A stretch of 64,000 bases of DNA from Lachnospiraceae bacterium. GTDB taxonomy: Bacteria > Bacillota > Clostridia > Lachnospirales > Lachnospiraceae. Under the pieces are notes generated by a model, which was not told the origin of the DNA, did no database searches, and saw only the letters and a list, made by a program, of their open reading frames with translations. Position numbers and translations under genes: made by a program. Below are positions 1-64,000 of the stretch, in pieces; the stretch's first letter is position 1; each line of letters begins with the position of its first letter. The DNA is taken from assembly GCA_029053015.1 (NCBI GenBank), contig JAIDHX010000043.1, forward strand, positions 1 through 64,000, given 5' to 3'.

Positions 1-371
1 GCAATGCACTTATTGTCTACATAGAACTCTACAAATTTATTACCGCTCCGGCACCTGTTATCGACTTTGGTATCAAGAAATGTTTCGTAAAAAGCCACTG
101 ATTTCTCAAAGTCCTTGACTACAAGATAGACGCTTCCTAAATGCAGGGGATTTTTCTTTTCTTCCGTATCTTCGGGATTTCTGAGCAAAAGTGTATCCGT
201 TGAAACGTCAAACAATTCGCTCATCCTTATAATTTTCTCTACATCCGGTATAGCTTGTCCCAGTTCCCATTTGGAAACGGATTGGCGGGAAACCTCAAGC
301 ATTTCTGCAAGACGCTCCTGCGTCAGTCCTTTTTGAATGCGTATGCGTTGTATCTGTTCGCCTATTGTCAT
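1..371 (-). CDS. XRE-family HTH regulator fused to a VOC (glyoxalase-like) domain, partial
   Basis: The C-terminus runs off the window. Residues 1-60 form a Cro/C1-type helix-turn-helix, with LTQERLAEMLEVSRQSVSKW as the recognition region and a following IPDVEKI segment typical of XRE repressors. From about residue 75 the protein changes to a VOC fold start (HLGSVYLVVKDFEKSVAFY), the usual opening of glyoxalase/bleomycin-resistance domains. The start is the ATG at 371, behind a GGAGGTGGTC ribosome site. A ligand-sensing repressor in which the VOC domain binds a small molecule is an inference. The ligand cannot be told from sequence and the remainder of the domain is not visible. Confidence 0.8.
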   Translation of the reverse strand, partial: MTIGEQIQRIRIQKGLTQERLAEMLEVSRQSVSKWELGQAIPDVEKIIRMSELFDVSTDTLLLRNPEDTEEKKNPLHLGSVYLVVKDFEKSVAFYETFLDTKVDNRCRSGNKFVEFYVDNKCI

Positions 372-390
372 AATGACCACCTCCATATGT

Positions 391-419
391 ATTATGGCAT
401 ATAAAATAGGAGTCCTCAA
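391..419 (-). promoter_or_regulatory. Promoter of the HTH-VOC gene
   Basis: On the minus strand TTGAGG (414-419) and CATAAT (391-396) are separated by exactly 17 bases. They lie just upstream of the GGAGGTGGTC ribosome site of the gene starting at 371. The 372-474 interval holds nothing else recognisable. Confidence 0.5.
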
Positions 420-474
420 CCAACCCGACATGGAACTTTTGGCAACCGGCAGTTGCGCGGTTTTGACAGTCAGG

Positions 475-930
475 CTAATGTTCGCAGTTCAGGGCGCTCA
501 GATACGCTATAATCTTTTCACGGTATTCTGCATGGTGCGGCATACCTTTGCCCAATCCGGCGAGCTTTGGGAACTGGAGCTTGAGAAAACCTCCGTCTTT
601 TAAGGTGATGGAACAGTTAATGGATCCCATAATACCTTTTTTGATGATGCAGCTTTTAATGTCGGTGAGCAAAAAACAGGCGCCGACGTCTTCCTCAACG
701 GTATTTCTCAGGTCGGCAATAAGATTGTATGCATCCAGGTACTCACGTTCCTCACATTCGACGACAAGCAAATGCCGCGCAGTGATACCGACATAAACAC
801 TAAATTGTGAGCTTTTTTTCTTGTTTACCTGAAGGGTATTGCCATGTATGCCTGCCAACAGTGTTTCTCCGGCAGGAATATATTCTCCCAAAACCTGCAG
901 CATCTTTCCTTCATCAAAAATTCCGGACAT
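475..930 (-). CDS. Small PH-like domain protein, second gene of the DUF2828 operon
   Basis: 151 residues with no signal peptide or membrane segment. The alternating beta-strand pattern (GETLLAGIHGNTLQVN, SVYVGITARHLLVVE, CFLLTDIKSCIIKKG, CSITLKDGGFLKLQFP) followed by a C-terminal helix resembles bacterial pleckstrin-homology-like domains. That is an impression of fold, not a family match. The ATG at 930 has a strong AAAGGAGG site. It starts 14 bases after the stop of the DUF2828 gene on the same strand, so the two are almost certainly co-transcribed and it may be a partner of that protein. Function unknown. Confidence 0.6.
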   Translation of the reverse strand: MSGIFDEGKMLQVLGEYIPAGETLLAGIHGNTLQVNKKKSSQFSVYVGITARHLLVVECEEREYLDAYNLIADLRNTVEEDVGACFLLTDIKSCIIKKGIMGSINCSITLKDGGFLKLQFPKLAGLGKGMPHHAEYREKIIAYLSALNCEH

Positions 931-944
931 AAATAAAACCTCCT

Positions 945-2495
945 TTATAAGTATTCTTTTATTGCCGTCTCTACGGCGTCATATCTGGGCAGCGCAAGCT
1001 GGTCTGTCAGTATTTTGTAAGGGTCTGTTTCGCCTGTGAGAACCATCTTTGCAATCATAGGAGAGAAACCGCTCACAAGTGCAACGCCAAGTGCATTTTC
1101 CTTGACGGGAATGGTATTCGTCCTGCTGCGGATATTCCAAAATATAAGCCTCGGCAGACGGTAGCCATATTGGGAATAGCGTTTGGCAAATGTCTCGAAT
1201 AACCTCTCATCCGGAGGAACCAATTGGTGTGCGATAAGATGGCTTGTTGCAGTATCAAATTCCATGTCGGAGAGAATCAGCAGATTGGCGGGAAGGTCAG
1301 CCTGCGTCATATGGTTTTTCACGGCAGTTAAAAGAATCAGTTCAAACACGGCTTCTAAATCAGTGTTTGCCACTTCGTTGTAATGCAGCGCAATTTCTAT
1401 TTTGTCATGCAGTGTCTTTCCTTTGGATAAATCCACAAACTGGGGATTTTGGCTGAAGGAAATATAGCAGTCCTTAAATTGTCCCGTACAGCGCTCGGAA
1501 AAGTAAATAGCGAGTGCATTTGCCACATCGAGGCAGGATACATTTGTTTTCCCTATGCGGCTGGTCATACTGCCGGAGCCGTCGGCGATACAGAGTGTAT
1601 TTCCTGTTCCCAGCGCGTAATCGGGCAGGGCACGCCATAGCTCTTCCAATGTCGCGTCAGCGGGTTGAAGTGCCGGAGAATACGTGGGGCGGCTTTCTAT
1701 ATAGGAATGTACAATATCGTGCGGGAACAGCACATCTGCATGAATTTGCTGTTCACCTTTTTTGACAGCGCCGAGAAATTCCCTGCGGCGTTCTTCGTCG
1801 TTTCGCAGAAACGCCTTATTGTAGATAAGATTGGCTCTGGATGGAACGGCATCATAGCGGATATCAGCCCATTTTCTGCTGCTCATCATAACCTCTACGA
1901 CCTTCAGGTATTTTCTGAAGGCAGAGAGCATCTGACGGTATTCTTTGGCTGTCATAGAGAATTTCTGCGCAAGTATGCGTGCCATTTGCTTTGTCTGTTC
2001 AGAGGATGCATTTTCCGAGGGAAGCCACTTGGCGCAAAGACTGATGGGAGCGCCATTTTCCATGTTTATGCGGTCTTTTTCAAGCTGCTTCCAAAGCATA
2101 GCGACGGCCTCGTCCGCAAGGGGCGTCTGCATAAGCGAGACAACGATGTCCCATCTTGTGTACTCCGGTATCAGCGGCATAAGCGCTCTTGCCATTTCGG
2201 TGTGGTTTTGTGCCAGGTAAATAAAAAGCGTCCGAAAAAGCCTTCTTTCACCAAGTCCCTGCCTGACGTCACCGGCGAAAAAAAACCATTTTATGGCAAG
2301 AAGGAAATCTTCATAATATGCCTTTACAAATCTATCTGCAATTTCATCCGGAGAAGCATTTCTCAGCGAAGAAACGGCGAAATTCAAATCAAGCAGAGCC
2401 TTGCCCGTAGTCCTATAGCCTGTGGCGCCGTTTTCGGTCACGGAAGTGTTGTACTCATTATTCAGAACATCCTTAAGCTTCTGCATGAAACCCAT
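945..2495 (-). CDS. DUF2828 family protein: Ro60/TROVE-like helical repeats plus vWA domain
   Basis: 516 residues from the ATG at 2495, which sits 8 bases after GGAGG; an ATG 21 bases upstream lacks such a site. The N-terminus has the family signature (NGATGYRTTGKALLDLNF, then KWFFFAGDVRQGLGERRLFR). The first two thirds are helical and the last third is a von Willebrand A fold whose metal-site motif reads CIADGSGSMTSR, followed by LLILSDMEFD. Known of the family: DUF2828 proteins are related in architecture to Ro60/Rsr, the ring-shaped RNA chaperone that binds Y RNAs. The canonical Rsr N-terminal signature is absent. Two tRNA-shaped RNAs lie directly upstream on the same strand, the last ending about 32 bases before this start codon. 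An RNA-binding role with those RNAs as partners is inferred. Confidence 0.85.
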   Translation of the reverse strand: MGFMQKLKDVLNNEYNTSVTENGATGYRTTGKALLDLNFAVSSLRNASPDEIADRFVKAYYEDFLLAIKWFFFAGDVRQGLGERRLFRTLFIYLAQNHTEMARALMPLIPEYTRWDIVVSLMQTPLADEAVAMLWKQLEKDRINMENGAPISLCAKWLPSENASSEQTKQMARILAQKFSMTAKEYRQMLSAFRKYLKVVEVMMSSRKWADIRYDAVPSRANLIYNKAFLRNDEERRREFLGAVKKGEQQIHADVLFPHDIVHSYIESRPTYSPALQPADATLEELWRALPDYALGTGNTLCIADGSGSMTSRIGKTNVSCLDVANALAIYFSERCTGQFKDCYISFSQNPQFVDLSKGKTLHDKIEIALHYNEVANTDLEAVFELILLTAVKNHMTQADLPANLLILSDMEFDTATSHLIAHQLVPPDERLFETFAKRYSQYGYRLPRLIFWNIRSRTNTIPVKENALGVALVSGFSPMIAKMVLTGETDPYKILTDQLALPRYDAVETAIKEYL

Positions 2496-2526
2496 TGCGT
2501 TTTCCTCCATCTGCAATTTTGGTAAA

Positions 2527-2641
2527 CAGGGCTAGTTGGATTCGAACCAACGACAAGGGGAGTGACAGTCCATTGTAAAGTTGCTGCAAGAGCTTTTGAC
2601 AAAGCTCCTTTTTCCTGCTCTACCAACTGAGCTATAGCCCT
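2527..2641 (-). ncRNA. tRNA-mimic RNA 1 (Y-RNA-like) in the leader of the DUF2828 gene
   Basis: Read on the minus strand this is a tRNA outline without an anticodon arm. It has a 7-bp acceptor stem (AGGGCUA/UAGCCCU), U8-A9, a standard D arm (GCUC-AGUUGGUA-GAGC) and a perfect T arm (GUUGG-UUCGAAU-CCAAC). Where the anticodon arm belongs there are about 60 bases instead, with a 7-bp hairpin GAGCUUU-GUCA-AAAGCUC and then a tract UGCAGCAACUUU. No anticodon stem-loop of the normal size can be drawn and no CCA is encoded. Bacterial Y RNAs such as YrlA carry a tRNA-like module of this kind (known). With the Ro-like gene immediately downstream, a Y-RNA role is the leading inference. The acceptor/T-arm helix should be a substrate for RNase P or RNase Z, which would free it from the mRNA. 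Confidence 0.75.
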
Positions 2642-2648
2642 AAAAACA

Positions 2649-2761
2649 GGAGCGGCCGGAAAGGATTTGAACCTTTAAGACCATGAGAAAATTGCTGCAG
2701 GTGCCTTTTACAAGACACATCTTTAATTTGCCTGACTGAAGAGTCAAGCCGCAGCCGCTCC
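2649..2761 (-). ncRNA. tRNA-mimic RNA 2, diverged sister of RNA 1
   Basis: Seven bases (UGUUUUU) upstream of RNA 1 and in the same orientation. Its ends pair in an extended helix (GGAGCGGCUG/CGGCCGCUCC, 10 bp with one wobble). The D-arm position is an 8-bp hairpin with a CUUC loop (GCUUGACU/AGUCAGGC). The T arm is intact (AAAGG-UUCAAAU-CCUUU). The middle again has a 7-bp hairpin (GUGUCUU-GUAA-AAGGCAC) followed by UGCAGCAAUUUU. This matches the core of RNA 1 closely, while the rest differs, so the shared core rather than the tRNA part is what selection has held. The U-run after its 3' end could act as a weak terminator or processing spacer. Stretches 2762-2933 show no gene. Confidence 0.65.
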
Positions 2762-2933
2762 ATATGCCAACTATAGCATATTTAGGGAAAGAAGGCAATG
2801 AGAGCAGAGCTGTCTTTGACAGTTCTGACTCTTGTATTGATTGCAATAAAATGATATTTCTATATTAAATAGTATACTTTCTGTCAAACAAAAGAGATTA
2901 ATAAGTGAAGTTTAATCATGGAAAAGAGGATTT

Positions 2934-4187
2934 ATGAAATTAATTTGGAATGAGTATGCACATTTTATCCCGGACCAGGAAAAAGTATTTATCGGTAATA
3001 CAATGAATAAAGAGTGTATGTTTATCACAAAAGAATGTTATCAAATATTGAATAGCGCGATGAAAAAGAATTTGTCAGAAAAGCAGATTGTCGATTCTTT
3101 CCAGACGGAAAAAGAGCGTCAATATATGAAAGATTTAATTGAAATCCTGATGCAAAAAAGAATGATTGGGGAGTTTGATTATCTGAAACTGTTTAAAGAT
3201 AATTTAAAAATAACATGGGCATTTACCGATAAATGTAACTTAAGGTGTAGGCATTGTGCAAACTCATCCGGTGAAATGAAAAGAGGAAAAGAGTTAGAAA
3301 AAGAAGAACAGTTTTCTATTTCGGATCAAATTTGTGCATTACATCCGAAAAGTATCTGTCTAACCGGCGGAGAACCATTATACAACCCGTATTTTTGGGA
3401 ACTTGTGGACAATATAAAGGGACAATTTCAGGGAAATTTGAAATTAATGACAAATGGAACTTTAATCAGCGAAGAAAATGCCTCAAAATTGGCAGAACAG
3501 TTTTTCTCTATTGATATCAGTATTGATGGCGCTGATGAGGAAAGCTGCGCAAAGATACGGGGCAATCATGTTTTTGAAAAAGTAGTTCAGGGAATAAAGC
3601 TGTTGAAAAAACATGGAGCAAAAAAAATTGTGGCTTCTATGGTGGATTGCAGAGTTACGCATGAATACATACAGGCATTTAAAGATTTGTGTGAAAATGA
3701 GCTGGGTGTACAATATATGGTCAGGGCTTTTGATAGTATCGGAAGGGGCGAAGAAAATAAAAAAGAATTGGAAAATCTGCCTATTGAAATTTTGGAAAGT
3801 AATATAGAGGGAAAGAAAGAGAATAAACCGTCTTTTATAAAAAAAGAAGAAAGAAAATATATGCCGGATATATTTGGGTGTAAAGCGGCACTCATGGAAT
3901 TCTACATAGATTATCGAGGGCAGATTTTTCCGTGTCCGGTACTGGATTCAGAAGAGTTTCTTCTTGGTAATGTATTACATGAAGATCTAAAACAATATAT
4001 TTTCGAAAAACAGTATATGGACAGTAGGGGATATAGTACGTTGCTTAAGTACCTTCCATGGAATCTGCCGGGGTGCTCTGATTGTAAGAACCAGTTATTT
4101 TGTTACACATGCATAGGAGATATAAAAGATAAATATGAAAGTGGAATCATAAAGAATTGTAGTAAAAGAGTACCTTTTCAGAACTGA
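2934..4187 (+). CDS. Radical SAM/SPASM peptide-maturation enzyme 1
   Basis: 417 residues. The [4Fe-4S]-SAM motif is C101-N-L-R-C105-R-H-C108, and CLTGGEPLYNPYF is the SAM-binding GGE motif. Residues 1-90 form a separate small helical/winged domain that looks like the peptide-recognition (PqqD-like) element found at the N-terminus of many RiPP radical SAM enzymes. The C-terminus has a Cys-rich SPASM region (GCKAALMEFYIDYRGQIFPC, then C-x2-C-x5-C-x2-C) for auxiliary clusters. It starts the cluster, with the second radical SAM gene 12 bases behind. It should modify a ribosomal peptide, most simply by thioether or C-C crosslinking. The reaction is not determinable here. Confidence 0.8.
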   Translation: MKLIWNEYAHFIPDQEKVFIGNTMNKECMFITKECYQILNSAMKKNLSEKQIVDSFQTEKERQYMKDLIEILMQKRMIGEFDYLKLFKDNLKITWAFTDKCNLRCRHCANSSGEMKRGKELEKEEQFSISDQICALHPKSICLTGGEPLYNPYFWELVDNIKGQFQGNLKLMTNGTLISEENASKLAEQFFSIDISIDGADEESCAKIRGNHVFEKVVQGIKLLKKHGAKKIVASMVDCRVTHEYIQAFKDLCENELGVQYMVRAFDSIGRGEENKKELENLPIEILESNIEGKKENKPSFIKKEERKYMPDIFGCKAALMEFYIDYRGQIFPCPVLDSEEFLLGNVLHEDLKQYIFEKQYMDSRGYSTLLKYLPWNLPGCSDCKNQLFCYTCIGDIKDKYESGIIKNCSKRVPFQN

Positions 4188-4199
4188 GGTGGAATATAA

Positions 4200-5219
4200 A
4201 TGCTTTTTAACATATGGGTTACACAGGATTGTAATCTTTCTTGTAAGTATTGTTATGAAAAAAAGAAAAGAAAAAGGTATATGAGTCTGGAAGAGGCAGA
4301 TGCGGTTATCGCATTTATTTTGAAATATCAGACAGATAAAACGAATCAGGTAAATTTTCATGGAGGGGAACCGTTACTGAATTGGGACGTAATAGAATAT
4401 ATCGTGAAACAAATCAATCATTCATCCCTAAAAAAAGGGCGGTTTCGATTTAGCTTTACGACAAATGGAATATTACTTACCAATGATGTTCTGCGTTTTT
4501 CCAAAGAAAATGATGTTCTGATTTCTGTCAGTATTGATGGGAAACCGGAAACACATAATAAAAACCGCGTAGATATGAGCGGAAAAGATACCTATCATAT
4601 GGTGGAGGAATGTTTAAGACGACTTGATGAGAGTGGGATAAATTATGAAATCAGAATGACATATAATGCAAAAACCATATCAGAGCTGGCCTGTAATGTT
4701 AAATTTTTGTTGGAAAATTTTAATTGCTCCTGTCTGCGCTGGGCACCGGACTATTTTGATTGTGGATGGAATGAAGAAAAAGTACAGATATTCATAAAAC
4801 AATACCGGAGCATAATGGAATACCAAAAAAAGTTAAAAAAGGAGCAGGCAGAAAAAATAGCGGTTTTAAATATAGATAATTTTAATAAATTGGGCAGATG
4901 CTGCGGCGGCATAACAGAGATGAATATTGACACGGGGGGAGATTTATACCCTTGTACTTTTGCCTGTGGGAAGGAAGCGTTTCTGATAGGTAATATCAAA
5001 GATGGGCCTGATATAGAACGTATCAATAGAGTATATGGCACAATGCAGAAAAGCTATCCGAGATGTGAAACTTGTCAAAACAAAGACTATTGTATTGGGA
5101 ATCGTTGCAAAATGATTAACTATATGGAAGATACCTGCTGTGGTAATACTTACATAGAAAATCTTTGCAGACTGTCCAATGCAGAGATTACCTTATTAAG
5201 AGAACAATGGATGCTATAA
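4200..5219 (+). CDS. Radical SAM/SPASM peptide-maturation enzyme 2
   Basis: 339 residues. The cluster motif lies at the very N-terminus (C11-N-L-S-C15-K-Y-C18-Y), with FHGGEPLLNWD as the GGE motif. The C-terminal SPASM domain is well formed: CGGITEMNIDTGGDLYPC, then FLIGNIKDG, C-x2-C-x5-C and a last CRL. Unlike enzyme 1 it has no N-terminal recognition domain, so it may rely on enzyme 1 or on the leader itself for substrate binding (inference). The start ATG follows GAGGTGG. It is followed 23 bases later by the small peptide gene. Two different SPASM enzymes in series suggest a two-step modification. Confidence 0.82.
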   Translation: MLFNIWVTQDCNLSCKYCYEKKKRKRYMSLEEADAVIAFILKYQTDKTNQVNFHGGEPLLNWDVIEYIVKQINHSSLKKGRFRFSFTTNGILLTNDVLRFSKENDVLISVSIDGKPETHNKNRVDMSGKDTYHMVEECLRRLDESGINYEIRMTYNAKTISELACNVKFLLENFNCSCLRWAPDYFDCGWNEEKVQIFIKQYRSIMEYQKKLKKEQAEKIAVLNIDNFNKLGRCCGGITEMNIDTGGDLYPCTFACGKEAFLIGNIKDGPDIERINRVYGTMQKSYPRCETCQNKDYCIGNRCKMINYMEDTCCGNTYIENLCRLSNAEITLLREQWML

Positions 5220-5242
5220 TTTATAGAAAGGAATGACAGCGT

Positions 5243-5491
5243 ATGAAAAATGAAATAACAGATTTTTTGGAATTGAGAAATCAGTTTGATGTAAGGTTGC
5301 AAGGCTGTGATAACGACTGCAAGGAATATAGAAGGTCTACAGCAACGGAAGTCAAGGCGATTGAAGGTTTGGGTATTAACTGTACTGAACCGTCAATGGA
5401 TGACATACGTGCAGGAATGGAAATGGCAGAAATACTTGGTATTACATATTGTTATCGTATGTTGACGGGTAAGACGACATATATGTGGTAA
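5243..5491 (+). CDS. 82-residue Cys-containing peptide, candidate RiPP precursor
   Basis: Starts at an ATG behind AAAGGAATG and sits between the maturases and the transporters, where RiPP precursors are often found. It has four cysteines: a CDNDC pair near residues 22-26, then one each near 47 and 70. The tail is rich in Thr, Tyr, Met and Trp (LTGKTTYMW). There is no signal peptide, no Gly-Gly cleavage site and no membrane segment. I do not recognise the family. It could also be a small accessory protein, with the true precursor elsewhere. No other small ORF with a ribosome site was found inside the cluster. Confidence 0.5.
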   Translation: MKNEITDFLELRNQFDVRLQGCDNDCKEYRRSTATEVKAIEGLGINCTEPSMDDIRAGMEMAEILGITYCYRMLTGKTTYMW

Positions 5492-5540
5492 AAAATTAAA
5501 CGTTATTATAGTATCCATTGTTTTTTATCAGGAGGTTTCC

Positions 5541-8036
5541 ATGTTTATTTTCGCAAAAATGATGGTGAAACACCATATAAAACGTAGTTATATGATAATA
5601 TTTGGCATTGCCTGTTCGGTGGCAATGATGTTCTGCATGATACAAATGGGAGATAGTATTATCAACAAATACAAAGAACAGGCATTGGGAACCAACCGGT
5701 ATGATTTTCATATCAATGGTCTGACAAAAGAGCAGGCAGATTGGTTAAAGAGAGAACTTGATAAAGAGGAAATAGAAGCGTTAGGAATCCTTTATAGTGA
5801 TTACTGTGAAATGCAAATGAAACCGGAAATGCTTCAGAAAATGGAGTTTCAGATATTTGCGGGAACAAAAGAAGGATTGGAAGAGCCCGGTCTGCGGCTT
5901 CGTGAAGGGACATGGTGTGAACTGCCGGATGAAATCGTTTTGGAGCAATATGTCTGCGATATGCTGGGAAGTCAGATTGGCGATGAAATAACAATTATTT
6001 GTAATCTGTCGGGAGAAACCTATTGTTTCCGACTTGTCGGAGTCATGGAAAACACACCGGCTTTATTAAGTAGCGGCTGGACGAGAGGATTTTTGTGCGT
6101 TTCGCTGGAGTTCCTATATGATGCAGGTCTGGCAACGCCGGAAGCAGAAGAATATAGCTTGATTATTACGGTAAATTCCGATATTGACGCTTATGATAAT
6201 GAAAAAATAGACGAACTATACATGAAAGCCAAAGAATTGCTCGCAGAACTTTATGGGATAGATTATTATGATACGATTCAGAAAGCAGTCAACGGGCAGG
6301 CAACGGAGGAAGAGAAGGATGTTTTAGGGAAAATTGGTGAAAGAATTGGATTTAATCATTCAAAAACAGAAAATATTGCGGAATATGTGTCGCAGTCGGA
6401 AACCGGAAAAGCATTAAAAGCATTTGTGATATTGATTGCCGTTGCTATGGTATTCTTGATTTTTAACAGTATGCACCTTACCATTGCTGAAAATACGAGA
6501 GAATTGGGAATGCTCCGCTGTATCGGAATGGATTATAGACAAACCGGTCTGGTTGTATTTACGGAAAATATTTTTTACTGCATCTTAGGGTACGGAATTG
6601 GAGTTGTTTTTGGAAATGTACTGAATCAGGTGCTTGCAAAAAATATTCTTTATTATCTGACCGGCGATTACGTAAAAATCCGGCAGCTTGGAAGCAGTTA
6701 TCTGCTGACGGCAGCCGTTGTCCTGATTTCTCTGGCCATGGCGTTTGTATTATCCGTACATAAAATTTGGGTGCTGACTCCCATAGAAGCAAGTAAATAT
6801 ACGGGGGTAACTGCCAAAAACAAAAAAGTGCAAACGATCGAAAAGTGGTCTGCCGTAAAATTTGCGGGAAGAAATATCGGGCGGGAACGAAGCAAAAGCA
6901 TGATTGTGATGATTTCCATGATTTTTTCCATGATGATACTGATGCTTATCATAAATACTGTCGGTTCTGTAAAACTGCCAGAAAAGGACAAAAAAAGCAG
7001 ATTTTCAGATTATGAAGCATATGTGCTTCTTTCCGGAATGATGGATGCCCTGGAAGGTATTTCTTCTGCAAAGATTACTTTTTCAGAAATGGAGGAAGTG
7101 AAGGAGATAAACGGTGTAGAGAAGTTATATGCAATTGGTGCGAATCTTGATACGGAAGAAACCATGTATCATGAAAATGGTAACAGGATTCCAGATATCA
7201 TTTACAATGATGAGATGTGGAAGTGGCTGTTAGAACAAAACGGGAAATCTGAACTTTGGGAAAAGGGACCGGATTCCATTTGCGTGATAACGGGAGCGTA
7301 TGGAGAAGAAGAAAAAAAGCTTCTCGATGAAATAGAAGAAACGGGTGCCATTGCTTATAGACTGGAAAATGGAAAAGAAGGCATTTTGAATGTTGATTTT
7401 GTGCTATATGCTGATTACATACCGGAGTATAAGGGAACGTCCGGTACTCCGGTTACGATTATCCTGACTGAAAAAGCTGCTTCGGAGATTTATACGGATT
7501 ATAGTTATCTGGATGTGATGATAAAATGTAATTCTGATGCGGATGAAAAGACATATGCTGATATTGTCGGTATCTTTTTGGAGAACGAGTATGCGATATG
7601 CGGGTCTTATGATGTTGGAATGGAGAAGATAATTACGGATGCGCTGGTGATTATTTACATTGCTGCATTGATTGTCATTGCCACGGCGGTCACTGCGGTT
7701 TTGAATATGATGATTATCATGAAAGCAAATCTTGTTCTCAGACGAAAAGAATATGGAATATGGAGAGCTTTGGGGATGCCTTTAAAACAATTAAAAAGAA
7801 CGATTAGCATGGAAATACTGTTAATGCTTTTTACGTCTTATGTGATAGCTGTTATGCTCTCATTTCCCATTCAATGCTACCTGTGCGACATGATAGGAAA
7901 TTGGAATATAACCGGTATCTTGTCAGGATATCTTGGAGTAGGTGCTTTTTCCATATTGTTGGTGTATTTCTTGGTCATGTTGAATCTTAAATTTAAGGAA
8001 ACAAATCAGATTATAGCAGACATCAGGGAGGAATAA
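5541..8036 (+). CDS. FtsX-like ABC transporter permease (MacB/LolE type)
   Basis: 831 residues. The layout is that of FtsX-fold permeases with two repeats: one N-terminal membrane helix, a large extracytoplasmic domain, three helices around residues 295-420, a further helix near 465, a second extracytoplasmic domain, and three C-terminal helices from about 690. The conserved cytoplasmic phrases NTRELGMLRCIGM and RRKEYGIWRALGMP mark the two FtsX repeats. Start ATG 5541 follows AGGAGG. The partner ATPase begins 2 bases after the stop. In this cluster it probably moves or protects against the modified peptide. Such permeases act by mechanotransmission on substrates at the outer face of the membrane. 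Confidence 0.85.
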   Translation: MFIFAKMMVKHHIKRSYMIIFGIACSVAMMFCMIQMGDSIINKYKEQALGTNRYDFHINGLTKEQADWLKRELDKEEIEALGILYSDYCEMQMKPEMLQKMEFQIFAGTKEGLEEPGLRLREGTWCELPDEIVLEQYVCDMLGSQIGDEITIICNLSGETYCFRLVGVMENTPALLSSGWTRGFLCVSLEFLYDAGLATPEAEEYSLIITVNSDIDAYDNEKIDELYMKAKELLAELYGIDYYDTIQKAVNGQATEEEKDVLGKIGERIGFNHSKTENIAEYVSQSETGKALKAFVILIAVAMVFLIFNSMHLTIAENTRELGMLRCIGMDYRQTGLVVFTENIFYCILGYGIGVVFGNVLNQVLAKNILYYLTGDYVKIRQLGSSYLLTAAVVLISLAMAFVLSVHKIWVLTPIEASKYTGVTAKNKKVQTIEKWSAVKFAGRNIGRERSKSMIVMISMIFSMMILMLIINTVGSVKLPEKDKKSRFSDYEAYVLLSGMMDALEGISSAKITFSEMEEVKEINGVEKLYAIGANLDTEETMYHENGNRIPDIIYNDEMWKWLLEQNGKSELWEKGPDSICVITGAYGEEEKKLLDEIEETGAIAYRLENGKEGILNVDFVLYADYIPEYKGTSGTPVTIILTEKAASEIYTDYSYLDVMIKCNSDADEKTYADIVGIFLENEYAICGSYDVGMEKIITDALVIIYIAALIVIATAVTAVLNMMIIMKANLVLRRKEYGIWRALGMPLKQLKRTISMEILLMLFTSYVIAVMLSFPIQCYLCDMIGNWNITGILSGYLGVGAFSILLVYFLVMLNLKFKETNQIIADIREE

Positions 8037-8038
8037 GG

Positions 8039-8710
8039 ATGAGCTTAATTGAATTAAAAAATGCAGTAAAGGAATACGCTGCAGGAGATATTACAGTACG
8101 CGCATTGAACGATATTAACCTTACAGTGGAGCAGGGGGAGGTGATTGTCGTTTTGGGCGAAAGCGGTTCCGGAAAAAGCACCCTGCTTAATATTATGGGT
8201 GGGCTCGATGTTCTGACCGCAGGGGAAATTTTTTTAGAAGGAAAACCATATACGAATTTTAAGGATATAGAGATGTCAAAACTGCGCAGGCAGAAATTTG
8301 GATTTATATTTCAGTCCTACAATCTTCTTCCGCTGTTGACAATTTATGAGAATATAATTGCACCGCTTCTTTTGGATCAAAAGCGTGTGCAGCGAAAAGA
8401 TGTAGAAAAGTTAAGCGAAAGTCTTGGTATCAAAGAGCAGCTTGATAAATTTCCGAATCAGCTTTCAGGCGGGCAGCAGCAACGTGCCGCAATTGTACGG
8501 GCATTAATCAATCATCCCAAGGTGATTTTTGCAGACGAACCGACGGGCAATTTAGATAAAGATACCGGCGAGCAGGTTATAACCTGTCTGATTCATGCAG
8601 TAAAAGAGGAAGGTGCAACATTAGTCATGGTAACGCATAATGAAAAGCTTTCTTCCTATGCGGACAGAGTGATACGAATGGAGAACGGAAAAGAAATTGG
8701 ACAGAAATAA
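8039..8710 (+). CDS. ABC transporter ATP-binding protein, partner of the FtsX permease
   Basis: 223 residues, standard length for the LolD/MacB ATPase family. Walker A is GESGSGKS, the signature is LSGGQQQRAAIVRAL, Walker B is VIFADEPTGNLD, and the H-loop is VTHNE. It begins 2 bases after the permease stop and its end overlaps the start of the subtilisin-like gene, so expression is translationally coupled. It powers the neighbouring 831-residue permease. Confidence 0.92.
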   Translation: MSLIELKNAVKEYAAGDITVRALNDINLTVEQGEVIVVLGESGSGKSTLLNIMGGLDVLTAGEIFLEGKPYTNFKDIEMSKLRRQKFGFIFQSYNLLPLLTIYENIIAPLLLDQKRVQRKDVEKLSESLGIKEQLDKFPNQLSGGQQQRAAIVRALINHPKVIFADEPTGNLDKDTGEQVITCLIHAVKEEGATLVMVTHNEKLSSYADRVIRMENGKEIGQK

Positions 8711-9683
8711 AGAGTGGTATGACGTAGCCATTATTGACAGCGGCATTGGAGGATATTACAGACATTACAAGAATTACTATGCCGGACAGATTAATTTTAT
8801 TTTTGATGAACAGGGTGCCGGTAAAATATTTGAGGCAGAATATTTTACCGGCATACATGCATTTAAAGTACTGGGTGTAATGGAAAAATATAAAAATAAT
8901 ATCAAGTACAGATACCATAATTATAACATTGTAGATGAATATGGCAGAAGTTCCAGTCTTGCACTTTTGAGGGCATTGGAATATCTGCTGGAACAGGATG
9001 AGATCGACATTGTTGTTGCGTGTTTAAGCTATGACAGTATGGTTTATCATAATGAAATTCAGAAGTGCTGCTCAAGATTGAGAGAAAAAGGAAAGATAAT
9101 TTTTATAGCTGAAAATTATGATAATGATTCCATTTCAAATCATTTAGAAGATGTAATCATGGTAAAGAAGGGAATGTATAAAACCCCTGAAGAATATGGA
9201 ATAGAATTATGCGATGAGAAGAAAATCTATGGAAATATTCTTCCGGAGTTTGTTTTCATGGAGAGTGGAAGGTATGTGTTATTTGGTGGGACCAGTATGG
9301 CTACTGCTAAAATAGCCTCCATGCTCTCGACATTTTATTTACAGGGTGACTTGCAAAGAATTATTCATTCGGGCAGTTTACGTGAAATAAAAAATGAAAG
9401 CAGTATGGAGCATCCTTCTGAAAAGTGGATAGAGCAGGTGTGGAAAATGCTTGCAGTAATCTTGAAAGAAATGGGCGAACAATATAGGTTGGAAACAAAG
9501 TTGGATTGTACAACAATAGAGCTGCTAAGCCACAAAGAAAAATATGATATATTGATTGGTGGGCTAAGCAGATGGTGTACAGAGTGGAAGCTGGAGAAAA
9601 TAAATTATTATGATTTTGGAACGGTTTATTCGATTGCGCGATGGTTTGAAAAAAATGAAAGGAAATACACATATAATTTTTAA
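8697..9683 (+). CDS. Subtilisin (S8)-fold protein with the catalytic His replaced
   Basis: 328 residues, read from a TTG at 8697 inside the end of the ATPase gene; no ATG precedes the conserved core. The S8 landmarks are present: VAIIDSGIGG (catalytic Asp14), an ALEYLL helix, the oxyanion region FIAENYDN (Asn140) and FGGTSMATAKIA (Ser200). Where the GHGTHVA block should be, the sequence reads DEYGRSSSLAL, which puts Tyr82 in place of the catalytic His. There is no signal peptide, so it is cytoplasmic. S8 proteases in RiPP clusters remove leaders. With the triad incomplete, this one may instead be a binding or chaperone version of the fold, or use another base. The last 100 residues have no recognised domain. 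Confidence 0.72.
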   Translation: MDRNKEWYDVAIIDSGIGGYYRHYKNYYAGQINFIFDEQGAGKIFEAEYFTGIHAFKVLGVMEKYKNNIKYRYHNYNIVDEYGRSSSLALLRALEYLLEQDEIDIVVACLSYDSMVYHNEIQKCCSRLREKGKIIFIAENYDNDSISNHLEDVIMVKKGMYKTPEEYGIELCDEKKIYGNILPEFVFMESGRYVLFGGTSMATAKIASMLSTFYLQGDLQRIIHSGSLREIKNESSMEHPSEKWIEQVWKMLAVILKEMGEQYRLETKLDCTTIELLSHKEKYDILIGGLSRWCTEWKLEKINYYDFGTVYSIARWFEKNERKYTYNF

Positions 9684-11301
9684 CTATTTAAGAGGACATA
9701 TAAAATTATATGTTGGTTCTATTATCAGTTCTTTTTTGGTAATGATAATATCATATTCTTTACCTTATATACAGGCTGTGATTATAGATGACGGCATTTT
9801 GAGTTTGAATAGGCACATTTTAATATATGGAATGATAGTTTATTTTGGAATGTATTTTGTTCAATATGGATTTAACTATATAAATCAAAGAGTAACAATT
9901 AAATTGGAGCAAAACATTAATACACGTCTGACCTTGGATATTGTGGAATATTATTTACATTCAAGGGAATATGAGTTTAATGAACAGATGGGAAGTGATG
10001 TGGAGACACTCATTTCAAGAGATATCAATTTTTTTGTTAAATTTGTTATGAACATTGTACAAGAGACATTGATTAATTTCATTTCTTTCTTTATGGCAAT
10101 TACTGTACTAATAAAAATTAAAACGGAATTTGCAATAATCATTATAGTTATTCAGATTTTTTCATTAATTGCCAGATGCTTTTTTAATAAGATAATTAAA
10201 AAAAATAATAAAGCAACACATAAACTGGCAGTGAAATACAATGTTATATTAAATGAATATGCAAACAATATACGCAATCTGAAATTTTTAGGTGCAAATG
10301 ATTTTATAAATAGAAGAATGAAGAACATAAAGGAGGAGAGCAATGCGCAGGCAATAACGAATATGCAAACAAGATATCGGTTGAATGGACTGCTGGTATT
10401 TTTATCTCAGCTAACATCATGTACCATTATGGGTATTGGCGGTTTATTTGTAATTTCCGGAAACATATCGCTGGGTTTTTTAATGAGTTCACTGCAATAT
10501 TCGGACAGATGTGAGAGTGCATTAAAGAGTATTATGAATTTAAGTACCGAAATTGCATCGAATAGAGTGGAATATCAAAGAATTTTTGAGATTATATTAA
10601 AACAAGCTGAAAAGAAGCAGGTTAAATATACGGAAAAAAGGATTGAATTAATTACGGTCCGTAATCTAAATTTCTCGTATAATTCCTATCATGAAATTTT
10701 TAAAAATGTGAATCTACTCTTTCGTAAGGGAATATTGTATTACATTATCGGGGAAAGTGGGTCTGGAAAGACGACTTTGGCTAAACTTTTGATGGGTGAG
10801 TACAAAATTGAATCAGGGACAATTTTTTTGGATGATATGGACATTAATCAATGTCAGGTAGAACAATTGCAGCAGCTAATTACATGGGTTCCGAATGAAA
10901 CAATTATCTGGAATGACAGTATAAGAGAGAATATACTATGCGGAAGGCAATATGATGCGAAGACATATAATCAGGTTTGTAAAGATTGTGAAATAGAAGG
11001 TGTTGAAAATGAGTTGTCCGCATATAATGTTAGTTTAGGAGAGCGGGGGAGCTTTGTATCGGCAGGACAGAAACAAAGGATTGGTTTGGCACGTGCATTA
11101 ATTTCTTCAAAACCAATTATCATTATTGATGAAATAACTTCTAATTTGGATGAAGAAACAGAACTGCTGATTAAAAATAATATAGGGAAATACATACATG
11201 ATAGGATTATCATCATTATAACGCATAGTAAGGAATTTATTCGTGATGATGCTGTTGTATATGAGATAAAGGAGGGCATTATAAAACAAAAACAGGAATA
11301 G
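9655..11301 (+). CDS. ABC exporter, fused membrane and ATPase domains
   Basis: About 548 residues from the ATG at 9655; an in-frame ATG at 9610 is possible and overlaps the previous gene more. Residues 1-300 hold six membrane helices of the type I exporter fold. The ATPase half has Walker A GESGSGKT, signature VSAGQKQRIGLARAL (the Ser-Ala-Gly-Gln variant), Walker B IIIIDEITSNLD and an H-loop THS. The usual catalytic Glu after the Walker B Asp is present. There is no N-terminal C39 peptidase domain, so any leader must be cut by another enzyme. Low G+C and AT-rich codons in this gene, compared with its neighbours downstream, suggest acquired DNA. Likely exports the mature peptide. Confidence 0.85.
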   Translation: MKGNTHIIFNYLRGHIKLYVGSIISSFLVMIISYSLPYIQAVIIDDGILSLNRHILIYGMIVYFGMYFVQYGFNYINQRVTIKLEQNINTRLTLDIVEYYLHSREYEFNEQMGSDVETLISRDINFFVKFVMNIVQETLINFISFFMAITVLIKIKTEFAIIIIVIQIFSLIARCFFNKIIKKNNKATHKLAVKYNVILNEYANNIRNLKFLGANDFINRRMKNIKEESNAQAITNMQTRYRLNGLLVFLSQLTSCTIMGIGGLFVISGNISLGFLMSSLQYSDRCESALKSIMNLSTEIASNRVEYQRIFEIILKQAEKKQVKYTEKRIELITVRNLNFSYNSYHEIFKNVNLLFRKGILYYIIGESGSGKTTLAKLLMGEYKIESGTIFLDDMDINQCQVEQLQQLITWVPNETIIWNDSIRENILCGRQYDAKTYNQVCKDCEIEGVENELSAYNVSLGERGSFVSAGQKQRIGLARALISSKPIIIIDEITSNLDEETELLIKNNIGKYIHDRIIIIITHSKEFIRDDAVVYEIKEGIIKQKQE

Positions 11302-11309
11302 GAAAACAA

Positions 11310-11355
11310 TTCCCCGAATATAATGTAGAGATAAATCTACAGAAAATCGGGGAAT
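11310..11355 (+). promoter_or_regulatory. Nested hairpin between the peptide cluster and the DUF6128 gene
   Basis: TTCCCCGA pairs with TCGGGGAA over 8 bp and encloses a second hairpin, TGTAGA-GATAAA-TCTACA. The right arm holds the GGGGAA that serves as ribosome site for the ATG at 11359. Only AATTTTAT follows, so termination would be weak. It may end the upstream operon, hide the ribosome site of the next gene, or both. Confidence 0.5.
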
Positions 11356-11358
11356 TTT

Positions 11359-12744
11359 ATGGTGAAAACGGACAAGGACTTTTATGACAGGAAAATTGTG
11401 TATCTCGACTATCTCGAGAGAGGGGAAAAGGTTAAAAACGGCGGCTTTGTGAAATGGGAGGCAAGAGGCGGAACAAGCCGGATTCAGATACATATACGGG
11501 GCTTGTATTCGACGGACACTTTGCGTGGCGAGATTCAGCTTATTTCACGTCAAGATGTACATACGGCGGATAATGTGAAAATTGATTTTGGCTCGGGGGA
11601 ATATGTGGCAGTCTGGAAAAATGAGGATTTGGCGGGAACGGCAGTCAGCTACGAGGAATGTGACGGCGTTCAGATTAAACTCTCGGAAAACAGGCTGTTA
11701 ATCGGACAGTGGAGAAAGCGGGAAGCACTGCAGGAAAGCAAAGTGCCGGAAACGGAAAACAGGGCGGAAGAGGCAAAGGAAGTGGACGACGATATAACGG
11801 AAAGCGCAGAAATCACAGAGGCATCAGAAACGTTTGCTGAAGCGGAAGAGGGGACTGCGGAAAAAGAGAGTATGTCGGAAGCCTCTGCTGCAGCAGAAGC
11901 GGAAGAGTTGGAAAGTAAAAGTGTGCTGGAAGCAACTGCGGAAACGGAAGCGGAAGGGCTGGAAAGCAAAAGCGTGCCGGGAGCCTCTGCCGCAGCAGGA
12001 GCGGAAGAGCCGGAAGGTGAAAGTGTGCCGGAAGCCTCTGCCGAAATGGAAGCGGGAGCAGAAGAGCCGAAAAGTGAAAGTGTGCCGGAAGTTCAAGCCA
12101 GGGCCGAAGGGGAGACTGCGGAACCAAAAGCCATGTTGGAAGCGTCTGCTGCAATGGAAGAGAGAGAACAGGAACCAAAAGCCATGCCGGAAGCGTCTGT
12201 CAAAGTGTGGGAGAAACAGCCGAAAAAGGAAAGTGTGCCGGAAACGTCTGCCAGGGCAGAAGGGGGAACTGCGCAGCGAAAAAGTGCGCTGGAAATGCTT
12301 GCAGGAATGAACAGAGGAGAACCTGCAAGAAGAAAAGAGGCGAAATCGCCAGAGAAAAAAAGCAGACAGAATCCGCAGTGCAGGGACTTACTCTCCGGTG
12401 ACAAGTGGGAACAGCTTAACAAGCAGTATCCGCACATTCACCCTTTTGGCGACGCGCGCGAATATCTTTCCATTACACCGCGGGATTTTGTGATCTTGTC
12501 GCGAAAGTATCAGGAACTGGTGCAAAACAGCTTTTTGCTCCATGGATATTATAATTATGGGCATGTGATTTTGACAAGAATCAAGGAAAAGAATGGAGAG
12601 AGATTTTACCTCGGCGTTCCCGGCGTTTACTACACGCGGGAAAAGCAGGCAGCGCTTATGTTTGGTTTTGAAGGCTTTGAAGCCGGAACGGAGCGGGCAG
12701 TGGACGGCGGCTTTGGTTACTATATGAAGCAGGTGGACATCTGA
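11359..12744 (+). CDS. DUF6128-family protein with a Glu/Ala-rich repeat linker
   Basis: 461 residues. An N-terminal beta-rich domain (residues 1-120) and a C-terminal domain (from about 345: HPFGDAREYLSITPRDFVIL, then YYNYGHVILTR, LGVPGVYYTREKQAALM) match the Lachnospiraceae protein family named DUF6128. The two are joined by about 190 residues of acidic low complexity made of imperfect units of about 20 residues ending in variants of ESKSVPEASA. No signal peptide or membrane span. Function unknown. The linker is likely disordered and its length is expected to vary between strains. Confidence 0.75.
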   Translation: MVKTDKDFYDRKIVYLDYLERGEKVKNGGFVKWEARGGTSRIQIHIRGLYSTDTLRGEIQLISRQDVHTADNVKIDFGSGEYVAVWKNEDLAGTAVSYEECDGVQIKLSENRLLIGQWRKREALQESKVPETENRAEEAKEVDDDITESAEITEASETFAEAEEGTAEKESMSEASAAAEAEELESKSVLEATAETEAEGLESKSVPGASAAAGAEEPEGESVPEASAEMEAGAEEPKSESVPEVQARAEGETAEPKAMLEASAAMEEREQEPKAMPEASVKVWEKQPKKESVPETSARAEGGTAQRKSALEMLAGMNRGEPARRKEAKSPEKKSRQNPQCRDLLSGDKWEQLNKQYPHIHPFGDAREYLSITPRDFVILSRKYQELVQNSFLLHGYYNYGHVILTRIKEKNGERFYLGVPGVYYTREKQAALMFGFEGFEAGTERAVDGGFGYYMKQVDI

Positions 12745-12747
12745 AAA

Positions 12748-13635
12748 TCAGACTCCTTCCAAGTCAAAGGGCGGAATAAAGCTTTCGGAGGCGGTTTCGC
12801 CCTCCTGTATAAAACCATTTTCGATGCCGATGGACAGACAATAATCAACCAGCGCATTGTACTCTTTGTGTGATACCCGTCGGTTTAACTTTGGCATATC
12901 GGGGAAAGTGCGCATGGGCGTATACTGGTTCATAATACTGATATAAATATCATTATGATAGGTCTGATAGAGATAATCTACGACCTTTCTGGAATCAGCC
13001 AGATGCCCCGGCAGAAGCAGGTGGCGGACAATAACGCCGCGCTTCATCAGACCGGTTTCTTTGTCAAACACAGGCTTGCCGACCTGACGGAACATCTCGG
13101 CTATCGCAGCAGAGGCGGTTGAAAAATAGTCAGGTGCATTGGAATAGCGGGAGGAAAGTCTGGTGGACACATATTTACAATCGGGCAGATAGATATCGAT
13201 AAGACCCTCTAAAAGACGGAGGGTTTCTGCTTTTTCATAACCTCCCGTGTTGTAGACGATGGGCAGGGAAAGCCCGTCTGTTTTGGCTGTCTTGAGAGCA
13301 GAAACAATTTGCGGCACAAAATGAGTGGGCGTTACCAAATTGATATTGCAGGCGCCCTTTTTCTGCAGCTCTAAAAAAATGTCGGCGAGGCGCTCAGGGG
13401 TAATGATTTTCCCAGCGGCGCTTTCTGAGATGACGCTGTTCTGGCAGAAAATGCAGTGCAGAGGACAGCCGGAAAAAAAGACGGTTCCCGAGCCGGTATC
13501 GCCGGAGATACAGGGCTCCTCCCACATGTGCAGAGAGGCTCTTGCCACACGAAGGGAAGCGGTTTCCCCACAGTAGCCTTTCTGTCCGTTCTCACGATCT
13601 GCATTACATTCTCTGGGACATAGTCTGCAGCCCAT
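12748..13635 (-). CDS. PflX-like radical SAM protein (COG1313)
   Basis: 295 residues, homologous to pyruvate formate-lyase activating enzymes. The N-terminus has a Cys-rich stretch (CRLCPRECNADR, then GYCGE) seen in the PflX branch. The radical SAM motif is SGCPLHCIFCQNS (C-x3-C-x2-C), followed by NLVTPTHFVPQIV and YNTGGYE. The end of the protein carries GIENGFIQEG, also typical of the branch. It probably activates a glycyl-radical or related enzyme, but none is adjacent and the substrate is unknown. Start ATG 13635 follows AAGGAG. Convergent with the DUF6128 gene, 3 bases apart. Confidence 0.85.
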   Translation of the reverse strand: MGCRLCPRECNADRENGQKGYCGETASLRVARASLHMWEEPCISGDTGSGTVFFSGCPLHCIFCQNSVISESAAGKIITPERLADIFLELQKKGACNINLVTPTHFVPQIVSALKTAKTDGLSLPIVYNTGGYEKAETLRLLEGLIDIYLPDCKYVSTRLSSRYSNAPDYFSTASAAIAEMFRQVGKPVFDKETGLMKRGVIVRHLLLPGHLADSRKVVDYLYQTYHNDIYISIMNQYTPMRTFPDMPKLNRRVSHKEYNALVDYCLSIGIENGFIQEGETASESFIPPFDLEGV

Positions 13636-13730
13636 GCAGCTCCTTTCTGCGGCGTTCTGATTCTGCCGCTTTCCTCAAAACTTCTGTATAAGCGATTCCT
13701 ATTACATAAAAAGCCGCATATCCGGTTTTT

Positions 13731-13921
13731 GGTGGACACTCCTACGCGATACTCCCCCGCCGGCTCCGCCAGGCACCCTCGCGGCACATGAACGGTTCTG
13801 CTTAGTGCTGCTGTGTTCCCACCCTGACACGGTTCGCAGATGTCCATTGCGCAAGACCCAAACTTCATCACCGGAAAGAAGAGCCGCCATAGAAGCGCCC
13901 GCCAAAATCCGTATACGCGAC
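13731..13921 (-). ncRNA. ffs: Signal recognition particle RNA
   Basis: The minus strand contains the conserved SRP core in order: GUUUGGGUCUUGCGCAAUGG, GAACCGUGUCAGG, an apical stem GUG-GGAA-CAC with the GGAA tetraloop, AGCAGCACUAAGC, CAUGUGCCGCGAGGGUGCCU, and a 3' segment GGGGGAGUAUCGCGUAGGAG. This parallels the Bacillus RNA closely, with the apical UCC/GGA pairs changed to GUG/CAC as a compensated stem. It binds Ffh and targets membrane proteins. The 5' end is set from the promoter and the 3' end from the last complementary bases before an AT-rich hairpin; both are approximate. Confidence 0.93.
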
Positions 13922-13927
13922 TTTCTA

Positions 13928-13956
13928 AGTATAACGTGTTTGGCGGGCGCTGTCAA
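13928..13956 (-). promoter_or_regulatory. Promoter of the SRP RNA
   Basis: Minus strand TTGACA (13951-13956), 17-base spacer, TATACT (13928-13933), an almost perfect vegetative promoter. Predicted start of transcription is near 13921. Confidence 0.85.
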
Positions 13957-13992
13957 GCAATCAGATAGGTCCATTGAGAAAATCGGAAAAAG

Positions 13993-14022
13993 TTGACACA
14001 AAGAAGAGTTGTGAATTATAAT
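13993..14022 (+). promoter_or_regulatory. Promoter of the zinc-ribbon membrane protein gene
   Basis: TTGACA (13993-13998), 18-base spacer, TATAAT (14017-14022). It faces away from the SRP RNA promoter, making a divergent pair. Confidence 0.75.
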
Positions 14023-14084
14023 CAACGCATGAGATATATTTTGCATTGATTTGCACGCGCTGAGGCGCGCAGACGGGAGCAAGA

Positions 14085-14879
14085 ATGAAAGTAAAATGTG
14101 AGTTTTGCGACAACTATTTCGAGGACACGGAACCTGGCTGTCCTTATTGTGGAGGCGCCAATACGGCTGTGGGTAACCACAGATTTTCAAATGGTGTGCC
14201 TAAGACCATTGAAGAGTTGAAGCAATGGGCGGAGCAATGCAACGTACCGCTTGCTGAAATGAGGGTGTACATAGGCGATAATAATCATAGTCCCAAATGT
14301 ATAGGAATATACAGAGAGGGGCCGGATGTTATTGTTTATAAGAATAAGTCTGATGGAACGAGAGCGATACGGTATCAGGGGTCAGATGAAGCTTATGCGG
14401 TGAATGAGGTTTATCTTAAGATAAAAGAAATGATGGCTATGGCTGCTGCTGCAAAGCGGGCGCCGGGCAGCAACAACAGGGCGGCCTCTCACAGCGGATA
14501 TTCCGGAGAGCAAGGCAGTCCTTATAACGCCAATGGGAATAATAGAGCGGGCTCTGTGATAAGCGTCATAGCTATCATTATTATCATTATGGCTATGGCA
14601 GCAACGGTTCCGTCCTGTATAGGCGATATCGGTCGAGCTGTACAAGGCTATAGTTCAAGCAGTTATAGTTCCGGCTATCATTCCGGATATAATTCCAATA
14701 CCTCTAATTGGAATTATGATTACGACAATGATTCGGACAGTGGATGGGATTATGATTGGGGCTCGGACTGGGGCAATGATTCGAATAGTGGATGGGATTA
14801 TGATTGGGATTCCGACTGGGACTCTGATTACGGAGACTATGACTGGGACTTTGACTATGACTGGGACTCGGATTGGTAA
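14085..14879 (+). CDS. Zinc-ribbon membrane protein with an Asp/Trp/Tyr-rich tail
   Basis: 264 residues. The N-terminus is a four-Cys zinc ribbon (KCEFCDNYFEDTEPGCPYCGG). Next comes a domain of about 75 residues with no recognised family. One membrane segment lies around residues 160-182 (SVISVIAIIIIIMAMAATVP). The tail is Ser/Tyr/Gly-rich and then becomes repeats of DWDSDW and DYDWD, very acidic and aromatic. The tail would probably be extracytoplasmic. No function can be assigned. GGGAGCAAG precedes the ATG at 14085. Confidence 0.7.
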   Translation: MKVKCEFCDNYFEDTEPGCPYCGGANTAVGNHRFSNGVPKTIEELKQWAEQCNVPLAEMRVYIGDNNHSPKCIGIYREGPDVIVYKNKSDGTRAIRYQGSDEAYAVNEVYLKIKEMMAMAAAAKRAPGSNNRAASHSGYSGEQGSPYNANGNNRAGSVISVIAIIIIIMAMAATVPSCIGDIGRAVQGYSSSSYSSGYHSGYNSNTSNWNYDYDNDSDSGWDYDWGSDWGNDSNSGWDYDWDSDWDSDYGDYDWDFDYDWDSDW

Positions 14880-14948
14880 GATGTATTAATAAAATGGGTA
14901 TACTGAAAAATAAAACAAAACGCGCTTATGCGGCAGAATGGAGAAAAT

Positions 14949-15452
14949 ATGAATAAAAATGCATTTCGGAATCTTTCTTATGGCGTATATGTTATCAGCA
15001 CATGGGATAAAGGGAGGGTGACAGGCTGCACGGCAAACAGTGTGATGCAGATTACGTCTGAGCCTGCAACCGTGGCGGTCAGCATCAACCACGACAATTA
15101 CACGAATGCCTGCATACAGGATACCGGAAAATTTGCCGTATCCGTGTTGGGTGAACATTCAGAACCTTCCCTTATCGGCACTTTTGGCTTCCGCAGCGGA
15201 AGGGACTGTGACAAATTTGATGGTGTGGCGCATGAAGTAAAGAGCTATATGCCTGTGCTGTCGGACGCCTGCGCTTACATTGTCTGTGAGGTTATCGATA
15301 AGATGGAAACGGAGACGCATACCGTTTTTCTGGGCAAGGTGCTTGACTGCGATGTGCTGAAATCCGATACTGCCATGACCTACGCATATTATCACAATGT
15401 TATCAAAGGCAAAAGCCCTAAGACGGCGCCTACCTATCTGCCGGAGGAGTAG
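14949..15452 (+). CDS. Flavin reductase family protein (FMN-binding split barrel)
   Basis: 167 residues from the ATG at 14949, which sits behind GGAGAAAAT; an upstream in-frame ATG at 14928 lacks a site. The flavin reductase-like domain fills the protein: LSYGVYVISTWDKGRVTGCT, then ANSVMQITSEPATVAVSIN, FAVSVLGEH and DCDKFDGV. It should bind FMN and act as a flavoredoxin or NAD(P)H:flavin reductase in the cytoplasm. The electron partner is not encoded nearby. Confidence 0.85.
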   Translation: MNKNAFRNLSYGVYVISTWDKGRVTGCTANSVMQITSEPATVAVSINHDNYTNACIQDTGKFAVSVLGEHSEPSLIGTFGFRSGRDCDKFDGVAHEVKSYMPVLSDACAYIVCEVIDKMETETHTVFLGKVLDCDVLKSDTAMTYAYYHNVIKGKSPKTAPTYLPEE

Positions 15453-15458
15453 CGATTT

Positions 15459-15827
15459 AGTAAAAATCTCTATACAGTGAGAGGTTCCTTGTGTGTCCAG
15501 TGTAAGGTATTTTTACTGCTGATGTTCAGTTGGTTATTTCGTGCGGACGGCTCAATAGAAGCCGTCCTGTTTTTTTCTACTCTTGCATTTTATTCTGCTT
15601 TTTGAGCATTTCTTATCTTTTGTTGTCCTTTGATTTTAAGTTGCTCTTTCTGATATTTCCTCGGCAATATCTCGAAGTTTTTTCTGCAAGGCGTTAGTAT
15701 GGCTTCCTCTGTGTTTTCAATGCCAGCGTTGACAACTCTGTCCCTTGAGTGGTGATTGGAGACATGATAAAATAGAAATAACACTTTATAAGTGGCAAGA
15801 AATTACAAAAAAAGGGGGAACATGGAA
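15459..15827 (+). other. Gene-free interval with two inverted repeats and a possible relic
   Basis: AGTAAAAAT at 15459 pairs with ATTTTTACT near 15512 and encloses a small CTC/GAG hairpin, so about 60 bases could fold as one unit. A strong terminator follows at 15545. From 15590 to 15784 the minus strand has an open frame of 64 codons with no ribosome site; a different frame reads like a helical protein interrupted by stops. I take this as decayed coding DNA of unknown origin. Confidence 0.35.
15545..15577 (+). terminator. Intrinsic terminator after the flavin reductase gene
   Basis: GGACGGCT-CAATAGA-AGCCGTCC, an 8-bp perfect stem followed by TGTTTTTTT. Confidence 0.85.
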
Positions 15828-16993
15828 TGAAAAAAATATTTGGCGTACTGTTACTATTAGTGGTCTTGTTGGAGAATAGTATTTTTATAAATGCTGCAGA
15901 ACAACTAGAGATTGTGGAAAATAATGATGAAACGGAAGTGATATTAAAATACTATCAATATGTAAATGATAAAAATGTTGATGATTATATTTCGTTATTT
16001 ACAATTGACCAACGTGACTTGATGCATAAACATTTAGTTCAGTATGGTGAACAATCATTTTTCAACAATCAGGAATTGGAAGCAGTAAATATTAAAGTGT
16101 TGACCGACGAGACGGCGTATATAGCAAGTACAATTAATTTTTCTGAAGTACAAATGTATGGCGAGTTAAAATGTGTATATGTGGAACAGGAAATAAAAGA
16201 AAATAATAGTTCCACTATTTCGTACGTATGTTTTGTTTTGGCAAAAGAGAATAATGCTTGGAAAATTGAACGTATTTCAGTACCCTATATACAGTGCATT
16301 TTCGAGAATGGCGAACAATTTGGAGGTGTTAATGAGAGTGTATTTGCGTCAAGGCAGGAAGCGCAGATGCAATCAATGATAGATGGCAGAGCCATATCAC
16401 AAAATGGTATGTTTCTGACAACCACATCACTGTCTGCGCCAACAAGTATAACGGTGTATTTTACAAAAGATGATAATATCAATTATCATGGTTCAAACAA
16501 GGCTTCTTTAAATTTTGCAACATATTTAAAAAATACAGTTGGTCAAGAGTGGGTAGTTGCAAGGTATGCGGATTACCCTGCGTATTTACAGGCAGGAGTG
16601 ATGGCTAGTAAAATGTATGCATGGTATAATACCGTGAATCCGAAAAGAAATTATGCGCCGTATTATGCTTGCGTTTTAGATAATTCAAATGATCAAAATT
16701 ATTGGTGCTATTCTGCCAGCAATATAGAAAGTCAGGGCGCACAATATTTACGTTATCTGGAAAATGCATTGGCTTATGCAAATGGGCTTGCATTAGTTAC
16801 AGAAGATACAGAAAGTATATTTGAAACGCAATATCGTACAAATGAAGGAAATATACATAGTGGCATTTTGAACCAAGCGGGAGCACTTGCATTGGCGCAA
16901 AATGGATATAGTTGTCTTCAAATTTTGCAGGAGTATTACGGAAGTGCACCAGGAATTCGAGGCGCACGAGTAAAAATTGTGGCACATCAATAG
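15827..16993 (+). CDS. Secreted protein: NTF2-like domain plus SpoIID/LytB-like domain
   Basis: 388 residues. A signal peptide covers residues 1-23, ending INAAEQ. Residues 30-165 look like an NTF2-like fold (ILKYYQYVNDKNVDDYISLF, then NNAWKIERISVPY). Residues 200-388 resemble the SpoIID domain: ITVYFTKDD, then AGVMASKMYAWYNTVNPKRN, and a final HSGILNQAGALALAQNGYSC with LQILQEYYGSAPG. SpoIID proteins are lytic transglycosylases or amidase enhancers on peptidoglycan. The usual GHGxGMSQ signature is altered here to HSGILNQ, so catalysis is doubtful. The lipoprotein gene follows 19 bases later. Confidence 0.68.
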   Translation: MKKIFGVLLLLVVLLENSIFINAAEQLEIVENNDETEVILKYYQYVNDKNVDDYISLFTIDQRDLMHKHLVQYGEQSFFNNQELEAVNIKVLTDETAYIASTINFSEVQMYGELKCVYVEQEIKENNSSTISYVCFVLAKENNAWKIERISVPYIQCIFENGEQFGGVNESVFASRQEAQMQSMIDGRAISQNGMFLTTTSLSAPTSITVYFTKDDNINYHGSNKASLNFATYLKNTVGQEWVVARYADYPAYLQAGVMASKMYAWYNTVNPKRNYAPYYACVLDNSNDQNYWCYSASNIESQGAQYLRYLENALAYANGLALVTEDTESIFETQYRTNEGNIHSGILNQAGALALAQNGYSCLQILQEYYGSAPGIRGARVKIVAHQ

Positions 16994-17012
16994 AAGTTCG
17001 ATAGGGGGCAAT

Positions 17013-17918
17013 ATGAAAAAACTGTACGTTTTTCTTGCGTTCCTGCTGTTTTGTACAGGATGCGCTGCACAGACAGAAAAAATAAAAGAGCAGGAAGAAA
17101 CAGAAATAGCAGACAATGTGTTGTCGGTTGAGCCAGAAATAGCAGACAATACGCTGCCGGTCGAAACAGAAACAGAGAATGAACAGGAAGAAATCATAAA
17201 AGAAGAACTGACGATGGATAAGATAAAGCTGCTTGCCGAAAAAGAGGAGCTTTATCTGCAAGACCTGCTTGTGTGGGAAGGACTGCAGGAATCCTCCCTG
17301 TCAGGGATTTCTGAAAAACATTATTATTATACGATTCTGGAAGAAAACAAGGAATATCGACTGGATTTTTCAACTAGACAAGACGGACAATTAGGGTTTG
17401 TGCGGCTGGTAGACATGCAGACTATGCTCAGTATTGATATTCGTACGGGCAACATAGAGCATTTGCTTTGCAATGAAGTGCTGATGGAAGACTATTTGAC
17501 CTTTGCGTTTCCAGAAGAAATTCTGGTAGAGGACTATGATTTGTATGCGGGTCATTTTGGCGGCTGCGGCCTGACGCTTGCTGGTGAGAATGGAACTGTT
17601 CCATGCGGCGGAATTTATATTTTAAATGGAGACAGGGTAAGCCCAAGTATTGTTTCGGGAGAAATGCTGGCGGTTGCGCACTATGATAATAATATTTACC
17701 ACAGTGAGAAAGAGAAGCTTTCCATAGAGCAATGTCCGGCATTACTCACAGTAATGTCGGTAGAGGAGGAGAATGGAGAGTCCACACAGTATTATAGCGT
17801 ATATTTTGCACAGGAGTCGGACTTTTACTGCTATAACCTTCGTCTGAGAGCTGATTTATTTACGAAAGAAGAGGTAATAGAAATAGCCCAAACGGTTCAA
17901 TTTGCTGATATACATTAA
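17013..17918 (+). CDS. Lipoprotein of unknown function
   Basis: 301 residues from the ATG at 17013 behind GGGGGC. The signal ends in a lipobox, LFCTGC, so it is lipid-anchored on the cell surface. An acidic linker contains two near-copies of EIADN-LPVE. The rest is beta-rich with no known domain; ENKEYRLDFSTRQDGQ and LLTVMSVEEENGESTQYY suggest strand repeats. Probably co-expressed with the SpoIID-like gene upstream. Its stop overlaps by 4 bases the stop of the convergent lipoprotein gene. Confidence 0.7.
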   Translation: MKKLYVFLAFLLFCTGCAAQTEKIKEQEETEIADNVLSVEPEIADNTLPVETETENEQEEIIKEELTMDKIKLLAEKEELYLQDLLVWEGLQESSLSGISEKHYYYTILEENKEYRLDFSTRQDGQLGFVRLVDMQTMLSIDIRTGNIEHLLCNEVLMEDYLTFAFPEEILVEDYDLYAGHFGGCGLTLAGENGTVPCGGIYILNGDRVSPSIVSGEMLAVAHYDNNIYHSEKEKLSIEQCPALLTVMSVEEENGESTQYYSVYFAQESDFYCYNLRLRADLFTKEEVIEIAQTVQFADIH

Positions 17919-19135
17919 TAAGCAATCCACTCCGCCAGCCCTAAATCGCTTAATTTGGCTTCGATACAGATATATTCATCGGCAAATACGGTGACGATAA
18001 GACCAAGACTGTCATCGGTCAGATAAAATTCTGTATCGAAGTCTTCCAATTCCCAGTATTGATAATGTTCTGCGATTTCAGCCATCCATTCTCCGTCAGT
18101 TTCAGCCATCCATTCCTCATCCAGATAACCGCTCAAGTCACCCCACATGCAATGGAAAGCGCCGCTGTTAAGAAGCTGTCTTGCGGTATATTTTTCGCCA
18201 ACGATATCGCGGAGTGTAAGCACCTTTCCTGTTTCCAGAGAAAGCGTAAGGCCCGTTTTCCATTCGTTGGGACCTGCGGCGCGGCGGACTTCGTTATACT
18301 CGGAAATACATACAGAAAAATATTGTCCGTCCTCTCTGGTAATAAGATAGTCTCGCTCAATGGAGGTGAGTATCTCTTTTCCCGGCGTAAGCAGGTTGGG
18401 CTCTTCGTTCCAGTTATAACCGTAGAAAAAGGCGTCACGAATTCGTGCATTCAGAGTTTTTGTCAAGTCGGAATCCGAAACACGCAGAGCAGGGTAATGG
18501 ATGATAACGGAAACGCCCATTCGGTCGTCCTGATAGGTATAAAGCGCCTCTGAGATTGTCTTACTTTGCGAAAAAGGAGAGATTGCGGCAAAAAAGCTGT
18601 CAAAGATAAAAGGACCGGAAGGTGCATAATACCGTATCGGTGCTTCAACGACGGTGTCCAAAGACAGCGTGGTTTCATAAATGCAGTTCTCCAACAGTTC
18701 CTCTACATGAGAGGAATCGGCATCATAGGCGAAAGAATCATCCTGTGTCATCACAGGTCCGTACTGCCATGTAAAGGTATACCAGCCGGATTCCTCATCA
18801 AAGGTGTAGTCAAGATTTTCATACCAATAGAGGGAATTTGTTCCATCGTTGTCTGTATCCTCCAGCAGCAAATCACAGTGCATAACCGTATTGCCGTCGT
18901 CGTTTGTGTAAGCTTCGTCGGGAGCGGAAAAATAGACTACATAGGTTTTATGAATATCGTGCTGGCGAAAGCCTTCCTGTAAAAACAGCAATATCTGGCA
19001 GAAAATTTCTTCTGTCTCGGGGCTTTCTGTGGTTTTTTCTTTCTGCGCGCCACAGCCGGAGAATGACAAGGAAAGCAGCAGTAAAACGACCCATAGGGGG
19101 TTATGCATTTTGTGACGAATTGTCTGTTTCCTCAT
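17915..19135 (-). CDS. Lipoprotein with RsiV/DUF3298-like domain
   Basis: 406 residues; the ATG at 19135 follows AAGGAGATG, inside the end of tadA. The N-terminal signal ends LSFSGC, a lipobox. The second half carries the DUF3298/RsiV-type pattern: QSKTISEAL, VIIHYPALRVSDSDLTKTLN, then KTGLTLSLETGKVLTLRDIV. In RsiV this fold binds lysozyme; here the ligand is unknown. Translationally coupled to tadA, although a functional tie is not expected. Confidence 0.72.
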   Translation of the reverse strand: MRKQTIRHKMHNPLWVVLLLLSLSFSGCGAQKEKTTESPETEEIFCQILLFLQEGFRQHDIHKTYVVYFSAPDEAYTNDDGNTVMHCDLLLEDTDNDGTNSLYWYENLDYTFDEESGWYTFTWQYGPVMTQDDSFAYDADSSHVEELLENCIYETTLSLDTVVEAPIRYYAPSGPFIFDSFFAAISPFSQSKTISEALYTYQDDRMGVSVIIHYPALRVSDSDLTKTLNARIRDAFFYGYNWNEEPNLLTPGKEILTSIERDYLITREDGQYFSVCISEYNEVRRAAGPNEWKTGLTLSLETGKVLTLRDIVGEKYTARQLLNSGAFHCMWGDLSGYLDEEWMAETDGEWMAEIAEHYQYWELEDFDTEFYLTDDSLGLIVTVFADEYICIEAKLSDLGLAEWIAY

Positions 19136-19619
19136 GTTTTTTCATCTCCTTTTCCAATTTGTTGCGGACGCGAAGCTCCTTAAAAAAGGTGGTGAGCATA
19201 TCGCTGCACGCCTCCTCCAAAACGCCTTTTGTAACATTGACCTGATGGTTAAATTCCGGCATCTGTAAAATATTTAAAATAGAACCGGCACACCCCGCCT
19301 TCGGGTTCATGCAGCCAATGACGACCTCGGGAATCCGTGCCTGCACGATGGCGCCGGAGCACATCTGGCATGGCTCCAAAGTCACATAGAGCGTGCAGTC
19401 CTCCAGCCGCCAGTCCCCCACATGTTTGCTTGCCTTGTTGATAGCGGTAATCTCCGCGTGGGACAGCGTATTCTTATCCGTATTGCGCCGGTTGTAGCCC
19501 CTGCCGATAATCTTACCTTCGCAGACGATAACGCATCCAATCGGCACTTCCCCAAGCGCATACGCCTTCTTAGCCTGTCTCAAAGCCTCCCTCATATATT
19601 TTTCATGTAATTCCATCAT
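19101..19619 (-). CDS. tadA: tRNA-specific adenosine deaminase
   Basis: 172 residues. Deaminates A34 to inosine in tRNA-Arg(ACG), an essential step in decoding. The zinc-site motifs are complete: HAEITAI with the proton-shuttling Glu, and PCQMCSGAI with two Cys. LGEVPIGCVIV and the RNxxxDKNTLSHAE region are typical. Length is normal. The ATG at 19619 follows AAGGAG. Confidence 0.95.
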   Translation of the reverse strand: MMELHEKYMREALRQAKKAYALGEVPIGCVIVCEGKIIGRGYNRRNTDKNTLSHAEITAINKASKHVGDWRLEDCTLYVTLEPCQMCSGAIVQARIPEVVIGCMNPKAGCAGSILNILQMPEFNHQVNVTKGVLEEACSDMLTTFFKELRVRNKLEKEMKKHEETDNSSQNA

Positions 19620-19711
19620 GCGGAAACTCCTTCATCCTATATTTCATTTGCATTTTACATCTATTGTGTTATTATGTATTATAACTTCCGAAAGAGAAAG
19701 AGGCAAGAAGG

Positions 19712-20407
19712 ATGCAGATATACGGGTTAAATAAAACGACATTGCTGGATTTTCCGGAGCATGTGGCAGCCACTGTTTTTACAGGGGGCTGTAATTTTTG
19801 CTGTCCTTTCTGCCACAATCGGGATTTGGTGCTGGGGACGGCAGGGCTTACGGCAATAGCGGAAGAAGAAGTCCTGACTTTTTTGAGAAAGCGGAAGGGT
19901 ATTTTGACGGGCGTGTGTATCACCGGCGGTGAGCCGACACTGCAGCCGGATTTGCCTGCCTTTATTGAAAAAGTCAAGGAAATGGGGTATCTGGTGAAAC
20001 TGGACACCAACGGCCATAGGCCGGCGGTGTTGCAGGAACTTTTGGACAAAGGGCTTCTTGACTATGTGGCAATGGATATCAAGAATACGAAAGAGCGCTA
20101 TGCAATGACGGTGGGAAAAGAAAATCTGGATATCGGGTGTATTGAGGAGAGTGTGGAAATCCTGAAGAAAAGCCCGATTGCCTATGAATTCCGCACCACG
20201 GTGGTGAGGGAGCTTCACAGGAAAGAGGATTTTGCCGCTATAGGGGAATGGCTTGCGGGCGCGAAAGCCTACTTTCTGCAGGCATATCAGGACAATGAAA
20301 ATGTGATTGCGGGAGGATTTACCGCTTACGATAAGGAAGAGATGGAAGAGTTTGCTCAAATCGTAAGGCAAACTGTTACAAGGGTTGAATTGCGGGGGAT
20401 AGATTAA
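19712..20407 (+). CDS. Anaerobic ribonucleotide reductase activase-like radical SAM protein
   Basis: 231 residues. The N-terminus is the family hallmark (YGLNKTTLLDFPEHVAATVF), followed by the cluster motif CNFCCPFC and GVCITGGEPTLQPD. This branch (TIGR02495, NrdG-type) activates the glycyl radical of class III ribonucleotide reductase, or sits beside it. No nrdD is adjacent, so the exact substrate is open. The MATE gene begins 14 bases after its stop. Confidence 0.85.
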   Translation: MQIYGLNKTTLLDFPEHVAATVFTGGCNFCCPFCHNRDLVLGTAGLTAIAEEEVLTFLRKRKGILTGVCITGGEPTLQPDLPAFIEKVKEMGYLVKLDTNGHRPAVLQELLDKGLLDYVAMDIKNTKERYAMTVGKENLDIGCIEESVEILKKSPIAYEFRTTVVRELHRKEDFAAIGEWLAGAKAYFLQAYQDNENVIAGGFTAYDKEEMEEFAQIVRQTVTRVELRGID

Positions 20408-20421
20408 AGGAGATAAGGGAG

Positions 20422-21816
20422 ATGCAAAAGGGTATCAGGAAATATATTGGCGATAAAGCCTTTTATGCCATGGTGCTGGCGGTGGTGGTGCCGATTATGG
20501 TACAGAATGGCATCACGAATTTTGTCAGCCTTCTGGATAATATTATGGTAGGGCGCGTGGGGACGGAGCCCATGTCCGGCGTAGCCATCGTGAACCAGCT
20601 TATTTTTGTTTTTAATCTGAGTATTTTCGGCGCGATATCCGGAGCGGGCATCTTCGGTGCCCAGTTTTTCGGATGCGGCAGGCCGGACGGGGTAAGGCAT
20701 ACCTTCCGTTTTAAGCTGATTGCGGCTGCGGTGATTACCATCGGGGCATCGCTTTTATTTCTGTTTGGCGGCGATATGCTGATTAAATTGTATCTGCATG
20801 GGGAGGAAAATGCGGAGCAGTTGGAAGCGGCGCTGCATTACGGCAGGCAGTATCTGCTGATTATACTGATTGGACTGCCGCCCTTTGCCTGGGAACAGTG
20901 TTATACCAGCACGCTGCGGGAATGCGGGGAGACAGTGGTGCCGATGAAAGCTGGCGTTGTGGCGGTTATCGTCAATCTCTGCCTCAATGCGGTTCTGATT
21001 TTCGGTATGTTTGGATTTCCGGCAATGGGAGTTGCGGGAGCGGCGGTTGCGACGGTAGTGGCAAGATATGTGGAGATGGCGATTGTGATTGTCTGGACGC
21101 ACAGGCATGCGGAACAGTATCCGTTTATTACCGGTGCGTACAAGAGCCTCTATATTCCGGGGAACCTGGTGTCCAAGATATTGGTAAAAGGCACGCCTCT
21201 GATGTTGAACGAGGTTTTGTGGGCAGCAGGCATGGCGGTGCTGACGCAGTGTTACTCTATCCGCGGGCTGGAAACCGTAGCGGGACTCAATATTTCCTCT
21301 ACCATTTCCAATCTTTTTGGCGTGGTCTATATTTCCATGGGCAATGCGGTATCCATTATTATCGGGCAGCTTTTGGGTGCGGGCAAGATGGAAGAGGCAA
21401 AAGATACGGACAGAAAACTGATTGCGTTTACGGTCATGTCCTGCGTGGCAGTCGGCGCAGTGCTGGCAGTCCTTGCGCCGCTTTTCCCGATGATGTACAA
21501 CACCACGGATTCCGTGAGGGCGCTTGCCACATGGTTTATCAGAATTGTGGCAATCTATATTCCGGTGTGTGCATTTTTAAATGCCTGTTACTTTACCCTG
21601 CGCGCCGGCGGCAGGACAATCATCACATTTCTGTTTGACAGCGTGTTTGTCTGGTGTGCCAGCATTCCCTGTGCGTACATCTTGAGCCGGTTTACGACGG
21701 TTCCGATTGTGCCGTTGTATCTGTGCTGTCAGATGCTGGATTTGATAAAATGCGCCATCGGCTTTGTACTTGTGAAAAAGGGCGTGTGGTTGTCCAATAT
21801 TGTGGTGGAGGACTAG
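20422..21816 (+). CDS. MATE family efflux transporter
   Basis: 464 residues with twelve predicted membrane helices in two six-helix halves, normal for the family. Conserved stretches include LDNIMVGRVGTEPMSGVAIV in helix 1-2 and ISMGNAVSIIIGQLLGAG in the second half. It exchanges Na+ or H+ for drugs or metabolites across the membrane. Start ATG 20422 follows AAAGGAGATAAGGGAG. Confidence 0.93.
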   Translation: MQKGIRKYIGDKAFYAMVLAVVVPIMVQNGITNFVSLLDNIMVGRVGTEPMSGVAIVNQLIFVFNLSIFGAISGAGIFGAQFFGCGRPDGVRHTFRFKLIAAAVITIGASLLFLFGGDMLIKLYLHGEENAEQLEAALHYGRQYLLIILIGLPPFAWEQCYTSTLRECGETVVPMKAGVVAVIVNLCLNAVLIFGMFGFPAMGVAGAAVATVVARYVEMAIVIVWTHRHAEQYPFITGAYKSLYIPGNLVSKILVKGTPLMLNEVLWAAGMAVLTQCYSIRGLETVAGLNISSTISNLFGVVYISMGNAVSIIIGQLLGAGKMEEAKDTDRKLIAFTVMSCVAVGAVLAVLAPLFPMMYNTTDSVRALATWFIRIVAIYIPVCAFLNACYFTLRAGGRTIITFLFDSVFVWCASIPCAYILSRFTTVPIVPLYLCCQMLDLIKCAIGFVLVKKGVWLSNIVVED

Positions 21817-21822
21817 CATACA

Positions 21823-22083
21823 CTAAAGGTTCCGATACAAGGAAAAATAGTCCGATTCCATATTTTCTAACTGTCTTTTATACCAATACTGTGCATCGTC
21901 GAGCGCTTTGTTGTACACAATGGGGGCTAAGTGCTCGACGAACAAGTCGAGAAGCTGCTCCTGCTCGATGATTCCGATTTCATCTCCCCGCACATCAAGG
22001 TAAAATGCCTTGATTTCGTCTTTGATAAGGTCTTTCTGCTTGTCTGTCAGTTTTATCAGTGGTTCTTGTTTGTATCTGGGCAT
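21823..22083 (-). CDS. DUF2164 family protein
   Basis: 86 residues from the ATG at 22083, behind GAGGATTCAT; upstream in-frame ATGs have no site. The whole protein matches the DUF2164 pattern: KLTDKQKDLIKDEIKAFYLD, then RGDEIGIIEQEQLLDLFVEH and YNKALDDAQYWYKRQLENM. Small, soluble, function unknown. Its stop is 6 bases from the convergent MATE stop. Confidence 0.85.
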   Translation of the reverse strand: MPRYKQEPLIKLTDKQKDLIKDEIKAFYLDVRGDEIGIIEQEQLLDLFVEHLAPIVYNKALDDAQYWYKRQLENMESDYFSLYRNL

Positions 22084-22154
22084 ATGAATCCTCGTTTCTG
22101 CGTTATTTTGAAAATAATGGAAGCAATTTGAATGGCTGTCTGGCAAGCTGGAAT

Positions 22155-22487
22155 TTACCATCGAGTCATATTCTTTTCAAACTTGGTAGTATACGCCTGC
22201 TTTAATTCATCAGCAGATATTCCATAACATAGCATAACCTCATTATAATACATAAGAACATCAGCCATTTCTTCCACAAGGTCTTTTCTTAATTCAATAT
22301 CATCAGACGCCTTTCTGTCTCCGTGCTTTTTGACAATATCAATCACTTCGCCAATTTCGCCTATCATCCAAAGCAGTTTGTGTTTGCCGGCTTCGGGAGA
22401 AAGCTTTTCCCATTTCCATTTATCCTTGTATTGATCCTGAAGCCTTTTTTGCATATCTAACATTTCATTGATGCTGAAATCAGTCAT
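22155..22487 (-). CDS. MazG-like nucleotide pyrophosphohydrolase
   Basis: 110 residues from the ATG at 22487, behind AAGGAGAATAGTG. The all-alpha NTP-pyrophosphatase metal site is visible as MIGEIGEVID (E-x2-E) and later DLVEEMADVLMYYNEV (E-x3-D). Likely removes non-canonical NTPs. Single-domain MazG-like proteins of this length are common in Firmicutes. Confidence 0.85.
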   Translation of the reverse strand: MTDFSINEMLDMQKRLQDQYKDKWKWEKLSPEAGKHKLLWMIGEIGEVIDIVKKHGDRKASDDIELRKDLVEEMADVLMYYNEVMLCYGISADELKQAYTTKFEKNMTRW

Positions 22488-22635
22488 CACTATTCTCCTT
22501 TCAAATTTATATTTATTGGTATCATTATAGTTTATTTTCGATAAGCACACAATCCTAAAAGGAGTTTTGCAAAGGTTTGTTTTTTGGCGGTATCATTGTT
22601 GTTCAGAAAAGTACAAATAGGTTTATTCCAGCTTC

Positions 22636-22675
22636 TTGACAATTTGTATTATTTGTATTACAATAACTAATACAA
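22636..22675 (+). promoter_or_regulatory. Promoter and operator of the GntR gene
   Basis: TTGACA (22636-22641), 17-base spacer, TACAAT (22659-22664). An 8-bp inverted repeat TTGTATTA/TAATACAA (22653-22660 and 22668-22675, 7-base spacer) covers the -10 box. Placement suggests autorepression by the adjacent GntR protein. Confidence 0.75.
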
Positions 22676-22706
22676 AAAATGATATTACAGATGGAGAAAA
22701 TACAGC

Positions 22707-23066
22707 ATGGTAATTATATTAAACGACGTTTCCGATGTGCCGGTATACCAGCAGATACGGAATCAGATAGTGATAGGGATTTCGGATGGGCGGCTGCAGC
22801 CGGGGGAAAAGCTGCCGACTGTTCGGGCGCTGGCGGAGGAAATCGGCATCAACTCCATGACGGTAAACAAGGCGTATCAGCTTTTGAAGCAGGAGGGCTA
22901 TATTCTGACTGACAAGCGGAACGGCGCAAGGGTCAGGGAAACTTTTGAGGGCGGCAAAAGTTTGTCGGGCGAGTCGCGGGAGCTGCTGCAGCGCATTATC
23001 TCTGAGGCAAAGATAGGCGGCATGTCGAAAGAGGAATTTATCAGGGAATGTGAAAAGTATTTCTGA
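22707..23066 (+). CDS. GntR-family regulator, YtrA type
   Basis: 119 residues: a GntR winged helix (VPVYQQIRNQIVIGISDGRL, then PTVRALAEEIGINSMTVNKA) plus a short C-terminal dimerisation helix, the YtrA subfamily layout. These regulators usually control transporters or membrane proteins encoded next to them. A palindrome overlaps its own -10 box, and a membrane protein gene follows 17 bases later. Confidence 0.9.
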   Translation: MVIILNDVSDVPVYQQIRNQIVIGISDGRLQPGEKLPTVRALAEEIGINSMTVNKAYQLLKQEGYILTDKRNGARVRETFEGGKSLSGESRELLQRIISEAKIGGMSKEEFIRECEKYF

Positions 23067-23083
23067 TACGGGAGGTATAAATT

Positions 23084-24466
23084 ATGAATGTGACGGGATT
23101 GATTTTGACAATAAGCGTTTACCCATTTGTCGCGATTATGTTTTTTATTTTAAAAAATGAACTGGCGCCAAAACGCGGCATCTACTGCGGCGTGAGGCTG
23201 ACGAAGGAGAATGCGCAGACGCCGGAGGTAGAGCAGATTATTGCGGACTGCAGCCGTTCAATGAAGCGAGAGTTTGCCGCGTTGATGCTTACGCCGCTTC
23301 CTATGCTGTTTATTCCGTGGTTTTCCATCTTTTTCACTGTTTGGATGCTGTGGCTGATAGTCGGAATTTTCATCTTTTTTATTCCCTATATCAAGGCAAA
23401 CAAAAGGCTGAAGGCATTGAAACTGGAAAAAGGGTGGAAGAAGGAAAGTACCTGCCGGATTGCGGCGGAAATTAAGAATGCGGGTAAAATCCGCAGGGTA
23501 AAGTGGTATCATTTCGCGCCGCCTTGTCTTTTCAGTGTAGTGCTGTTTGCGGTTTCTCTTGTCAGATTTGCAAGAGCAGATGAGCCGGTGTTTGGCATGA
23601 TGACGGGCATTTTTGCGGCGATTACATTTTTGTTTTGGGGGATTGCGGTCTGGATGGATCGGCAGAACACGCAGGTTATCAGCATGGACAGCGCGGTCAA
23701 CTTAAATTATGCCCGTGCCAAAAAGAATTTGTGGAAGAAGCTGTGGGTGGGCTGCGCGTGGCTGAATACGGCGTATCTTGCCGGAATCCTGTTTTCCTTT
23801 GATAAAGAACTGCGGATGACAGGGCTGTTCTGGTGGATAAGCGCAGTCTATATTATAGTGACAATTGTGCTGTTGGTCTGGATACTAAAGGCGAAAAAGA
23901 GACTGGATGCCGCATATTTTACCGATGGAGAATTGGTGGAGGCAGATGATGATGATTACTGGATTTGGGGATTGTTCTACTGTAATCCGTCAGATGGACA
24001 CGCAATGGTAGAAAAGCGGGTAGGAGTTGGTACTACCATGAATTTTGGTACACGGTCAGGAAAAATAGCGGGCGTTCTTCTTTCGGCGTTGGGAGGTATC
24101 AGCATTTTAAGCCTGCCGCTTATCTGCGTATGGGTGATTCTGCTGGAATTTGTACCGATAAAATTGTCCGTGGAGGACGGGAGACTGATAGCAAGGCAAA
24201 TCGGGGTGGATTATTCAGTGTCCGCCAGCCTGATACAGGACGTTACTCTGCTTGAAGAGCTGCCGCGCCTGGAAAGAGTGAGCGGTACGAGCATGGATGA
24301 GCTGAAGAAAGGGAACTACCGCATTGCAGAGGTTGGGCGCTGTCAGGTGTTTTTAAATCCCCAAAACAGCATTTTTATCCGGCTGGAAGCGGGGGGAACC
24401 GTATACTATCTGAGCGGCTATGACGACGAACAGACGCTTGAGGTGTATAAGGCGCTTACGGAGTGA
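23084..24466 (+). CDS. DUF5808 integral membrane protein
   Basis: 460 residues with about ten membrane helices. The DUF5808 segment is seen as DDDYWIWGLFYCNPSDGHAM, followed by VEKRVGVGTTMNFGT. An earlier motif (PKRGIYCGVRLTKENAQTPE) resembles the DUF1648/SdpI-linked proteins found beside YtrA-type regulators. Probably a membrane sensor or peptide-stress protein under the upstream GntR. Its end overlaps the convergent gene by 11 bases. Confidence 0.8.
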   Translation: MNVTGLILTISVYPFVAIMFFILKNELAPKRGIYCGVRLTKENAQTPEVEQIIADCSRSMKREFAALMLTPLPMLFIPWFSIFFTVWMLWLIVGIFIFFIPYIKANKRLKALKLEKGWKKESTCRIAAEIKNAGKIRRVKWYHFAPPCLFSVVLFAVSLVRFARADEPVFGMMTGIFAAITFLFWGIAVWMDRQNTQVISMDSAVNLNYARAKKNLWKKLWVGCAWLNTAYLAGILFSFDKELRMTGLFWWISAVYIIVTIVLLVWILKAKKRLDAAYFTDGELVEADDDDYWIWGLFYCNPSDGHAMVEKRVGVGTTMNFGTRSGKIAGVLLSALGGISILSLPLICVWVILLEFVPIKLSVEDGRLIARQIGVDYSVSASLIQDVTLLEELPRLERVSGTSMDELKKGNYRIAEVGRCQVFLNPQNSIFIRLEAGGTVYYLSGYDDEQTLEVYKALTE

Positions 24467-25286
24467 TTTGTTCGGAATAAAATTCGCTGGTTTCTGCCTC
24501 TCTGTTTACGTGCAATCCATTGTTTTCTCTAAGCGCCTCGGTAAAGTGCAAAGGGCGGCGGCGTTTCTTGAGCCGCTCGGTGTGCCGTCCGGCATACAAA
24601 AGAAAGAGGGCGTACACATAGGGCAGCCCGAGATTGGTTTCCAAAAGGGAATTAACAACAAGTGTTATTAATTTGTCGCCATAAGAGGTAAAACCGGCGC
24701 TGCGGATACCGCCGAGCAAAAGCGCCGCTTCCCAGCCAAATTGTACCAATATACCGATGGCTAAAAGCCAGCCCAAAGGAAACTGTTCGCTGCGTTTCTC
24801 ATGGTGCAGGTTCCAAAGGATGGCGCCCAGATAGCCGATAAACAGAATTAACGCCATATATCCGTGATAAGCGCCAGTGGTGCGCTGTATCACAATGGGA
24901 GCCGCTCCGGAGCCAAAGGTTTCAGCGAGCATGGGGCAGCAGAACCACCAGAGCAGAATGAGCAGAGACCATGCAAGGAGATGGCGGTCCTTGGATATCC
25001 ACAGCCATATCCATGCAAAATTGGTGAAGCCGTAGCTTATACTCATCCAAAGGAGCACAAGAAAGAGGCTGTGCCCCTCGCTGATACTGCGCGCACCGCA
25101 CACCAGATGAAAAATTCCATAGTCCACTATCATATAAAGTACGCCGGCGGCAAGCCCTACCAGCACCGTGGCGTATTTCTTTTTCCAAAGCAGAAGCCCC
25201 GCCAATACGATTAGAAAAGCGGTGTCCAGCCATATGTATGCAGGGTAAAATTGTCTTCTGGCAATAATTTCAGTCATTTCCGTCAT
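24456..25286 (-). CDS. Polytopic membrane protein of unknown function
   Basis: 276 residues, with seven or eight hydrophobic helices rich in Trp (FAWIWLWISKDRHLLAWSLL, then ILLWWFCCP). The ending is charged and cytoplasmic (RHTERLKKRRRPL). No known motif is recognised. The nearest start is the ATG at 25286; internal ATGs close to it are also possible. No partner gene is evident. Confidence 0.7.
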   Translation of the reverse strand: MTEMTEIIARRQFYPAYIWLDTAFLIVLAGLLLWKKKYATVLVGLAAGVLYMIVDYGIFHLVCGARSISEGHSLFLVLLWMSISYGFTNFAWIWLWISKDRHLLAWSLLILLWWFCCPMLAETFGSGAAPIVIQRTTGAYHGYMALILFIGYLGAILWNLHHEKRSEQFPLGWLLAIGILVQFGWEAALLLGGIRSAGFTSYGDKLITLVVNSLLETNLGLPYVYALFLLYAGRHTERLKKRRRPLHFTEALRENNGLHVNREAETSEFYSEQITP

Positions 25287-25396
25287 ATAAAAACTCCATT
25301 ACAGTATGTCGTCTTTTCGTTGGACGCAAGATACATTTTATATGATGCGGGGGAATTCTGCAAGGGTGCGAAGGGGGGAATGTTTTTCAAAATCTA

Positions 25397-25425
25397 TTGA
25401 CAACAGGGAAGAAACGCAATATATT
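25397..25425 (+). promoter_or_regulatory. Promoter of the FMN riboswitch-ribU transcript
   Basis: TTGACA (25397-25402), 17-base spacer, TATATT (25420-25425). A leader hairpin CCAGTAA/TTACTGG follows at 25434-25455, before the riboswitch. Confidence 0.8.
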
Positions 25426-25484
25426 TATAAAAGCCAGTAACGAAATTTTTACTGGCTAATAAAGACAACTGAATAGCAAAAATG

Positions 25485-25592
25485 TCTTCAGGGCAGGGTG
25501 AAATTCCCGATCGGCGGTAAAGTCCGCGAGCGTGAAAACGCTGATTTGGTGAAAGTCCAAAACCGACAGTATAGTCTGGATTTGAAGAAGGT
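25485..25592 (+). ncRNA. FMN riboswitch (RFN element)
   Basis: The conserved core is present in order: TCTTCAGGGCAGGGTGAAAT, TCCCGATCGGCGGTAAAGTC, GCGAGCG, GATTTGGTGAAAGTCCA, ACCGACAGTATAGTCTGGAT and GAAGAAGG. FMN binding should end transcription before ribU. Downstream, GGTGTAT/ATACACC together with GTGTCAAC/GTTGACAT form a long alternative helix. Confidence 0.97.
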
Positions 25593-25688
25593 GTATGGAA
25601 AGTGTCAACGTAGTTTCCACTTTATACATTCTTTTTCTGTCGATTTGCAGATTGCTCTGTTGACATTCTCAATACACCTGAAATTCTA

Positions 25689-25731
25689 ACACTGAAAGAC
25701 ATGCATTGCCTTTCGGTGTTAATTTTTTTAG
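25689..25731 (+). terminator. Riboswitch-controlled terminator
   Basis: AACACTGAAAG pairs with CTTTCGGTGTT across an ACATGCATTGC loop and is followed by AATTTTTTT, just before the AGGAGG of ribU. Confidence 0.85.
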
Positions 25732-25743
25732 GAGGTATTACAA

Positions 25744-26289
25744 ATGAATCATGAAACAAAAAAACTTACAATGATAGGCATGTTATGTGCGGTTGCTTAT
25801 GTGACAGCAGTGGTTGGGCGTATTCCGATTGTGCTTTTTTTGAAATACGACCCCAAGGATATTGTCATAGCAATAGGCGGCATGCTTTTTGGTCCATTTG
25901 CTTCGTTTTCTGTGGCACTGGTTGTGGCGTTGCTGGAGATGTTTACAATCAGTGATAATGGTGTGCTGGGATTTGTAATGAATGTCATTTCAAGCAGTTC
26001 TTTTGCATGTACTGCCGCATTTGTATACAAAAAGAAGCGCAGGCTGTCGGGCGCCGTCATTGGACTTCTTTGTGGCTGGGGGTGTATGATTACGGTAATG
26101 CTGCTTTGGAATTATTTAATCACGCCAATTTATATGGGATGTCCGAGAGAAGAGGTTGTTAAGCTGCTGCTTCCCGCATTTTTGCCTTTCAATTTGATAA
26201 AAGGCGGACTAAATGCAGTAATTACAATGCTTCTGTATAAGCCTGCCATTCAAGCCTTGTCTGTCTGCAAAAAACATATGGGAGCTTGA
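25744..26289 (+). CDS. ribU: Riboflavin ECF transporter substrate-binding subunit
   Basis: 181 residues with six membrane helices, the size of ECF S components. RibU features include an N-terminal KLTMIGMLCAVAYV, then LKYDPKDIVIAIGGMLFGP. The FMN riboswitch in its leader confirms the substrate class. It works with the shared EcfAA'T module, encoded elsewhere. Start ATG 25744 follows AGGAGG. Confidence 0.94.
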   Translation: MNHETKKLTMIGMLCAVAYVTAVVGRIPIVLFLKYDPKDIVIAIGGMLFGPFASFSVALVVALLEMFTISDNGVLGFVMNVISSSSFACTAAFVYKKKRRLSGAVIGLLCGWGCMITVMLLWNYLITPIYMGCPREEVVKLLLPAFLPFNLIKGGLNAVITMLLYKPAIQALSVCKKHMGA

Positions 26290-26402
26290 CTGCATAATCT
26301 GCTGAAAGTAAGCTGGTTTGAAATATGGACACCTCATTTTAGAGATGCTAAAATAATATAAAGTAATGTGTATCGCCGTCACGGTAAAAGGAGGAAACCG
26401 AA

Positions 26403-28571
26403 ATGTGCATAAAACCGCGAAGGAAACAGGTTCTATTGTCTGTTTTGTCAATATTGTTTCTAAGTGCATGCCTGTCGGCCTGCGGCGGGAAAGGAACTAC
26501 CGGCGGCGCAGAAACCGGACAGACAGGACAGGTGGGAACAGAGGCAGAGACAAAAGCGTTTGGAATCGACATGGTGGACAGGTTTAACCTTGAAGATCCG
26601 GAACAGGTCGTCTGCGGGCAGACCTGCATGTGGGCGATTACGACACGGCTGGACAGTTTTATTTACCAGATAGATTACGAAAGCGACGTTAAGGAAATAA
26701 AGGAGATTGAATGGCGGCAGGGCGAGGAGGAGAGCCTTGTCAATATCGCGGAGCGGAAAGGAATACTCTACGCCGAGGTTTATCTGAAAAGGGAAAATGT
26801 TTTTGAAATTCGCAAACAAACCGCAGGCAGCCAATGGAGCACTGTTATGACGGTGAAAGTGGAGAATCCGGAATGGTGCTATGTGGGGAGCGGTCTTTTT
26901 CTGGACAGCAGTGAAAATGTATATCTGATGGGCGGAAATACGGTGACGCGTTTTGGCGAAGGCGGCACGAAGACCGGTGAATACGAGTTGGACGGAAAAG
27001 CCTGCTTTTTCAGGGAGAATGAAGATGGCGTTGTAGAGTGTGTAGCGGCAAAAACAAACGGCATAATGCTGTACGGGCTGGGTGCTGGAAAGGCAGAAGA
27101 AAAATGGACGCTGCAGATTTCTGCCGGAGATGTGAGGGGAATGAAAGGCAATGTGGGCGCTCCCTTGTGCCTGGCAGTCGGAACGGAACTTTTGTTTATC
27201 GACTGGGAGACGGGCGCCTTGCTTGCAAGGACGGATTTACTGCTGGCCGGCGTATCCTCCTGCCTGGCCGGGCGGTATGACGCAAACGCAGAGACTTTGC
27301 GGCTGTACGGAATGGGCGGGCAGAGCGAGAGCAGCGGCAATCTGACATGCAGTCTTTTGAGTGAAAGGGATGCGGCGGCGGAACAGCGGATAGAGCTGGT
27401 GTATGGAACACTTGGAATGTTTAATGCGGATGCGCCTGCAGATATCAGGGCCGCTATCATGGCGTTTAATCAGGAAAATGACAAATACTATGTTACCATT
27501 CGCAACTACTACAGTGAGGAAGATTTGGGAATTACGACCCAACAGCGCTTTCTTGCAGATATGGCTGCCGGAAATGCGCCGGATATTATAGATATTTCAG
27601 CACTGGAAAGCTATTATGAGCCTTTTGTAAATAACGGGTATTTGGAAGATCTGCGACCCTATCTGGAACAGTCGGAATACAAGGATGATATTCTGTGGAA
27701 CGTGCTAAACGCATACGAGGTAGACGGCGGGTTATACCTTTTGGCGCCGCAATTTTATTTTTTCGGTGTGCTGATACATCCGGAATATGCCTGTCCGCTG
27801 GAGGAGTGGAACACGGATACCTTTCTTTCCATGATTGAAGAAAATGGATGGGAAAAGAACATTTACAATATTTATCAGAGCAACCCTTTAAGTCTGCTGT
27901 ATCAGATGTTTGCATGCAGGCAGGGGGAATTTATCAACAAGGAGCAGGGAACGGCATCTTTTGAAACACAGGAATTTATAGATATGCTTGTCCTGTGCAG
28001 AGAATATGCGGAAAACTGTCATACAGAAGAAGATAGCTGGGGGGATGAGTGGAACAATCTGTGTGCGGAGCAGATGTTCAGCTATTTTTATCATTACATA
28101 TTTAATACAGATATTTATGGCAGGGAGTATCAGATTTACGGTTATCCCACATCTGACGGGCAGGTTTATCAGGTTTCCAGTTCGGATAGCTGCGCCATCT
28201 ATGCCGGCAGCGAACACAAGGAGGGTGCGTGGGAATTTTTGGAGAGCCTTTTGAAAGAGGAAAACCAGAAGTTCCATCCCATGGCGCAGGCCGGTGTGCC
28301 AATCCGCCGTTCTGTTTTGGAGAACATGAAGGAAGAGGAGTGGAAAGATGTAACATGCAGAGTGGGGGACGAGATGCTGACAATGTCGGAGGAAGAATAT
28401 CAGATTATAGAAAATGTCGTCTATAACGGCGTGTTTGTTCCCGACCGCATGAATGAAGATATCTGGGATATTATAGAGGAGGAAGCTGCGGCTTATTTTG
28501 CCGGAGACAAGAGCGCGGAGGATGTGGCGCATATTATACAGAGCAGGGTAGGGCTGCTGCTGGCGGAATAA
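26403..28571 (+). CDS. Extracellular solute-binding lipoprotein, probably sugar-related
   Basis: 722 residues, much longer than the usual 400-450. The signal ends in a lipobox (LFLSACLSAC), with Cys23 or Cys27 as the lipidated residue. The family 1 binding-protein fold occupies the second half: AAIMAFNQENDKYYVTIRNY, then RFLADMAAGNAPDIIDISAL. The first half is beta-rich and may be a propeller-like extra domain (repeated strand/turn phrases such as LFLDSSENVYLMGG). No permease or ATPase genes are adjacent. AAAGGAGG precedes the ATG at 26403. Confidence 0.82.
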   Translation: MCIKPRRKQVLLSVLSILFLSACLSACGGKGTTGGAETGQTGQVGTEAETKAFGIDMVDRFNLEDPEQVVCGQTCMWAITTRLDSFIYQIDYESDVKEIKEIEWRQGEEESLVNIAERKGILYAEVYLKRENVFEIRKQTAGSQWSTVMTVKVENPEWCYVGSGLFLDSSENVYLMGGNTVTRFGEGGTKTGEYELDGKACFFRENEDGVVECVAAKTNGIMLYGLGAGKAEEKWTLQISAGDVRGMKGNVGAPLCLAVGTELLFIDWETGALLARTDLLLAGVSSCLAGRYDANAETLRLYGMGGQSESSGNLTCSLLSERDAAAEQRIELVYGTLGMFNADAPADIRAAIMAFNQENDKYYVTIRNYYSEEDLGITTQQRFLADMAAGNAPDIIDISALESYYEPFVNNGYLEDLRPYLEQSEYKDDILWNVLNAYEVDGGLYLLAPQFYFFGVLIHPEYACPLEEWNTDTFLSMIEENGWEKNIYNIYQSNPLSLLYQMFACRQGEFINKEQGTASFETQEFIDMLVLCREYAENCHTEEDSWGDEWNNLCAEQMFSYFYHYIFNTDIYGREYQIYGYPTSDGQVYQVSSSDSCAIYAGSEHKEGAWEFLESLLKEENQKFHPMAQAGVPIRRSVLENMKEEEWKDVTCRVGDEMLTMSEEEYQIIENVVYNGVFVPDRMNEDIWDIIEEEAAAYFAGDKSAEDVAHIIQSRVGLLLAE

Positions 28572-28586
28572 CGGAAATGGAGATAT

Positions 28587-28658
28587 ATGATGGACGAGAG
28601 ACGAACGAAACTTATCATGGCACAAGTTTCGAAAGTTTCGGAGCTGGCAGCGCGGTAA
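28587..28658 (+). CDS. Possible 23-residue peptide between the binding protein and GH13 genes
   Basis: ATGATG follows GGAGATAT, 15 bases after the upstream stop. It encodes a short basic peptide ending AQVSKVSELAAR and then TAA. The end resembles the opening of a LacI-type headpiece, so it may be the relic of a regulator gene rather than a functional peptide. Evidence is the ribosome site and position only. Confidence 0.3.
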   Translation: MMDERRTKLIMAQVSKVSELAAR

Positions 28659-28699
28659 GAAAAAAGGCAAAAAAATGAAACAATCAAGTAGGAAGCGCG

Positions 28700-28751
28700 T
28701 TGACAAATTTTCGCAAAAGTGATATTCTCAAATCACGAAACTTTGCGAAAA
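28700..28751 (+). promoter_or_regulatory. Promoter and operator of the GH13 gene
   Basis: TTGACA (28700-28705), 17-base spacer, TATTCT (28723-28728). A perfect 10-bp inverted repeat, TTTTCGCAAA (28708-28717) and TTTGCGAAAA (28742-28751), brackets the -10 box, with a smaller AGTGAT/ATCACG dyad inside. This suggests a repressor that acts on both sides of the start point; the protein is not encoded here. Confidence 0.65.
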
Positions 28752-28783
28752 ATGAAATATGAATAGAAGGAGAGGAGCTGCGG

Positions 28784-30400
28784 ATGAATCGCGTAAAGAA
28801 AAAGGGGAAAACATTTTGGGCACTGACTGTGATTGGTGTACTGCTCATCGGCTGTCTGGGGGCGTGTGGTAAAAAGGATGACTGGCGCACCAAGGATGTG
28901 CAGGTGATAGACGACAACTACCGCACATGGTATGAGATTTTTGTCTATTCTTTCTGTGACAGCGACGGGGATAAAATCGGAGATTTGCAGGGCGTTATCT
29001 CGAAGCTGGATTATATTGCGGATATGGGCTTCAATGGAATCTGGCTGATGCCCATCATGCCGTCGAATACATATCACAAGTATGATGTCAAGGACTATAT
29101 GAGCATCGATGCGGCGTATGGCACGATGGAGGATTTTGACGAATTGGTGGCTGAGTGCGACAAGCGGGGCATTAAGCTGATCATTGATTTGGTGCTGAAC
29201 CATACCTCTTCGTCTCATCCGTGGTTTGTGGCGGCATGTGATTATTTGAAGGGGCTTGGCGAGGGAGAGGAACCTTCCGCTGAGGAGTGCCCGTATTATG
29301 AGTATTACAATTTTGTCAAGGACGCCCCTCCTTCCAACAACTGGCATCAGGTCGGTTCCACGGACTACTATTATGAGGGCATATTCTGGGGTGAGATGCC
29401 GGATGTAAACTTTGGATGTCAGGCTCTGCGTGAGGAATTTGAAGCCGTTATGAAATTCTGGCTGGATAAAGGCGTCGGCGGCTTCAGGCTGGATGCGGTG
29501 AAGGAGTTTTACAGCGGTGCCGCGGGCAAAAATGTGGAGGTGCTGACCTGGGTAAATGATTATGTCAAATCCATAAAGCCCGATGCTTACATGGTGGGTG
29601 AAGCGTGGGACGGTCTGGCTACCTATGCGCAGTATTATGCCAGCGGGATTGACAGCTTCTTTAATTTTGAATTTGCGGATTATTCCGGCGTTATTGCCAA
29701 AACACTGACATATACCGGAGAGAGCAACAGCGCGCAGGCATACGCAAAGGCTTTGATCAGGGTGCAGAATGCGATACGGGAATATCGGGAGGATGCCATA
29801 GATGCGCCCTTCTTTGTAAACCATGATTTGGGGAGAGGCGCGGGCAGTCTGCGTTATGACGAGCGCAAGATTAAGATGGGCGCCGCATTGAATATTCTGA
29901 TGAGCGGAAGCGCTTTTGTATATTACGGTGAAGAAATCGGCATGACCGGCAGCGGAAAAGATGAAAACAAGCGCGCACCCATGTACTGGTCTGCGGACGC
30001 TTCTGCTGCGGGAATGACCAGAGGACCGCTTGACATGGAGCCGCAGGAAAACAGATTCCCCTGTGCGGAGGAGCAGATAAAGGACTCCACTTCGATATAC
30101 AGCTTTTTTAAAGATACCATTCTGCTGCGCAATCAGAATCCCGAGATAGCAAGGGGAACCGTGGCGCGGCTGGAGGAAATTACGGATTTGGATATCGCCG
30201 CGATTTCCAAGACCTATAACGGAACTACGATATATGTAATTTACAATTTATCCGAGACGGACGAAAAAACGGTAGTGCTGTCTGCGGAACAGTATGGTTA
30301 TTCTGAACTTGCAGGATACCTTACCGTGGATGGAGGCGCAGTGACTCTGGAAGGAGATACGCTTACCCTGCCGTCCTACAGCGTGGCAGTTTTGCGGTAG
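28784..30400 (+). CDS. GH13 alpha-amylase-family lipoprotein
   Basis: 538 residues. Lipobox LGAC with lipidated Cys28, so it is anchored outside the membrane. The GH13 conserved regions are in order: LIIDLVLNHTSSSHPWF, GFRLDAVKEF (nucleophile Asp237), MVGEAWDG (acid/base Glu273) and FVNHDLGRG (Asp348). LQGVISKLDYIADMGFNGIW and the final beta domain are typical of oligosaccharide-acting GH13 enzymes. It should hydrolyse alpha-glucans at the surface, perhaps feeding the binding lipoprotein upstream. The ATG at 28784 follows GAAGGAGAGGAG. Confidence 0.93.
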   Translation: MNRVKKKGKTFWALTVIGVLLIGCLGACGKKDDWRTKDVQVIDDNYRTWYEIFVYSFCDSDGDKIGDLQGVISKLDYIADMGFNGIWLMPIMPSNTYHKYDVKDYMSIDAAYGTMEDFDELVAECDKRGIKLIIDLVLNHTSSSHPWFVAACDYLKGLGEGEEPSAEECPYYEYYNFVKDAPPSNNWHQVGSTDYYYEGIFWGEMPDVNFGCQALREEFEAVMKFWLDKGVGGFRLDAVKEFYSGAAGKNVEVLTWVNDYVKSIKPDAYMVGEAWDGLATYAQYYASGIDSFFNFEFADYSGVIAKTLTYTGESNSAQAYAKALIRVQNAIREYREDAIDAPFFVNHDLGRGAGSLRYDERKIKMGAALNILMSGSAFVYYGEEIGMTGSGKDENKRAPMYWSADASAAGMTRGPLDMEPQENRFPCAEEQIKDSTSIYSFFKDTILLRNQNPEIARGTVARLEEITDLDIAAISKTYNGTTIYVIYNLSETDEKTVVLSAEQYGYSELAGYLTVDGGAVTLEGDTLTLPSYSVAVLR

Positions 30401-30421
30401 TTGTTTGTAAAAGTATTTATA

Positions 30422-30493
30422 AAGCCGGTGAACAGTGGAGAACTTCTGCGGGAAATCCCCGCGGGAAATTCCCGTTGTTTGCCGGCTTGTTTT
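30422..30493 (+). terminator. Terminator after the GH13 gene
   Basis: AAGCCGGTGAAC pairs with GTTTGCCGGCTT around a GC-rich inner region containing CCCGCGGG, and GTTTTAT follows. Confidence 0.7.
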
Positions 30494-30502
30494 ATGCTCT
30501 TG

Positions 30503-30531
30503 TTGCTATTCTGCCGGGCTGTCGGTATAAT
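30503..30531 (+). promoter_or_regulatory. Promoter of the isochorismatase-fold gene
   Basis: TTGCTA (30503-30508), 17-base spacer, TATAAT (30526-30531). The stretch 30490-30552 resembles 37798-37866, upstream of another gene, including TATAATGTATGT. Confidence 0.6.
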
Positions 30532-30632
30532 GTATGTGAAGCGATTTTGAAAGCCGTAAATTGGGGCGGTGACACAGATACTTTTACTTCAGTGAGAAAT
30601 AATTTGAGAGATATGAGAAGGGAGACATTGCT

Positions 30633-31166
30633 TTGATATTATTGGTGATTGATATACAAAAAGGAATAACGGACGAGAGATTATATAATTTTGATAGTTT
30701 TATAAAGAACACAGTTAAAATAATTGAGACTGCCAGACAGAATCATGTTGAAGTAATATATGTTCAGCATGATGACGGACCGGGAACCGGATTTTCTGTC
30801 GGGGATGATGAATTTGAAATTGCTGCGCAGGTTACTCCCATGAAAGACGAAAAGATATATGTCAAAGATATGAATAGTTGTTTTGGGAACAAAGAGCTTG
30901 TAAGTTATTTAGAAGAAAAGAATGAAGATACCTTAATGATTGTCGGCTTGCAGACAAATTTCTGTATTGATGCAACGATTAAATCTGCATTTGAAAGAGG
31001 ATATAAGGTTATTGTGCCAAACGGAGCCAATTCTACTTTTGATAATGATTATATGGATAAAGAAACAACATACAAATATTACAACGAAATGATGTGGCCT
31101 GAGAGATTTGCTGACTGCATTTCGGTAGAGGAAGCTATGGAGAAAATACGTCGTAATGAAAACTAA
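30633..31166 (+). CDS. Cysteine hydrolase, isochorismatase family
   Basis: 177 residues. Catalytic triad pattern: Asp in LLVIDIQKGI, Lys in IYVKDMNSCFG, and Cys in VGLQTNFCIDATI. The family hydrolyses amide or vinyl-ether substrates such as nicotinamide, ureidoacrylate or isochorismate; the substrate is not predictable. The AraC-type regulator overlaps its last 11 bases, so the two are coupled. Confidence 0.88.
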   Translation: MILLVIDIQKGITDERLYNFDSFIKNTVKIIETARQNHVEVIYVQHDDGPGTGFSVGDDEFEIAAQVTPMKDEKIYVKDMNSCFGNKELVSYLEEKNEDTLMIVGLQTNFCIDATIKSAFERGYKVIVPNGANSTFDNDYMDKETTYKYYNEMMWPERFADCISVEEAMEKIRRNEN

Positions 31167-31983
31167 AATGATATACAGACCATTGACGGCAACTCCTTTC
31201 AAATGCAATTCTGCCTATAATGAAATAGAACCATGCCGGATATTGCAGCCTTATGTCAGATGTTTTTGGGGTGGAGAGTATGATTGCCCGGATACAGGAA
31301 CAGATGAATCTTCTGAAATTGTGATTCCGGATACTTGTGTAGATATTATTTATCGCATAGATGATGCGGGTAATATCATCACTTCTGATTTTGTCGGGAT
31401 AAATGACAGGAGTTTTCTCGCTCAAAGCAATAAAAAAACCGGGCAGAAGATTTCGGTGTTTGCCATTCGGTTCTATGCATGGAGTGCCTATGTCTTTTCG
31501 GAGGATTCTTTTGTCGGTACGGTAAATGGGCGATATGATGTCCGAGAAAGATTTAACTGGCTGGATAAAGAACTTCGCAGACAATTATTTGAGTCGAGAG
31601 ACTTGAATGATAGGATTCGATTGACAGAAGCGCTGCTTCTGAAAAAGTTGGAAGCTGCAAGGAAGAACGGAGTGATAGACAGGGTGATTTATGATATTCT
31701 CCGTTCTCAAGGAACGATAGAAATCAATCAGTTATCGAAGGAGAATTTTATAAGCAGCAGACAGATGGAGCGTCTGTTTGGCGAATATATCGGCATTACG
31801 CCCAAGAAATTGAGTAATCTGGTGCGTTATCAATATTTATGGAAGGATATTGTAAGCCAGAGTTCTTTTGATATTACGAATGCGGTTTGTAAATACGGGT
31901 ATACGGATTCGTCGCATTTAATGCGGGAGTTCAAACGCTATCATTCCATGAATATTCGAGAGGCAAGGAAAATGGCTTTTTGA
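31156..31983 (+). CDS. AraC-family transcriptional regulator
   Basis: 275 residues. The C-terminal AraC DNA-binding domain is seen as EINQLSKENFISSRQMERLF, GITPKKLSNLVRYQYLW and KYGYTDSSHLMREFKRYH. The N-terminal 170 residues resemble the DUF6597-type sensing domain (LQPYVRCFWGGEYD). Starts within the preceding hydrolase gene, which it may control. Confidence 0.88.
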   Translation: MKTKMIYRPLTATPFKCNSAYNEIEPCRILQPYVRCFWGGEYDCPDTGTDESSEIVIPDTCVDIIYRIDDAGNIITSDFVGINDRSFLAQSNKKTGQKISVFAIRFYAWSAYVFSEDSFVGTVNGRYDVRERFNWLDKELRRQLFESRDLNDRIRLTEALLLKKLEAARKNGVIDRVIYDILRSQGTIEINQLSKENFISSRQMERLFGEYIGITPKKLSNLVRYQYLWKDIVSQSSFDITNAVCKYGYTDSSHLMREFKRYHSMNIREARKMAF

Positions 31984-32078
31984 TGAAAGATTTTATATAT
32001 GTCGGAAATATACAATACAATCATTCCTGGCCATAGTACAATGGAAATTAAAATAATCAGGAAAGGAAGAAAGAGACT

Positions 32079-32561
32079 ATGAAATTATGTACCACACTGA
32101 TTGCCGTAAGGGATATGGAGCGGTCGCTGCAATTTTATCATGATCTGTTTGAACAGGAGGTAACGCTCGATCTGGGGTGGAACAAAACACTGACCTGCGG
32201 CTTGACTTTACAGGAGCATTTTGATGAACTTGTGGGATTTCCGGCAGAAACAATGAAGTATCACTCCAATACGATGGAGCTCTATTTCGAGACGGAAAAC
32301 TTTGATGAATTTCTTGCCTGCCTTCGCAAATACCCTGATGTGGAGCTGCTGCATGAGCCGAAAACATTCTCCTGGCTGCAAAGGGGTGTGCGCATATTTG
32401 ATCCGGACGGGCATTTAATTGAAGTATCGGAAAGCATGTATTCGGTAGCGAGCAAACAATTTCAGCAGGGAAAAAGTGTTGCGGAAACAGCCGAGTTGAT
32501 CAAACATCCGCGGCATGTAGTCGAGGAATGGTTCGAGGAATACCAATCAAGAAAACACTGA
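32079..32561 (+). CDS. VOC family protein (glyoxalase-like)
   Basis: 160 residues. Opens TTLIAVRDMERSLQFYHDLF and closes GVRIFDPDGHLIEVSESM, the two halves of a VOC domain. A C-terminal helix-turn-helix-like extension (SVAETAELIKHPRHVVEEW) is unusual and could bind DNA or a partner. Metal-bound dioxygenase, isomerase or antibiotic-binding roles are all possible. GGAAAGGAAG precedes the ATG. Confidence 0.82.
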   Translation: MKLCTTLIAVRDMERSLQFYHDLFEQEVTLDLGWNKTLTCGLTLQEHFDELVGFPAETMKYHSNTMELYFETENFDEFLACLRKYPDVELLHEPKTFSWLQRGVRIFDPDGHLIEVSESMYSVASKQFQQGKSVAETAELIKHPRHVVEEWFEEYQSRKH

Positions 32562-32625
32562 CAAAATGATATTTCAAATACGCATTGCCGCCGGCTTGAC
32601 CCGTGGTATGCAGAGAGAGGGAAAA

Positions 32626-33054
32626 ATGAATAAAAAAATTGAAGTAATACCATATCTGTCTTTTAACGGTAATTGTGAGGAGGCACTTAAGACTTATATT
32701 GAGGCCTTTGGCGGCGAGATTTATGGTATGTCCCGTTGGTCCGAGGATACGTTCGAGGTAACGCCGGAGCAGATCGGTAAGGTGATGCACGTGGAGTTTT
32801 CGTTGGGAAATACGCATATGGCGGCGGGGGATAATTTTGATTGTGCGGCGGTGAATCCGGGTATAAAGCTGATGATCCATATGGATTCGGAGGAGGAGGC
32901 GTTGCATACCATATCCGTACTGGCGGAGGGCGGAATCGTACTTTCCCCGCTAAGGCCCCATCCAAAGCCGGATGACGGTGGTTGCGGTTCTGCCATAAAG
33001 GATCGTTTTGGCTATACATGGTTCATTACCTGCCCGAATCCGGCTAAACAGTAG
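32626..33054 (+). CDS. VOC family protein, PhnB-like
   Basis: 142 residues from the ATG at 32626, preceded by GAGAGGGAAAA; the longer frame begins without a site. PhnB/3-demethylubiquinone-like pattern: IPYLSFNGNCEEALKTYIEA, FGGEIY, HVEFSLGNTHMAAGD and DRFGYTWFITC. Probably a small-molecule binding or modification protein. Confidence 0.85.
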   Translation: MNKKIEVIPYLSFNGNCEEALKTYIEAFGGEIYGMSRWSEDTFEVTPEQIGKVMHVEFSLGNTHMAAGDNFDCAAVNPGIKLMIHMDSEEEALHTISVLAEGGIVLSPLRPHPKPDDGGCGSAIKDRFGYTWFITCPNPAKQ

Positions 33055-33178
33055 GACATAAATTTAGGGAGCTATAAGGTGTTCACTGGTTGATTTGCGA
33101 ATAAAGGAGACAGACAGGGCTTGCAGATTGGTTTGAATGATGCTGCAACCATCCAAAACTGAATATTGTTTACAGAGC

Positions 33179-33215
33179 AGGATACCTTTTTTACAAGATG
33201 GTATCCTCTTTTTTG
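33179..33215 (+). terminator. Terminator after the VOC genes
   Basis: AGGATACC (33179-33186) pairs with GGTATCCT (33200-33207), followed by CTTTTTT. Confidence 0.85.
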
Positions 33216-33254
33216 GATATGTCTACACAGTTGTGTGAACTTTTATCAGACGAG

Positions 33255-33324
33255 TTGACATTGGCGAACATGAATGCTATAATAGCTAATACAATTAACC
33301 AAATTAGAGAAAGGATTAGCTATT
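33255..33324 (+). promoter_or_regulatory. Promoter and operator of the TetR-CPBP operon
   Basis: TTGACA (33255-33260), 17-base spacer, TATAAT (33278-33283). A perfect 10-bp inverted repeat, AATAGCTAAT (33281-33290) and ATTAGCTATT (33315-33324), runs from the -10 box to the base before the ATG. It is the likely autoregulatory site of the TetR protein. Confidence 0.78.
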
Positions 33325-33903
33325 ATGAAAGTGGGTTTAGATAAAACAACGATTATAGAAATGGCAGCTAATATGGCAGACGCGAGGGGTATTGCTAATG
33401 TAACTCTGAAAGTGTTAGCGGCAGAATTGGGCGTAAAACCTCCATCTTTATACAAGCATTTTAATGGCGGACTTGATGAACTAAATAAAGAACTTATGCT
33501 GTACGGTTGGCGTTCTTTAGAAACCGAAATCACAAAAGCCGCCATAGGTAAGGCGAAAGATGATGCAATAATGGCTATATGTTATGCTTATCGTAATTTT
33601 TCTGCCGAGCATAAGGGATTGTTTGAAGCTATGCAATGGTACAATATGTATCAGTCAGAGGAACATTTGCAAGCGACACAAGGCTTGGTGTCTGTTTTTT
33701 TTCAAGTCCTTGATTCCTATGAATTAAATGAGGAGCAAAAAGTGCATATTGTGCGTATGTTTCGGGGATTTCTGCAAGGTTTTTCTTCCATTGAAAGCCA
33801 TGGTGGATATGGAAACCCACTATCCATAAATGACAGCTTTGATTTTGCACTGAAAACAATACTGAATGGTATTCATGATTTGCAGGGAGAAGTGGAAAAA
33901 TGA
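33325..33903 (+). CDS. TetR-family regulator with WHG-type C-terminal domain
   Basis: 192 residues. The N-terminal HTH reads NVTLKVLAAELGVKPPSLYK, then HFNG. The C-terminal part with MVRMFRGFLQGFSSIESHGG matches the TetR_C/WHG ligand domain. It ends by overlapping the start of the CPBP protease gene by 4 bases, so it should control that gene. Confidence 0.9.
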   Translation: MKVGLDKTTIIEMAANMADARGIANVTLKVLAAELGVKPPSLYKHFNGGLDELNKELMLYGWRSLETEITKAAIGKAKDDAIMAICYAYRNFSAEHKGLFEAMQWYNMYQSEEHLQATQGLVSVFFQVLDSYELNEEQKVHIVRMFRGFLQGFSSIESHGGYGNPLSINDSFDFALKTILNGIHDLQGEVEK

Positions 33904-34823
33904 AACAGCTTTTGAAAAAAGTCAGTCCATTTAATAATATTACGGAGATGCCTGTATCACTATTCATAATCAAGAAAATACTTGCCTTTTGGGTATGTTA
34001 CATAGCAGGCTTGTTTATAGCTGAAGGACTTGTTATTCTTTTGCATTTTGCATTAGGAAAAAACGTGCTTGTCGGCGATGTGTTTGATGCAGGAACTATT
34101 ACGTTGATTACTTATTACGGCTATATCGTAATAGCGGGTGTTGCATTACTCTATTGGAAAGTGATTGAAAAGAAACCTTTGGCTGCAATGGGATTGTCAA
34201 AAAAAATTGGCACTTATTTTATCGGTATCGCTATAAGTGTTTTTCTGCTTGTTTTGTCTGTCATTATAATCATAGTGACAGGAAATATAAAATATCAGGG
34301 GATTTTTGAAAATGCGGATGTTCTTATGATTATCCTCTTAACCGGAGGATTTATGATTCAAGGTGCAGCGGAAGAAATACTTTGCAGGGGAATTGTTTTA
34401 CATGCACTCAAAGAAAAAACTTCATTTTTGACGGCAATGATTGTAAGTACAATTTTATTTATTTTACCGCATTGGTCATCTTTATTTGCAGGGGAAATAA
34501 TTTATGGTGTGATTGGCGTTATCAATCTGATTCTGATTTCTGCTATTTTTTCATTTCTCACGATTTATTTTAAGAGCATTTGGGCAGCCTGCGGTCTTCA
34601 TTCATTTTGGAATGCCATTTTGTATAGTGTTCTTGGATTAAATTTAAGTGGTAATGAGGAAACCGTAACAGCAATTTTTCATATGCAATCAGTAAGCGAT
34701 AACATTTGGAATGGTGGCATATACGGAATTGAAGCAAGTGCAGCTACGACTATTGTATTGGCTTTTGCGGCTGCATTGCTTTTTGTTATGATTTGCAGAT
34801 ACAAAGGAAAAGCACAAATATAA
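33900..34823 (+). CDS. CPBP family intramembrane metalloprotease
   Basis: 307 residues with eight or so membrane helices. The Abi/CPBP active-site motifs are present: GAAEEILCRG (EExxxR), a later FILPHW with His, and LHSFWNAI (HxxxN). Members process prenylated or peptide substrates and can give bacteriocin self-immunity. Co-transcribed with the TetR gene. Confidence 0.9.
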   Translation: MKQLLKKVSPFNNITEMPVSLFIIKKILAFWVCYIAGLFIAEGLVILLHFALGKNVLVGDVFDAGTITLITYYGYIVIAGVALLYWKVIEKKPLAAMGLSKKIGTYFIGIAISVFLLVLSVIIIIVTGNIKYQGIFENADVLMIILLTGGFMIQGAAEEILCRGIVLHALKEKTSFLTAMIVSTILFILPHWSSLFAGEIIYGVIGVINLILISAIFSFLTIYFKSIWAACGLHSFWNAILYSVLGLNLSGNEETVTAIFHMQSVSDNIWNGGIYGIEASAATTIVLAFAAALLFVMICRYKGKAQI

Positions 34824-34976
34824 TATGAACTTTTATCAAAGAAGACAGTGCTTTTCTTAACGGTGTTTTCAGATTATAAAACAAAGCGCTCTTGTTCTTT
34901 CAATGTTATGCAAAAAGTAAAATTGTGAAAAAGTGCTGTTATATAAATCATTTGTCTTTTAAGTATTGCGTAGAAC

Positions 34977-35010
34977 TTGACAAATTCACAAACTACTGTA
35001 TAATACAGTA
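34977..35010 (+). promoter_or_regulatory. Promoter and operator of the PadR gene
   Basis: TTGACA (34977-34982), 16-base spacer, TATAAT (34999-35004). The 17-base near-perfect palindrome TACTGTATAATACAGTA (34994-35010) lies on the -10 box, where PadR autoregulation is expected. The 34824-34976 interval has no gene. Confidence 0.75.
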
Positions 35011-35038
35011 ATGTATAATGTAGTATTGGAGGTAAATT

Positions 35039-35575
35039 ATGTCTACGATTGATTTAATTATTTTAGGTTCATTATGCCAAAGTCCTAAAAGTGCGTATGA
35101 TTTACAAAAGCAAATTGAAGCCAGAAACTTGTCTAGGTGGATTAAAATTGGTTCATTTACGGTTTATAAAAAAGTGGTTCAATATGAAGCAAAGGGATAT
35201 GTTGTTAGTGAAACCATTAAGAACGGAAATATGCCCGAAAAAACATTGTATACAATAACGCCTGAGGGAAAAGAAATCTTTAAAGGATGGATGATTAAAT
35301 TTTCATTAGCCGAAACCAGGGTTTTTTTGGATTTTAATGCTGTTATTGTAAATATGGCATTGATTGATGAAAGTATGGCAAATGAATGTATTATGAATAT
35401 TAAAAACAGTATTCAAAATACCAAAATGCAAATTATGGAACAATTACCTAAACATAAAGATATTCCTTTATTTGGACGGACTATATTAGAACAACAGTTT
35501 ATGCTTTTAGAAACACTGGAAAGATGGGAAGAAAATTTTGAAAAAGAATTTGAGAAAGTGACAGGAGAAAAATGA
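35039..35575 (+). CDS. PadR-family transcriptional regulator
   Basis: 178 residues. The PadR winged helix is clear (LIILGSLCQSPKSAYDLQKQ, then GYVVSETIKNGNMPEKTLYT), followed by a four-helix dimerisation region. It overlaps the next gene by 4 bases and probably represses both from the palindrome in its promoter. Confidence 0.9.
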   Translation: MSTIDLIILGSLCQSPKSAYDLQKQIEARNLSRWIKIGSFTVYKKVVQYEAKGYVVSETIKNGNMPEKTLYTITPEGKEIFKGWMIKFSLAETRVFLDFNAVIVNMALIDESMANECIMNIKNSIQNTKMQIMEQLPKHKDIPLFGRTILEQQFMLLETLERWEENFEKEFEKVTGEK

Positions 35576-36057
35576 ATATGATGCACTTTATAATTTTTAA
35601 TTTGGTAATTTACCTGCCATTTCACTTGTTTGAGGAAGCCATTGGAGATTTTCCTAAATGGATGTATGAACATAAATGGCTGCCTTATCATATGACACAT
35701 GGACATTGGATGGCAAACAATTTATTTATCTATTATCCAATGCTCCTTATATCAGTATTTTTATATGTATTCAATGGTAAATTTACATGCTTTTGCGTGG
35801 GAATTCTGATATGGGGAATTATAAATTTTGGAGACCACTTTTTCTATACAATCAAAGATAGAAAAGTATCTCCGGGTTTGATAAGTGGAACACTGTTTCT
35901 TGTTAATTCTGTTTTGGGATTAAGACATTATATTTTGTCAAATTGCTTTTCAGCACCTCAGTTGGTTGTAGGAGTATTTATTGGTGGCGTATTATTTGGT
36001 TTGCCCATGGGATTATGTATTGTTTTATACAAGTTTTTTGATAAATATTTTAAGTAG
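35572..36057 (+). CDS. HXXEE domain membrane protein
   Basis: 161 residues with four or five membrane helices. The HXXEE signature is HLFEEAIGDFP near residue 19, with a second His cluster at HMTHGHWMANN and NFGDHFFY. Known only as a domain family of unknown function; possibly a membrane metalloenzyme. Coupled to the PadR gene. Confidence 0.85.
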   Translation: MNMMHFIIFNLVIYLPFHLFEEAIGDFPKWMYEHKWLPYHMTHGHWMANNLFIYYPMLLISVFLYVFNGKFTCFCVGILIWGIINFGDHFFYTIKDRKVSPGLISGTLFLVNSVLGLRHYILSNCFSAPQLVVGVFIGGVLFGLPMGLCIVLYKFFDKYFK

Positions 36058-36061
36058 ACAC

Positions 36062-36200
36062 TAAAAAGTGTTAATAATGCAGGAACGGTATGTCGGCTTA
36101 CAAGTGAAGGATACGAAAAAATCGGCGAAACAACGAATTCCGTCAATGTTTACTTGGTTGTGGATTTGTTGCTTTCGGCCCGTTTTCTGGTATAATAAGT
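36062..36200 (+). pseudogene. Relic of a second ABC permease-XRE operon
   Basis: Bases 36064-36155 match 48321-48412 inside the intact FtsX permease gene at roughly 90 percent identity, with most changes at codon third positions. At 36156 the sequence jumps to a match with 49821-49862, the last codons of the XRE gene and the bases after it, at similar identity. The XRE stop codon is lost. About 1.4 kb has been deleted from a paralogous operon, with a 3-base overlap (ACT) at the junction. The 5' part of that copy is also gone. Confidence 0.85.
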
Positions 36201-36264
36201 TGCAAATGTCATATCAAAGGGATAAGTGGAAGGGCGCAGTTGCAAGATATTAAGGAGAGACGAA

Positions 36265-36903
36265 ATGAAAAGCGTGATAAACAGTCAGTGGTTTCATGTG
36301 ATTTTATTGCTTACAATCATCGGTGAATTTTTTCTTCCGTGGATACTGGGGCGGTATTATACCGGATACAATAGCAAAATGATGGTAATGAGTGCATTGG
36401 GAAGCCTGAAAAGTCCTGTTCGACTTATTTATAATATGTGGCTTATATGGCTTGGCGGATTTCTGACATTTACGGCGTGTGCGTACTTTGCGGCAATAAA
36501 AACAAAATTTCCTGTTTTATCTGTTTTAATAGCGCTTTCCATTGGAATTTTTGCTGTCGGAGCAGGATTACTCTCAGGCATATTCAGCGTCAATGAAAGC
36601 AAGGATATGGTTACAATGTCTTCAAGGATACATGGATTCGGTGCGGCGATTGGTTTTATGGCATTATTATTCTTTCCGCTGCTGAATGGAATTTGTTCAT
36701 TTAAGCAAAAAGATATTGTTTTTGGCGTTGTAAGTATTATTAGCTTTATCTTGGCGCTGGTTTTCTTTGCCTGCTTTGTTATGGGGGATAAGGAGCAATT
36801 TCAAAATACAATTTTAAGGTATGAGGGATTGTGGGAGCGGCTGGCTCTGTTTTGTATGTATGTTCCATTTATTTATAAGGCTGTTTCTGGTTTGGTGGGT
36901 TAA
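36265..36903 (+). CDS. DUF998-like membrane protein
   Basis: 212 residues from the ATG at 36265 behind AAGGAGAGACGAA. Six hydrophobic helices, with the pattern GLLSGIFSVNESKDMVTMSS followed by RIHGFGAAIGFM, as in DUF998 proteins. Function unknown. A TATAAT at 36191 in the preceding relic probably supplies its promoter. Confidence 0.75.
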   Translation: MKSVINSQWFHVILLLTIIGEFFLPWILGRYYTGYNSKMMVMSALGSLKSPVRLIYNMWLIWLGGFLTFTACAYFAAIKTKFPVLSVLIALSIGIFAVGAGLLSGIFSVNESKDMVTMSSRIHGFGAAIGFMALLFFPLLNGICSFKQKDIVFGVVSIISFILALVFFACFVMGDKEQFQNTILRYEGLWERLALFCMYVPFIYKAVSGLVG

Positions 36904-36914
36904 GAGGAGGCGGA

Positions 36915-37031
36915 ATGAAAAAGGCTACACCTATGGAGGAGCAGTTATATCGGGAACTTGGCTGCTTGGGGAAATGGGTTTGCAATATCCGCAGGAGGTT
37001 GCGTCATACATTTTATATATGGTATGCTTAG
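36915..37031 (+). CDS. Possible 38-residue basic peptide
   Basis: The ATG at 36915 follows AAGAGGAGGCGGA, 11 bases after the DUF998 stop. It encodes MKKATPMEEQLYRELGCLGK and a basic tail with RRRLRHTFYIWYA. No homologue is recognised. It may be a real small protein or the degraded start of a longer gene: a second frame in the same bases reads GEMGLQYPQEVASYILYMV. Confidence 0.4.
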   Translation: MKKATPMEEQLYRELGCLGKWVCNIRRRLRHTFYIWYA

Positions 37032-37068
37032 CAGGATAGAGGAGGTTAAAAAATAAATATGAAAATTC

Positions 37069-37097
37069 TTGTAATACAAGGCTTTTTTGAGTATACT
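37069..37097 (+). promoter_or_regulatory. Promoter of the toxin-antitoxin pair
   Basis: TTGTAA (37069-37074), 17-base spacer, TATACT (37092-37097), followed by about 120 bases without a gene before the antitoxin. Confidence 0.55.
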
Positions 37098-37215
37098 AAA
37101 AATGAAAAGTCATGATAGTAATGTGTTTTTGAAAAACTGGAAAGCCTTTTAAACAGAGAATTTGTTGTTTGGAATATTGTATACATGTTATATGGGAAGG
37201 AAAGGATGTGTTCAT

Positions 37216-37380
37216 ATGTTGGCAATTAAGGCTCAGCTGGCAAAGGAAACTTCAGACATTGCAAAGCTGGAATTATATAGATTAATTGGTGAAGGATATA
37301 AGGCGATGCAGGACGGCAGGACTAGTACTATTGAAGAAGTGAGGGAGAAAGTGGAACAGCGGAGAAAAGAACGTGGTTAG
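37216..37380 (+). CDS. Antitoxin of a type II toxin-antitoxin pair
   Basis: 54 residues from the ATG at 37216 (AAGGAAAGGATG upstream). Helical, with ELYRLIGEGYKAMQDGRTST followed by IEEVREKVEQRR, a pattern seen in small antitoxins next to RelE/ParE toxins. Its stop overlaps the GTG of the toxin gene, which fixes the pairing and the order (antitoxin first). Confidence 0.75.
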   Translation: MLAIKAQLAKETSDIAKLELYRLIGEGYKAMQDGRTSTIEEVREKVEQRRKERG

Positions 37381-37687
37381 AGTTGTATTTACTGAACCAG
37401 CAGAATATGATTTGCTGGATATAGAGTACTATATTTTCACTGACCTCTGTAATCCCCAAGCGGCCAAGAGAATATCAGATGGTATCTTGTATACTGCAGA
37501 ACAGTTAGCTGAATACCCAGTAGGACATCCGCTGGTAGATGATGAATTATTGAGACGCATTGGCTTGCGAATGGCATATTTTGATAATTACAATATTTTT
37601 TATTATTATGATGATGAAGGTGCTGTGGTTTACATAATCAGGATTTTGTATAATAAAACCGATTGGCAAAATATTTTGAAAAGATGA
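37373..37687 (+). CDS. RelE/ParE-family toxin
   Basis: 104 residues from a GTG at 37373 that overlaps the antitoxin stop. RelE/ParE fold pattern: VVFTEPAEYDLLDIEYYIF, then PVGHPLVDDELLRRIGLRMA, NYNIFYYYDDEGAVVYIIRI and a final LYNKTDW. Probably cuts mRNA on the ribosome (RelE type) or poisons gyrase (ParE type). Sequence alone does not decide. Confidence 0.85.
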   Translation: MVRVVFTEPAEYDLLDIEYYIFTDLCNPQAAKRISDGILYTAEQLAEYPVGHPLVDDELLRRIGLRMAYFDNYNIFYYYDDEGAVVYIIRILYNKTDWQNILKR

Positions 37688-37744
37688 AATAAGCCCTTAG
37701 AATGCGGGAAACATTTTGAGTGATATAACAGTGGTAAAGCAAAA

Positions 37745-37777
37745 GCAGCGATTTAGCAAAAGTCGCTGTTTTTTAAG
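37745..37777 (+). terminator. Terminator after the toxin gene
   Basis: CAGCGA pairs with TCGCTG across TTTAGCAAAAG, followed by TTTTTT. Confidence 0.75.
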
Positions 37778-37913
37778 TTTATAGAAAAAATTGCCTGCTT
37801 ATTTTATGCTTTGATTGCCATTATATTAGTATCCCGATATAATGTATGTAAGGCGATAAAGACAGCTTTTTAAGACGGAAGAACAGAAAATACAAATGAG
37901 AATGGAGATAGGG

Positions 37914-38837
37914 ATGAAAGCAGGCAGGGCATTTGAAATTTTTGTAAAGCGGATATTGCTTAAAGTGGGTTTTACGGAAGTAAAGTCTGACGGGCTTTAT
38001 ATTTTTGATGCGGGCGCGGGACAGATGATTCAAGGGCTGGGGGAAGCGCACAATGCGGATGTGCTGCTTGAGCCGCCTGTGCAGACTCCATTTTATTCCC
38101 TGTCCAGAATTTTAATTGAGTGTAAGGATTATCAGAAAAAAGTCGGACTGAATACTGTGCGGAGCGTTTTAGGGCTGAAAGAAGACATCAACCATTTTGA
38201 TATTGTGGATAAGAACGAGCTGATAGCAAGGCGCAGTACAAGGCGCAAGGGGCTTACTTATCGATTTGACAGATACAATTATCAGGTTGCAATTGCCGCG
38301 ATGAACGGCTATACAGTTTCTGCACAGAAGTTTGCGGCGACCTATCGGATACCACTGCTGGAATTCAATCAGATGCCTTATTGGGATGAGTTCTGCGATA
38401 TACTGCATCAGGAGGAAGTGCATGAGGACAATCCGAAGACAGAAAATCGGATTCGGCGGCTGGCTGACAGAATTGGGGAGCGGACGGCTGTTGCAATCAC
38501 CAATTCTGGGCAGCTTCTTTTCCTATACTGTGTCAACGGTGAAAAAAGATTTGATGACAGCATGTATACTCTGCACTGGGAGAAGCAGGGGGCGGCGTGG
38601 CATCTTCGCTGTGGGAAAAGTACATATGCATTTCAGCTTCCGGAATCCATATTTCGCCTGTGGCTGGACAAGTCTACAGATGAATTGAGCAGAAAAAAAG
38701 AAGCGCTGCACTGTAAGGAAGAATTTCTTTCCAATATGCTTGTGTATTATAGAGACTTAGAGTGTGATGCTCCGGCAATTAAAATGATTTCCATTGACAG
38801 GTATGAATTGAAAAATGCCATGGAAAAAATGCGCTAA
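37914..38837 (+). CDS. PD-(D/E)XK nuclease-fold protein (Mrr-like N-terminal domain)
   Basis: 307 residues from the ATG at 37914 (GGAGATAGGG upstream). The N-terminal 165 residues have the restriction-endonuclease fold of Mrr-like proteins: GRAFEIFVKRILLKVGFTEV, NADVLLEPP (catalytic Asp) and ILIECKDYQKKVGLNTVRSV (E-x-K). The C-terminal half has no family I recognise. Likely acts on DNA; no methylase or other restriction gene is adjacent, so it is a possible stand-alone defence or repair nuclease. Confidence 0.75.
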   Translation: MKAGRAFEIFVKRILLKVGFTEVKSDGLYIFDAGAGQMIQGLGEAHNADVLLEPPVQTPFYSLSRILIECKDYQKKVGLNTVRSVLGLKEDINHFDIVDKNELIARRSTRRKGLTYRFDRYNYQVAIAAMNGYTVSAQKFAATYRIPLLEFNQMPYWDEFCDILHQEEVHEDNPKTENRIRRLADRIGERTAVAITNSGQLLFLYCVNGEKRFDDSMYTLHWEKQGAAWHLRCGKSTYAFQLPESIFRLWLDKSTDELSRKKEALHCKEEFLSNMLVYYRDLECDAPAIKMISIDRYELKNAMEKMR

Positions 38838-39288
38838 TGGTTTTGGATATCAGGTATGGAGGTGAAGAAGCAGCGCTGTTTATCGGGATTACCAGCATTT
38901 CTGCTTTTGTCATGACAGTTACAATTATTGTGTTGATCATGCAGGGTAATATGCGTTCTTTTTACCATGAACTGCTTACCCACGCAAAGGCGGAGTTTGG
39001 GGAATCAGGATATCTGAACACGGCGGTGGAGATGGCGGCGTATCATCACGAATGGTGGAACGGCAAAGGCTATCCCTATGGCGTAAGTGGAGAAGAAATA
39101 CCGCTTTGTGCGAGGATTATGGCGGTAGAGGATGTTTTTGACGCACTGACTTCCGACGCTGTTATAAAAGCGCTATGCCGCTTGAAAAGGCGTATGCGAT
39201 TATCAGGGAGTAATCCGGTACACATTTTGAACCGGCAGTTGTAGAGGCATTTTTTGTGGCAGATATTGGAGGAACATTTGATAAGTGA
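38837..39288 (+). pseudogene. Broken HD-GYP phosphodiesterase gene
   Basis: Starts with a membrane segment (ISAFVMTVTIIVLIMQ) joined to the late HD-GYP motif AAYHHEWWNGKGYPYGVSG and ARIMAVEDVFDALTSD. The earlier HD motif block is missing. After the Asp at 39151 a one-base loss shifts the frame. The continuation, in the other frame, reads CYKSAMPLEKAYAIIRE, stop, SGTHFEPAVVEAFF. There is thus an internal deletion, a frameshift and a stop in a cyclic-di-GMP-type phosphodiesterase. The 39289-39458 interval shows only AT-rich decay. Confidence 0.8.
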
Positions 39289-39458
39289 TGAGTATTCGTA
39301 CATTTTTTGTCTGCCACGGCAGTATCTTGAAATGTCTCCCAAAAGCCTGTAAAATCAATGATTCCATAGTAGGGAAAGGTACTTATTACACCACTACTAC
39401 ACCATTTTTGAAGGAGTCTTGAAATGACATGTTGTAATGGAAGAACAAAACCTAGATA

Positions 39459-39496
39459 CGGCGACAATTCCTTTTAAAAGGATTGCCGCCGATTTT
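39459..39496 (+). terminator. Terminator between the HD-GYP relic and the TIR-NUDIX gene
   Basis: CGGCGACAATTCC pairs imperfectly with GGATTGCCGCCG around TTTTAAAA, then ATTTTT. Its symmetry lets it work in both directions. From 39497 to 39671 I see no gene. Confidence 0.6.
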
Positions 39497-39671
39497 TGAG
39501 AAAGGAATATGTACTTGACATGAATGATCGTAAACAATAAAGAAAGCAGAATCATGAACAAGAAACCATATGCAACAAACTATTACAAAATAAAAGATTA
39601 CATGATGGAAGTGTACATAACAATTTATTAAATTGTTGGAAACTATGTTTATGGCATTTTTACGGAAAGGA

Positions 39672-41183
39672 TTACCGTTCATTTAGTTTTACATCTATGT
39701 TAAATTCTTTTTTAATAGTTTCGTTTATTAAAATTTTCTGATATATGTAAAACATGAATGGTAATTCCTCGTTTATATTCCACCATTTTGCAGATAAATG
39801 TTCAAAATCTGTGTGCAATTCATTTAAATCATCAGAAATATATTCCATCAAATAGAAATGATTTACTTTGTTAATATTATATATGATAGCAGATTCATCA
39901 TAAGCGTAGGTATCTATTTTTCTTAGGCATCTTAGTTTGGTATGGGATAAACCAGTTTCTTCTGATACTTCTCTGAGGGCGGTTTCCTCAATTGAGTTAT
40001 CACTTATTTTTTTGTGTCCTTTAGGTAGAACCCAACTCCCATCGTCTCGTTGAACCAATGCAATATATATATTAGAATTATAATGAGAGAAAACTAGTCC
40101 ACCTGCGGAGACTTCAACATCAAAATGTTCTTTATAAGTTTTACTGAATTCAGAATTATTGACCCACAAATCATTGAAATGTTTTTTTAGAGATCCATAT
40201 AATGAACCAAAATTCTTTTTGAGTTCAAAAACTGGCAAATCTCGAACTTGTTCTGTAGGTGTTTCTGCATAAGTGGAAACAAAGACACTGTCATCAATCA
40301 TAATAAATCGAAAATATGGTTCTCCGTTTTGATATTTAATGCCACTTTTTTCTAGCTGTAAATTTTTTATAATTTTTTTCATTCCCATTTCAACAATAAT
40401 ATGTGTTGAACTTAGTTCATTTTTAAAATCATCTAATGATTCATATTTCCTTAAAGCCATAATCCCCCTGTTTATCCAAGAAGAGTTAGGAGATAAAAGA
40501 ATAACCTTTAAACGCTTTAAATGTTGGTATTTTGATATTTCAGCTAGTGAAATTAGTGAGTTATCTGCGCCGATAAATTCTAAACCTTTGTTTGCAAGAA
40601 TTTTAATTTCTAAAGCATTTTGTGCCTTTTCAATAATAATAGGTTTTGCTGCTTCTAAATTTTTGAACGATCTAATAATAAGCTGTTGATTCAATTCTTC
40701 GGCTTGAGATTTTATCTTTCCAGCAATCAACAATTCTCGATTATTTGTTTGTAAATTGAGCAACCAATTCCGTAAATCTATTTCACCTCTGGTTTTCTTG
40801 CCATCACTAAAATCAATGTATGTGATACCCGATAAATCAGTAGGGAGTTCAACGTTACCATATTTAATAATTATTGATTTTGTTCTCCCTAGTTTTCCAG
40901 AGAAAAGACCATGTTCAAAAATAACATTATCTCGTGGTTTTCCAACATCTTTTCCTCTATACCAAGTTCTATCATCACCTGAGTATATAAAAATTGAACC
41001 CTCAATATTTTTTTCTTTTATCATATCCTCCAAATTTTCAAGCGTACATTTTGCTGCTTCAAAAATAGAGGGGCTTTGATTCCATCTAATAGGATTCATT
41101 TTACAATCTTCAACAATTTTTGCTACTTCTAGCAATATTCCCTTTTCATGAGCTTCTGCGGAACTTCCAATAAAAATATTCAT
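39672..41183 (-). CDS. TIR-like (CAP12/Pycsar type) protein fused to a NUDIX domain
   Basis: 503 residues from the ATG at 41183; longer in-frame starts at 41204 and 41219 lack a ribosome site. Residues 1-150 are the TIR-like fold of CAP12/Pycsar effectors: MNIFIGSSAEAHEKG, SIFIYSGDDR, then NVIFEHGLFSGKLGRTKSII with the conserved Glu, and LPTDLSGITYIDF. These cut NAD+ when activated (known). Residues 180-350 form a middle domain resembling phospholipase-D-like sensors but without HKD. Residues 360-500 are NUDIX: PKGHKK, then EETALREVSEETGL, the metal-binding box with one extra residue. Likely an anti-phage NADase whose NUDIX part binds or removes a nucleotide signal (inference). Confidence 0.8.
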   Translation of the reverse strand: MNIFIGSSAEAHEKGILLEVAKIVEDCKMNPIRWNQSPSIFEAAKCTLENLEDMIKEKNIEGSIFIYSGDDRTWYRGKDVGKPRDNVIFEHGLFSGKLGRTKSIIIKYGNVELPTDLSGITYIDFSDGKKTRGEIDLRNWLLNLQTNNRELLIAGKIKSQAEELNQQLIIRSFKNLEAAKPIIIEKAQNALEIKILANKGLEFIGADNSLISLAEISKYQHLKRLKVILLSPNSSWINRGIMALRKYESLDDFKNELSSTHIIVEMGMKKIIKNLQLEKSGIKYQNGEPYFRFIMIDDSVFVSTYAETPTEQVRDLPVFELKKNFGSLYGSLKKHFNDLWVNNSEFSKTYKEHFDVEVSAGGLVFSHYNSNIYIALVQRDDGSWVLPKGHKKISDNSIEETALREVSEETGLSHTKLRCLRKIDTYAYDESAIIYNINKVNHFYLMEYISDDLNELHTDFEHLSAKWWNINEELPFMFYIYQKILINETIKKEFNIDVKLNER

Positions 41184-41293
41184 TTTATGTTTCAATCCTT
41201 TCATTAAGTACTGATTCATTATTCTATCATTTTATTTGTCTTGTGAATATATAAATGTATTATAGAAACACAGGTATAAGATTATACATTTGG

Positions 41294-42535
41294 TTACTCA
41301 ATAGATGATTCTTCATTATCTTCCTCTGCTTCAGAATTCTTGTCTATCAATTCATTATCTGCAGATGTTTCGAGCCTATTAAAATCAACATTCGAAAGCA
41401 TTTTATTAAAACTAGTATTAAATGTCTTTTTCCATTCGTTCATTGCTAAGGAAAATGTTTGCAAAGGAATGGTAATACTATCATATATAGTTTCTTTCAT
41501 CCGTTTTTGGAATTGAGCTAATGTATCAGCTATACTTGCCAATGCTATACGAAATGATTCAGCTTGTTTTTGTACAAAATCTTTTTCTTCTGTAAGTCTT
41601 ATTGCTTTTATAATCAAATGATTAAGTGCAATTACTGATTCGTTGAAAGAAGTATATTGCTCCTTGTAAAAGAACTTACAATGTGCAATGTCATTTCGAG
41701 TCGAGCGCACTATCTCAATCATTTTTTCTATTTCACAATTATTTATTTTATCAGCAAATAATCTTTCCCAATCGCTTTGAGGAGAAAATTTCTCAAAAGC
41801 TGTTCTTAGATCTTCTTCTGATAATTCAGTAAGTTTCTCATGCTTTGATAGAAAATTAGCTTTGTTTTCTTCTTCAACCTTAGTCCATTTTTTTGTAAAA
41901 AGAAGTGCTTGTATATCTGAAAATTCCATTGAATAGAAAAAATTTTTCAATCTTTCTATTTGCTTCTTTTCCTCATTTCCTTTAGCTTGGATTACGCCTT
42001 TAATTTTGTTTTGTAAATCTGGAGAAATTGTTTTTTGATAATAGTCTACCCCAAAGTTAACAGTATAAGTATTAAACAATAGCTTACGCAAATTTCTTTC
42101 TAATTTATTGAGTTTAGGATATGCTTTATTACAATAATATTCAGAAATAGAATCGTACGAAACTATCATAATATATAGTTTTTCTATATCGGAACCAACT
42201 ATTTTATCCTGTATGCATTCTAAAGCATTTATTACTTGATTGCTTGTTTTTCCGCTTACACATATATCAAGGTAGGAATAATGAGTAATATTATGTATTG
42301 TAAAAATTACATCATACTTTATATTTTCAATCTCCATTTCATATGTATAAATAATTTTAAACACAATATTTTCTGTATCTTTATTAATAGGTTCGCCAAA
42401 AATGCTCCTTATATAAGAAAGAACATTTTTTTCCATCTTTAAGTGAATTGTACCATCAGTATCCTTAGATGATGTGAATGACTCCTTTTTATTTGCCTTT
42501 GGAAGAAAAATATAATTATTATGTAGCGCTATCAT
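41294..42535 (-). CDS. HEPN-motif protein next to the TIR-NUDIX gene
   Basis: 413 residues from the ATG at 42535, behind AAGGTGATTCGT. The motif RNDIAH (residues 280-285) is the R-x4-H RNase signature of HEPN domains and sits in a helical bundle that includes EIVRSTRNDIAHCKFFY. A helical segment before it (KLERNLRKLLFNTY) is like the Swt1/Apea HEPN set. The N-terminal 130 residues are a separate alpha/beta domain. The C-terminus is a long coiled helix with an acidic tail. It is 110 bases upstream of the TIR-NUDIX gene on the same strand and may form a two-gene defence unit with it (inference). Confidence 0.65.
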   Translation of the reverse strand: MIALHNNYIFLPKANKKESFTSSKDTDGTIHLKMEKNVLSYIRSIFGEPINKDTENIVFKIIYTYEMEIENIKYDVIFTIHNITHYSYLDICVSGKTSNQVINALECIQDKIVGSDIEKLYIMIVSYDSISEYYCNKAYPKLNKLERNLRKLLFNTYTVNFGVDYYQKTISPDLQNKIKGVIQAKGNEEKKQIERLKNFFYSMEFSDIQALLFTKKWTKVEEENKANFLSKHEKLTELSEEDLRTAFEKFSPQSDWERLFADKINNCEIEKMIEIVRSTRNDIAHCKFFYKEQYTSFNESVIALNHLIIKAIRLTEEKDFVQKQAESFRIALASIADTLAQFQKRMKETIYDSITIPLQTFSLAMNEWKKTFNTSFNKMLSNVDFNRLETSADNELIDKNSEAEEDNEESSIE

Positions 42536-42589
42536 ACGAATCACCTTGCCAATGTTTATTAAATAAGTTTGGAAAAATATGTACAATTT

Positions 42590-43150
42590 ATTATATCATA
42601 AACACATGAAAAATTCTATTTGTTTAGCATTAGCTTTTGAAAATTTTTATGATTCTTATTATGCAATAGAACGCTGTTTGCGAGGATAGGCGTATAAAAT
42701 ACTTAACCCATCATTTCGATGCCCACAAGAACTCATAAATCAAAAGAATATTAATTGCTACTGCGTAACATATTATGTAGTCTTGACGTTATGCAAATTG
42801 ATATGCAATGATTTTAAATTTATCAATCAAGAAGTCATTGAAAAATCATGCGTTTTTAGTTAATCTACATATGTGCTCACATATTTTTTTAACAAACTCA
42901 ACGCTAACTCCATTTGCGGACTTATTCACTTGTTCTTCCGTAAATCCGCCTGTCTGCGCCTATGGCTTGCCGGACAGATTTTGCTTGTTGGGAAGAATCC
43001 CCCCTTGAAAGCTCTCTCATTACCTACAACACCGCACAGGGCGGTTATGACGGAGTTCTGAGAAAGATTTTTCAAAATTTTTCCTTGTTTCTACTACGGA
43101 GAAGTTGGGAAAATACCAATATCAAACAACACAATCTTGCTGATTCTCTT
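42590..43150 (+). other. Gene-poor stretch with mobile-element relics
   Basis: On the minus strand, about 42845-42960 reads as a C-terminal fragment ending QTGGFTEEQVNKSANGVSVE and KKICEHICRLTKN, with a stop. It is open but has no start. On the plus strand 43000-43060 encodes LITYNTAQGGYDGVLRKIFQ without a start. Both look like ends of genes from an integrated element. I cannot name the element. Confidence 0.35.
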
Positions 43151-43190
43151 TTCTATGGTAAAATAGAACCCTACACTATAACACCAGACT
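43151..43190 (+). promoter_or_regulatory. Operator and promoter region of the MerR gene
   Basis: TTCTAT-GGTAAA-ATAGAA (43151-43168) is a perfect dyad, followed by ACCCTACACTATAAC. The ACCCTACACT string recurs after the MerR gene at 43978. The tight arrangement fits a MerR-type promoter; assignment of the -35 and -10 boxes is uncertain. Confidence 0.45.
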
Positions 43191-43232
43191 TTTCAGCTAT
43201 GATATATTGGGGAAAAATGGAGACGGGAAACA

Positions 43233-43976
43233 ATGAACACATACAAAACTGCGGAAGTTGCCGCAATCATCGGAATACACCCAAACACAGTACGGTTATA
43301 TGAAAAACTGAAACTGATACCTAAGCCGGAACGATTGTCAAATGGCTATCGAGTGTTCACAGAATTTCATATAAAACAGTGTAAGCTGATACGACTTGCA
43401 TTTCAGGTAGAGGTTTTACAGAACGGGCTGAGAAAGAAAATCGCGCAGATGATTACCGTGTCAGCAACAGGAGATTTCGATACCGCTATTGCGCTTACGG
43501 AGAATTACTTGGAGCAACTTAGGAGGGAACGCCGGAACGCGGAGGAAGCCATTGAAATTGTAAAGCAGATTTTATCCGGCGGTATTGGGGATAATTCCCG
43601 ACACTTGAAGCGAAAAGATGTATCAGAACTACTTGATATTTCTATGGACACCCTCCGAAATTGGGAAATGAATGGTCTGCTTACCGTCAAGCGAAAAGAT
43701 AATGGCTACCGCGTCTATACAGATGTGGATATACAACGACTAAAAATCATTCGTTCATTAAGATGTGCCAATTATTCCTTAGAATCAATCCTGCGGCTTT
43801 TACAGCAGTTATCCCAAAATCCCGATACAGATATCCGTGCCACACTGAACACGCCAAAGCAGACGGATGATATTATTTCTGTCTGTGACAGGCTAATCGT
43901 GTCGTTGTTGGCGGCAGAGAAAAATGCGATTGCCATTTTGGATATGCTGCACGACATGAAAATTGAATTTTCATAA
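43233..43976 (+). CDS. MerR-family regulator with two DNA-binding domains
   Basis: 247 residues. There are two complete MerR headpieces: residues 3-70 (YKTAEVAAIIGIHPNTVRLY, then NGYRVFTE) and about 124-195 (LKRKDVSELLDISMDTLRNW, then DNGYRVYTDVDIQRL). A helical linker joins them. Tandem MerR headpieces in one chain are uncommon and would allow a monomer to bind an operator that normally needs a dimer. It precedes a two-gene ABC-2 transporter. Confidence 0.88.
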   Translation: MNTYKTAEVAAIIGIHPNTVRLYEKLKLIPKPERLSNGYRVFTEFHIKQCKLIRLAFQVEVLQNGLRKKIAQMITVSATGDFDTAIALTENYLEQLRRERRNAEEAIEIVKQILSGGIGDNSRHLKRKDVSELLDISMDTLRNWEMNGLLTVKRKDNGYRVYTDVDIQRLKIIRSLRCANYSLESILRLLQQLSQNPDTDIRATLNTPKQTDDIISVCDRLIVSLLAAEKNAIAILDMLHDMKIEFS

Positions 43977-44048
43977 ACCCTACACTTTGCCACCAATGTT
44001 TTCATTGGTGGTATTCTTATCTCACGAAAAACAAAAGGAGGATTTGTT

Positions 44049-44774
44049 ATGCAGACTGTAATCAATGTGGAGCAGTTGTCGAAATCCTATGGCAATCTGC
44101 TTGCAGTAGACAAAATCAGTTTATCCGTAAAACGTGGGACTGTTTACGGACTTCTTGGCGCGAACGGCGCGGGGAAAAGCACGACGATTGAATGTATCTT
44201 AGGCACAAAGAATGCCGACAGCGGTACGGTATCAGTCTTGGGCTATAACCCCAAAAAGGATAGACACTGCCTGTTTCAGAATGTGGGCGTCCAGTTTCAG
44301 GAGGGCGATTATCAGCCGGAAATCAAAGTGTCAGAACTATGTGAAGAAACTGCCTGCCTTTATGAAGCACCCGCCGACTGGATAAAACTTTGTGAACAAT
44401 TCGGAATAGGCGACAAAATTAGTAATGCGGTAAAGGGGCTGTCCGGCGGGGAGCGTCAACGCTTGTTTATCGTGCTTGCCTTAATCCCTGACCCGGAACT
44501 GGTATTCCTTGATGAATTGACCACCGGGCTTGACGCAAAAGCCCGTCGTGATGTCTGGAAAATATTATCTGAATTAAAAAGCGGGGGATTAACTATCTTC
44601 TTGACTTCACACTTTATGGACGAAGTGGAAGCCCTTTGTGATGAGATTTGTATTTTGAAAAATGGGAAAACCGTATTTTTCGGAACCGTTGAACAAGCAA
44701 AGAAAGCCAACAAATGTGAAAACTTTGAGGACGCCTATCTTATGCTTTCCGGCGAGGAGGTAGAGAAAGAATGA
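44049..44774 (+). CDS. ABC-2 type transporter ATP-binding protein
   Basis: 241 residues. Walker A GANGAGKST, signature LSGGERQRLFIVLAL, Walker B LVFLDELTTGLD, H-loop LTSHFMDE. Belongs to the drug/antibiotic exporter branch. The CACCAATG-TTTT-CATTGGTG hairpin at 43990-44010 lies in its leader. The ATG follows AAAGGAGG; the permease overlaps its end by 4 bases. Confidence 0.92.
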   Translation: MQTVINVEQLSKSYGNLLAVDKISLSVKRGTVYGLLGANGAGKSTTIECILGTKNADSGTVSVLGYNPKKDRHCLFQNVGVQFQEGDYQPEIKVSELCEETACLYEAPADWIKLCEQFGIGDKISNAVKGLSGGERQRLFIVLALIPDPELVFLDELTTGLDAKARRDVWKILSELKSGGLTIFLTSHFMDEVEALCDEICILKNGKTVFFGTVEQAKKANKCENFEDAYLMLSGEEVEKE

Positions 44775-45514
44775 AGTCATTTGGAACACTTTTGAAAAAC
44801 GAATTAAAACTAAACATCAGGAACATGAATATGGTTATTTTCGCGGTGATTATGCCGCTGATTATTCTAGTTATTCTTGGCTTTATTTATGGAACAAAAC
44901 CCGCTGCGGACGGGGCGGCATACACGTTTATGGAGCAGTCTTTTGGCGCACTATGTTGTATTTCCATTTGTGCGGGCGGACTAATGGGGTTGCCCCTTGT
45001 GGTATCAGAATATCGGGAACGAAAAATTTTGAAGCGTTTCCAAGTTACTCCTGTCAGTCCGGCAAAATTACTTCTGGTAGAATTTTTGATTTATGTTATC
45101 TATTGCATTGTATCAATGCTTACCCTGCTTCCTGCCGCCATGTTGTTTTGGAAAATAGAAATACATGGTTCTGTCCTCTTGTTCTTGGGAAGTTGGCTTT
45201 TGACTATGGTATCGACTTTGAGTATCGGATTGTTGGTTGGAGGAATTGCTAAAAACATGAAAAGTGCAAGCGTGATTGCCTGTATCCTGTATTTCCCCAT
45301 GCTGATTTTTTCGGGTGCGACACTTCCCTTTGAAGTTATGCCTGTTGCCATACAGAGGATTATCAGTATCTTTCCGTTGACACAGGGTATTCAGTTAATA
45401 AAAGCGGCATTTCTGGGATTACCGATTGAAAATGCGTTGCTTCCGATTACTGTTATGAGTACCGTTACATTCATTTGTTTTGGTATTTCTGTAAAATGTT
45501 TCAAATGGGAATAA
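44771..45514 (+). CDS. ABC-2 type transporter permease
   Basis: 247 residues with six membrane helices, the standard ABC-2 layout. YRERKILKRFQVTPVSPAKL is the conserved loop after helix 2, and a later FPMLIFSGATLPFEVMP is typical. Partner of the ATPase immediately upstream and controlled by the MerR protein. Likely exports a toxic compound. Confidence 0.9.
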   Translation: MKSFGTLLKNELKLNIRNMNMVIFAVIMPLIILVILGFIYGTKPAADGAAYTFMEQSFGALCCISICAGGLMGLPLVVSEYRERKILKRFQVTPVSPAKLLLVEFLIYVIYCIVSMLTLLPAAMLFWKIEIHGSVLLFLGSWLLTMVSTLSIGLLVGGIAKNMKSASVIACILYFPMLIFSGATLPFEVMPVAIQRIISIFPLTQGIQLIKAAFLGLPIENALLPITVMSTVTFICFGISVKCFKWE

Positions 45515-45549
45515 ACGTTTAGACAAAAGGCTAAGCCATAATAAACACA

Positions 45550-45885
45550 AGATAAATCTGCCGCAAGACGGCTATGCCACACAGTGGCAAAAGAAAAAAA
45601 ACGTCGTCTTGCAGATACCTTTCCATGTCATTCAACGAAAGCGGCGGTTTTGAAATAACAATCAAGGCCGCCGTTTTCATATAGTCGGACAGCTTTTATG
45701 GATATGGCGGTATTGTGAGGTACTGCCATGTCTGTTTTTTATTTCATAAGGAGGGTACTGCCGTTTGTTTTATTGCAAGAGATAAATGGAAAAAGACATG
45801 ATTGCTTTGCTAAGCAACGAAAAGTAGCATAAAAAAACCAAATGTATACAACTGTTGGTGGCGCAACTTAGGTTTTTTCATTATG
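45550..45885 (+). promoter_or_regulatory. Leader with nested hairpins and two short ORFs, probable attenuator
   Basis: Several overlapping structures occur. GCAAGACG/CGTCTTGC (45562-45614) encloses TGCCAC-ACA-GTGGCA. GCGGCGG pairs with CCGCCGT (about 45641-45675). ATGGCGGTA (45704) can pair with TACTGCCAT (45721) or with TACTGCCGT (45756), which are mutually exclusive. A late structure has AAAAAACC/GGTTTTTT (45832-45879). Two small ORFs lie inside: a 19-codon one at 45625-45684 and a 13-codon one at 45786-45827 (ends LLSNEK), the latter just before the last structure. This is the form of ribosome-mediated attenuation used by antibiotic-response genes. Confidence 0.5.
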
Positions 45886-45919
45886 GTTGTCACATAATAA
45901 AAAGAGAGGCGGTTGTATT

Positions 45920-46681
45920 ATGGACAAACAGACAGTCATATCGGCAAAGCATTTAAAAAAAGCTTTTGGCAAAGGTGAAAGTATGCAGGTTATTTATTCG
46001 GATCTGAATATTGATATTTATAAGGGGGATTTTACCGTTATCATGGGTTCATCGGGCGCGGGCAAGTCTACCCTGATGTATTCCCTTTCAGGGATGGATA
46101 AGCCGGACGGTGGGGAAATCTTCTTTGACGGAACGGACATCACGAAGCTGAACAATGATAAGTTAGCTGTATTTCGGCGGAAGCAGTGTGGATTTGTATT
46201 CCAGCAGATTTATCTGGTTGATAAAATGAACCTGATGGATAACGTTATTACAGCAGGGGTACTGACAAGCAAAGACAGGGAAGATATCAAAAACCGTGCA
46301 AAGGAGCTGTTTTCATTGGTAAATATTCCGGAAAGCACGTGGAGAAAAACATCTTCCCAGATTTCAGGAGGCGAAGCACAAAGGGCAGGCATCGTCAGGG
46401 CAGTGATCAACAGTCCTAACGTACTTTTTGCGGATGAGCCGACAGGTGCGTTGAATTCTGCAAATGCGGGGGCAGTCCTTGATGTATTTACCTCACTGCA
46501 CCGGAAAGGGCAGAGCATCGTCATGGTCACTCACGACAAAAAATCAGCCCTGCGGGGAAATCGTATTATTTATATTAAAGACGGAAAAATCTTCGGCGAG
46601 TGTGACTTGGGGAAATTTGAGCAGGACGATACCGAAAGAACTGAAAAACTTGATAAATTTATAAAAGAAATGGGGTGGTAA
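45920..46681 (+). CDS. ABC transporter ATP-binding protein (BceA-like)
   Basis: 253 residues from the ATG at 45920 behind GAGAGGCGG; a TTG at 45887 would extend it but is not needed. Walker A GSSGAGKST, signature ISGGEAQRAGIVRAV, Walker B LFADEPTGALN, H-loop VTHDK. Two bases before the stop-to-start gap lies the FtsX-fold permease, so this is a BceAB/MacB-type pair, known for protection against cell-wall-acting peptides. Confidence 0.9.
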   Translation: MDKQTVISAKHLKKAFGKGESMQVIYSDLNIDIYKGDFTVIMGSSGAGKSTLMYSLSGMDKPDGGEIFFDGTDITKLNNDKLAVFRRKQCGFVFQQIYLVDKMNLMDNVITAGVLTSKDREDIKNRAKELFSLVNIPESTWRKTSSQISGGEAQRAGIVRAVINSPNVLFADEPTGALNSANAGAVLDVFTSLHRKGQSIVMVTHDKKSALRGNRIIYIKDGKIFGECDLGKFEQDDTERTEKLDKFIKEMGW

Positions 46682-46684
46682 CAA

Positions 46685-48934
46685 ATGAAGCTTCGCATCA
46701 TGAATAAAGTATCCACGCTTACCCTGCATAATTTGAATAAAGCAAAGGGACAATATATATCCTTCGGGGTGTTTATCTGCCTGACTGCATTTATTATCAA
46801 TATTGCCCTTGTACTTGCATTTCAAACATTTAACGCTTATGACAGCCTGTTTGATAAGCTTGACACAGCGGATATCAATTTTATCATTCCTCAGATTCAG
46901 GATAATGAAGATTTGCTTACAGAGATGGAAGGAATTGACGGGGTATCGTTTGTTGAAAAGCATGGCGGGGTATTTATGCCGGTAACAGTCCGAGAATTTG
47001 CAGGTTCTGATTTTGACATGAATACTGTTTTTTACAATCTTGATGAGGAAAGAACGCTGAATCTGATTGATGTTACGGAATATTCCGGGAAGAGTGAAGC
47101 TTCCGTTTATATTCCCATGTATATGAAGGAATTGGGCGGTTTTGCAGAAGGCGGCAGTATTGCTTATTCCATAGATGGCAAGGAGCATACCTATGATATT
47201 GGCGGAATCGTATTGGAAATGCAGTATGGCAATTACGGTACCGGGCTGATTGGGGGATATTTTCCCGAAGCCGTCTATGAGGACTTTGCACGTGAATACA
47301 GTGAGCATGTCATTGCAGAATATTCCTTAAAAACAACCGGTGTCGCTAATTTAAATGAAATGAAAAATACAATATCTGAAATGCTAAGAGAAAAAGGGAT
47401 TGCGTTATTGAGTATCAATGACAAGGATACCGCAAAGCAGACCAGAACAATGGTCTGTACTCTGCTTATTGTTATATTTTTGGCGCTTGCTGCCATTATA
47501 CTGGTGGTGAGCATTTTTCTCAGTAACTTTCGGATACGAAGTGCAATTGAAGGTGAACTGGCACAGATGGGGGTATTAAAAGCGGTTGGTTATACAAGCA
47601 ATCTGATTATTGCGGGGGCAGTTATGCCCTACATGCTTGTAGGCATTGCTGCCACGGTAATGGGAATCGCCTTGTCTTATGCAGTCCTGCCTTCCGTAGC
47701 AGGTATTTTGGCAATCCAATCAGGATTTTCCTATACGCCTGATTTTGATATAATGGCTTTGCTGATTGTAATCCTGACACTGACATGCGCAATATTGCTT
47801 TTTTCCTATATTTCAGCAGGGAAAATACATAGATTAGAGCCGATTAATGCCATAAGAGGTATCACCGGAGACGAATCGGCGGGACAAAATATATTATTAT
47901 TTATTGTCTCATTTGGCATTATGGTGCTGCTGTCTTTCGCGGGAACGCTCCTATACAATGTAAATGTCAAACCGGATAATTTTATGAATACACTATCAGA
48001 AGAATTACCGTCTGTTATTTTTACGGCAGAGGATGGAAAAATGACGGAACTTAAAGAACTTCTTGAAAATGACAGTCGTGTAAGGCTTGTTTTGGAATAT
48101 GCTTCTGTACCTGTAAGTTATGAAGGTGGAAGTCTTACGGCTTTTGTGTGTGAAGATTTTTCAAAAACAACCAATGATATCTGTTATGAAGGCAAAAGTC
48201 CTGTGAAGGATAATGAAATTGCAATAGGAAATCCCATTTCGGATGGGTTTCCCATTGGCAGTGAAATAGAGCTGACAGTGGGCAGCCAATCGACATATTA
48301 CATTGTGACCGGTTATATTCAAAGTGTTAATAATGCAGGAGCGGTATGCCAGCTTACAAGTGAGGGATACGAAAAAATTGGTGGAACAACGAATTCTGTC
48401 AATGTTTACTTATATGATAAAAATGCCGATGAGTTTATCAATGAGTATGAAGAAAATTACGATTCGATCATGAAATCATCGGTAAATTTTGAACAGATGA
48501 GTGAAAACGGCAGAATGATGTATGCGGGTATCGTTTCTGTGATTGTGGTGATTCTGTTTGTGATTTCCGTTCTGATGGTGCTGCTTGTGATGTATGTAAT
48601 CATAAATTCAATGATAAGCAGGCGAAGACAGGAATTTGGCATATATAAAGCGATTGGATACACAAACAGGCAGCTTACGGTTAAGACAGCGCTGGAGTTT
48701 ATACCCGTTGTGGCTGTGGTGTCAATCATATCGGTAATAGCCGGGTTGTGGTATCTTCCCGCAATTAACAGTATCATTTTTTCCCTGATTGGGGCTGTAA
48801 AAAATCATTTTGAAGTATCTGTCTGGATATTGATTGTATTTGCCATGATGTTTACTGCGGTGGCATTTGTGATCAGCGTGCTTCTTTCAGCACCAATTAA
48901 AAAAATCACCGCATATTCACTGTTAAAAGAATAA
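46685..48934 (+). CDS. FtsX-fold ABC permease (BceB/MacB-like)
   Basis: 749 residues. One N-terminal helix, a large extracytoplasmic domain to about residue 255, three helices (255-385), a second extracytoplasmic domain after about 430, and three C-terminal helices. The conserved loops are GELAQMGVLKAVGYT and RRRQEFGIYKAIGYT. A 91-base segment of this gene reappears in the relic at 36064, so a paralogue once existed nearby. Confidence 0.88.
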   Translation: MKLRIMNKVSTLTLHNLNKAKGQYISFGVFICLTAFIINIALVLAFQTFNAYDSLFDKLDTADINFIIPQIQDNEDLLTEMEGIDGVSFVEKHGGVFMPVTVREFAGSDFDMNTVFYNLDEERTLNLIDVTEYSGKSEASVYIPMYMKELGGFAEGGSIAYSIDGKEHTYDIGGIVLEMQYGNYGTGLIGGYFPEAVYEDFAREYSEHVIAEYSLKTTGVANLNEMKNTISEMLREKGIALLSINDKDTAKQTRTMVCTLLIVIFLALAAIILVVSIFLSNFRIRSAIEGELAQMGVLKAVGYTSNLIIAGAVMPYMLVGIAATVMGIALSYAVLPSVAGILAIQSGFSYTPDFDIMALLIVILTLTCAILLFSYISAGKIHRLEPINAIRGITGDESAGQNILLFIVSFGIMVLLSFAGTLLYNVNVKPDNFMNTLSEELPSVIFTAEDGKMTELKELLENDSRVRLVLEYASVPVSYEGGSLTAFVCEDFSKTTNDICYEGKSPVKDNEIAIGNPISDGFPIGSEIELTVGSQSTYYIVTGYIQSVNNAGAVCQLTSEGYEKIGGTTNSVNVYLYDKNADEFINEYEENYDSIMKSSVNFEQMSENGRMMYAGIVSVIVVILFVISVLMVLLVMYVIINSMISRRRQEFGIYKAIGYTNRQLTVKTALEFIPVVAVVSIISVIAGLWYLPAINSIIFSLIGAVKNHFEVSVWILIVFAMMFTAVAFVISVLLSAPIKKITAYSLLKE

Positions 48935-48963
48935 AGTGTGCACACTTAGGAAGGAGAACTTGT

Positions 48964-49842
48964 ATGAATTTTTCTGAAAAATTAAAGGAAATACGAAAAA
49001 AAGAAGGTATCTCGCAAGAGCAGCTTGCCGAAAAAATTGGTGTTTCGAGGCAGGCTATCACGAAATGGGAAACCGGAAAAGGTTTACCGGATGTTGAAAA
49101 TATGGTAATCATAGCGGAGATTTTTAAGACTACCATAGATGAGCTGCTTATGAATTCCATCACAAAGGAAACCCCGGAAACATTTGTGTATACCAGTGAA
49201 ACAATTTATGATATCGACTGTGAGAAACATTTTGATGTCAATATTGGCAGCGCAGCTGCAATCATGCTGTCATCGGGCGATGATGAGAAGCTGCATGTGA
49301 AGCTGTCTTCTGAAACCATTGAGAATTTAGGCTCCATGTATAAGATAAAGCTGGATGACAGGAAAAACAAGCTTGATGTAATTTGTCTTAACAAAAATAA
49401 GTTAAGCCGCTATGAAGCGGAGGAGTCGCTGGCAGTTGAGATTATTCTTCCGAATAAATATTCTGACCATTGCGAGATTGCAGCCAGCGTTAAACTTCTT
49501 GAGATAAGTAATCTTCATCTGAACCGTTTGGAATATGACGGTGCTGCAGAGCAAGTCTTGATTTCAGACAGCAGTGGAAGTCTGGAATTCACAGCAAAGA
49601 CGGATTATGAAATTACGGTTGATAAGGTTACGGGAAGATTGGAGATTAACCAATGGAAGGCAAAAACGATCATCCATATTCCGGAAGAAAATATGGTAAC
49701 CGTTAGAAATAAGGGCAGAAAATGTAATGTTTATTATGTAAAAGAAGGAAAAACAGCAGAGTGTGAGAATGCCGTTGATAGCGAAAATGAAATCAGTATT
49801 TCGGGAATATTTTCAGAACTGGTTGTGGATTTGCTGCCTTAG
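48964..49842 (+). CDS. XRE-family regulator with a DUF4097-like beta domain
   Basis: 292 residues. HTH at residues 5-60 (GISQEQLAEKIGVSRQAITK, then ETGKGLPDVENMVII). From about residue 85 the protein becomes strand-rich (VKLLEISNLHLNRLEYDGAA, then LEFTAKTDYEITVDKVTG), like the DUF4097 beta-solenoid seen in cell-envelope stress proteins. It lies 29 bases after the permease gene and presumably controls that transporter. The end of this gene is also copied in the relic at 36156. Confidence 0.82.
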   Translation: MNFSEKLKEIRKKEGISQEQLAEKIGVSRQAITKWETGKGLPDVENMVIIAEIFKTTIDELLMNSITKETPETFVYTSETIYDIDCEKHFDVNIGSAAAIMLSSGDDEKLHVKLSSETIENLGSMYKIKLDDRKNKLDVICLNKNKLSRYEAEESLAVEIILPNKYSDHCEIAASVKLLEISNLHLNRLEYDGAAEQVLISDSSGSLEFTAKTDYEITVDKVTGRLEINQWKAKTIIHIPEENMVTVRNKGRKCNVYYVKEGKTAECENAVDSENEISISGIFSELVVDLLP

Positions 49843-49864
49843 GTCCGTTTTCCGGTATAATAAA

Positions 49865-49909
49865 AGAAGATGACCCAAGAGTCATGAAATGACTTTGGGA
49901 GCATCTTCT
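49865..49909 (+). terminator. Terminator-like hairpin after the XRE gene
   Basis: AGAAGATG-A-CCCAA-G-AGTCAT pairs with ATGACT-T-TGGG-A-GCATCTTCT around GAA, a long stem with small interruptions. The following bases are only mildly T-rich. Confidence 0.6.
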
Positions 49910-49953
49910 AAACCATTTCAAAGTTTATGTAAACCTTTGATTTCCATACATCT

Positions 49954-50865
49954 TTATTTTCCGAGCTTTATCTGGAGACGGTCAATACTTGTGCCATAAC
50001 TACCGGCATAACCATCTTGCCCTTTTGTTTTTTCAATGTTGTTTTGGTAACTATAGTAATTGCTGCCGACGGGACTGACACGATATTGTGCTTTGTATTT
50101 GCCGTTGTAAACAATCTGAATGGCGTCAATTACCTTTTTGTCTCCGGCATAGCCGTTATTGTTATCCTTTAAATTATATCCTGTAACCCATGGCAGCCAT
50201 TTGCCGCCTTTCACATGAACCCTGTATTTGCAAGTTCCTTCACTGAACTTTACAGCAACATCTGTAATTGGCGTACCAATAACGCCTGCATAGTCTTCGA
50301 GATTTTTTACAGCGGGATACCATTTGCCGCCTGCCCGTACACGGTAGATGGCGTCGGGGCAGGGAGAAGTATTCCAATTAGGACGAAAATAGCCATTGAT
50401 CATTCCTGAATATAGCGGCCGTTGTTTAGCAACAACTTTAGACGAATCATTATCAATATTACCACCATCTTCACTTGTGTTTCCCTCAATCGTATAAGCA
50501 TACTTGGTGCCGACTTTATATACAATTCCTATGTGGTCACTAAAATATTTATCTTCACCAGGACATCTGCCTTGACCATTCCAAACGAAACAAATAAGAT
50601 CACCTACCTGAGGCTTTGTGTTATGACCTTCATACCATGTTCCGCAGCCTGCCTTTACACCTTCTCGTGCAATGCTGCCGGCACCATTATGTTTGGGGAT
50701 TAGTGTGTTCAATATTCCTGTTTCTTTTGCTACATATGAAACAAATATCGCACACCAAGGAGTACCTTTTTCGTCGTGCCCACAATACCATTTCCGAAAT
50801 TTGGCTGGTCCTTGGCCGATGTATTTCTTGGCGTTGTTTATAAAAGCGTCTTTTTTTGATCCCAC
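49954..50865 (-). CDS. CHAP-domain endolysin-like protein with ChW-like repeats
   Basis: About 303 residues if the GTG at 50865 is used; GGAGG lies 8 bases before it, while the ATG at 50880 contains that GGAGG inside its own codons. CHAP amidase/endopeptidase core: GTPWCAIFVSYVAKE (Cys), SDHIGIVYKVG (His) and TIEGNTSEDG. The second half has two and a half repeats of the phage-type wall-binding unit (YRVRAGGKWYPAVKNLEDYA, then GKWLPWVTGYNL and NNGYAGDKKVIDAIQI). No other phage gene is nearby, so it is a domesticated or left-over lysin. Confidence 0.85.
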   Translation of the reverse strand: MGSKKDAFINNAKKYIGQGPAKFRKWYCGHDEKGTPWCAIFVSYVAKETGILNTLIPKHNGAGSIAREGVKAGCGTWYEGHNTKPQVGDLICFVWNGQGRCPGEDKYFSDHIGIVYKVGTKYAYTIEGNTSEDGGNIDNDSSKVVAKQRPLYSGMINGYFRPNWNTSPCPDAIYRVRAGGKWYPAVKNLEDYAGVIGTPITDVAVKFSEGTCKYRVHVKGGKWLPWVTGYNLKDNNNGYAGDKKVIDAIQIVYNGKYKAQYRVSPVGSNYYSYQNNIEKTKGQDGYAGSYGTSIDRLQIKLGK

Positions 50866-51001
50866 TGCGTTTACCTCCATTTCCCTTTTTGTTGTGTATT
50901 AACTAAAGTTACAGTAATATATATGATTCTATAAGTTAAATATGCAATTGGGATTTTCTTATTTATCATGGCAGCGCATGGATTTCAAAATGTAAGATTG
51001 T

Positions 51002-51502
51002 TTAATCCTTTACATCTGCAACCGTTAATGAGAGACTTCCGGTAAAATTTTCTCCTTTCAGAACAACGTAGTTATCTCCTGGCGAAATGGTGTATTCCTT
51101 TGTATCCTCTGCGCTATCATGGGCAATTGTGTACTCATCACTGCCTGCAATCCAATACAGTTCAGCGGCGCCTTCCTCTATAATTAGTGTATATGTCACT
51201 TTTAGGCGATTGCCATTTTGGCGTGCCAACGCAGTTCCGCCAAAGATAAGTTCTTTCCCATTAAATTTATCATAGGTGGCGGTATAAGTACCTGTATAAG
51301 CGTCAATACCTTTGAGCTTTTCGCCTTGAAGGTCTTTCTCTTTGGTTAATGCGTGTCTGCTGAAAGACTGCAGCCAATTATTCCAACCATCGATAAGATT
51401 ATCTTTCAGGTTGTTCTTATCGTGATTGGAATGGCAGCCTGCCAAACAAACCGTAAGACACAGAATGAAAATGACAGATATCATGATTCTTATTTTTTTC
51501 AT
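51002..51502 (-). CDS. Lipoprotein at the end of the antimicrobial-peptide ABC operon
   Basis: 166 residues with a signal and lipobox (CLAGCHSN). The rest is a small beta-sandwich-like domain (YTGTYTATYDKFNGKELIFG, then LKVTYTLIIEEGAAELYW). Starts 4 bases inside the previous gene. By position it may be a surface immunity lipoprotein, as LanI proteins are, but there is no sequence match I can state. Confidence 0.65.
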   Translation of the reverse strand: MKKIRIMISVIFILCLTVCLAGCHSNHDKNNLKDNLIDGWNNWLQSFSRHALTKEKDLQGEKLKGIDAYTGTYTATYDKFNGKELIFGGTALARQNGNRLKVTYTLIIEEGAAELYWIAGSDEYTIAHDSAEDTKEYTISPGDNYVVLKGENFTGSLSLTVADVKD

Positions 51503-51804
51503 AACAAGCCACCTCGCATCAACTGAGCGTGAATCATCATTCCTAAAAATGTGATACCTGCAACTGCATAAAGGCTGTTCACAATTAAACAGACTTTCAT
51601 CAAATTGTTCCCTGCCTTTGCCTTAACATAGGAAACGATTGTAAACACACCGCTGAAAATCATAAACACTGCATAGCAGGCAATCATGATTTCGGCAGCA
51701 GGTGATTCCAATGCCCAGTCAAAAGTTCTAAGTGGTAAAATAGTCCATGGTACAAAAAGCATAATGGTACTGACAGCGGTTAAAATTTTGTTTCTCATAA
51801 TCAT
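51499..51804 (-). CDS. Small membrane protein of the ABC operon
   Basis: 101 residues with three hydrophobic helices (ILTAVSTIMLFVPWTILPL, IMIACYAVFMIFSGVFTIVS, AVAGITFLGMMIH). No family recognised. Overlaps both neighbours by 1-4 bases, so it is translated as part of the unit. Confidence 0.65.
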   Translation of the reverse strand: MIMRNKILTAVSTIMLFVPWTILPLRTFDWALESPAAEIMIACYAVFMIFSGVFTIVSYVKAKAGNNLMKVCLIVNSLYAVAGITFLGMMIHAQLMRGGLL

Positions 51805-52574
51805 TATCTCCTTTCAGCCTGCCCGAAACGGATGCAGGAAATGCTTAAACATATCACTGTGATAACAATGGCAACAGGTATCCAGGGTATTGGATTTACC
51901 TGTGCAGTGTCAAGATTTGCAGCAAGTTTTCCGTATTCCGATGTGATAACGAAAAACGGATATGACATCGGATAGGCAAACCATATCTTTGTGTTAATTA
52001 TCAATACAGAGGGCACAATGGATGCCAAACCAATACCGATGGAGAATATCGGCGTCTGAATACATACGGACAGCATCCAGAAAAATGCAATCATCGGTAT
52101 AGCAGACAGAAACAGGAAACTAATTTCTTTTGTGACAAACAGCAGCGGCAGAATAAAACTATAACCTTGTGTCCTTGAAGAAATAGCGGCACTGATATAA
52201 TACATGCCTGCCATCATTAAAATTTGCATTGCCGCCAATACAAGCAGCACAACAAACTTAGCCAGACAGAGTTTTGCGGTATTGATTGGCAGGGCAAGCA
52301 TTTTCAAAATACCTTTATTTTTCATTTCTGTCTGGTTCAAAAGGACTGTTCCAACCACCATGCTTGCGGGGAACATAAACCATGACATTCCCATAAAACC
52401 TTGAATAAAGAAATTGTTTTCCGGAGAAATATCCTCTGCCTGCATGCCAAAGTTCATATGAGCATTCAAAATGGATGGTATCCATAGGATAACTGTCGCA
52501 GCAAGCAGGATGAAAAGTATCTTTGAGCGTTTTATTTTCTTAAATTCGACGCCGACAAGTGATAAAAAATTCAT
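51804..52574 (-). CDS. ABC permease, lantibiotic-immunity (LanG/MutG-like) type
   Basis: 256 residues with six helices. An opening LVGVEFKKIKRSKILFILL is the hallmark of LanE/LanG-type ABC-2 permeases, followed by NQTEMKNKGILKMLALPIN. Overlaps the preceding permease gene by 4 bases. Works with it and the ATPase to clear peptides from the membrane. Confidence 0.85.
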   Translation of the reverse strand: MNFLSLVGVEFKKIKRSKILFILLAATVILWIPSILNAHMNFGMQAEDISPENNFFIQGFMGMSWFMFPASMVVGTVLLNQTEMKNKGILKMLALPINTAKLCLAKFVVLLVLAAMQILMMAGMYYISAAISSRTQGYSFILPLLFVTKEISFLFLSAIPMIAFFWMLSVCIQTPIFSIGIGLASIVPSVLIINTKIWFAYPMSYPFFVITSEYGKLAANLDTAQVNPIPWIPVAIVITVICLSISCIRFGQAERR

Positions 52575-53293
52575 TCAAACGACCTCCTTACCTTGATAAG
52601 CAGCAACTCTGCCAGGCTGAAAAAGGCAAGCTCTGCAACTGTTGCATAGATATAGTGCATTATCTGTGACGTATCGGTACCTTCCAACATCTGAAACGGA
52701 GTCGCAAATGGAAAGAGTGAAAGAACAAAGTTGTCTGCCGGCAGCATTGTCGCAGTAAAAACACAGACGACTCCAATGCCGAGTGATACCCACATATTTT
52801 TACAGGCTTCCGAGATAAGGAGCGATAGGATAATGCACGGTATCATCAGCAGAAATGCATACCCAAAATTTTTACACAATTCGTTCCAAAAATCGGTTTT
52901 TATTTCAAACCAATGATACGAGCAAAAGGCAGTTGTTCCGGCTTCTATTGTAAGAACCAAAATGCTCATAAGAATTGTCAAAATAACTTTTCCGAAAAAA
53001 ATGGAGCTTTCCCGAATGGGGAGTGACTTCATTTTCTGCATAGCATTGTCAGCATATTCGGTATGATATAAAAGGCAGGAACCCGATACAACAAGCAATA
53101 CATTCAGCATCGCCATCAACTGCCAGTTTGCACCCAATAAAATTTGAATGGGGGTACCTTGCTGTGCAAGATATATTTCTGAACGGAAAGCCATATTGAC
53201 AACAGGAACAACTGCTGCCAGAATGCCGCCGCCTAAAAATGCAGGCAAAAAGCCGGTCCGTTTTATCTTGTTATATTCCAGAGAAATATTCAT
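52571..53293 (-). CDS. ABC permease, lantibiotic-immunity (LanE/MutE-like) type
   Basis: 240 residues, six helices. Opening LEYNKIKRTGFLPAFLGGGI and YHTEYADNAMQKMKSLPIRE match the MutE/EpiE branch. Overlaps the ATPase gene by 4 bases and the next permease by 4 bases: a compact three-gene F-E-G unit. Confidence 0.85.
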   Translation of the reverse strand: MNISLEYNKIKRTGFLPAFLGGGILAAVVPVVNMAFRSEIYLAQQGTPIQILLGANWQLMAMLNVLLVVSGSCLLYHTEYADNAMQKMKSLPIRESSIFFGKVILTILMSILVLTIEAGTTAFCSYHWFEIKTDFWNELCKNFGYAFLLMIPCIILSLLISEACKNMWVSLGIGVVCVFTATMLPADNFVLSLFPFATPFQMLEGTDTSQIMHYIYATVAELAFFSLAELLLIKVRRSFE

Positions 53294-54045
53294 CTTACAG
53301 CACCTCTTTTCTGATTGTCGGCATCAATCAGAGCAAGGAAAGTATCTTCCAAATTATCCGTAGGATACCCTTTGGAAGCAGCACTGAATTTCAGTCTGTC
53401 AAGCGTTCCCTCAAACAGCAGATGCCCGTGATTTAAGATACCGACATTGTCAGCCATCAGCTCGATTTCAGACAGCAGATGTGACGATACCAAAACGGTA
53501 CAGTTGAATTTCTTCGGCAGAGAGTGGATAAGCGTTCTGATTTCATGGATGCCCACAGGGTCGAGTCCATTTGTCGGCTCATCCAAAATCAAAATCGGCG
53601 GCTTCCCTATCAATGCACCTGCGAGCCCTAATCGCTGCTTCATTCCAAGAGAGTATTTTTTGGCAAGCCGATTCTTAAATGGTGTCAGTCCAACAATTTC
53701 AAGTGCTTCAGATACAGAGGTTTGTGGAAGGTCCAATATTTTGCGGATAATTTCAAGATTTTCTTCACCGCTTAAGTTTCCGTAAAAAGCGGGGGCTTCA
53801 ATAAACGAACCAATCTCTTTCAAAATTTCCACTCTGTTATCTGGGTACTTTTTTCCGTCAATTGTAAACGAACCGCCTGTCGGTTTGGTAAGCCCCAGAA
53901 ACATTTTCATCGTAGTAGACTTTCCAGCGCCGTTCGGACCTAAGAATCCATAGACGGATCCTTGCGGAATATGCAGATTAACACCCGAAACTGCGGTGAA
54001 ATCGGCGTATGATTTGGTTAAATTTTGAGTTTCAATGATATTCAT
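53290..54045 (-). CDS. ABC ATP-binding protein, lantibiotic-immunity (LanF/BcrA-like) type
   Basis: 251 residues. Walker A GPNGAGKST, signature YSLGMKQRLGLAGAL, Walker B LILDEPTNGLD, H-loop SSHLLSE. The LGMKQRLG signature, in place of LSGGQ, is the LanF/BcrA subtype. Divergent from the response regulator gene, whose product likely controls it. GAAAGGAGC lies before the ATG. Confidence 0.92.
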   Translation of the reverse strand: MNIIETQNLTKSYADFTAVSGVNLHIPQGSVYGFLGPNGAGKSTTMKMFLGLTKPTGGSFTIDGKKYPDNRVEILKEIGSFIEAPAFYGNLSGEENLEIIRKILDLPQTSVSEALEIVGLTPFKNRLAKKYSLGMKQRLGLAGALIGKPPILILDEPTNGLDPVGIHEIRTLIHSLPKKFNCTVLVSSHLLSEIELMADNVGILNHGHLLFEGTLDRLKFSAASKGYPTDNLEDTFLALIDADNQKRGAVR

Positions 54046-54168
54046 TGTATTTGCTCCTTTCTCTTGACTACAAATCCATTGTATTGCTGTAACCTTGTGT
54101 CAACCTTCTCGTGTCCTTACATTTACCTTATATTTGTCTGCGTATGAAAAATAAATATAATTCTATGC

Positions 54169-54174
54169 TATAAT
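54169..54174 (+). promoter_or_regulatory. -10 box of the two-component system
   Basis: TATAAT at 54169 with no good -35 at 17 bases, as in promoters that need an activator. The divergent region 54085-54120 has two TGTGTC-like direct copies 14 bases apart that could be response-regulator sites. Confidence 0.4.
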
Positions 54175-54197
54175 AGGAGTGAAAAAGGAGGTATCGT

Positions 54198-54902
54198 ATG
54201 AGTTTTGATTATTTGAAACAAAAACGCATTTTGCTTGTCGATGATGAACAGGGGCTTTTAGATATGGTAGTATCTATCTTGCGTGAGGATGGCTTTCAAA
54301 ATATCCGGACTGCGAAAACAGCGAAAGAGGCGGCTGCCGTTTCAGAAACCTATCATCCGGAGCTTGCCATTCTTGATGTAATGCTCCCTGACGGCAGCGG
54401 TTTTAACCTCATGGAACAACTGAAAAGGACTTCTGACTATCCTGTGCTGTTTTTAACAGCCCGCGGAGAGGATGACGATAAATTTCGTGGATTCGATCTT
54501 GGTGCAGATGACTATATGGTAAAACCGTTTTTGCCGAAAGAACTGTTATTCCGTGTCACTGCAATTCTCAGAAGAAGTTACAAGGACGAGAATCCTCGTG
54601 TAAAACTGTCAGACAGTGAAATTGACTTTGACCGTGCAGAAATCATAAAGAATGGTGAACATATTTCACTTACAGCAAAAGAACACGATATTCTTGCTGC
54701 ACTATATCGGAATGCAGGGAGAATTGTTACGATTGATGCTTTATGTGAAGCCACTTGGGGCGACAATCCTTTTGGTTATGAAAATTCGCTGATGGCACAC
54801 ATCCGCCGCATAAGAGAAAAGATCGAAGCCAATCCGTCGCAGCCCGTTTCTTTGATGACAATTAAGGGGCTTGGATATAAGCTCATCGTGGAGGGCAAAT
54901 AA
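54198..54902 (+). CDS. OmpR-family response regulator
   Basis: 234 residues: a receiver domain (ILLVDDEQG, phospho-acceptor Asp in LAILDVMLPDGSGF, FLTARGEDDDK, then VKPF) and an OmpR winged helix (SLTAKEHDILAALYRNAGRI, then NSLMAHIRRIREKIE). Paired with the histidine kinase behind it and divergent from the immunity transporter, the arrangement of NsrRK/LcrRS-like systems that sense lantibiotics. Confidence 0.92.
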   Translation: MSFDYLKQKRILLVDDEQGLLDMVVSILREDGFQNIRTAKTAKEAAAVSETYHPELAILDVMLPDGSGFNLMEQLKRTSDYPVLFLTARGEDDDKFRGFDLGADDYMVKPFLPKELLFRVTAILRRSYKDENPRVKLSDSEIDFDRAEIIKNGEHISLTAKEHDILAALYRNAGRIVTIDALCEATWGDNPFGYENSLMAHIRRIREKIEANPSQPVSLMTIKGLGYKLIVEGK

Positions 54903-54903
54903 T

Positions 54904-56295
54904 ATGAAAAGTGTGCCGAAACTGATACGGCGTTTTGTCGGGATCATGCTTTTATCCTCGATTTTGCTTATTTTTTTGAACTTTGTACTGTTAGCTGTGT
55001 ACACGTTAAGTCAGGCGTCAAACGGTCATCCTTGGACAACGGCGCAAGAGGTCGCTGATAATTTGCTGCAGGATGATAATGGCTATGTTTTATCCGAAGA
55101 TACAACGCTTGCATTACAAAAAACAGATGTATGGGCGCTCTTTATTGACAATGAAACAATGAAAGTTGTATGGCAGACGGACAATCTTCCTGAAACTATA
55201 CCGATGTCTTATTCTGTCTCGGATATAGCCGGTTTAACCCGTGGTTATATAGACGGGTATCCAACCTTTACGGGAGAGGCGCCGAATGGACTGGTTGTAT
55301 TGGGTTATCCGAAAGAAAGCTTTTGGAAGCATATGTGGCCGAGTTGGGATTACAACTTAATCGCCAACTTGCCTAAAACCATTCTTTCTGTTTTAGCAAT
55401 TAATGTTGCACTGGTTTTTGTTATTTATGTAATTGCAAACTCCAAACTGTTAAAATCCATAAAACCAATTGTAAACGGAATACAGGCGCTTCCTACAAAA
55501 GAAGTTGTTTATGTGAGGGAAAAGGGATTATTGTCCGAGTTGGCAGCAAGTATTAACCAAACTTCGAAAATTTTACAATCCCAAAGCAGACAGCTCCGTA
55601 AAAAGGAAACCGCAAGAGCAAATTGGATTGCAGGGGTATCGCACGACATACGCACACCGCTGTCAATGGTAATGGGTTATGCCGGTCAGTTGGAAGGTGA
55701 TGAGCGTTTACCGGAAGATGACCGCCAAAAAGCTATGGTTATCATAAAACAAAGTAACCGAATGAGGAATCTGGTTAATGACCTCAATCTGGCTTCTAAA
55801 TTAGAATACAATATGCAGCCGGTCAATTTGAAGAAAGAAAATATGGTTGCTGTTGTCCGACAGGTTGTTGTTGATTTTATGAATGTGGATATTGATGAAA
55901 AACATCCTATTGAATGGAAAACGGATGAAGCCTTAACCGTCTGTCCTGTAAACATTGATAAGGAACTGATAAAACGAGCTGTCAGCAATCTGATTCAAAA
56001 CAGTATAGAGCATAATGAACAAGGCTGTAACATCTATGTCGATATCATGATTAGAGATGGCAAATGTACGGTTACTGTTGCTGATGACGGTGTGGGGGCT
56101 ACAGATGAACAAATAGAACGGCTTAATAATTCTCCGCATTATATGGTCTGCGATGAAAATACATCGGGGCAGCGCCACGGCTTAGGATTGCTCATTGTCA
56201 GGCAGATTGCGGCGGCACACGGCGGTGCAGCCAATATAGAGCACAGCGAATATGGAGGGTTCTCTGTGAAGCTTATATTGCCACTGCAGGAATGA
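54904..56295 (+). CDS. Sensor histidine kinase
   Basis: 463 residues from the ATG at 54904, one base after the response regulator stop. Two membrane helices (about 15-38 and 155-180) bracket a 115-residue extracytoplasmic sensor with no obvious ligand motif. Then HisKA (ISHDIRTPLSMVMGY type, with the phospho-His) and a HATPase_c domain (N box NLIQNSIEHNEQ, G1 ADDGVGATDEQ, G2 GQRHGLGLLIV). Senses a wall-acting compound, by context. Confidence 0.9.
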   Translation: MKSVPKLIRRFVGIMLLSSILLIFLNFVLLAVYTLSQASNGHPWTTAQEVADNLLQDDNGYVLSEDTTLALQKTDVWALFIDNETMKVVWQTDNLPETIPMSYSVSDIAGLTRGYIDGYPTFTGEAPNGLVVLGYPKESFWKHMWPSWDYNLIANLPKTILSVLAINVALVFVIYVIANSKLLKSIKPIVNGIQALPTKEVVYVREKGLLSELAASINQTSKILQSQSRQLRKKETARANWIAGVSHDIRTPLSMVMGYAGQLEGDERLPEDDRQKAMVIIKQSNRMRNLVNDLNLASKLEYNMQPVNLKKENMVAVVRQVVVDFMNVDIDEKHPIEWKTDEALTVCPVNIDKELIKRAVSNLIQNSIEHNEQGCNIYVDIMIRDGKCTVTVADDGVGATDEQIERLNNSPHYMVCDENTSGQRHGLGLLIVRQIAAAHGGAANIEHSEYGGFSVKLILPLQE

Positions 56296-56335
56296 AAATA
56301 TAAAAAGCACCGGCGAAATAATCCCGATGCTTGAG

Positions 56336-56421
56336 CGGAGACGGAGGGATTCGAACCCTCGTGCCCCGGAGGGCAAACGCATTTCGAGTGCGCCCCGTTA
56401 TGACCGCTTCGATACGTCTCC
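56336..56421 (-). tRNA. tRNA-Ser(CGA)
   Basis: The acceptor stem GGAGACG/CGTCTCC is closed, the T arm reads GAGGG-TTCGAAT-CCCTC, and a long variable arm marks the Ser class. The anticodon loop CTCGAAA is on the stem CGCA/TGCG, giving anticodon CGA. No CCA is encoded. Read on the minus strand, it lies 40 bases after the kinase gene. Confidence 0.95.
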
Positions 56422-56557
56422 AAATTTGTTTGCTTTCGTCATTATATCATACCCATCTTAATTTGCAAGCATTGACTGAAAATTTATTTCGTGATAGGCT
56501 ATAATAAAGTTAAGTGCAATCCAAAATAAACGATAACCATAGCAAGGAGGAAATGCG

Positions 56558-57631
56558 ATGAAGAGAATCGGTATGTTGACAAGCGGCGGCGACTGTCAGG
56601 CACTCAACGCTGCCATGCGAGGTGTAGTGAAAACACTGTTAAACAGTGGCGAAAAGATGGAAATCTACGGCTTTATAGATGGGTACAGAGGACTTATCTA
56701 CGGCGATTACAGGATGCTTACCGGCAAGGATTTTTCCGGTATTCTGACAGTGGGCGGCACGATACTCGGCACCTCCCGCACACCCTTTAAGCTGATTCGG
56801 GAACCGGACGAAAACGGAATCGACAAAGTGGAGGCTATGAAGAAAAATTATAAGAAGCTGAAGCTGGATTGTCTGGTTATTTTAGGCGGCAACGGCACAC
56901 ACAAGACGGCAAATCTGCTGCGCACCGAAGGACTCAACGTCATTACGCTGCCAAAGACCATCGACAACGACCTCTGGGGTACGGATATGACCTTTGGTTT
57001 CCAGAGCGCTGTTGATATTGCGACCAATGCCATTGACTGTATCCACACCACCGCGGCATCCCACGGCAGGGTGTTTATTGTAGAGGTTATGGGACATAAG
57101 GTGGGCTGGCTGACGCTGAACGCTGGCATGGCAGGCGGTGCAGACATCATCCTGCTTCCCGAGATTCCCTACGATATTAATAAAGTTGTGAACGCCATTG
57201 AAACACGTCATAAAAACGGAAGCCGCTTTACCATCATTGCGGTTGCAGAGGGCGCCATATCCAAAGCGGACGCAAAGCTGTCCAAGAAGGAGTACAAGGA
57301 GAAGCTGCGCACGCGGAAGTATCCTTCCGTATCCTATGAGGTGGCGGCACAGATTCAGGAAAAATGCGGCAGAGAGGTACGTGTAACTGTGCCGGGGCAT
57401 GTGCAGAGAGGCGGAAGTCCCTGCCCTTACGACCGTGTTTTTGCCAGCCGTCTTGGTTCAGAAGCGGGCAGTCTGATTATGGAAGAAAAATATGGCTTTA
57501 TGGTGGGCTATGTCAACCGTGAAATTGTAAGGGTGCCTCTCGAGGATGTGGCAGGCAAGTTAAAGAGCGTGGACCCTGACGCTGCGATTGTAAAGGAAGC
57601 AAAGCGTCTTGGTATTTGCTTTGGTGATTAA
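56558..57631 (+). CDS. pfkA: 6-phosphofructokinase family enzyme
   Basis: 357 residues. Phosphorylates fructose 6-phosphate in glycolysis. Opening MLTSGGDCQALNAAMRGVV, nucleotide site ILGGNGTHKTANLL, and PKTIDNDLWGTDMTFGFQSA at the catalytic Asp. Gly after GGN favours ATP as phosphoryl donor; the Lys of PKTIDND is the residue found in pyrophosphate-type and mixed-clade enzymes, where classic ATP-PFKs have Gly. The donor is therefore uncertain. Promoter -10 box TATAAT lies at 56500. Confidence 0.88.
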   Translation: MKRIGMLTSGGDCQALNAAMRGVVKTLLNSGEKMEIYGFIDGYRGLIYGDYRMLTGKDFSGILTVGGTILGTSRTPFKLIREPDENGIDKVEAMKKNYKKLKLDCLVILGGNGTHKTANLLRTEGLNVITLPKTIDNDLWGTDMTFGFQSAVDIATNAIDCIHTTAASHGRVFIVEVMGHKVGWLTLNAGMAGGADIILLPEIPYDINKVVNAIETRHKNGSRFTIIAVAEGAISKADAKLSKKEYKEKLRTRKYPSVSYEVAAQIQEKCGREVRVTVPGHVQRGGSPCPYDRVFASRLGSEAGSLIMEEKYGFMVGYVNREIVRVPLEDVAGKLKSVDPDAAIVKEAKRLGICFGD

Positions 57632-57634
57632 TCT

Positions 57635-59218
57635 ATGTCTTATACAGCGCTGTATAGAAAGTTCCGTCCCGACAATTTTGAAGATGTGAAGGGGCAGGAG
57701 CATATTGTAACAACTCTAAAAAACCAGATAAAGGCTGAACGTATCGGACATGCGTATCTGTTTACCGGAACGCGGGGAACGGGTAAGACCACGGTTGCCA
57801 AGATTTTTGCAAAAGCAGTAAACTGCGAAAATCCTGTTGAGGGAAGTCCCTGCGGTAACTGTGCGTCCTGCCGCTCCATTGCGGGCGGCGCAAGCATGAA
57901 TGTAATCGAAATCGACGCCGCTTCCAACAACGGCGTCGATAATATCAGGGAAATTGTAGATGAAGTGTCCTACTCGCCGGCTGAAGGAAAATATAAGGTT
58001 TATATTATTGATGAAGTGCATATGTTGTCCATAGGGGCTTTCAATGCGCTTCTCAAGACTTTGGAGGAGCCGCCTTCCTATGTTATTTTCATATTGGCGA
58101 CCACCGAGGTGCACAAGATTCCCATTACCATACTGTCCCGCTGTCAGAGATACGATTTCAGAAGGATTACCATAGATACCATTGCAGGACGTATGCGGGA
58201 TTTGATGGCGGCGGAGCAGGTTCAGATTGAGGATAAGGCACTGCGATATGTGGCAAAAATGGCGGACGGCTCCATGCGTGACGGGTTGAGCCTTTTGGAC
58301 CAGTGTATTGCGTTCCATCTGGGACAGGAGCTTACCTATGACATGGTGCTCGATGTGCTGGGGGCAGTTGACACGGAGGTATTCGGCAGGCTGTTCAGAA
58401 GTGTCCTCGGCTCTGACGTTCTCTCCTGTATCGGCATTTTGGAAGAGGTCGTTATGCAGGGGCGTGAGCTGGCGCAGTTTGTCAGCGATTTCACGTGGTA
58501 TCTGCGGAACCTCATGCTGGCAAAGGCGACAGATAACATAGAAGATGTGATTGATGCTTCTACAGAAAATCTGGCGCGCTTAAAAGAGGAAGCGGAGTTG
58601 GCAGAGCTTGACGCCATCATGCGGTACATCAGGATTTTTTCAGAGCTTTCGGGGCAGCTTCGCTATGCTTCCCAAAAGAGAATTCTGACGGAAATTGCGC
58701 TGATTAAGCTTTGCAGACCGGCGATGGAGACGACGGACGACGCGATTCTGGATCGAATTCGCCAGGTGGAAAATAAGGTGGAAAATGCGGCAATCCTGCC
58801 GGAAGGAATGGATTTGACGGGATTGGGAAGCGGCACGCCATCCATGGCAGGCTCTGTGCCTCCAAGGGAAAAGCCGGTGCTGCCGAAAGCGATTCCCGAG
58901 GATGTGAAGCAGATTGTATCAAAGTGGCAGGCCGTCGTGGGAAACACGGAAAATCCCATGAAGATGTATTTGAAATCCGCAAACTTAAGCCTTGGCGGCG
59001 ACAACAGACTGCAGGTCGTGCTGCAGGACGGGATTGCGTCAGATTATTTTTTGAAAAACGAAACCAACAGAGAGCAGCTTGAACGTGTGGTTTCGGATTT
59101 CGCAGGGAAGCAGATAGCAATCGATTTTCGGGTTGTGGGCAATGAAAGAGAATTTGAGGATTCTTATGTGGATTTGACAAAGCTCATCCATATGGAAATA
59201 GAAGAAGTAGACGAATAA
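57635..59218 (+). CDS. dnaX: DNA polymerase III subunit gamma/tau
   Basis: 527 residues. ATPase of the clamp loader: ALYRKFRPDNFEDVKGQEHI, Walker A TGTRGTGKTT, zinc site CENPVEGSPCGNCASC, DEVHMLS as Walker B, and the sensor region LATTEVHKIP. Starts 3 bases after the phosphofructokinase stop with a weak ribosome site. The C-terminal tau region is shorter than in Bacillus. Confidence 0.96.
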   Translation: MSYTALYRKFRPDNFEDVKGQEHIVTTLKNQIKAERIGHAYLFTGTRGTGKTTVAKIFAKAVNCENPVEGSPCGNCASCRSIAGGASMNVIEIDAASNNGVDNIREIVDEVSYSPAEGKYKVYIIDEVHMLSIGAFNALLKTLEEPPSYVIFILATTEVHKIPITILSRCQRYDFRRITIDTIAGRMRDLMAAEQVQIEDKALRYVAKMADGSMRDGLSLLDQCIAFHLGQELTYDMVLDVLGAVDTEVFGRLFRSVLGSDVLSCIGILEEVVMQGRELAQFVSDFTWYLRNLMLAKATDNIEDVIDASTENLARLKEEAELAELDAIMRYIRIFSELSGQLRYASQKRILTEIALIKLCRPAMETTDDAILDRIRQVENKVENAAILPEGMDLTGLGSGTPSMAGSVPPREKPVLPKAIPEDVKQIVSKWQAVVGNTENPMKMYLKSANLSLGGDNRLQVVLQDGIASDYFLKNETNREQLERVVSDFAGKQIAIDFRVVGNEREFEDSYVDLTKLIHMEIEEVDE

Positions 59219-59234
59219 ATCGGGAGGATAAGAA

Positions 59235-59582
59235 ATGGCAAAACGTGGAGGTTTTCCGGGCGGTGCAATGCCCGGCAATATGAGTAATTTAATGAAGCAG
59301 GCACAGAGGATGCAGCGTCAGATGGAGGAAAGCCAGAAGGAACTCGAGACCAAGGAGTTTTCTGCAACGGCAGGCGGCGGTGCAGTTGAAGTGACGGTGT
59401 CGGGCAAAAAGGAAATTATCAGTGTGAAGCTGTCCGAGGAGGTTGTGGACCCCGAGGATATCGAGATGCTGCAGGATTTAATCGTGGCGGCAACCAACGA
59501 GGCGCTGCGTAAGGCAGAGGAGGAAAATGCCGCCATTATGAATAAGATGACGGGCGGACTCGGAGGAGGCTTTCCTTTCTGA
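59235..59582 (+). CDS. YbaB/EbfC family nucleoid-associated protein
   Basis: 115 residues, normal size. Typical Gly-Phe-Pro-rich head ([20 protein letters not shown]), a coiled helix ([20 protein letters not shown]), and [15 protein letters not shown]. Binds DNA and is encoded between dnaX and recR as in most bacteria. Its TGA overlaps the recR ATG. Confidence 0.95.
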
Positions 59583-60178
59583 TGGAACTGTACAGCGGAC
59601 ATATCAATAAATTAATAGAAGAGCTGGCGGCGCTTCCGGGCATTGGAAGCAAGTCGGCGCAGCGGCTGGCGTTTCATCTGATTAACATGCCTGCGGATAA
59701 GGTAAAGCGTCTTGCGTCCGTGATTGTGGACGCCAAGGAAAATGTGCGTTACTGCAAGGAGTGTTTTACCCTGACCGATAAAGAAATCTGTCCGGTATGT
59801 GCGAATGCAAAAAGAAATCATGCACAGATTATGGTGGTGGAAAACACGAGGGATTTGGCGGCGTATGAGAAAACCGGCAAATACGATGGTGTCTATCATG
59901 TGCTGCATGGGGCGATTTCTCCCATGCTGGGAATCGGTCCCGGCGATATCAAGCTGAAGGAGCTGGTGAGCCGCCTCGAGGGGGAAGTGGAGGAGGTCAT
60001 CATTGCCACCAATTCCAGTCTTGAAGGAGAGACAACGGCGATGTACATCAGCAAGCTGATTAAGCCCATGGGCGTCAAGGTGACGAGGATTGCCAGCGGC
60101 GTTCCGGTGGGCGGTGATTTGGAATACATAGATGAGGTGACTCTGCTTCGCGCGCTGGAAGGGCGTGTTGAATTATAA
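59582..60178 (+). CDS. recR: Recombination protein RecR
   Basis: 198 residues. Helix-hairpin-helix ([20 protein letters not shown]), zinc finger [16 protein letters not shown], and a Toprim domain ([14 protein letters not shown], then [14 protein letters not shown]). Loads RecA with RecF/RecO at single-stranded gaps. Confidence 0.97.
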
Positions 60179-60195
60179 AAAGAAGAAAACGGATA

Positions 60196-60236
60196 ACACA
60201 GCGGGGACTTTGATAAGCCACTGCTGTGTTATTTTT
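60196..60236 (+). terminator. Terminator after recR
   Basis: AACACAGCGG pairs with GCTGTGTT (small mismatch in the middle), then ATTTTTTT. Confidence 0.75.
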
Positions 60237-60332
60237 TTGTCGATTTTTTCTTTTTGGGACAAACATTTTTCGAGGGAATATGCAGAACAGAAGGTGTATA
60301 CTGTCCGCAAAAACACGAAGTGGGGGATGCAT

Positions 60333-61643
60333 ATGGAACTGCCCAAGAACATTGTACAAATAGGAAGACCGGATAAGGTACATAAGATTTTCGTGGAGGA
60401 CTATGTCGTATCCTATATCAAACAACTGAATAAGGCCTGTGACGGAAGGGCAATAGGGCTTGCCTTGTACGGAAGACATTGTGAGGAAGAGGGCTGTCAT
60501 TATTATTTTTTGTACGGCGCATCCAAAATACAGGGTCTGGAACAGAGGGGGCCATATCTTTCCCAGGCGGATAAAGATGAAATTGACGAGGCCGGGAAAA
60601 AATATTTTGACGAGTATGAATTTTTGGCGTGGTGCAGCATCAAGGGCGAGCCGTTGGAAAGCTTTTTTGTGCTTGTACAGGGAAAAGGAATCGAAATCAG
60701 CGGCTATGCATGCTTTTACGAGAAGAATGAGAGCATGTTAAACTATATGCTGCTTTTGGGGGACGACGGTAAAAAGAACACGTCGGAGAAACGGGCGGAA
60801 ACAGGAGAAGTTCGGATTGGAGAACAGAAGGAGTCTGTCAGGCCGGCACGGGGAGAATGGAAGGCGACAGATTATATGCGGATACCGGAAACGCCGGAAG
60901 AGCAGAAAAGCCGCTCGGAAGGAAAGAGTGCGGCTGCCAAAAAGAGCGAGCATATGAAAATAGCAGTTGCAGCAGTCTTTTTGGTTCTGTGCGTAATCGG
61001 AATTACAACACTGAATGACCATGGTAAGCTGGAGGATTTGCAGGTTGCGGCAAGACAGGTGATTGCAAGCATGACGGAGCAAAAAATTCCGGATGTGCAG
61101 CCGGACGCAAGCCCATCGCCCACGCCGGAAACAGCAGCGCAGAACACACCGCCGCCTTATTGGCCGCCGGTTCAGCCGGAGCAGACTCCGTCAGCCTCCA
61201 ATGGACAGGTAAATCAAGATAATGCAGGTTTGACACAGCCGTCGGGACAGGGGAATCAGAACACGGAAACGCAGACGGGGCAGAATAATGCAGGTGCCGG
61301 AACGCAGACAGGGCAGGACAGTGCGGGAACCGGAACGCCGTCAGGACAGGAAAACGCGGGCGCAGGGACACAAACGGGACAGGACAGCGCCGGAACGGAA
61401 ACACAGCCGGGGAATCAGGATGCTGCGCAAACGGGACAGGAGGCACAGAGTAATGCCGTAGAAAATCAAGGGACAGCAGAGCAGCCGCAGCCTACAGCGT
61501 ATACGGTAGTCAAAGGGGATACACTGATAGATATCTGCATGAGACGGTACGGTTCGTTGGAAAACATTGACGACATATGTCATTTGAATGGAATTACAAA
61601 CGCAGATAATATTCAAGTGGGACAAACTATTTTACTTCCATAG
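60333..61643 (+). CDS. Membrane-anchored LysM protein with long low-complexity linker
   Basis: 436 residues from the ATG at 60333, seven bases after GGGGG; a longer open frame reaches into recR but its extra part is not protein-like. Cytoplasmic N-terminal domain of about 150 residues (IGRPDKVHKIFVEDYVVSYI), one membrane helix (KIAVAAVFLVLCVIGITTL), then a Pro/Ser/Gln/Thr-rich linker with repeats of GQDSAGTGT and similar, and a C-terminal LysM domain (TVVKGDTLIDICMRRYGSLE). Binds peptidoglycan outside the membrane. Typical of Lachnospiraceae; role unknown. Confidence 0.82.
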   Translation: MELPKNIVQIGRPDKVHKIFVEDYVVSYIKQLNKACDGRAIGLALYGRHCEEEGCHYYFLYGASKIQGLEQRGPYLSQADKDEIDEAGKKYFDEYEFLAWCSIKGEPLESFFVLVQGKGIEISGYACFYEKNESMLNYMLLLGDDGKKNTSEKRAETGEVRIGEQKESVRPARGEWKATDYMRIPETPEEQKSRSEGKSAAAKKSEHMKIAVAAVFLVLCVIGITTLNDHGKLEDLQVAARQVIASMTEQKIPDVQPDASPSPTPETAAQNTPPPYWPPVQPEQTPSASNGQVNQDNAGLTQPSGQGNQNTETQTGQNNAGAGTQTGQDSAGTGTPSGQENAGAGTQTGQDSAGTETQPGNQDAAQTGQEAQSNAVENQGTAEQPQPTAYTVVKGDTLIDICMRRYGSLENIDDICHLNGITNADNIQVGQTILLP

Positions 61644-61685
61644 CAGTTCTGTGATATACTGTGATAAGCAAAGAAAGGTCATTTT

Positions 61686-62945
61686 ATGGCGCGAGGAAAT
61701 ACGATGGCAGATATCAGAAGCTATACAAGGGAAAAAGCAAAAAGAGAACAGCAGAAGAATGTGCGGCAGAACCGGTTTAAGCTTGTCAAATCCGAGAGTG
61801 AAGAAACATTCTTGGAAAAACTGAAAAAGCACCGATTAACCATGCTGTACAGGCTGTTGTTGTTTGCGCTGATATGCGGCGCAATTGTAGCGCTTTTTAT
61901 CATACAGTATAAAAACAAAACCTACACAGACTATGATGTGACGAGAAGTACCAGCCGCACGGCGGTAAGCGGGTCAAAGGATATCCGTCTTGGAAATTAT
62001 ATTTTAACCTATAGCAAGGATGGAGCACATTGCAGCGATGCGTCGGGCAATGTTTTATGGGACCAGACCTATGAGATGCAAAGCCCGATTGTCTCCGTCT
62101 GCGGCAGTGTGACGGCAATCGGAGATTATAACGGAAGAAATATTTACATATATAATGCAGAAAAACAGCTTGGAACCATTACGACGAATCTTCCTGTCCG
62201 GAATCTGTGCGTTGCGGCAAACGGCGTAGTGGCAGCGGTTTTAGAGGACAGCGATGTGACATGGATTTATGTATACGACACGTCGGGCGAAGTATTGGTG
62301 AGCTTTCATACGAAAATGCAGAACACCGGATATCCGGCGGCAATCAGTCTTTCTCCGAATGCCCTTTTGTGTGCAGTATCCTACATCTATGTGGATGCCG
62401 GAGTTGTGAAATCCAGAGTGGCGTTTTATAATTTTGACGAATACGGGCAGAATCAGATTGACAATCTGGTAGGTGGATACAACTATCCGGATACAGTGGT
62501 TCCCTATGTGCAGTTTATGAATAATACAGGCGTATTTGCTGTGTGTGACGACAGCATTGTGTTTTTCAAAGGCAGTCAGATACCGGAGTTTTTGTCAGTC
62601 CACTATTTTGACGCGGAAATCCGGGGCGTGTATCATAATGACAGTTATGTCGGTGTTGTTTTTTACAATGCCATGGGAAATACCAGATACCGCATGGAAA
62701 TTTATAACAATGCGGGGGAACATGTCAGGACGCAGGAATTCGACTTGGATTATACTGATATTTTGTTTGATAAGGACACGTACATTATTTATAATGAAGA
62801 AGAATGTATGATAATGTCCATGAGCGGCGTTGAAAAATACAACGGCAGCTTTAAGAAGGCAGTCAGGCTGCTGGTACCCACAAACGGAAACTACCGTTAT
62901 ACTCTGGCGACACGGGATTCGGTGGATATTATACAGATGAAATAA
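61686..62945 (+). CDS. DUF5711 family membrane-anchored protein
   Basis: 419 residues. A basic cytoplasmic head (SYTREKAKREQQKNVRQN), one membrane helix (YRLLLFALICGAIVALFII), then an extracytoplasmic beta-propeller-like domain (VSVCGSVTAIGDYNGRNIYI, then AISLSPNALLCAVSYIYVD). This is the DUF5711 layout. Function unknown. Followed 39 bases later by the CvpA gene. Confidence 0.85.
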   Translation: MARGNTMADIRSYTREKAKREQQKNVRQNRFKLVKSESEETFLEKLKKHRLTMLYRLLLFALICGAIVALFIIQYKNKTYTDYDVTRSTSRTAVSGSKDIRLGNYILTYSKDGAHCSDASGNVLWDQTYEMQSPIVSVCGSVTAIGDYNGRNIYIYNAEKQLGTITTNLPVRNLCVAANGVVAAVLEDSDVTWIYVYDTSGEVLVSFHTKMQNTGYPAAISLSPNALLCAVSYIYVDAGVVKSRVAFYNFDEYGQNQIDNLVGGYNYPDTVVPYVQFMNNTGVFAVCDDSIVFFKGSQIPEFLSVHYFDAEIRGVYHNDSYVGVVFYNAMGNTRYRMEIYNNAGEHVRTQEFDLDYTDILFDKDTYIIYNEEECMIMSMSGVEKYNGSFKKAVRLLVPTNGNYRYTLATRDSVDIIQMK

Positions 62946-62984
62946 AGTGCTTATGGCATGTTTTGAGAATACGGAGGAATACTT

Positions 62985-63494
62985 ATGAACTGGTTGTTGA
63001 TTGTTGCAGTGGTGTTGTTGATTTGGCGGATTGCAGAGGGGATTCACAGGGGAATGGTGAAGGAGATTATCTCTTTTATTTCCCTGATTGTGCTGTGCCT
63101 TGTGGTTGGGCTTCTGGGAACGGCGCTCAGCAAATATTTTGAAAAAGATATTATCGGTATCATAGCAGCAGTGATTCTGCTGTTGATTCTCTGTATTGCA
63201 CACAGGCTTTTGAGTTTGGTGTTTTTCTCTGCAAAGCTTATTGCAAAGCTGCCCGTTATACGAACTGCGGACAAGCTGATGGGAGCGGTAATCGGTGTTT
63301 TGGAAACGGTGTTGCTGCTCTGGATGGTTTACTCTCTTACGATAACATTCGGGCTGGGTACGTGGTGGGGCGAGGCCATCAAAGCCTGTGCAGCTGAAAA
63401 CTCAATACTGAGATTCTTCTATAAATACAACTATCTGCAGCATTGGGTTGAGTTCTTTGCGCAGAAGTTAAAGTTTTTAGGGGCTGTTTTATAG
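62985..63494 (+). CDS. CvpA family membrane protein
   Basis: 169 residues with four helices, CvpA/colicin V production type: LIWRIAEGIHRGMVKEIISF, then LVVGLLGTALSKYFEKDIIG and VFFSAKLIAKLPVIRTADKL, GAVIGVLE. Known for a role in envelope homeostasis. Its end overlaps the convergent thioesterase gene by 6 bases. Confidence 0.88.
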   Translation: MNWLLIVAVVLLIWRIAEGIHRGMVKEIISFISLIVLCLVVGLLGTALSKYFEKDIIGIIAAVILLLILCIAHRLLSLVFFSAKLIAKLPVIRTADKLMGAVIGVLETVLLLWMVYSLTITFGLGTWWGEAIKACAAENSILRFFYKYNYLQHWVEFFAQKLKFLGAVL

Positions 63495-63995
63495 TGGCAA
63501 AAAAGGAATTTCCTTTACATTGTCTTCTATTAAATAGCACATTTCCTCATGCGGCTGGATGCCCTCTGTTATTTGCTGGGGACTGAGTTTTATGTAGCTT
63601 ACCTCTGCGTTGGCAAGCAAAATGCCCTTTTGGTTATAGATTTCTGTTTTCATGGTGGCAAACTGTGAAGTTTCCTTTAGCACAATGCCCCTGCCAATCA
63701 AATTTTCGTCGTAGGGGACGGGTTTCCGGTACTTTACCGTCATTGACATTGTAACACCAAAGACATCCTCCCCGCTTTTGCTCCATAACGCTCGCAGTCC
63801 CAGTTCGTCCAACATGGTTGCTGCAAGTCCGCCGTGAACTCGTTCCGGAAAACTCTGGTGTTCAGTGCCATACCGAAACAAGGTCATGACGCTTCCGTCC
63901 TCCATATTGTAAAACGGGGCCTTCAGACCGACCGGGTTGTCCATCCCGCAAATAAAACACATCCTGCTGTTTCTTTGTTTACTGATTACTTTCAT
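63489..63995 (-). CDS. Hotdog-fold thioesterase, PaaI-like
   Basis: 168 residues. Hotdog helix region ERVHGGLAATMLDELGLRAL, with HGG and the following D-E as in PaaI thioesterases, then VTMSMTVKYRKPVPYDENLI and AEVSYIKLSPQQI. Preceded by a Cys pair (RMCFICGMDNP) seen in this subgroup. Hydrolyses acyl-CoA; the substrate is unknown. The start ATG at 63995 is near the window end. Confidence 0.88.
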   Translation of the reverse strand: MKVISKQRNSRMCFICGMDNPVGLKAPFYNMEDGSVMTLFRYGTEHQSFPERVHGGLAATMLDELGLRALWSKSGEDVFGVTMSMTVKYRKPVPYDENLIGRGIVLKETSQFATMKTEIYNQKGILLANAEVSYIKLSPQQITEGIQPHEEMCYLIEDNVKEIPFLPL

Positions 63996-64000
63996 TTTTA

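Follow-up and report, generated by a model that had tools for sequence, protein, structure and literature searches.

Genes of the DUF2828 family are linked to small structured RNAs that carry a sequence signature of their own, and this linkage is not confined to the leader of a single gene but is seen in bacteria and phages alike. The window that we analysed is a 64,000-nucleotide stretch of a Lachnospiraceae contig, in which two such RNAs, RNA2 and RNA1, precede a gene whose product is, by its predicted fold, a distant bacterial and phage cousin of human Ro60. From this predicted protein fold, an RNA family with a covarying stem, two layouts of these RNAs and their linkage to the gene, we consider it likely that the locus specifies a Ro60-type ribonucleoprotein of the DUF2828 branch together with Y-RNA-like RNAs belonging to it, a particle whose task would be to deal with tRNA that is cut or misfolded.

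On the minus strand of the window, the order of transcription is a promoter-like site, RNA2, RNA1 and the DUF2828/DUF7788 gene. The promoter-like site is of the sigma-70 type (TTGCCT-17-TATAGT, 2770..2798), ends just before RNA2 and has identical letters in two related loci (L003 and L004); five such sites occur in 2.6 kb compared with 3.9 in shuffled sequences, and the site is weak when taken alone. RNA2 (approximately 2648..2761) was recognised from its sequence, its fold z-score and its orthologues in L003, L004, L006 and L007, and RNA1 (2527..2641) from the tRNA model RF00005, our alignment A2 and pair counts. RNA1 ends 31 bases before the ATG of the gene (945..2495, start codon at 2495), which encodes 516 amino acids. 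An earlier note on this DNA had given the same order and had added a 'PH-like' gene (475-930, minus strand) to the unit. The order of RNA2, RNA1 and the DUF2828 gene stood, but we dropped the 'PH-like' gene as a conserved part because only L003 among 21 related loci searched by tblastn has it; no Pfam model (E up to 0.1) or NCBIfam model (E up to 0.001) matched it. Directly downstream of the operon lies a minus-strand frame (3-431) in which an XRE-type HTH runs into what weakly resembles the start of a glyoxalase. Running divergently from the operon, the plus strand (2934-5491) carries two radical SAM genes, the first with a SPASM domain, and then an 82-aa ORF, which together look like a peptide-modification cluster.

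The window protein scored above the Pfam cut-offs of PF11443 (DUF2828) and PF25043 (DUF7788) and was matched by PHROG 850 ('RNA-binding protein'). Its predicted structure combines a helical-repeat ring with a vWA-like domain, and the best fold matches of this model were Ro60/TROVE proteins, with 10-14% identity in the fold alignments. The protein contains DGSGSM, which we take to be a MIDAS motif. By sequence, the TROVE model PF05731 matched neither the window protein nor anything in the window's own genome. These results agree with the earlier description of the protein as Ro60-like and of the DUF2828 branch rather than a canonical Rsr.

RNA1 scored 47.4 bits with RF00005, above the gathering score of 29, and its acceptor (7/7 pairs), D (4/4) and T (5/5) arms are perfectly paired, as had been claimed. 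The anticodon arm is missing and in its place stands a Y-like hairpin of 8-9 bp (GGAGCUUU / AAAGCUCU, 2589..2608), followed by GCAGCAA (CAGCAA at 2581-2586); the '60-base insert with a 7-bp hairpin' of the earlier note was therefore correct within a base pair or two. ARAGORN called no tRNA at RNA1 when run on the window. The folding energy of RNA1 is unexceptional (z -1.82; 10 of 200 shuffles fold as well), and it is because of covariation and recurrence, not folding energy, that we place this RNA beyond chance. RNA2 has a fold z-score of -4.88, an acceptor stem of 8 bp by eye, a 7-bp Y-like hairpin (GUGUCUU / AAGGCAC, 2701..2718) followed by GCAGCAA (CAGCAA at 2692-2697), and a T arm. A canonical D arm was not found in RNA2 or in its orthologue at L006, and therefore only RNA1 is fully tRNA-shaped; of the two tRNA-shaped RNAs proposed at first, RNA1 has this shape in full and RNA2 in part.

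RNA1 and RNA2 share a core that also recurs beside other DUF2828 genes. The core consists of strand B (AAGNNNN, two or three bases, then ACAGCAA) and strand A (NNNNCUUGU), which pairs with strand B. In form I, strand B is the 5′ strand and the B-A loop measures about 20 to 200 bases. In form II, strand A comes first with a tight loop to strand B, and the hairpin lies inside a tRNA frame; the window RNA1 and RNA2 follow this order. Two bases before strand A, form I has 66% A compared with a background of 32%, and since the bases there are A-rich, the conserved internal loop seems to be two-sided.

For recurrence, we read the leaders in a family sample of 200 genomes from the window's family, 22 of which have DUF2828, and assembled 42 loci: the window, 21 others of the family, four close loci, six from the phylum, eight phages, one gut phage fragment and one plasmid. 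A search of genome contigs had given five close loci; L005 was not counted, as its gene begins at a contig edge. Using a strict scan whose rules were shaped after the first 20 loci had been seen, we found the core on the gene's strand at 36 of the 42 loci, compared with 3/42 in antisense and 25/420 in shuffled loci. This bears out the co-occurrence that the earlier note had predicted. The count was 31/37 after removal of near-duplicates (L003, L004, L007, L142 and L143) and 19/22 for the family-sample loci. Four of the six strict-scan misses (L042, L053, L162 and L164) carry copies that break one scan rule, and no copy was seen at the other two, L048 and L166 (Vibrio phage nt-1).

A blind search of the 200 family genomes with the strand B pattern returned 81 places in 58 genomes, compared with 26 for the reversed pattern. 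All 13 places at DUF2828 loci have a partner strand. Away from DUF2828 loci, where 67 of the 68 places were examined (a few near contig ends), a partner ending in CUUG was found at 3/67, and five more of the 67 have a chance-like partner without this ending. Two of the three CUUG-partner places precede RtcB in G135, where DUF2828 itself gave no match, and the third is an orphan in G092, where DUF2828 is located elsewhere. RNA away from any DUF2828 gene was thus seen at L105/L157 in G092 and also at L196 in G131. The latter (G131:C13:42090-42205) scores 89.4 bits and stands alone as a form II RNA, its genome having no DUF2828 match, and it is preceded by a TTCGCAAC-T-run resembling an element of some DUF2828 leaders.

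The pairing of the core covaries. We selected 54 B strands purely by their sequence; for 46 of them a 7-mer that pairs in full lies downstream, compared with a mean of 30% when the variable parts were swapped (highest of 500 trials, 45%). Among the eight unpaired strands are one form II copy and four FelixO1 copies whose pairing is shifted by one base. The form II test used alignment A2, comprising 11 sequences of which three are the window and two near-identical relatives. Here, 19 of 24 pairs changed on both sides and the covariation score was 0.801 compared with 0.251, with slid controls reaching at most 0.208. The RNAs therefore behaved as the earlier note's Y-RNA-like proposal anticipated, recurring with DUF2828 and covarying.

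A model built from alignment A2 (R1) found some match in all 200 genomes when used as a plain census. Above 60 bits, it gave at least 10 matches in at least 7/200 genomes, a census that can miss copies because 18 candidates per genome were scored; six of the seven genomes carry DUF2828, and seven of the 10 matches are training sequences. RNA1, itself a training sequence, scored 118.8 bits with R1, and RNA2 scored 52.5 bits, no better than an ordinary tRNA. R1 matches of 73 nt, ordinary tRNAs by length, reach about 51 bits, compared with mostly 69-119 for form II RNAs. It is therefore very improbable that the RNAs are tRNA genes in decay, or tRNAs that gained an insertion, and that they accompany a phage-derived gene by mere chance: although RNA1 scores as a tRNA and some phage loci lie in tRNA clusters, this score difference, the persistence of paired tRNA arms and the nature of the insert, a conserved covarying stem with ACAGCAA across families and phages, all speak against decay. 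RNA1 was likewise rejected as an ordinary or decayed tRNA, its stem being conserved and covarying.

Beyond the family, DUF2828 was present in 7/398 phylum-sample genomes, the window's included, and, by tblastn, in 682 of 50,697 phage records. All six new phylum loci (three from one genus) carry the core, with CAGCCA in one. We examined 18 phage loci (L160-L166, L168, L169 and L214-L222), some of which sit within tRNA clusters. Form I copies lie downstream of the gene in SEP9 (three), FelixO1 (four, in a tRNA cluster) and MkaliMitinis3 (three, where the same loose scan gives five antisense matches). They lie near the gene in AG20 (three), EfV12 (four), NCTC12673 (two), LAh_6 (four) and L168 (two), and PJN02 has five copies up to 2.5 kb from the gene. 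Form II RNAs were identified by R1 in B23 (76.6 bits), LAh_6 (69.6 bits) and AsFcp_1 (68.9 bits), and the B23 record lists its form II RNA as an undetermined tRNA of 110 nt. Weaker candidates in L217, L220 and L222 were left out of the copy counts, L215 gave one weak match that was not convincing, and neither the loose scan nor R1 found a copy beside DUF2828 in L166, L219 and L221. A looser scan of 20 phage and plasmid loci gave 58 sense versus 23 antisense matches, which is too noisy to count single weak matches.

The Campylobacter phage NCTC12673 also encodes a partial DUF2828 paralogue, gp012 (L224/L225, 6462-7267), with 33% identity to residues 25-206 of gp95. Directly adjoining gp012 is a 158-nt ncRNA, reported to be transcribed more densely than any other feature of this phage (PMC6024767). 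This ncRNA has long paired segments, and the ACAGCAA core is absent from it.

The positions of the copies bear on whether the RNAs act in cis. They might have no independent existence and form a leader structure, autoregulatory or attenuating, through which the DUF2828 protein or tRNA-processing enzymes control the mRNA; their place ahead of the gene in the window, 31 bases from the start codon, and at the core-bearing bacterial loci speaks for this. However, three phages have copies behind the gene, other copies lie before RtcB without DUF2828 (L087) or apart from DUF2828 (L105/L157 and L196), and tandem copies with differing inserts better suit separate RNAs, so we regard a purely cis-regulatory role as improbable. 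The leader position is common in bacteria and is not essential, because the RNAs are downstream in SEP9, FelixO1 and MkaliMitinis3, precede RtcB in G135 and are apart from DUF2828 in G092 and G131. The same loci give no support to the earlier note's suggestion, taken generally, that maturation of the RNAs is tied to translation of the protein.

Genes for RNA repair and regulation neighbour several DUF2828 loci. In 4/22 family genomes, RtcB and the DUF2828 match share a strand and are 90-835 bases apart, and no RtcB match was found anywhere in 9/22. RtcB is not beside the DUF2828 gene of the window, and in that genome it is on contig C8. RtcB also adjoins DUF2828 in L140, L167 and L168 and lies 1.2 kb further on in phage AG20; the L140 RtcB frame starts with a WCX domain, and a regulator may therefore be fused to RtcB. 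Other RNA ligases occur near DUF2828 in two jumbo phages (L219 confirmed) in which no RNA copy was found. Among 11 upstream neighbours scanned, at loci picked partly for having such a gene in view, 8/11 are of the WYL/WCX type (four of these eight below the Pfam cut-off), the remainder being HD, ABC transporter and weak Exo_endo_phos matches. By profile, a WYL-type regulator is beside DUF2828 in 7/28 genomes, five of which supplied the profile, and the window locus has no WYL regulator beside its DUF2828 gene. WYL proteins have been proposed as sensors of nucleotide-like ligands (PMC4012209). A shared element, TTCG(C/T)AACTTTTTTTCC(G/A)TGAT, stands about 150-410 bases ahead of the DUF2828 match in the leaders of five of the 42 loci (L042, L046, L050, L051 and L054) and may serve as the operator of a WYL-type regulator.

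Under our preferred reading, a Ro60-type particle with Y-RNA-like RNAs, the constant element of about 7-8 bp of stem and an ACAGCAA/A-rich internal loop is most likely the protein-binding site, because it is the only part common to all copies. The variable part would be the effector, a tRNA mimic in some copies and a plain loop in most. In the window RNA1, the mimic would be an open-ended tRNA body with the stem in place of the anticodon arm; in EfV12 and FelixO1, the connection of the arms appears to be the reverse, with an open stem and a closed acceptor, an arrangement that YrlA shares. A single promoter probably drives RNA1 and RNA2 together with the mRNA that follows them, and RNase P and the tRNA 3′ processing enzymes probably release both RNAs from this transcript. 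The linkage of DUF2828 to RtcB and other RNA ligases, to WYL regulators and to tRNA clusters suggests what the particle does: it probably deals with tRNA that is cut, misfolded or in surplus, supplying RNA ligases and nucleases or holding them in check, and in phages it would help tRNAs to stay usable in the face of host defences that cut tRNA. Alternatively, the RNA might serve RNA decay as a tethering adaptor between the Ro60-like ring and an exonuclease or ligase, and not as a decoy or a sensor of damaged tRNA, similar to the tethering of Rsr and PNPase reported in Deinococcus (PMC7790460). This is a sub-case of our preferred reading that differs in the last step only. The predicted protein fold is the same, phage copies have a YrlA-like body and RtcB is linked, but most copies lack a recognisable tRNA-like body, and we hold tethering to be possible though on balance doubtful.

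Work on Ro60 and Y RNAs has, to our knowledge, dealt with animals and with few bacteria. If our reading is true, a larger set of bacteria and phages, laboratory phages such as FelixO1 included, carries a comparable particle with its own RNAs, and how such particles choose RNA and work with RtcB becomes testable in simple hosts. More broadly, we lean slightly towards a parallel Ro60-Y RNA world, in which DUF2828 particles of gut bacteria and hundreds of phages would use one ACAGCAA-stem RNA family, with both stem-tRNA topologies arising by circular permutation, in tRNA repair and in phage defence or counter-defence. The permuted layouts suggest that stem and tRNA mimic are separable modules, and therefore predict where on the RNA the protein binds. 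RNAs that stand without a label in phage tRNA clusters would also be given a family. Some jumbo phages carry a ROT/TROVE protein that in cells works with a tRNA-like partner (PMC7824862). The small RNA family beside DUF2828 is apparently undescribed so far: RNAs of DUF2828 are not described in the literature that our search covered, which included PMC7790460, PMC7824862, PMC4012209, PMC9503650 and PMC6024767, and an earlier description elsewhere is possible.

The layouts allow comparison with YrlA. Two EfV12 copies and one FelixO1 copy have the stem on the outside and, within it, first a T arm, then an acceptor hairpin that is closed, then a D arm; unconstrained folding reproduces this stem-outside shape for all three. 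Rfam's consensus for YrlA runs through these elements in the same sequence, from stem to stem, an order thus shared by the three phage copies (in L163 and L161) and not by the window RNA1, a circular permutant with the acceptor open and the stem closed. Against the whole length of the YrlA model RF02553, these two EfV12 copies scored 45.2 and 34.3 bits, below the gathering score of 69, and the FelixO1 stem-outside copy was not matched up to E 1. By eye, a third layout, with the stem around a tRNA-like body in ordinary order, is found in L049, L052 and L087. A T arm is present in 7/46 form I copies, two of the seven really being form II. At the gathering score, RF02553 matched nothing in the window, 25 bacterial loci or 20 phage or plasmid loci. 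In the window it gave a weak match of 15.6 bits across the RNA2/RNA1 junction, which we rejected as YrlA because it joins the RNA2 T arm to the RNA1 D arm. In our reading, tandem tRNAs can imitate YrlA likewise, which would explain some sub-gathering matches, those in the E. coli and B. subtilis controls included; such matches are therefore weak evidence without the end stem. TROVE loci occurred in 6/299 phylum genomes (two with short or broken frames), with sub-gathering YrlA matches in 3/6 and no core with a CUUG ending at any of the six. Elsewhere, a third full-length sub-gathering YrlA match (28.4 bits) lies in the EfV12 tRNA cluster (L163 1211-1311), outside the core-scan copies. A YrlA-like RNA of 43.8 bits, again below 69, lies at L189 1584-1701 (G606:C15) in the window's genus; its closed acceptor hairpin is accompanied by T and D arms.

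Set against known systems, the window protein resembles Ro60/Rsr in its predicted helical-repeat ring and vWA domain and differs in having no PF05731 match and only 10-14% identity in fold alignments. It belongs to the same family as the phage 'Ro-like RNA binding protein' (PHROG 850), whose Ro-likeness is already in use in phage annotation, although the phage records examined annotate no RNA partner. In Salmonella, the rsr-yrlBA-rtcBA operon, which combines Rsr, Y RNA and RtcBA, responds to cut tRNAs (PMC7790460). As that operon is described there, some DUF2828 loci likewise bring together a Ro60-like gene, Y-like RNAs and RtcB, but with DUF2828 for Rsr and, at several loci, a WYL-type regulator for RtcR, and the window's gene has no adjacent RtcB; the analogy is one of parts, not of membership. 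Compared with YrlA, the DUF2828 RNAs have their own conserved letters (ACAGCAA) and DUF2828 rather than TROVE as the partner gene, and the window RNA1 is circularly permuted. What they nevertheless have in common with YrlA is a stem that closes the ends and contains an internal loop, and a tRNA-like module that lacks an anticodon arm. Among phages, the EfV12 copies have the same arm order and a full-length sub-gathering match, and the FelixO1 copy folds alike.
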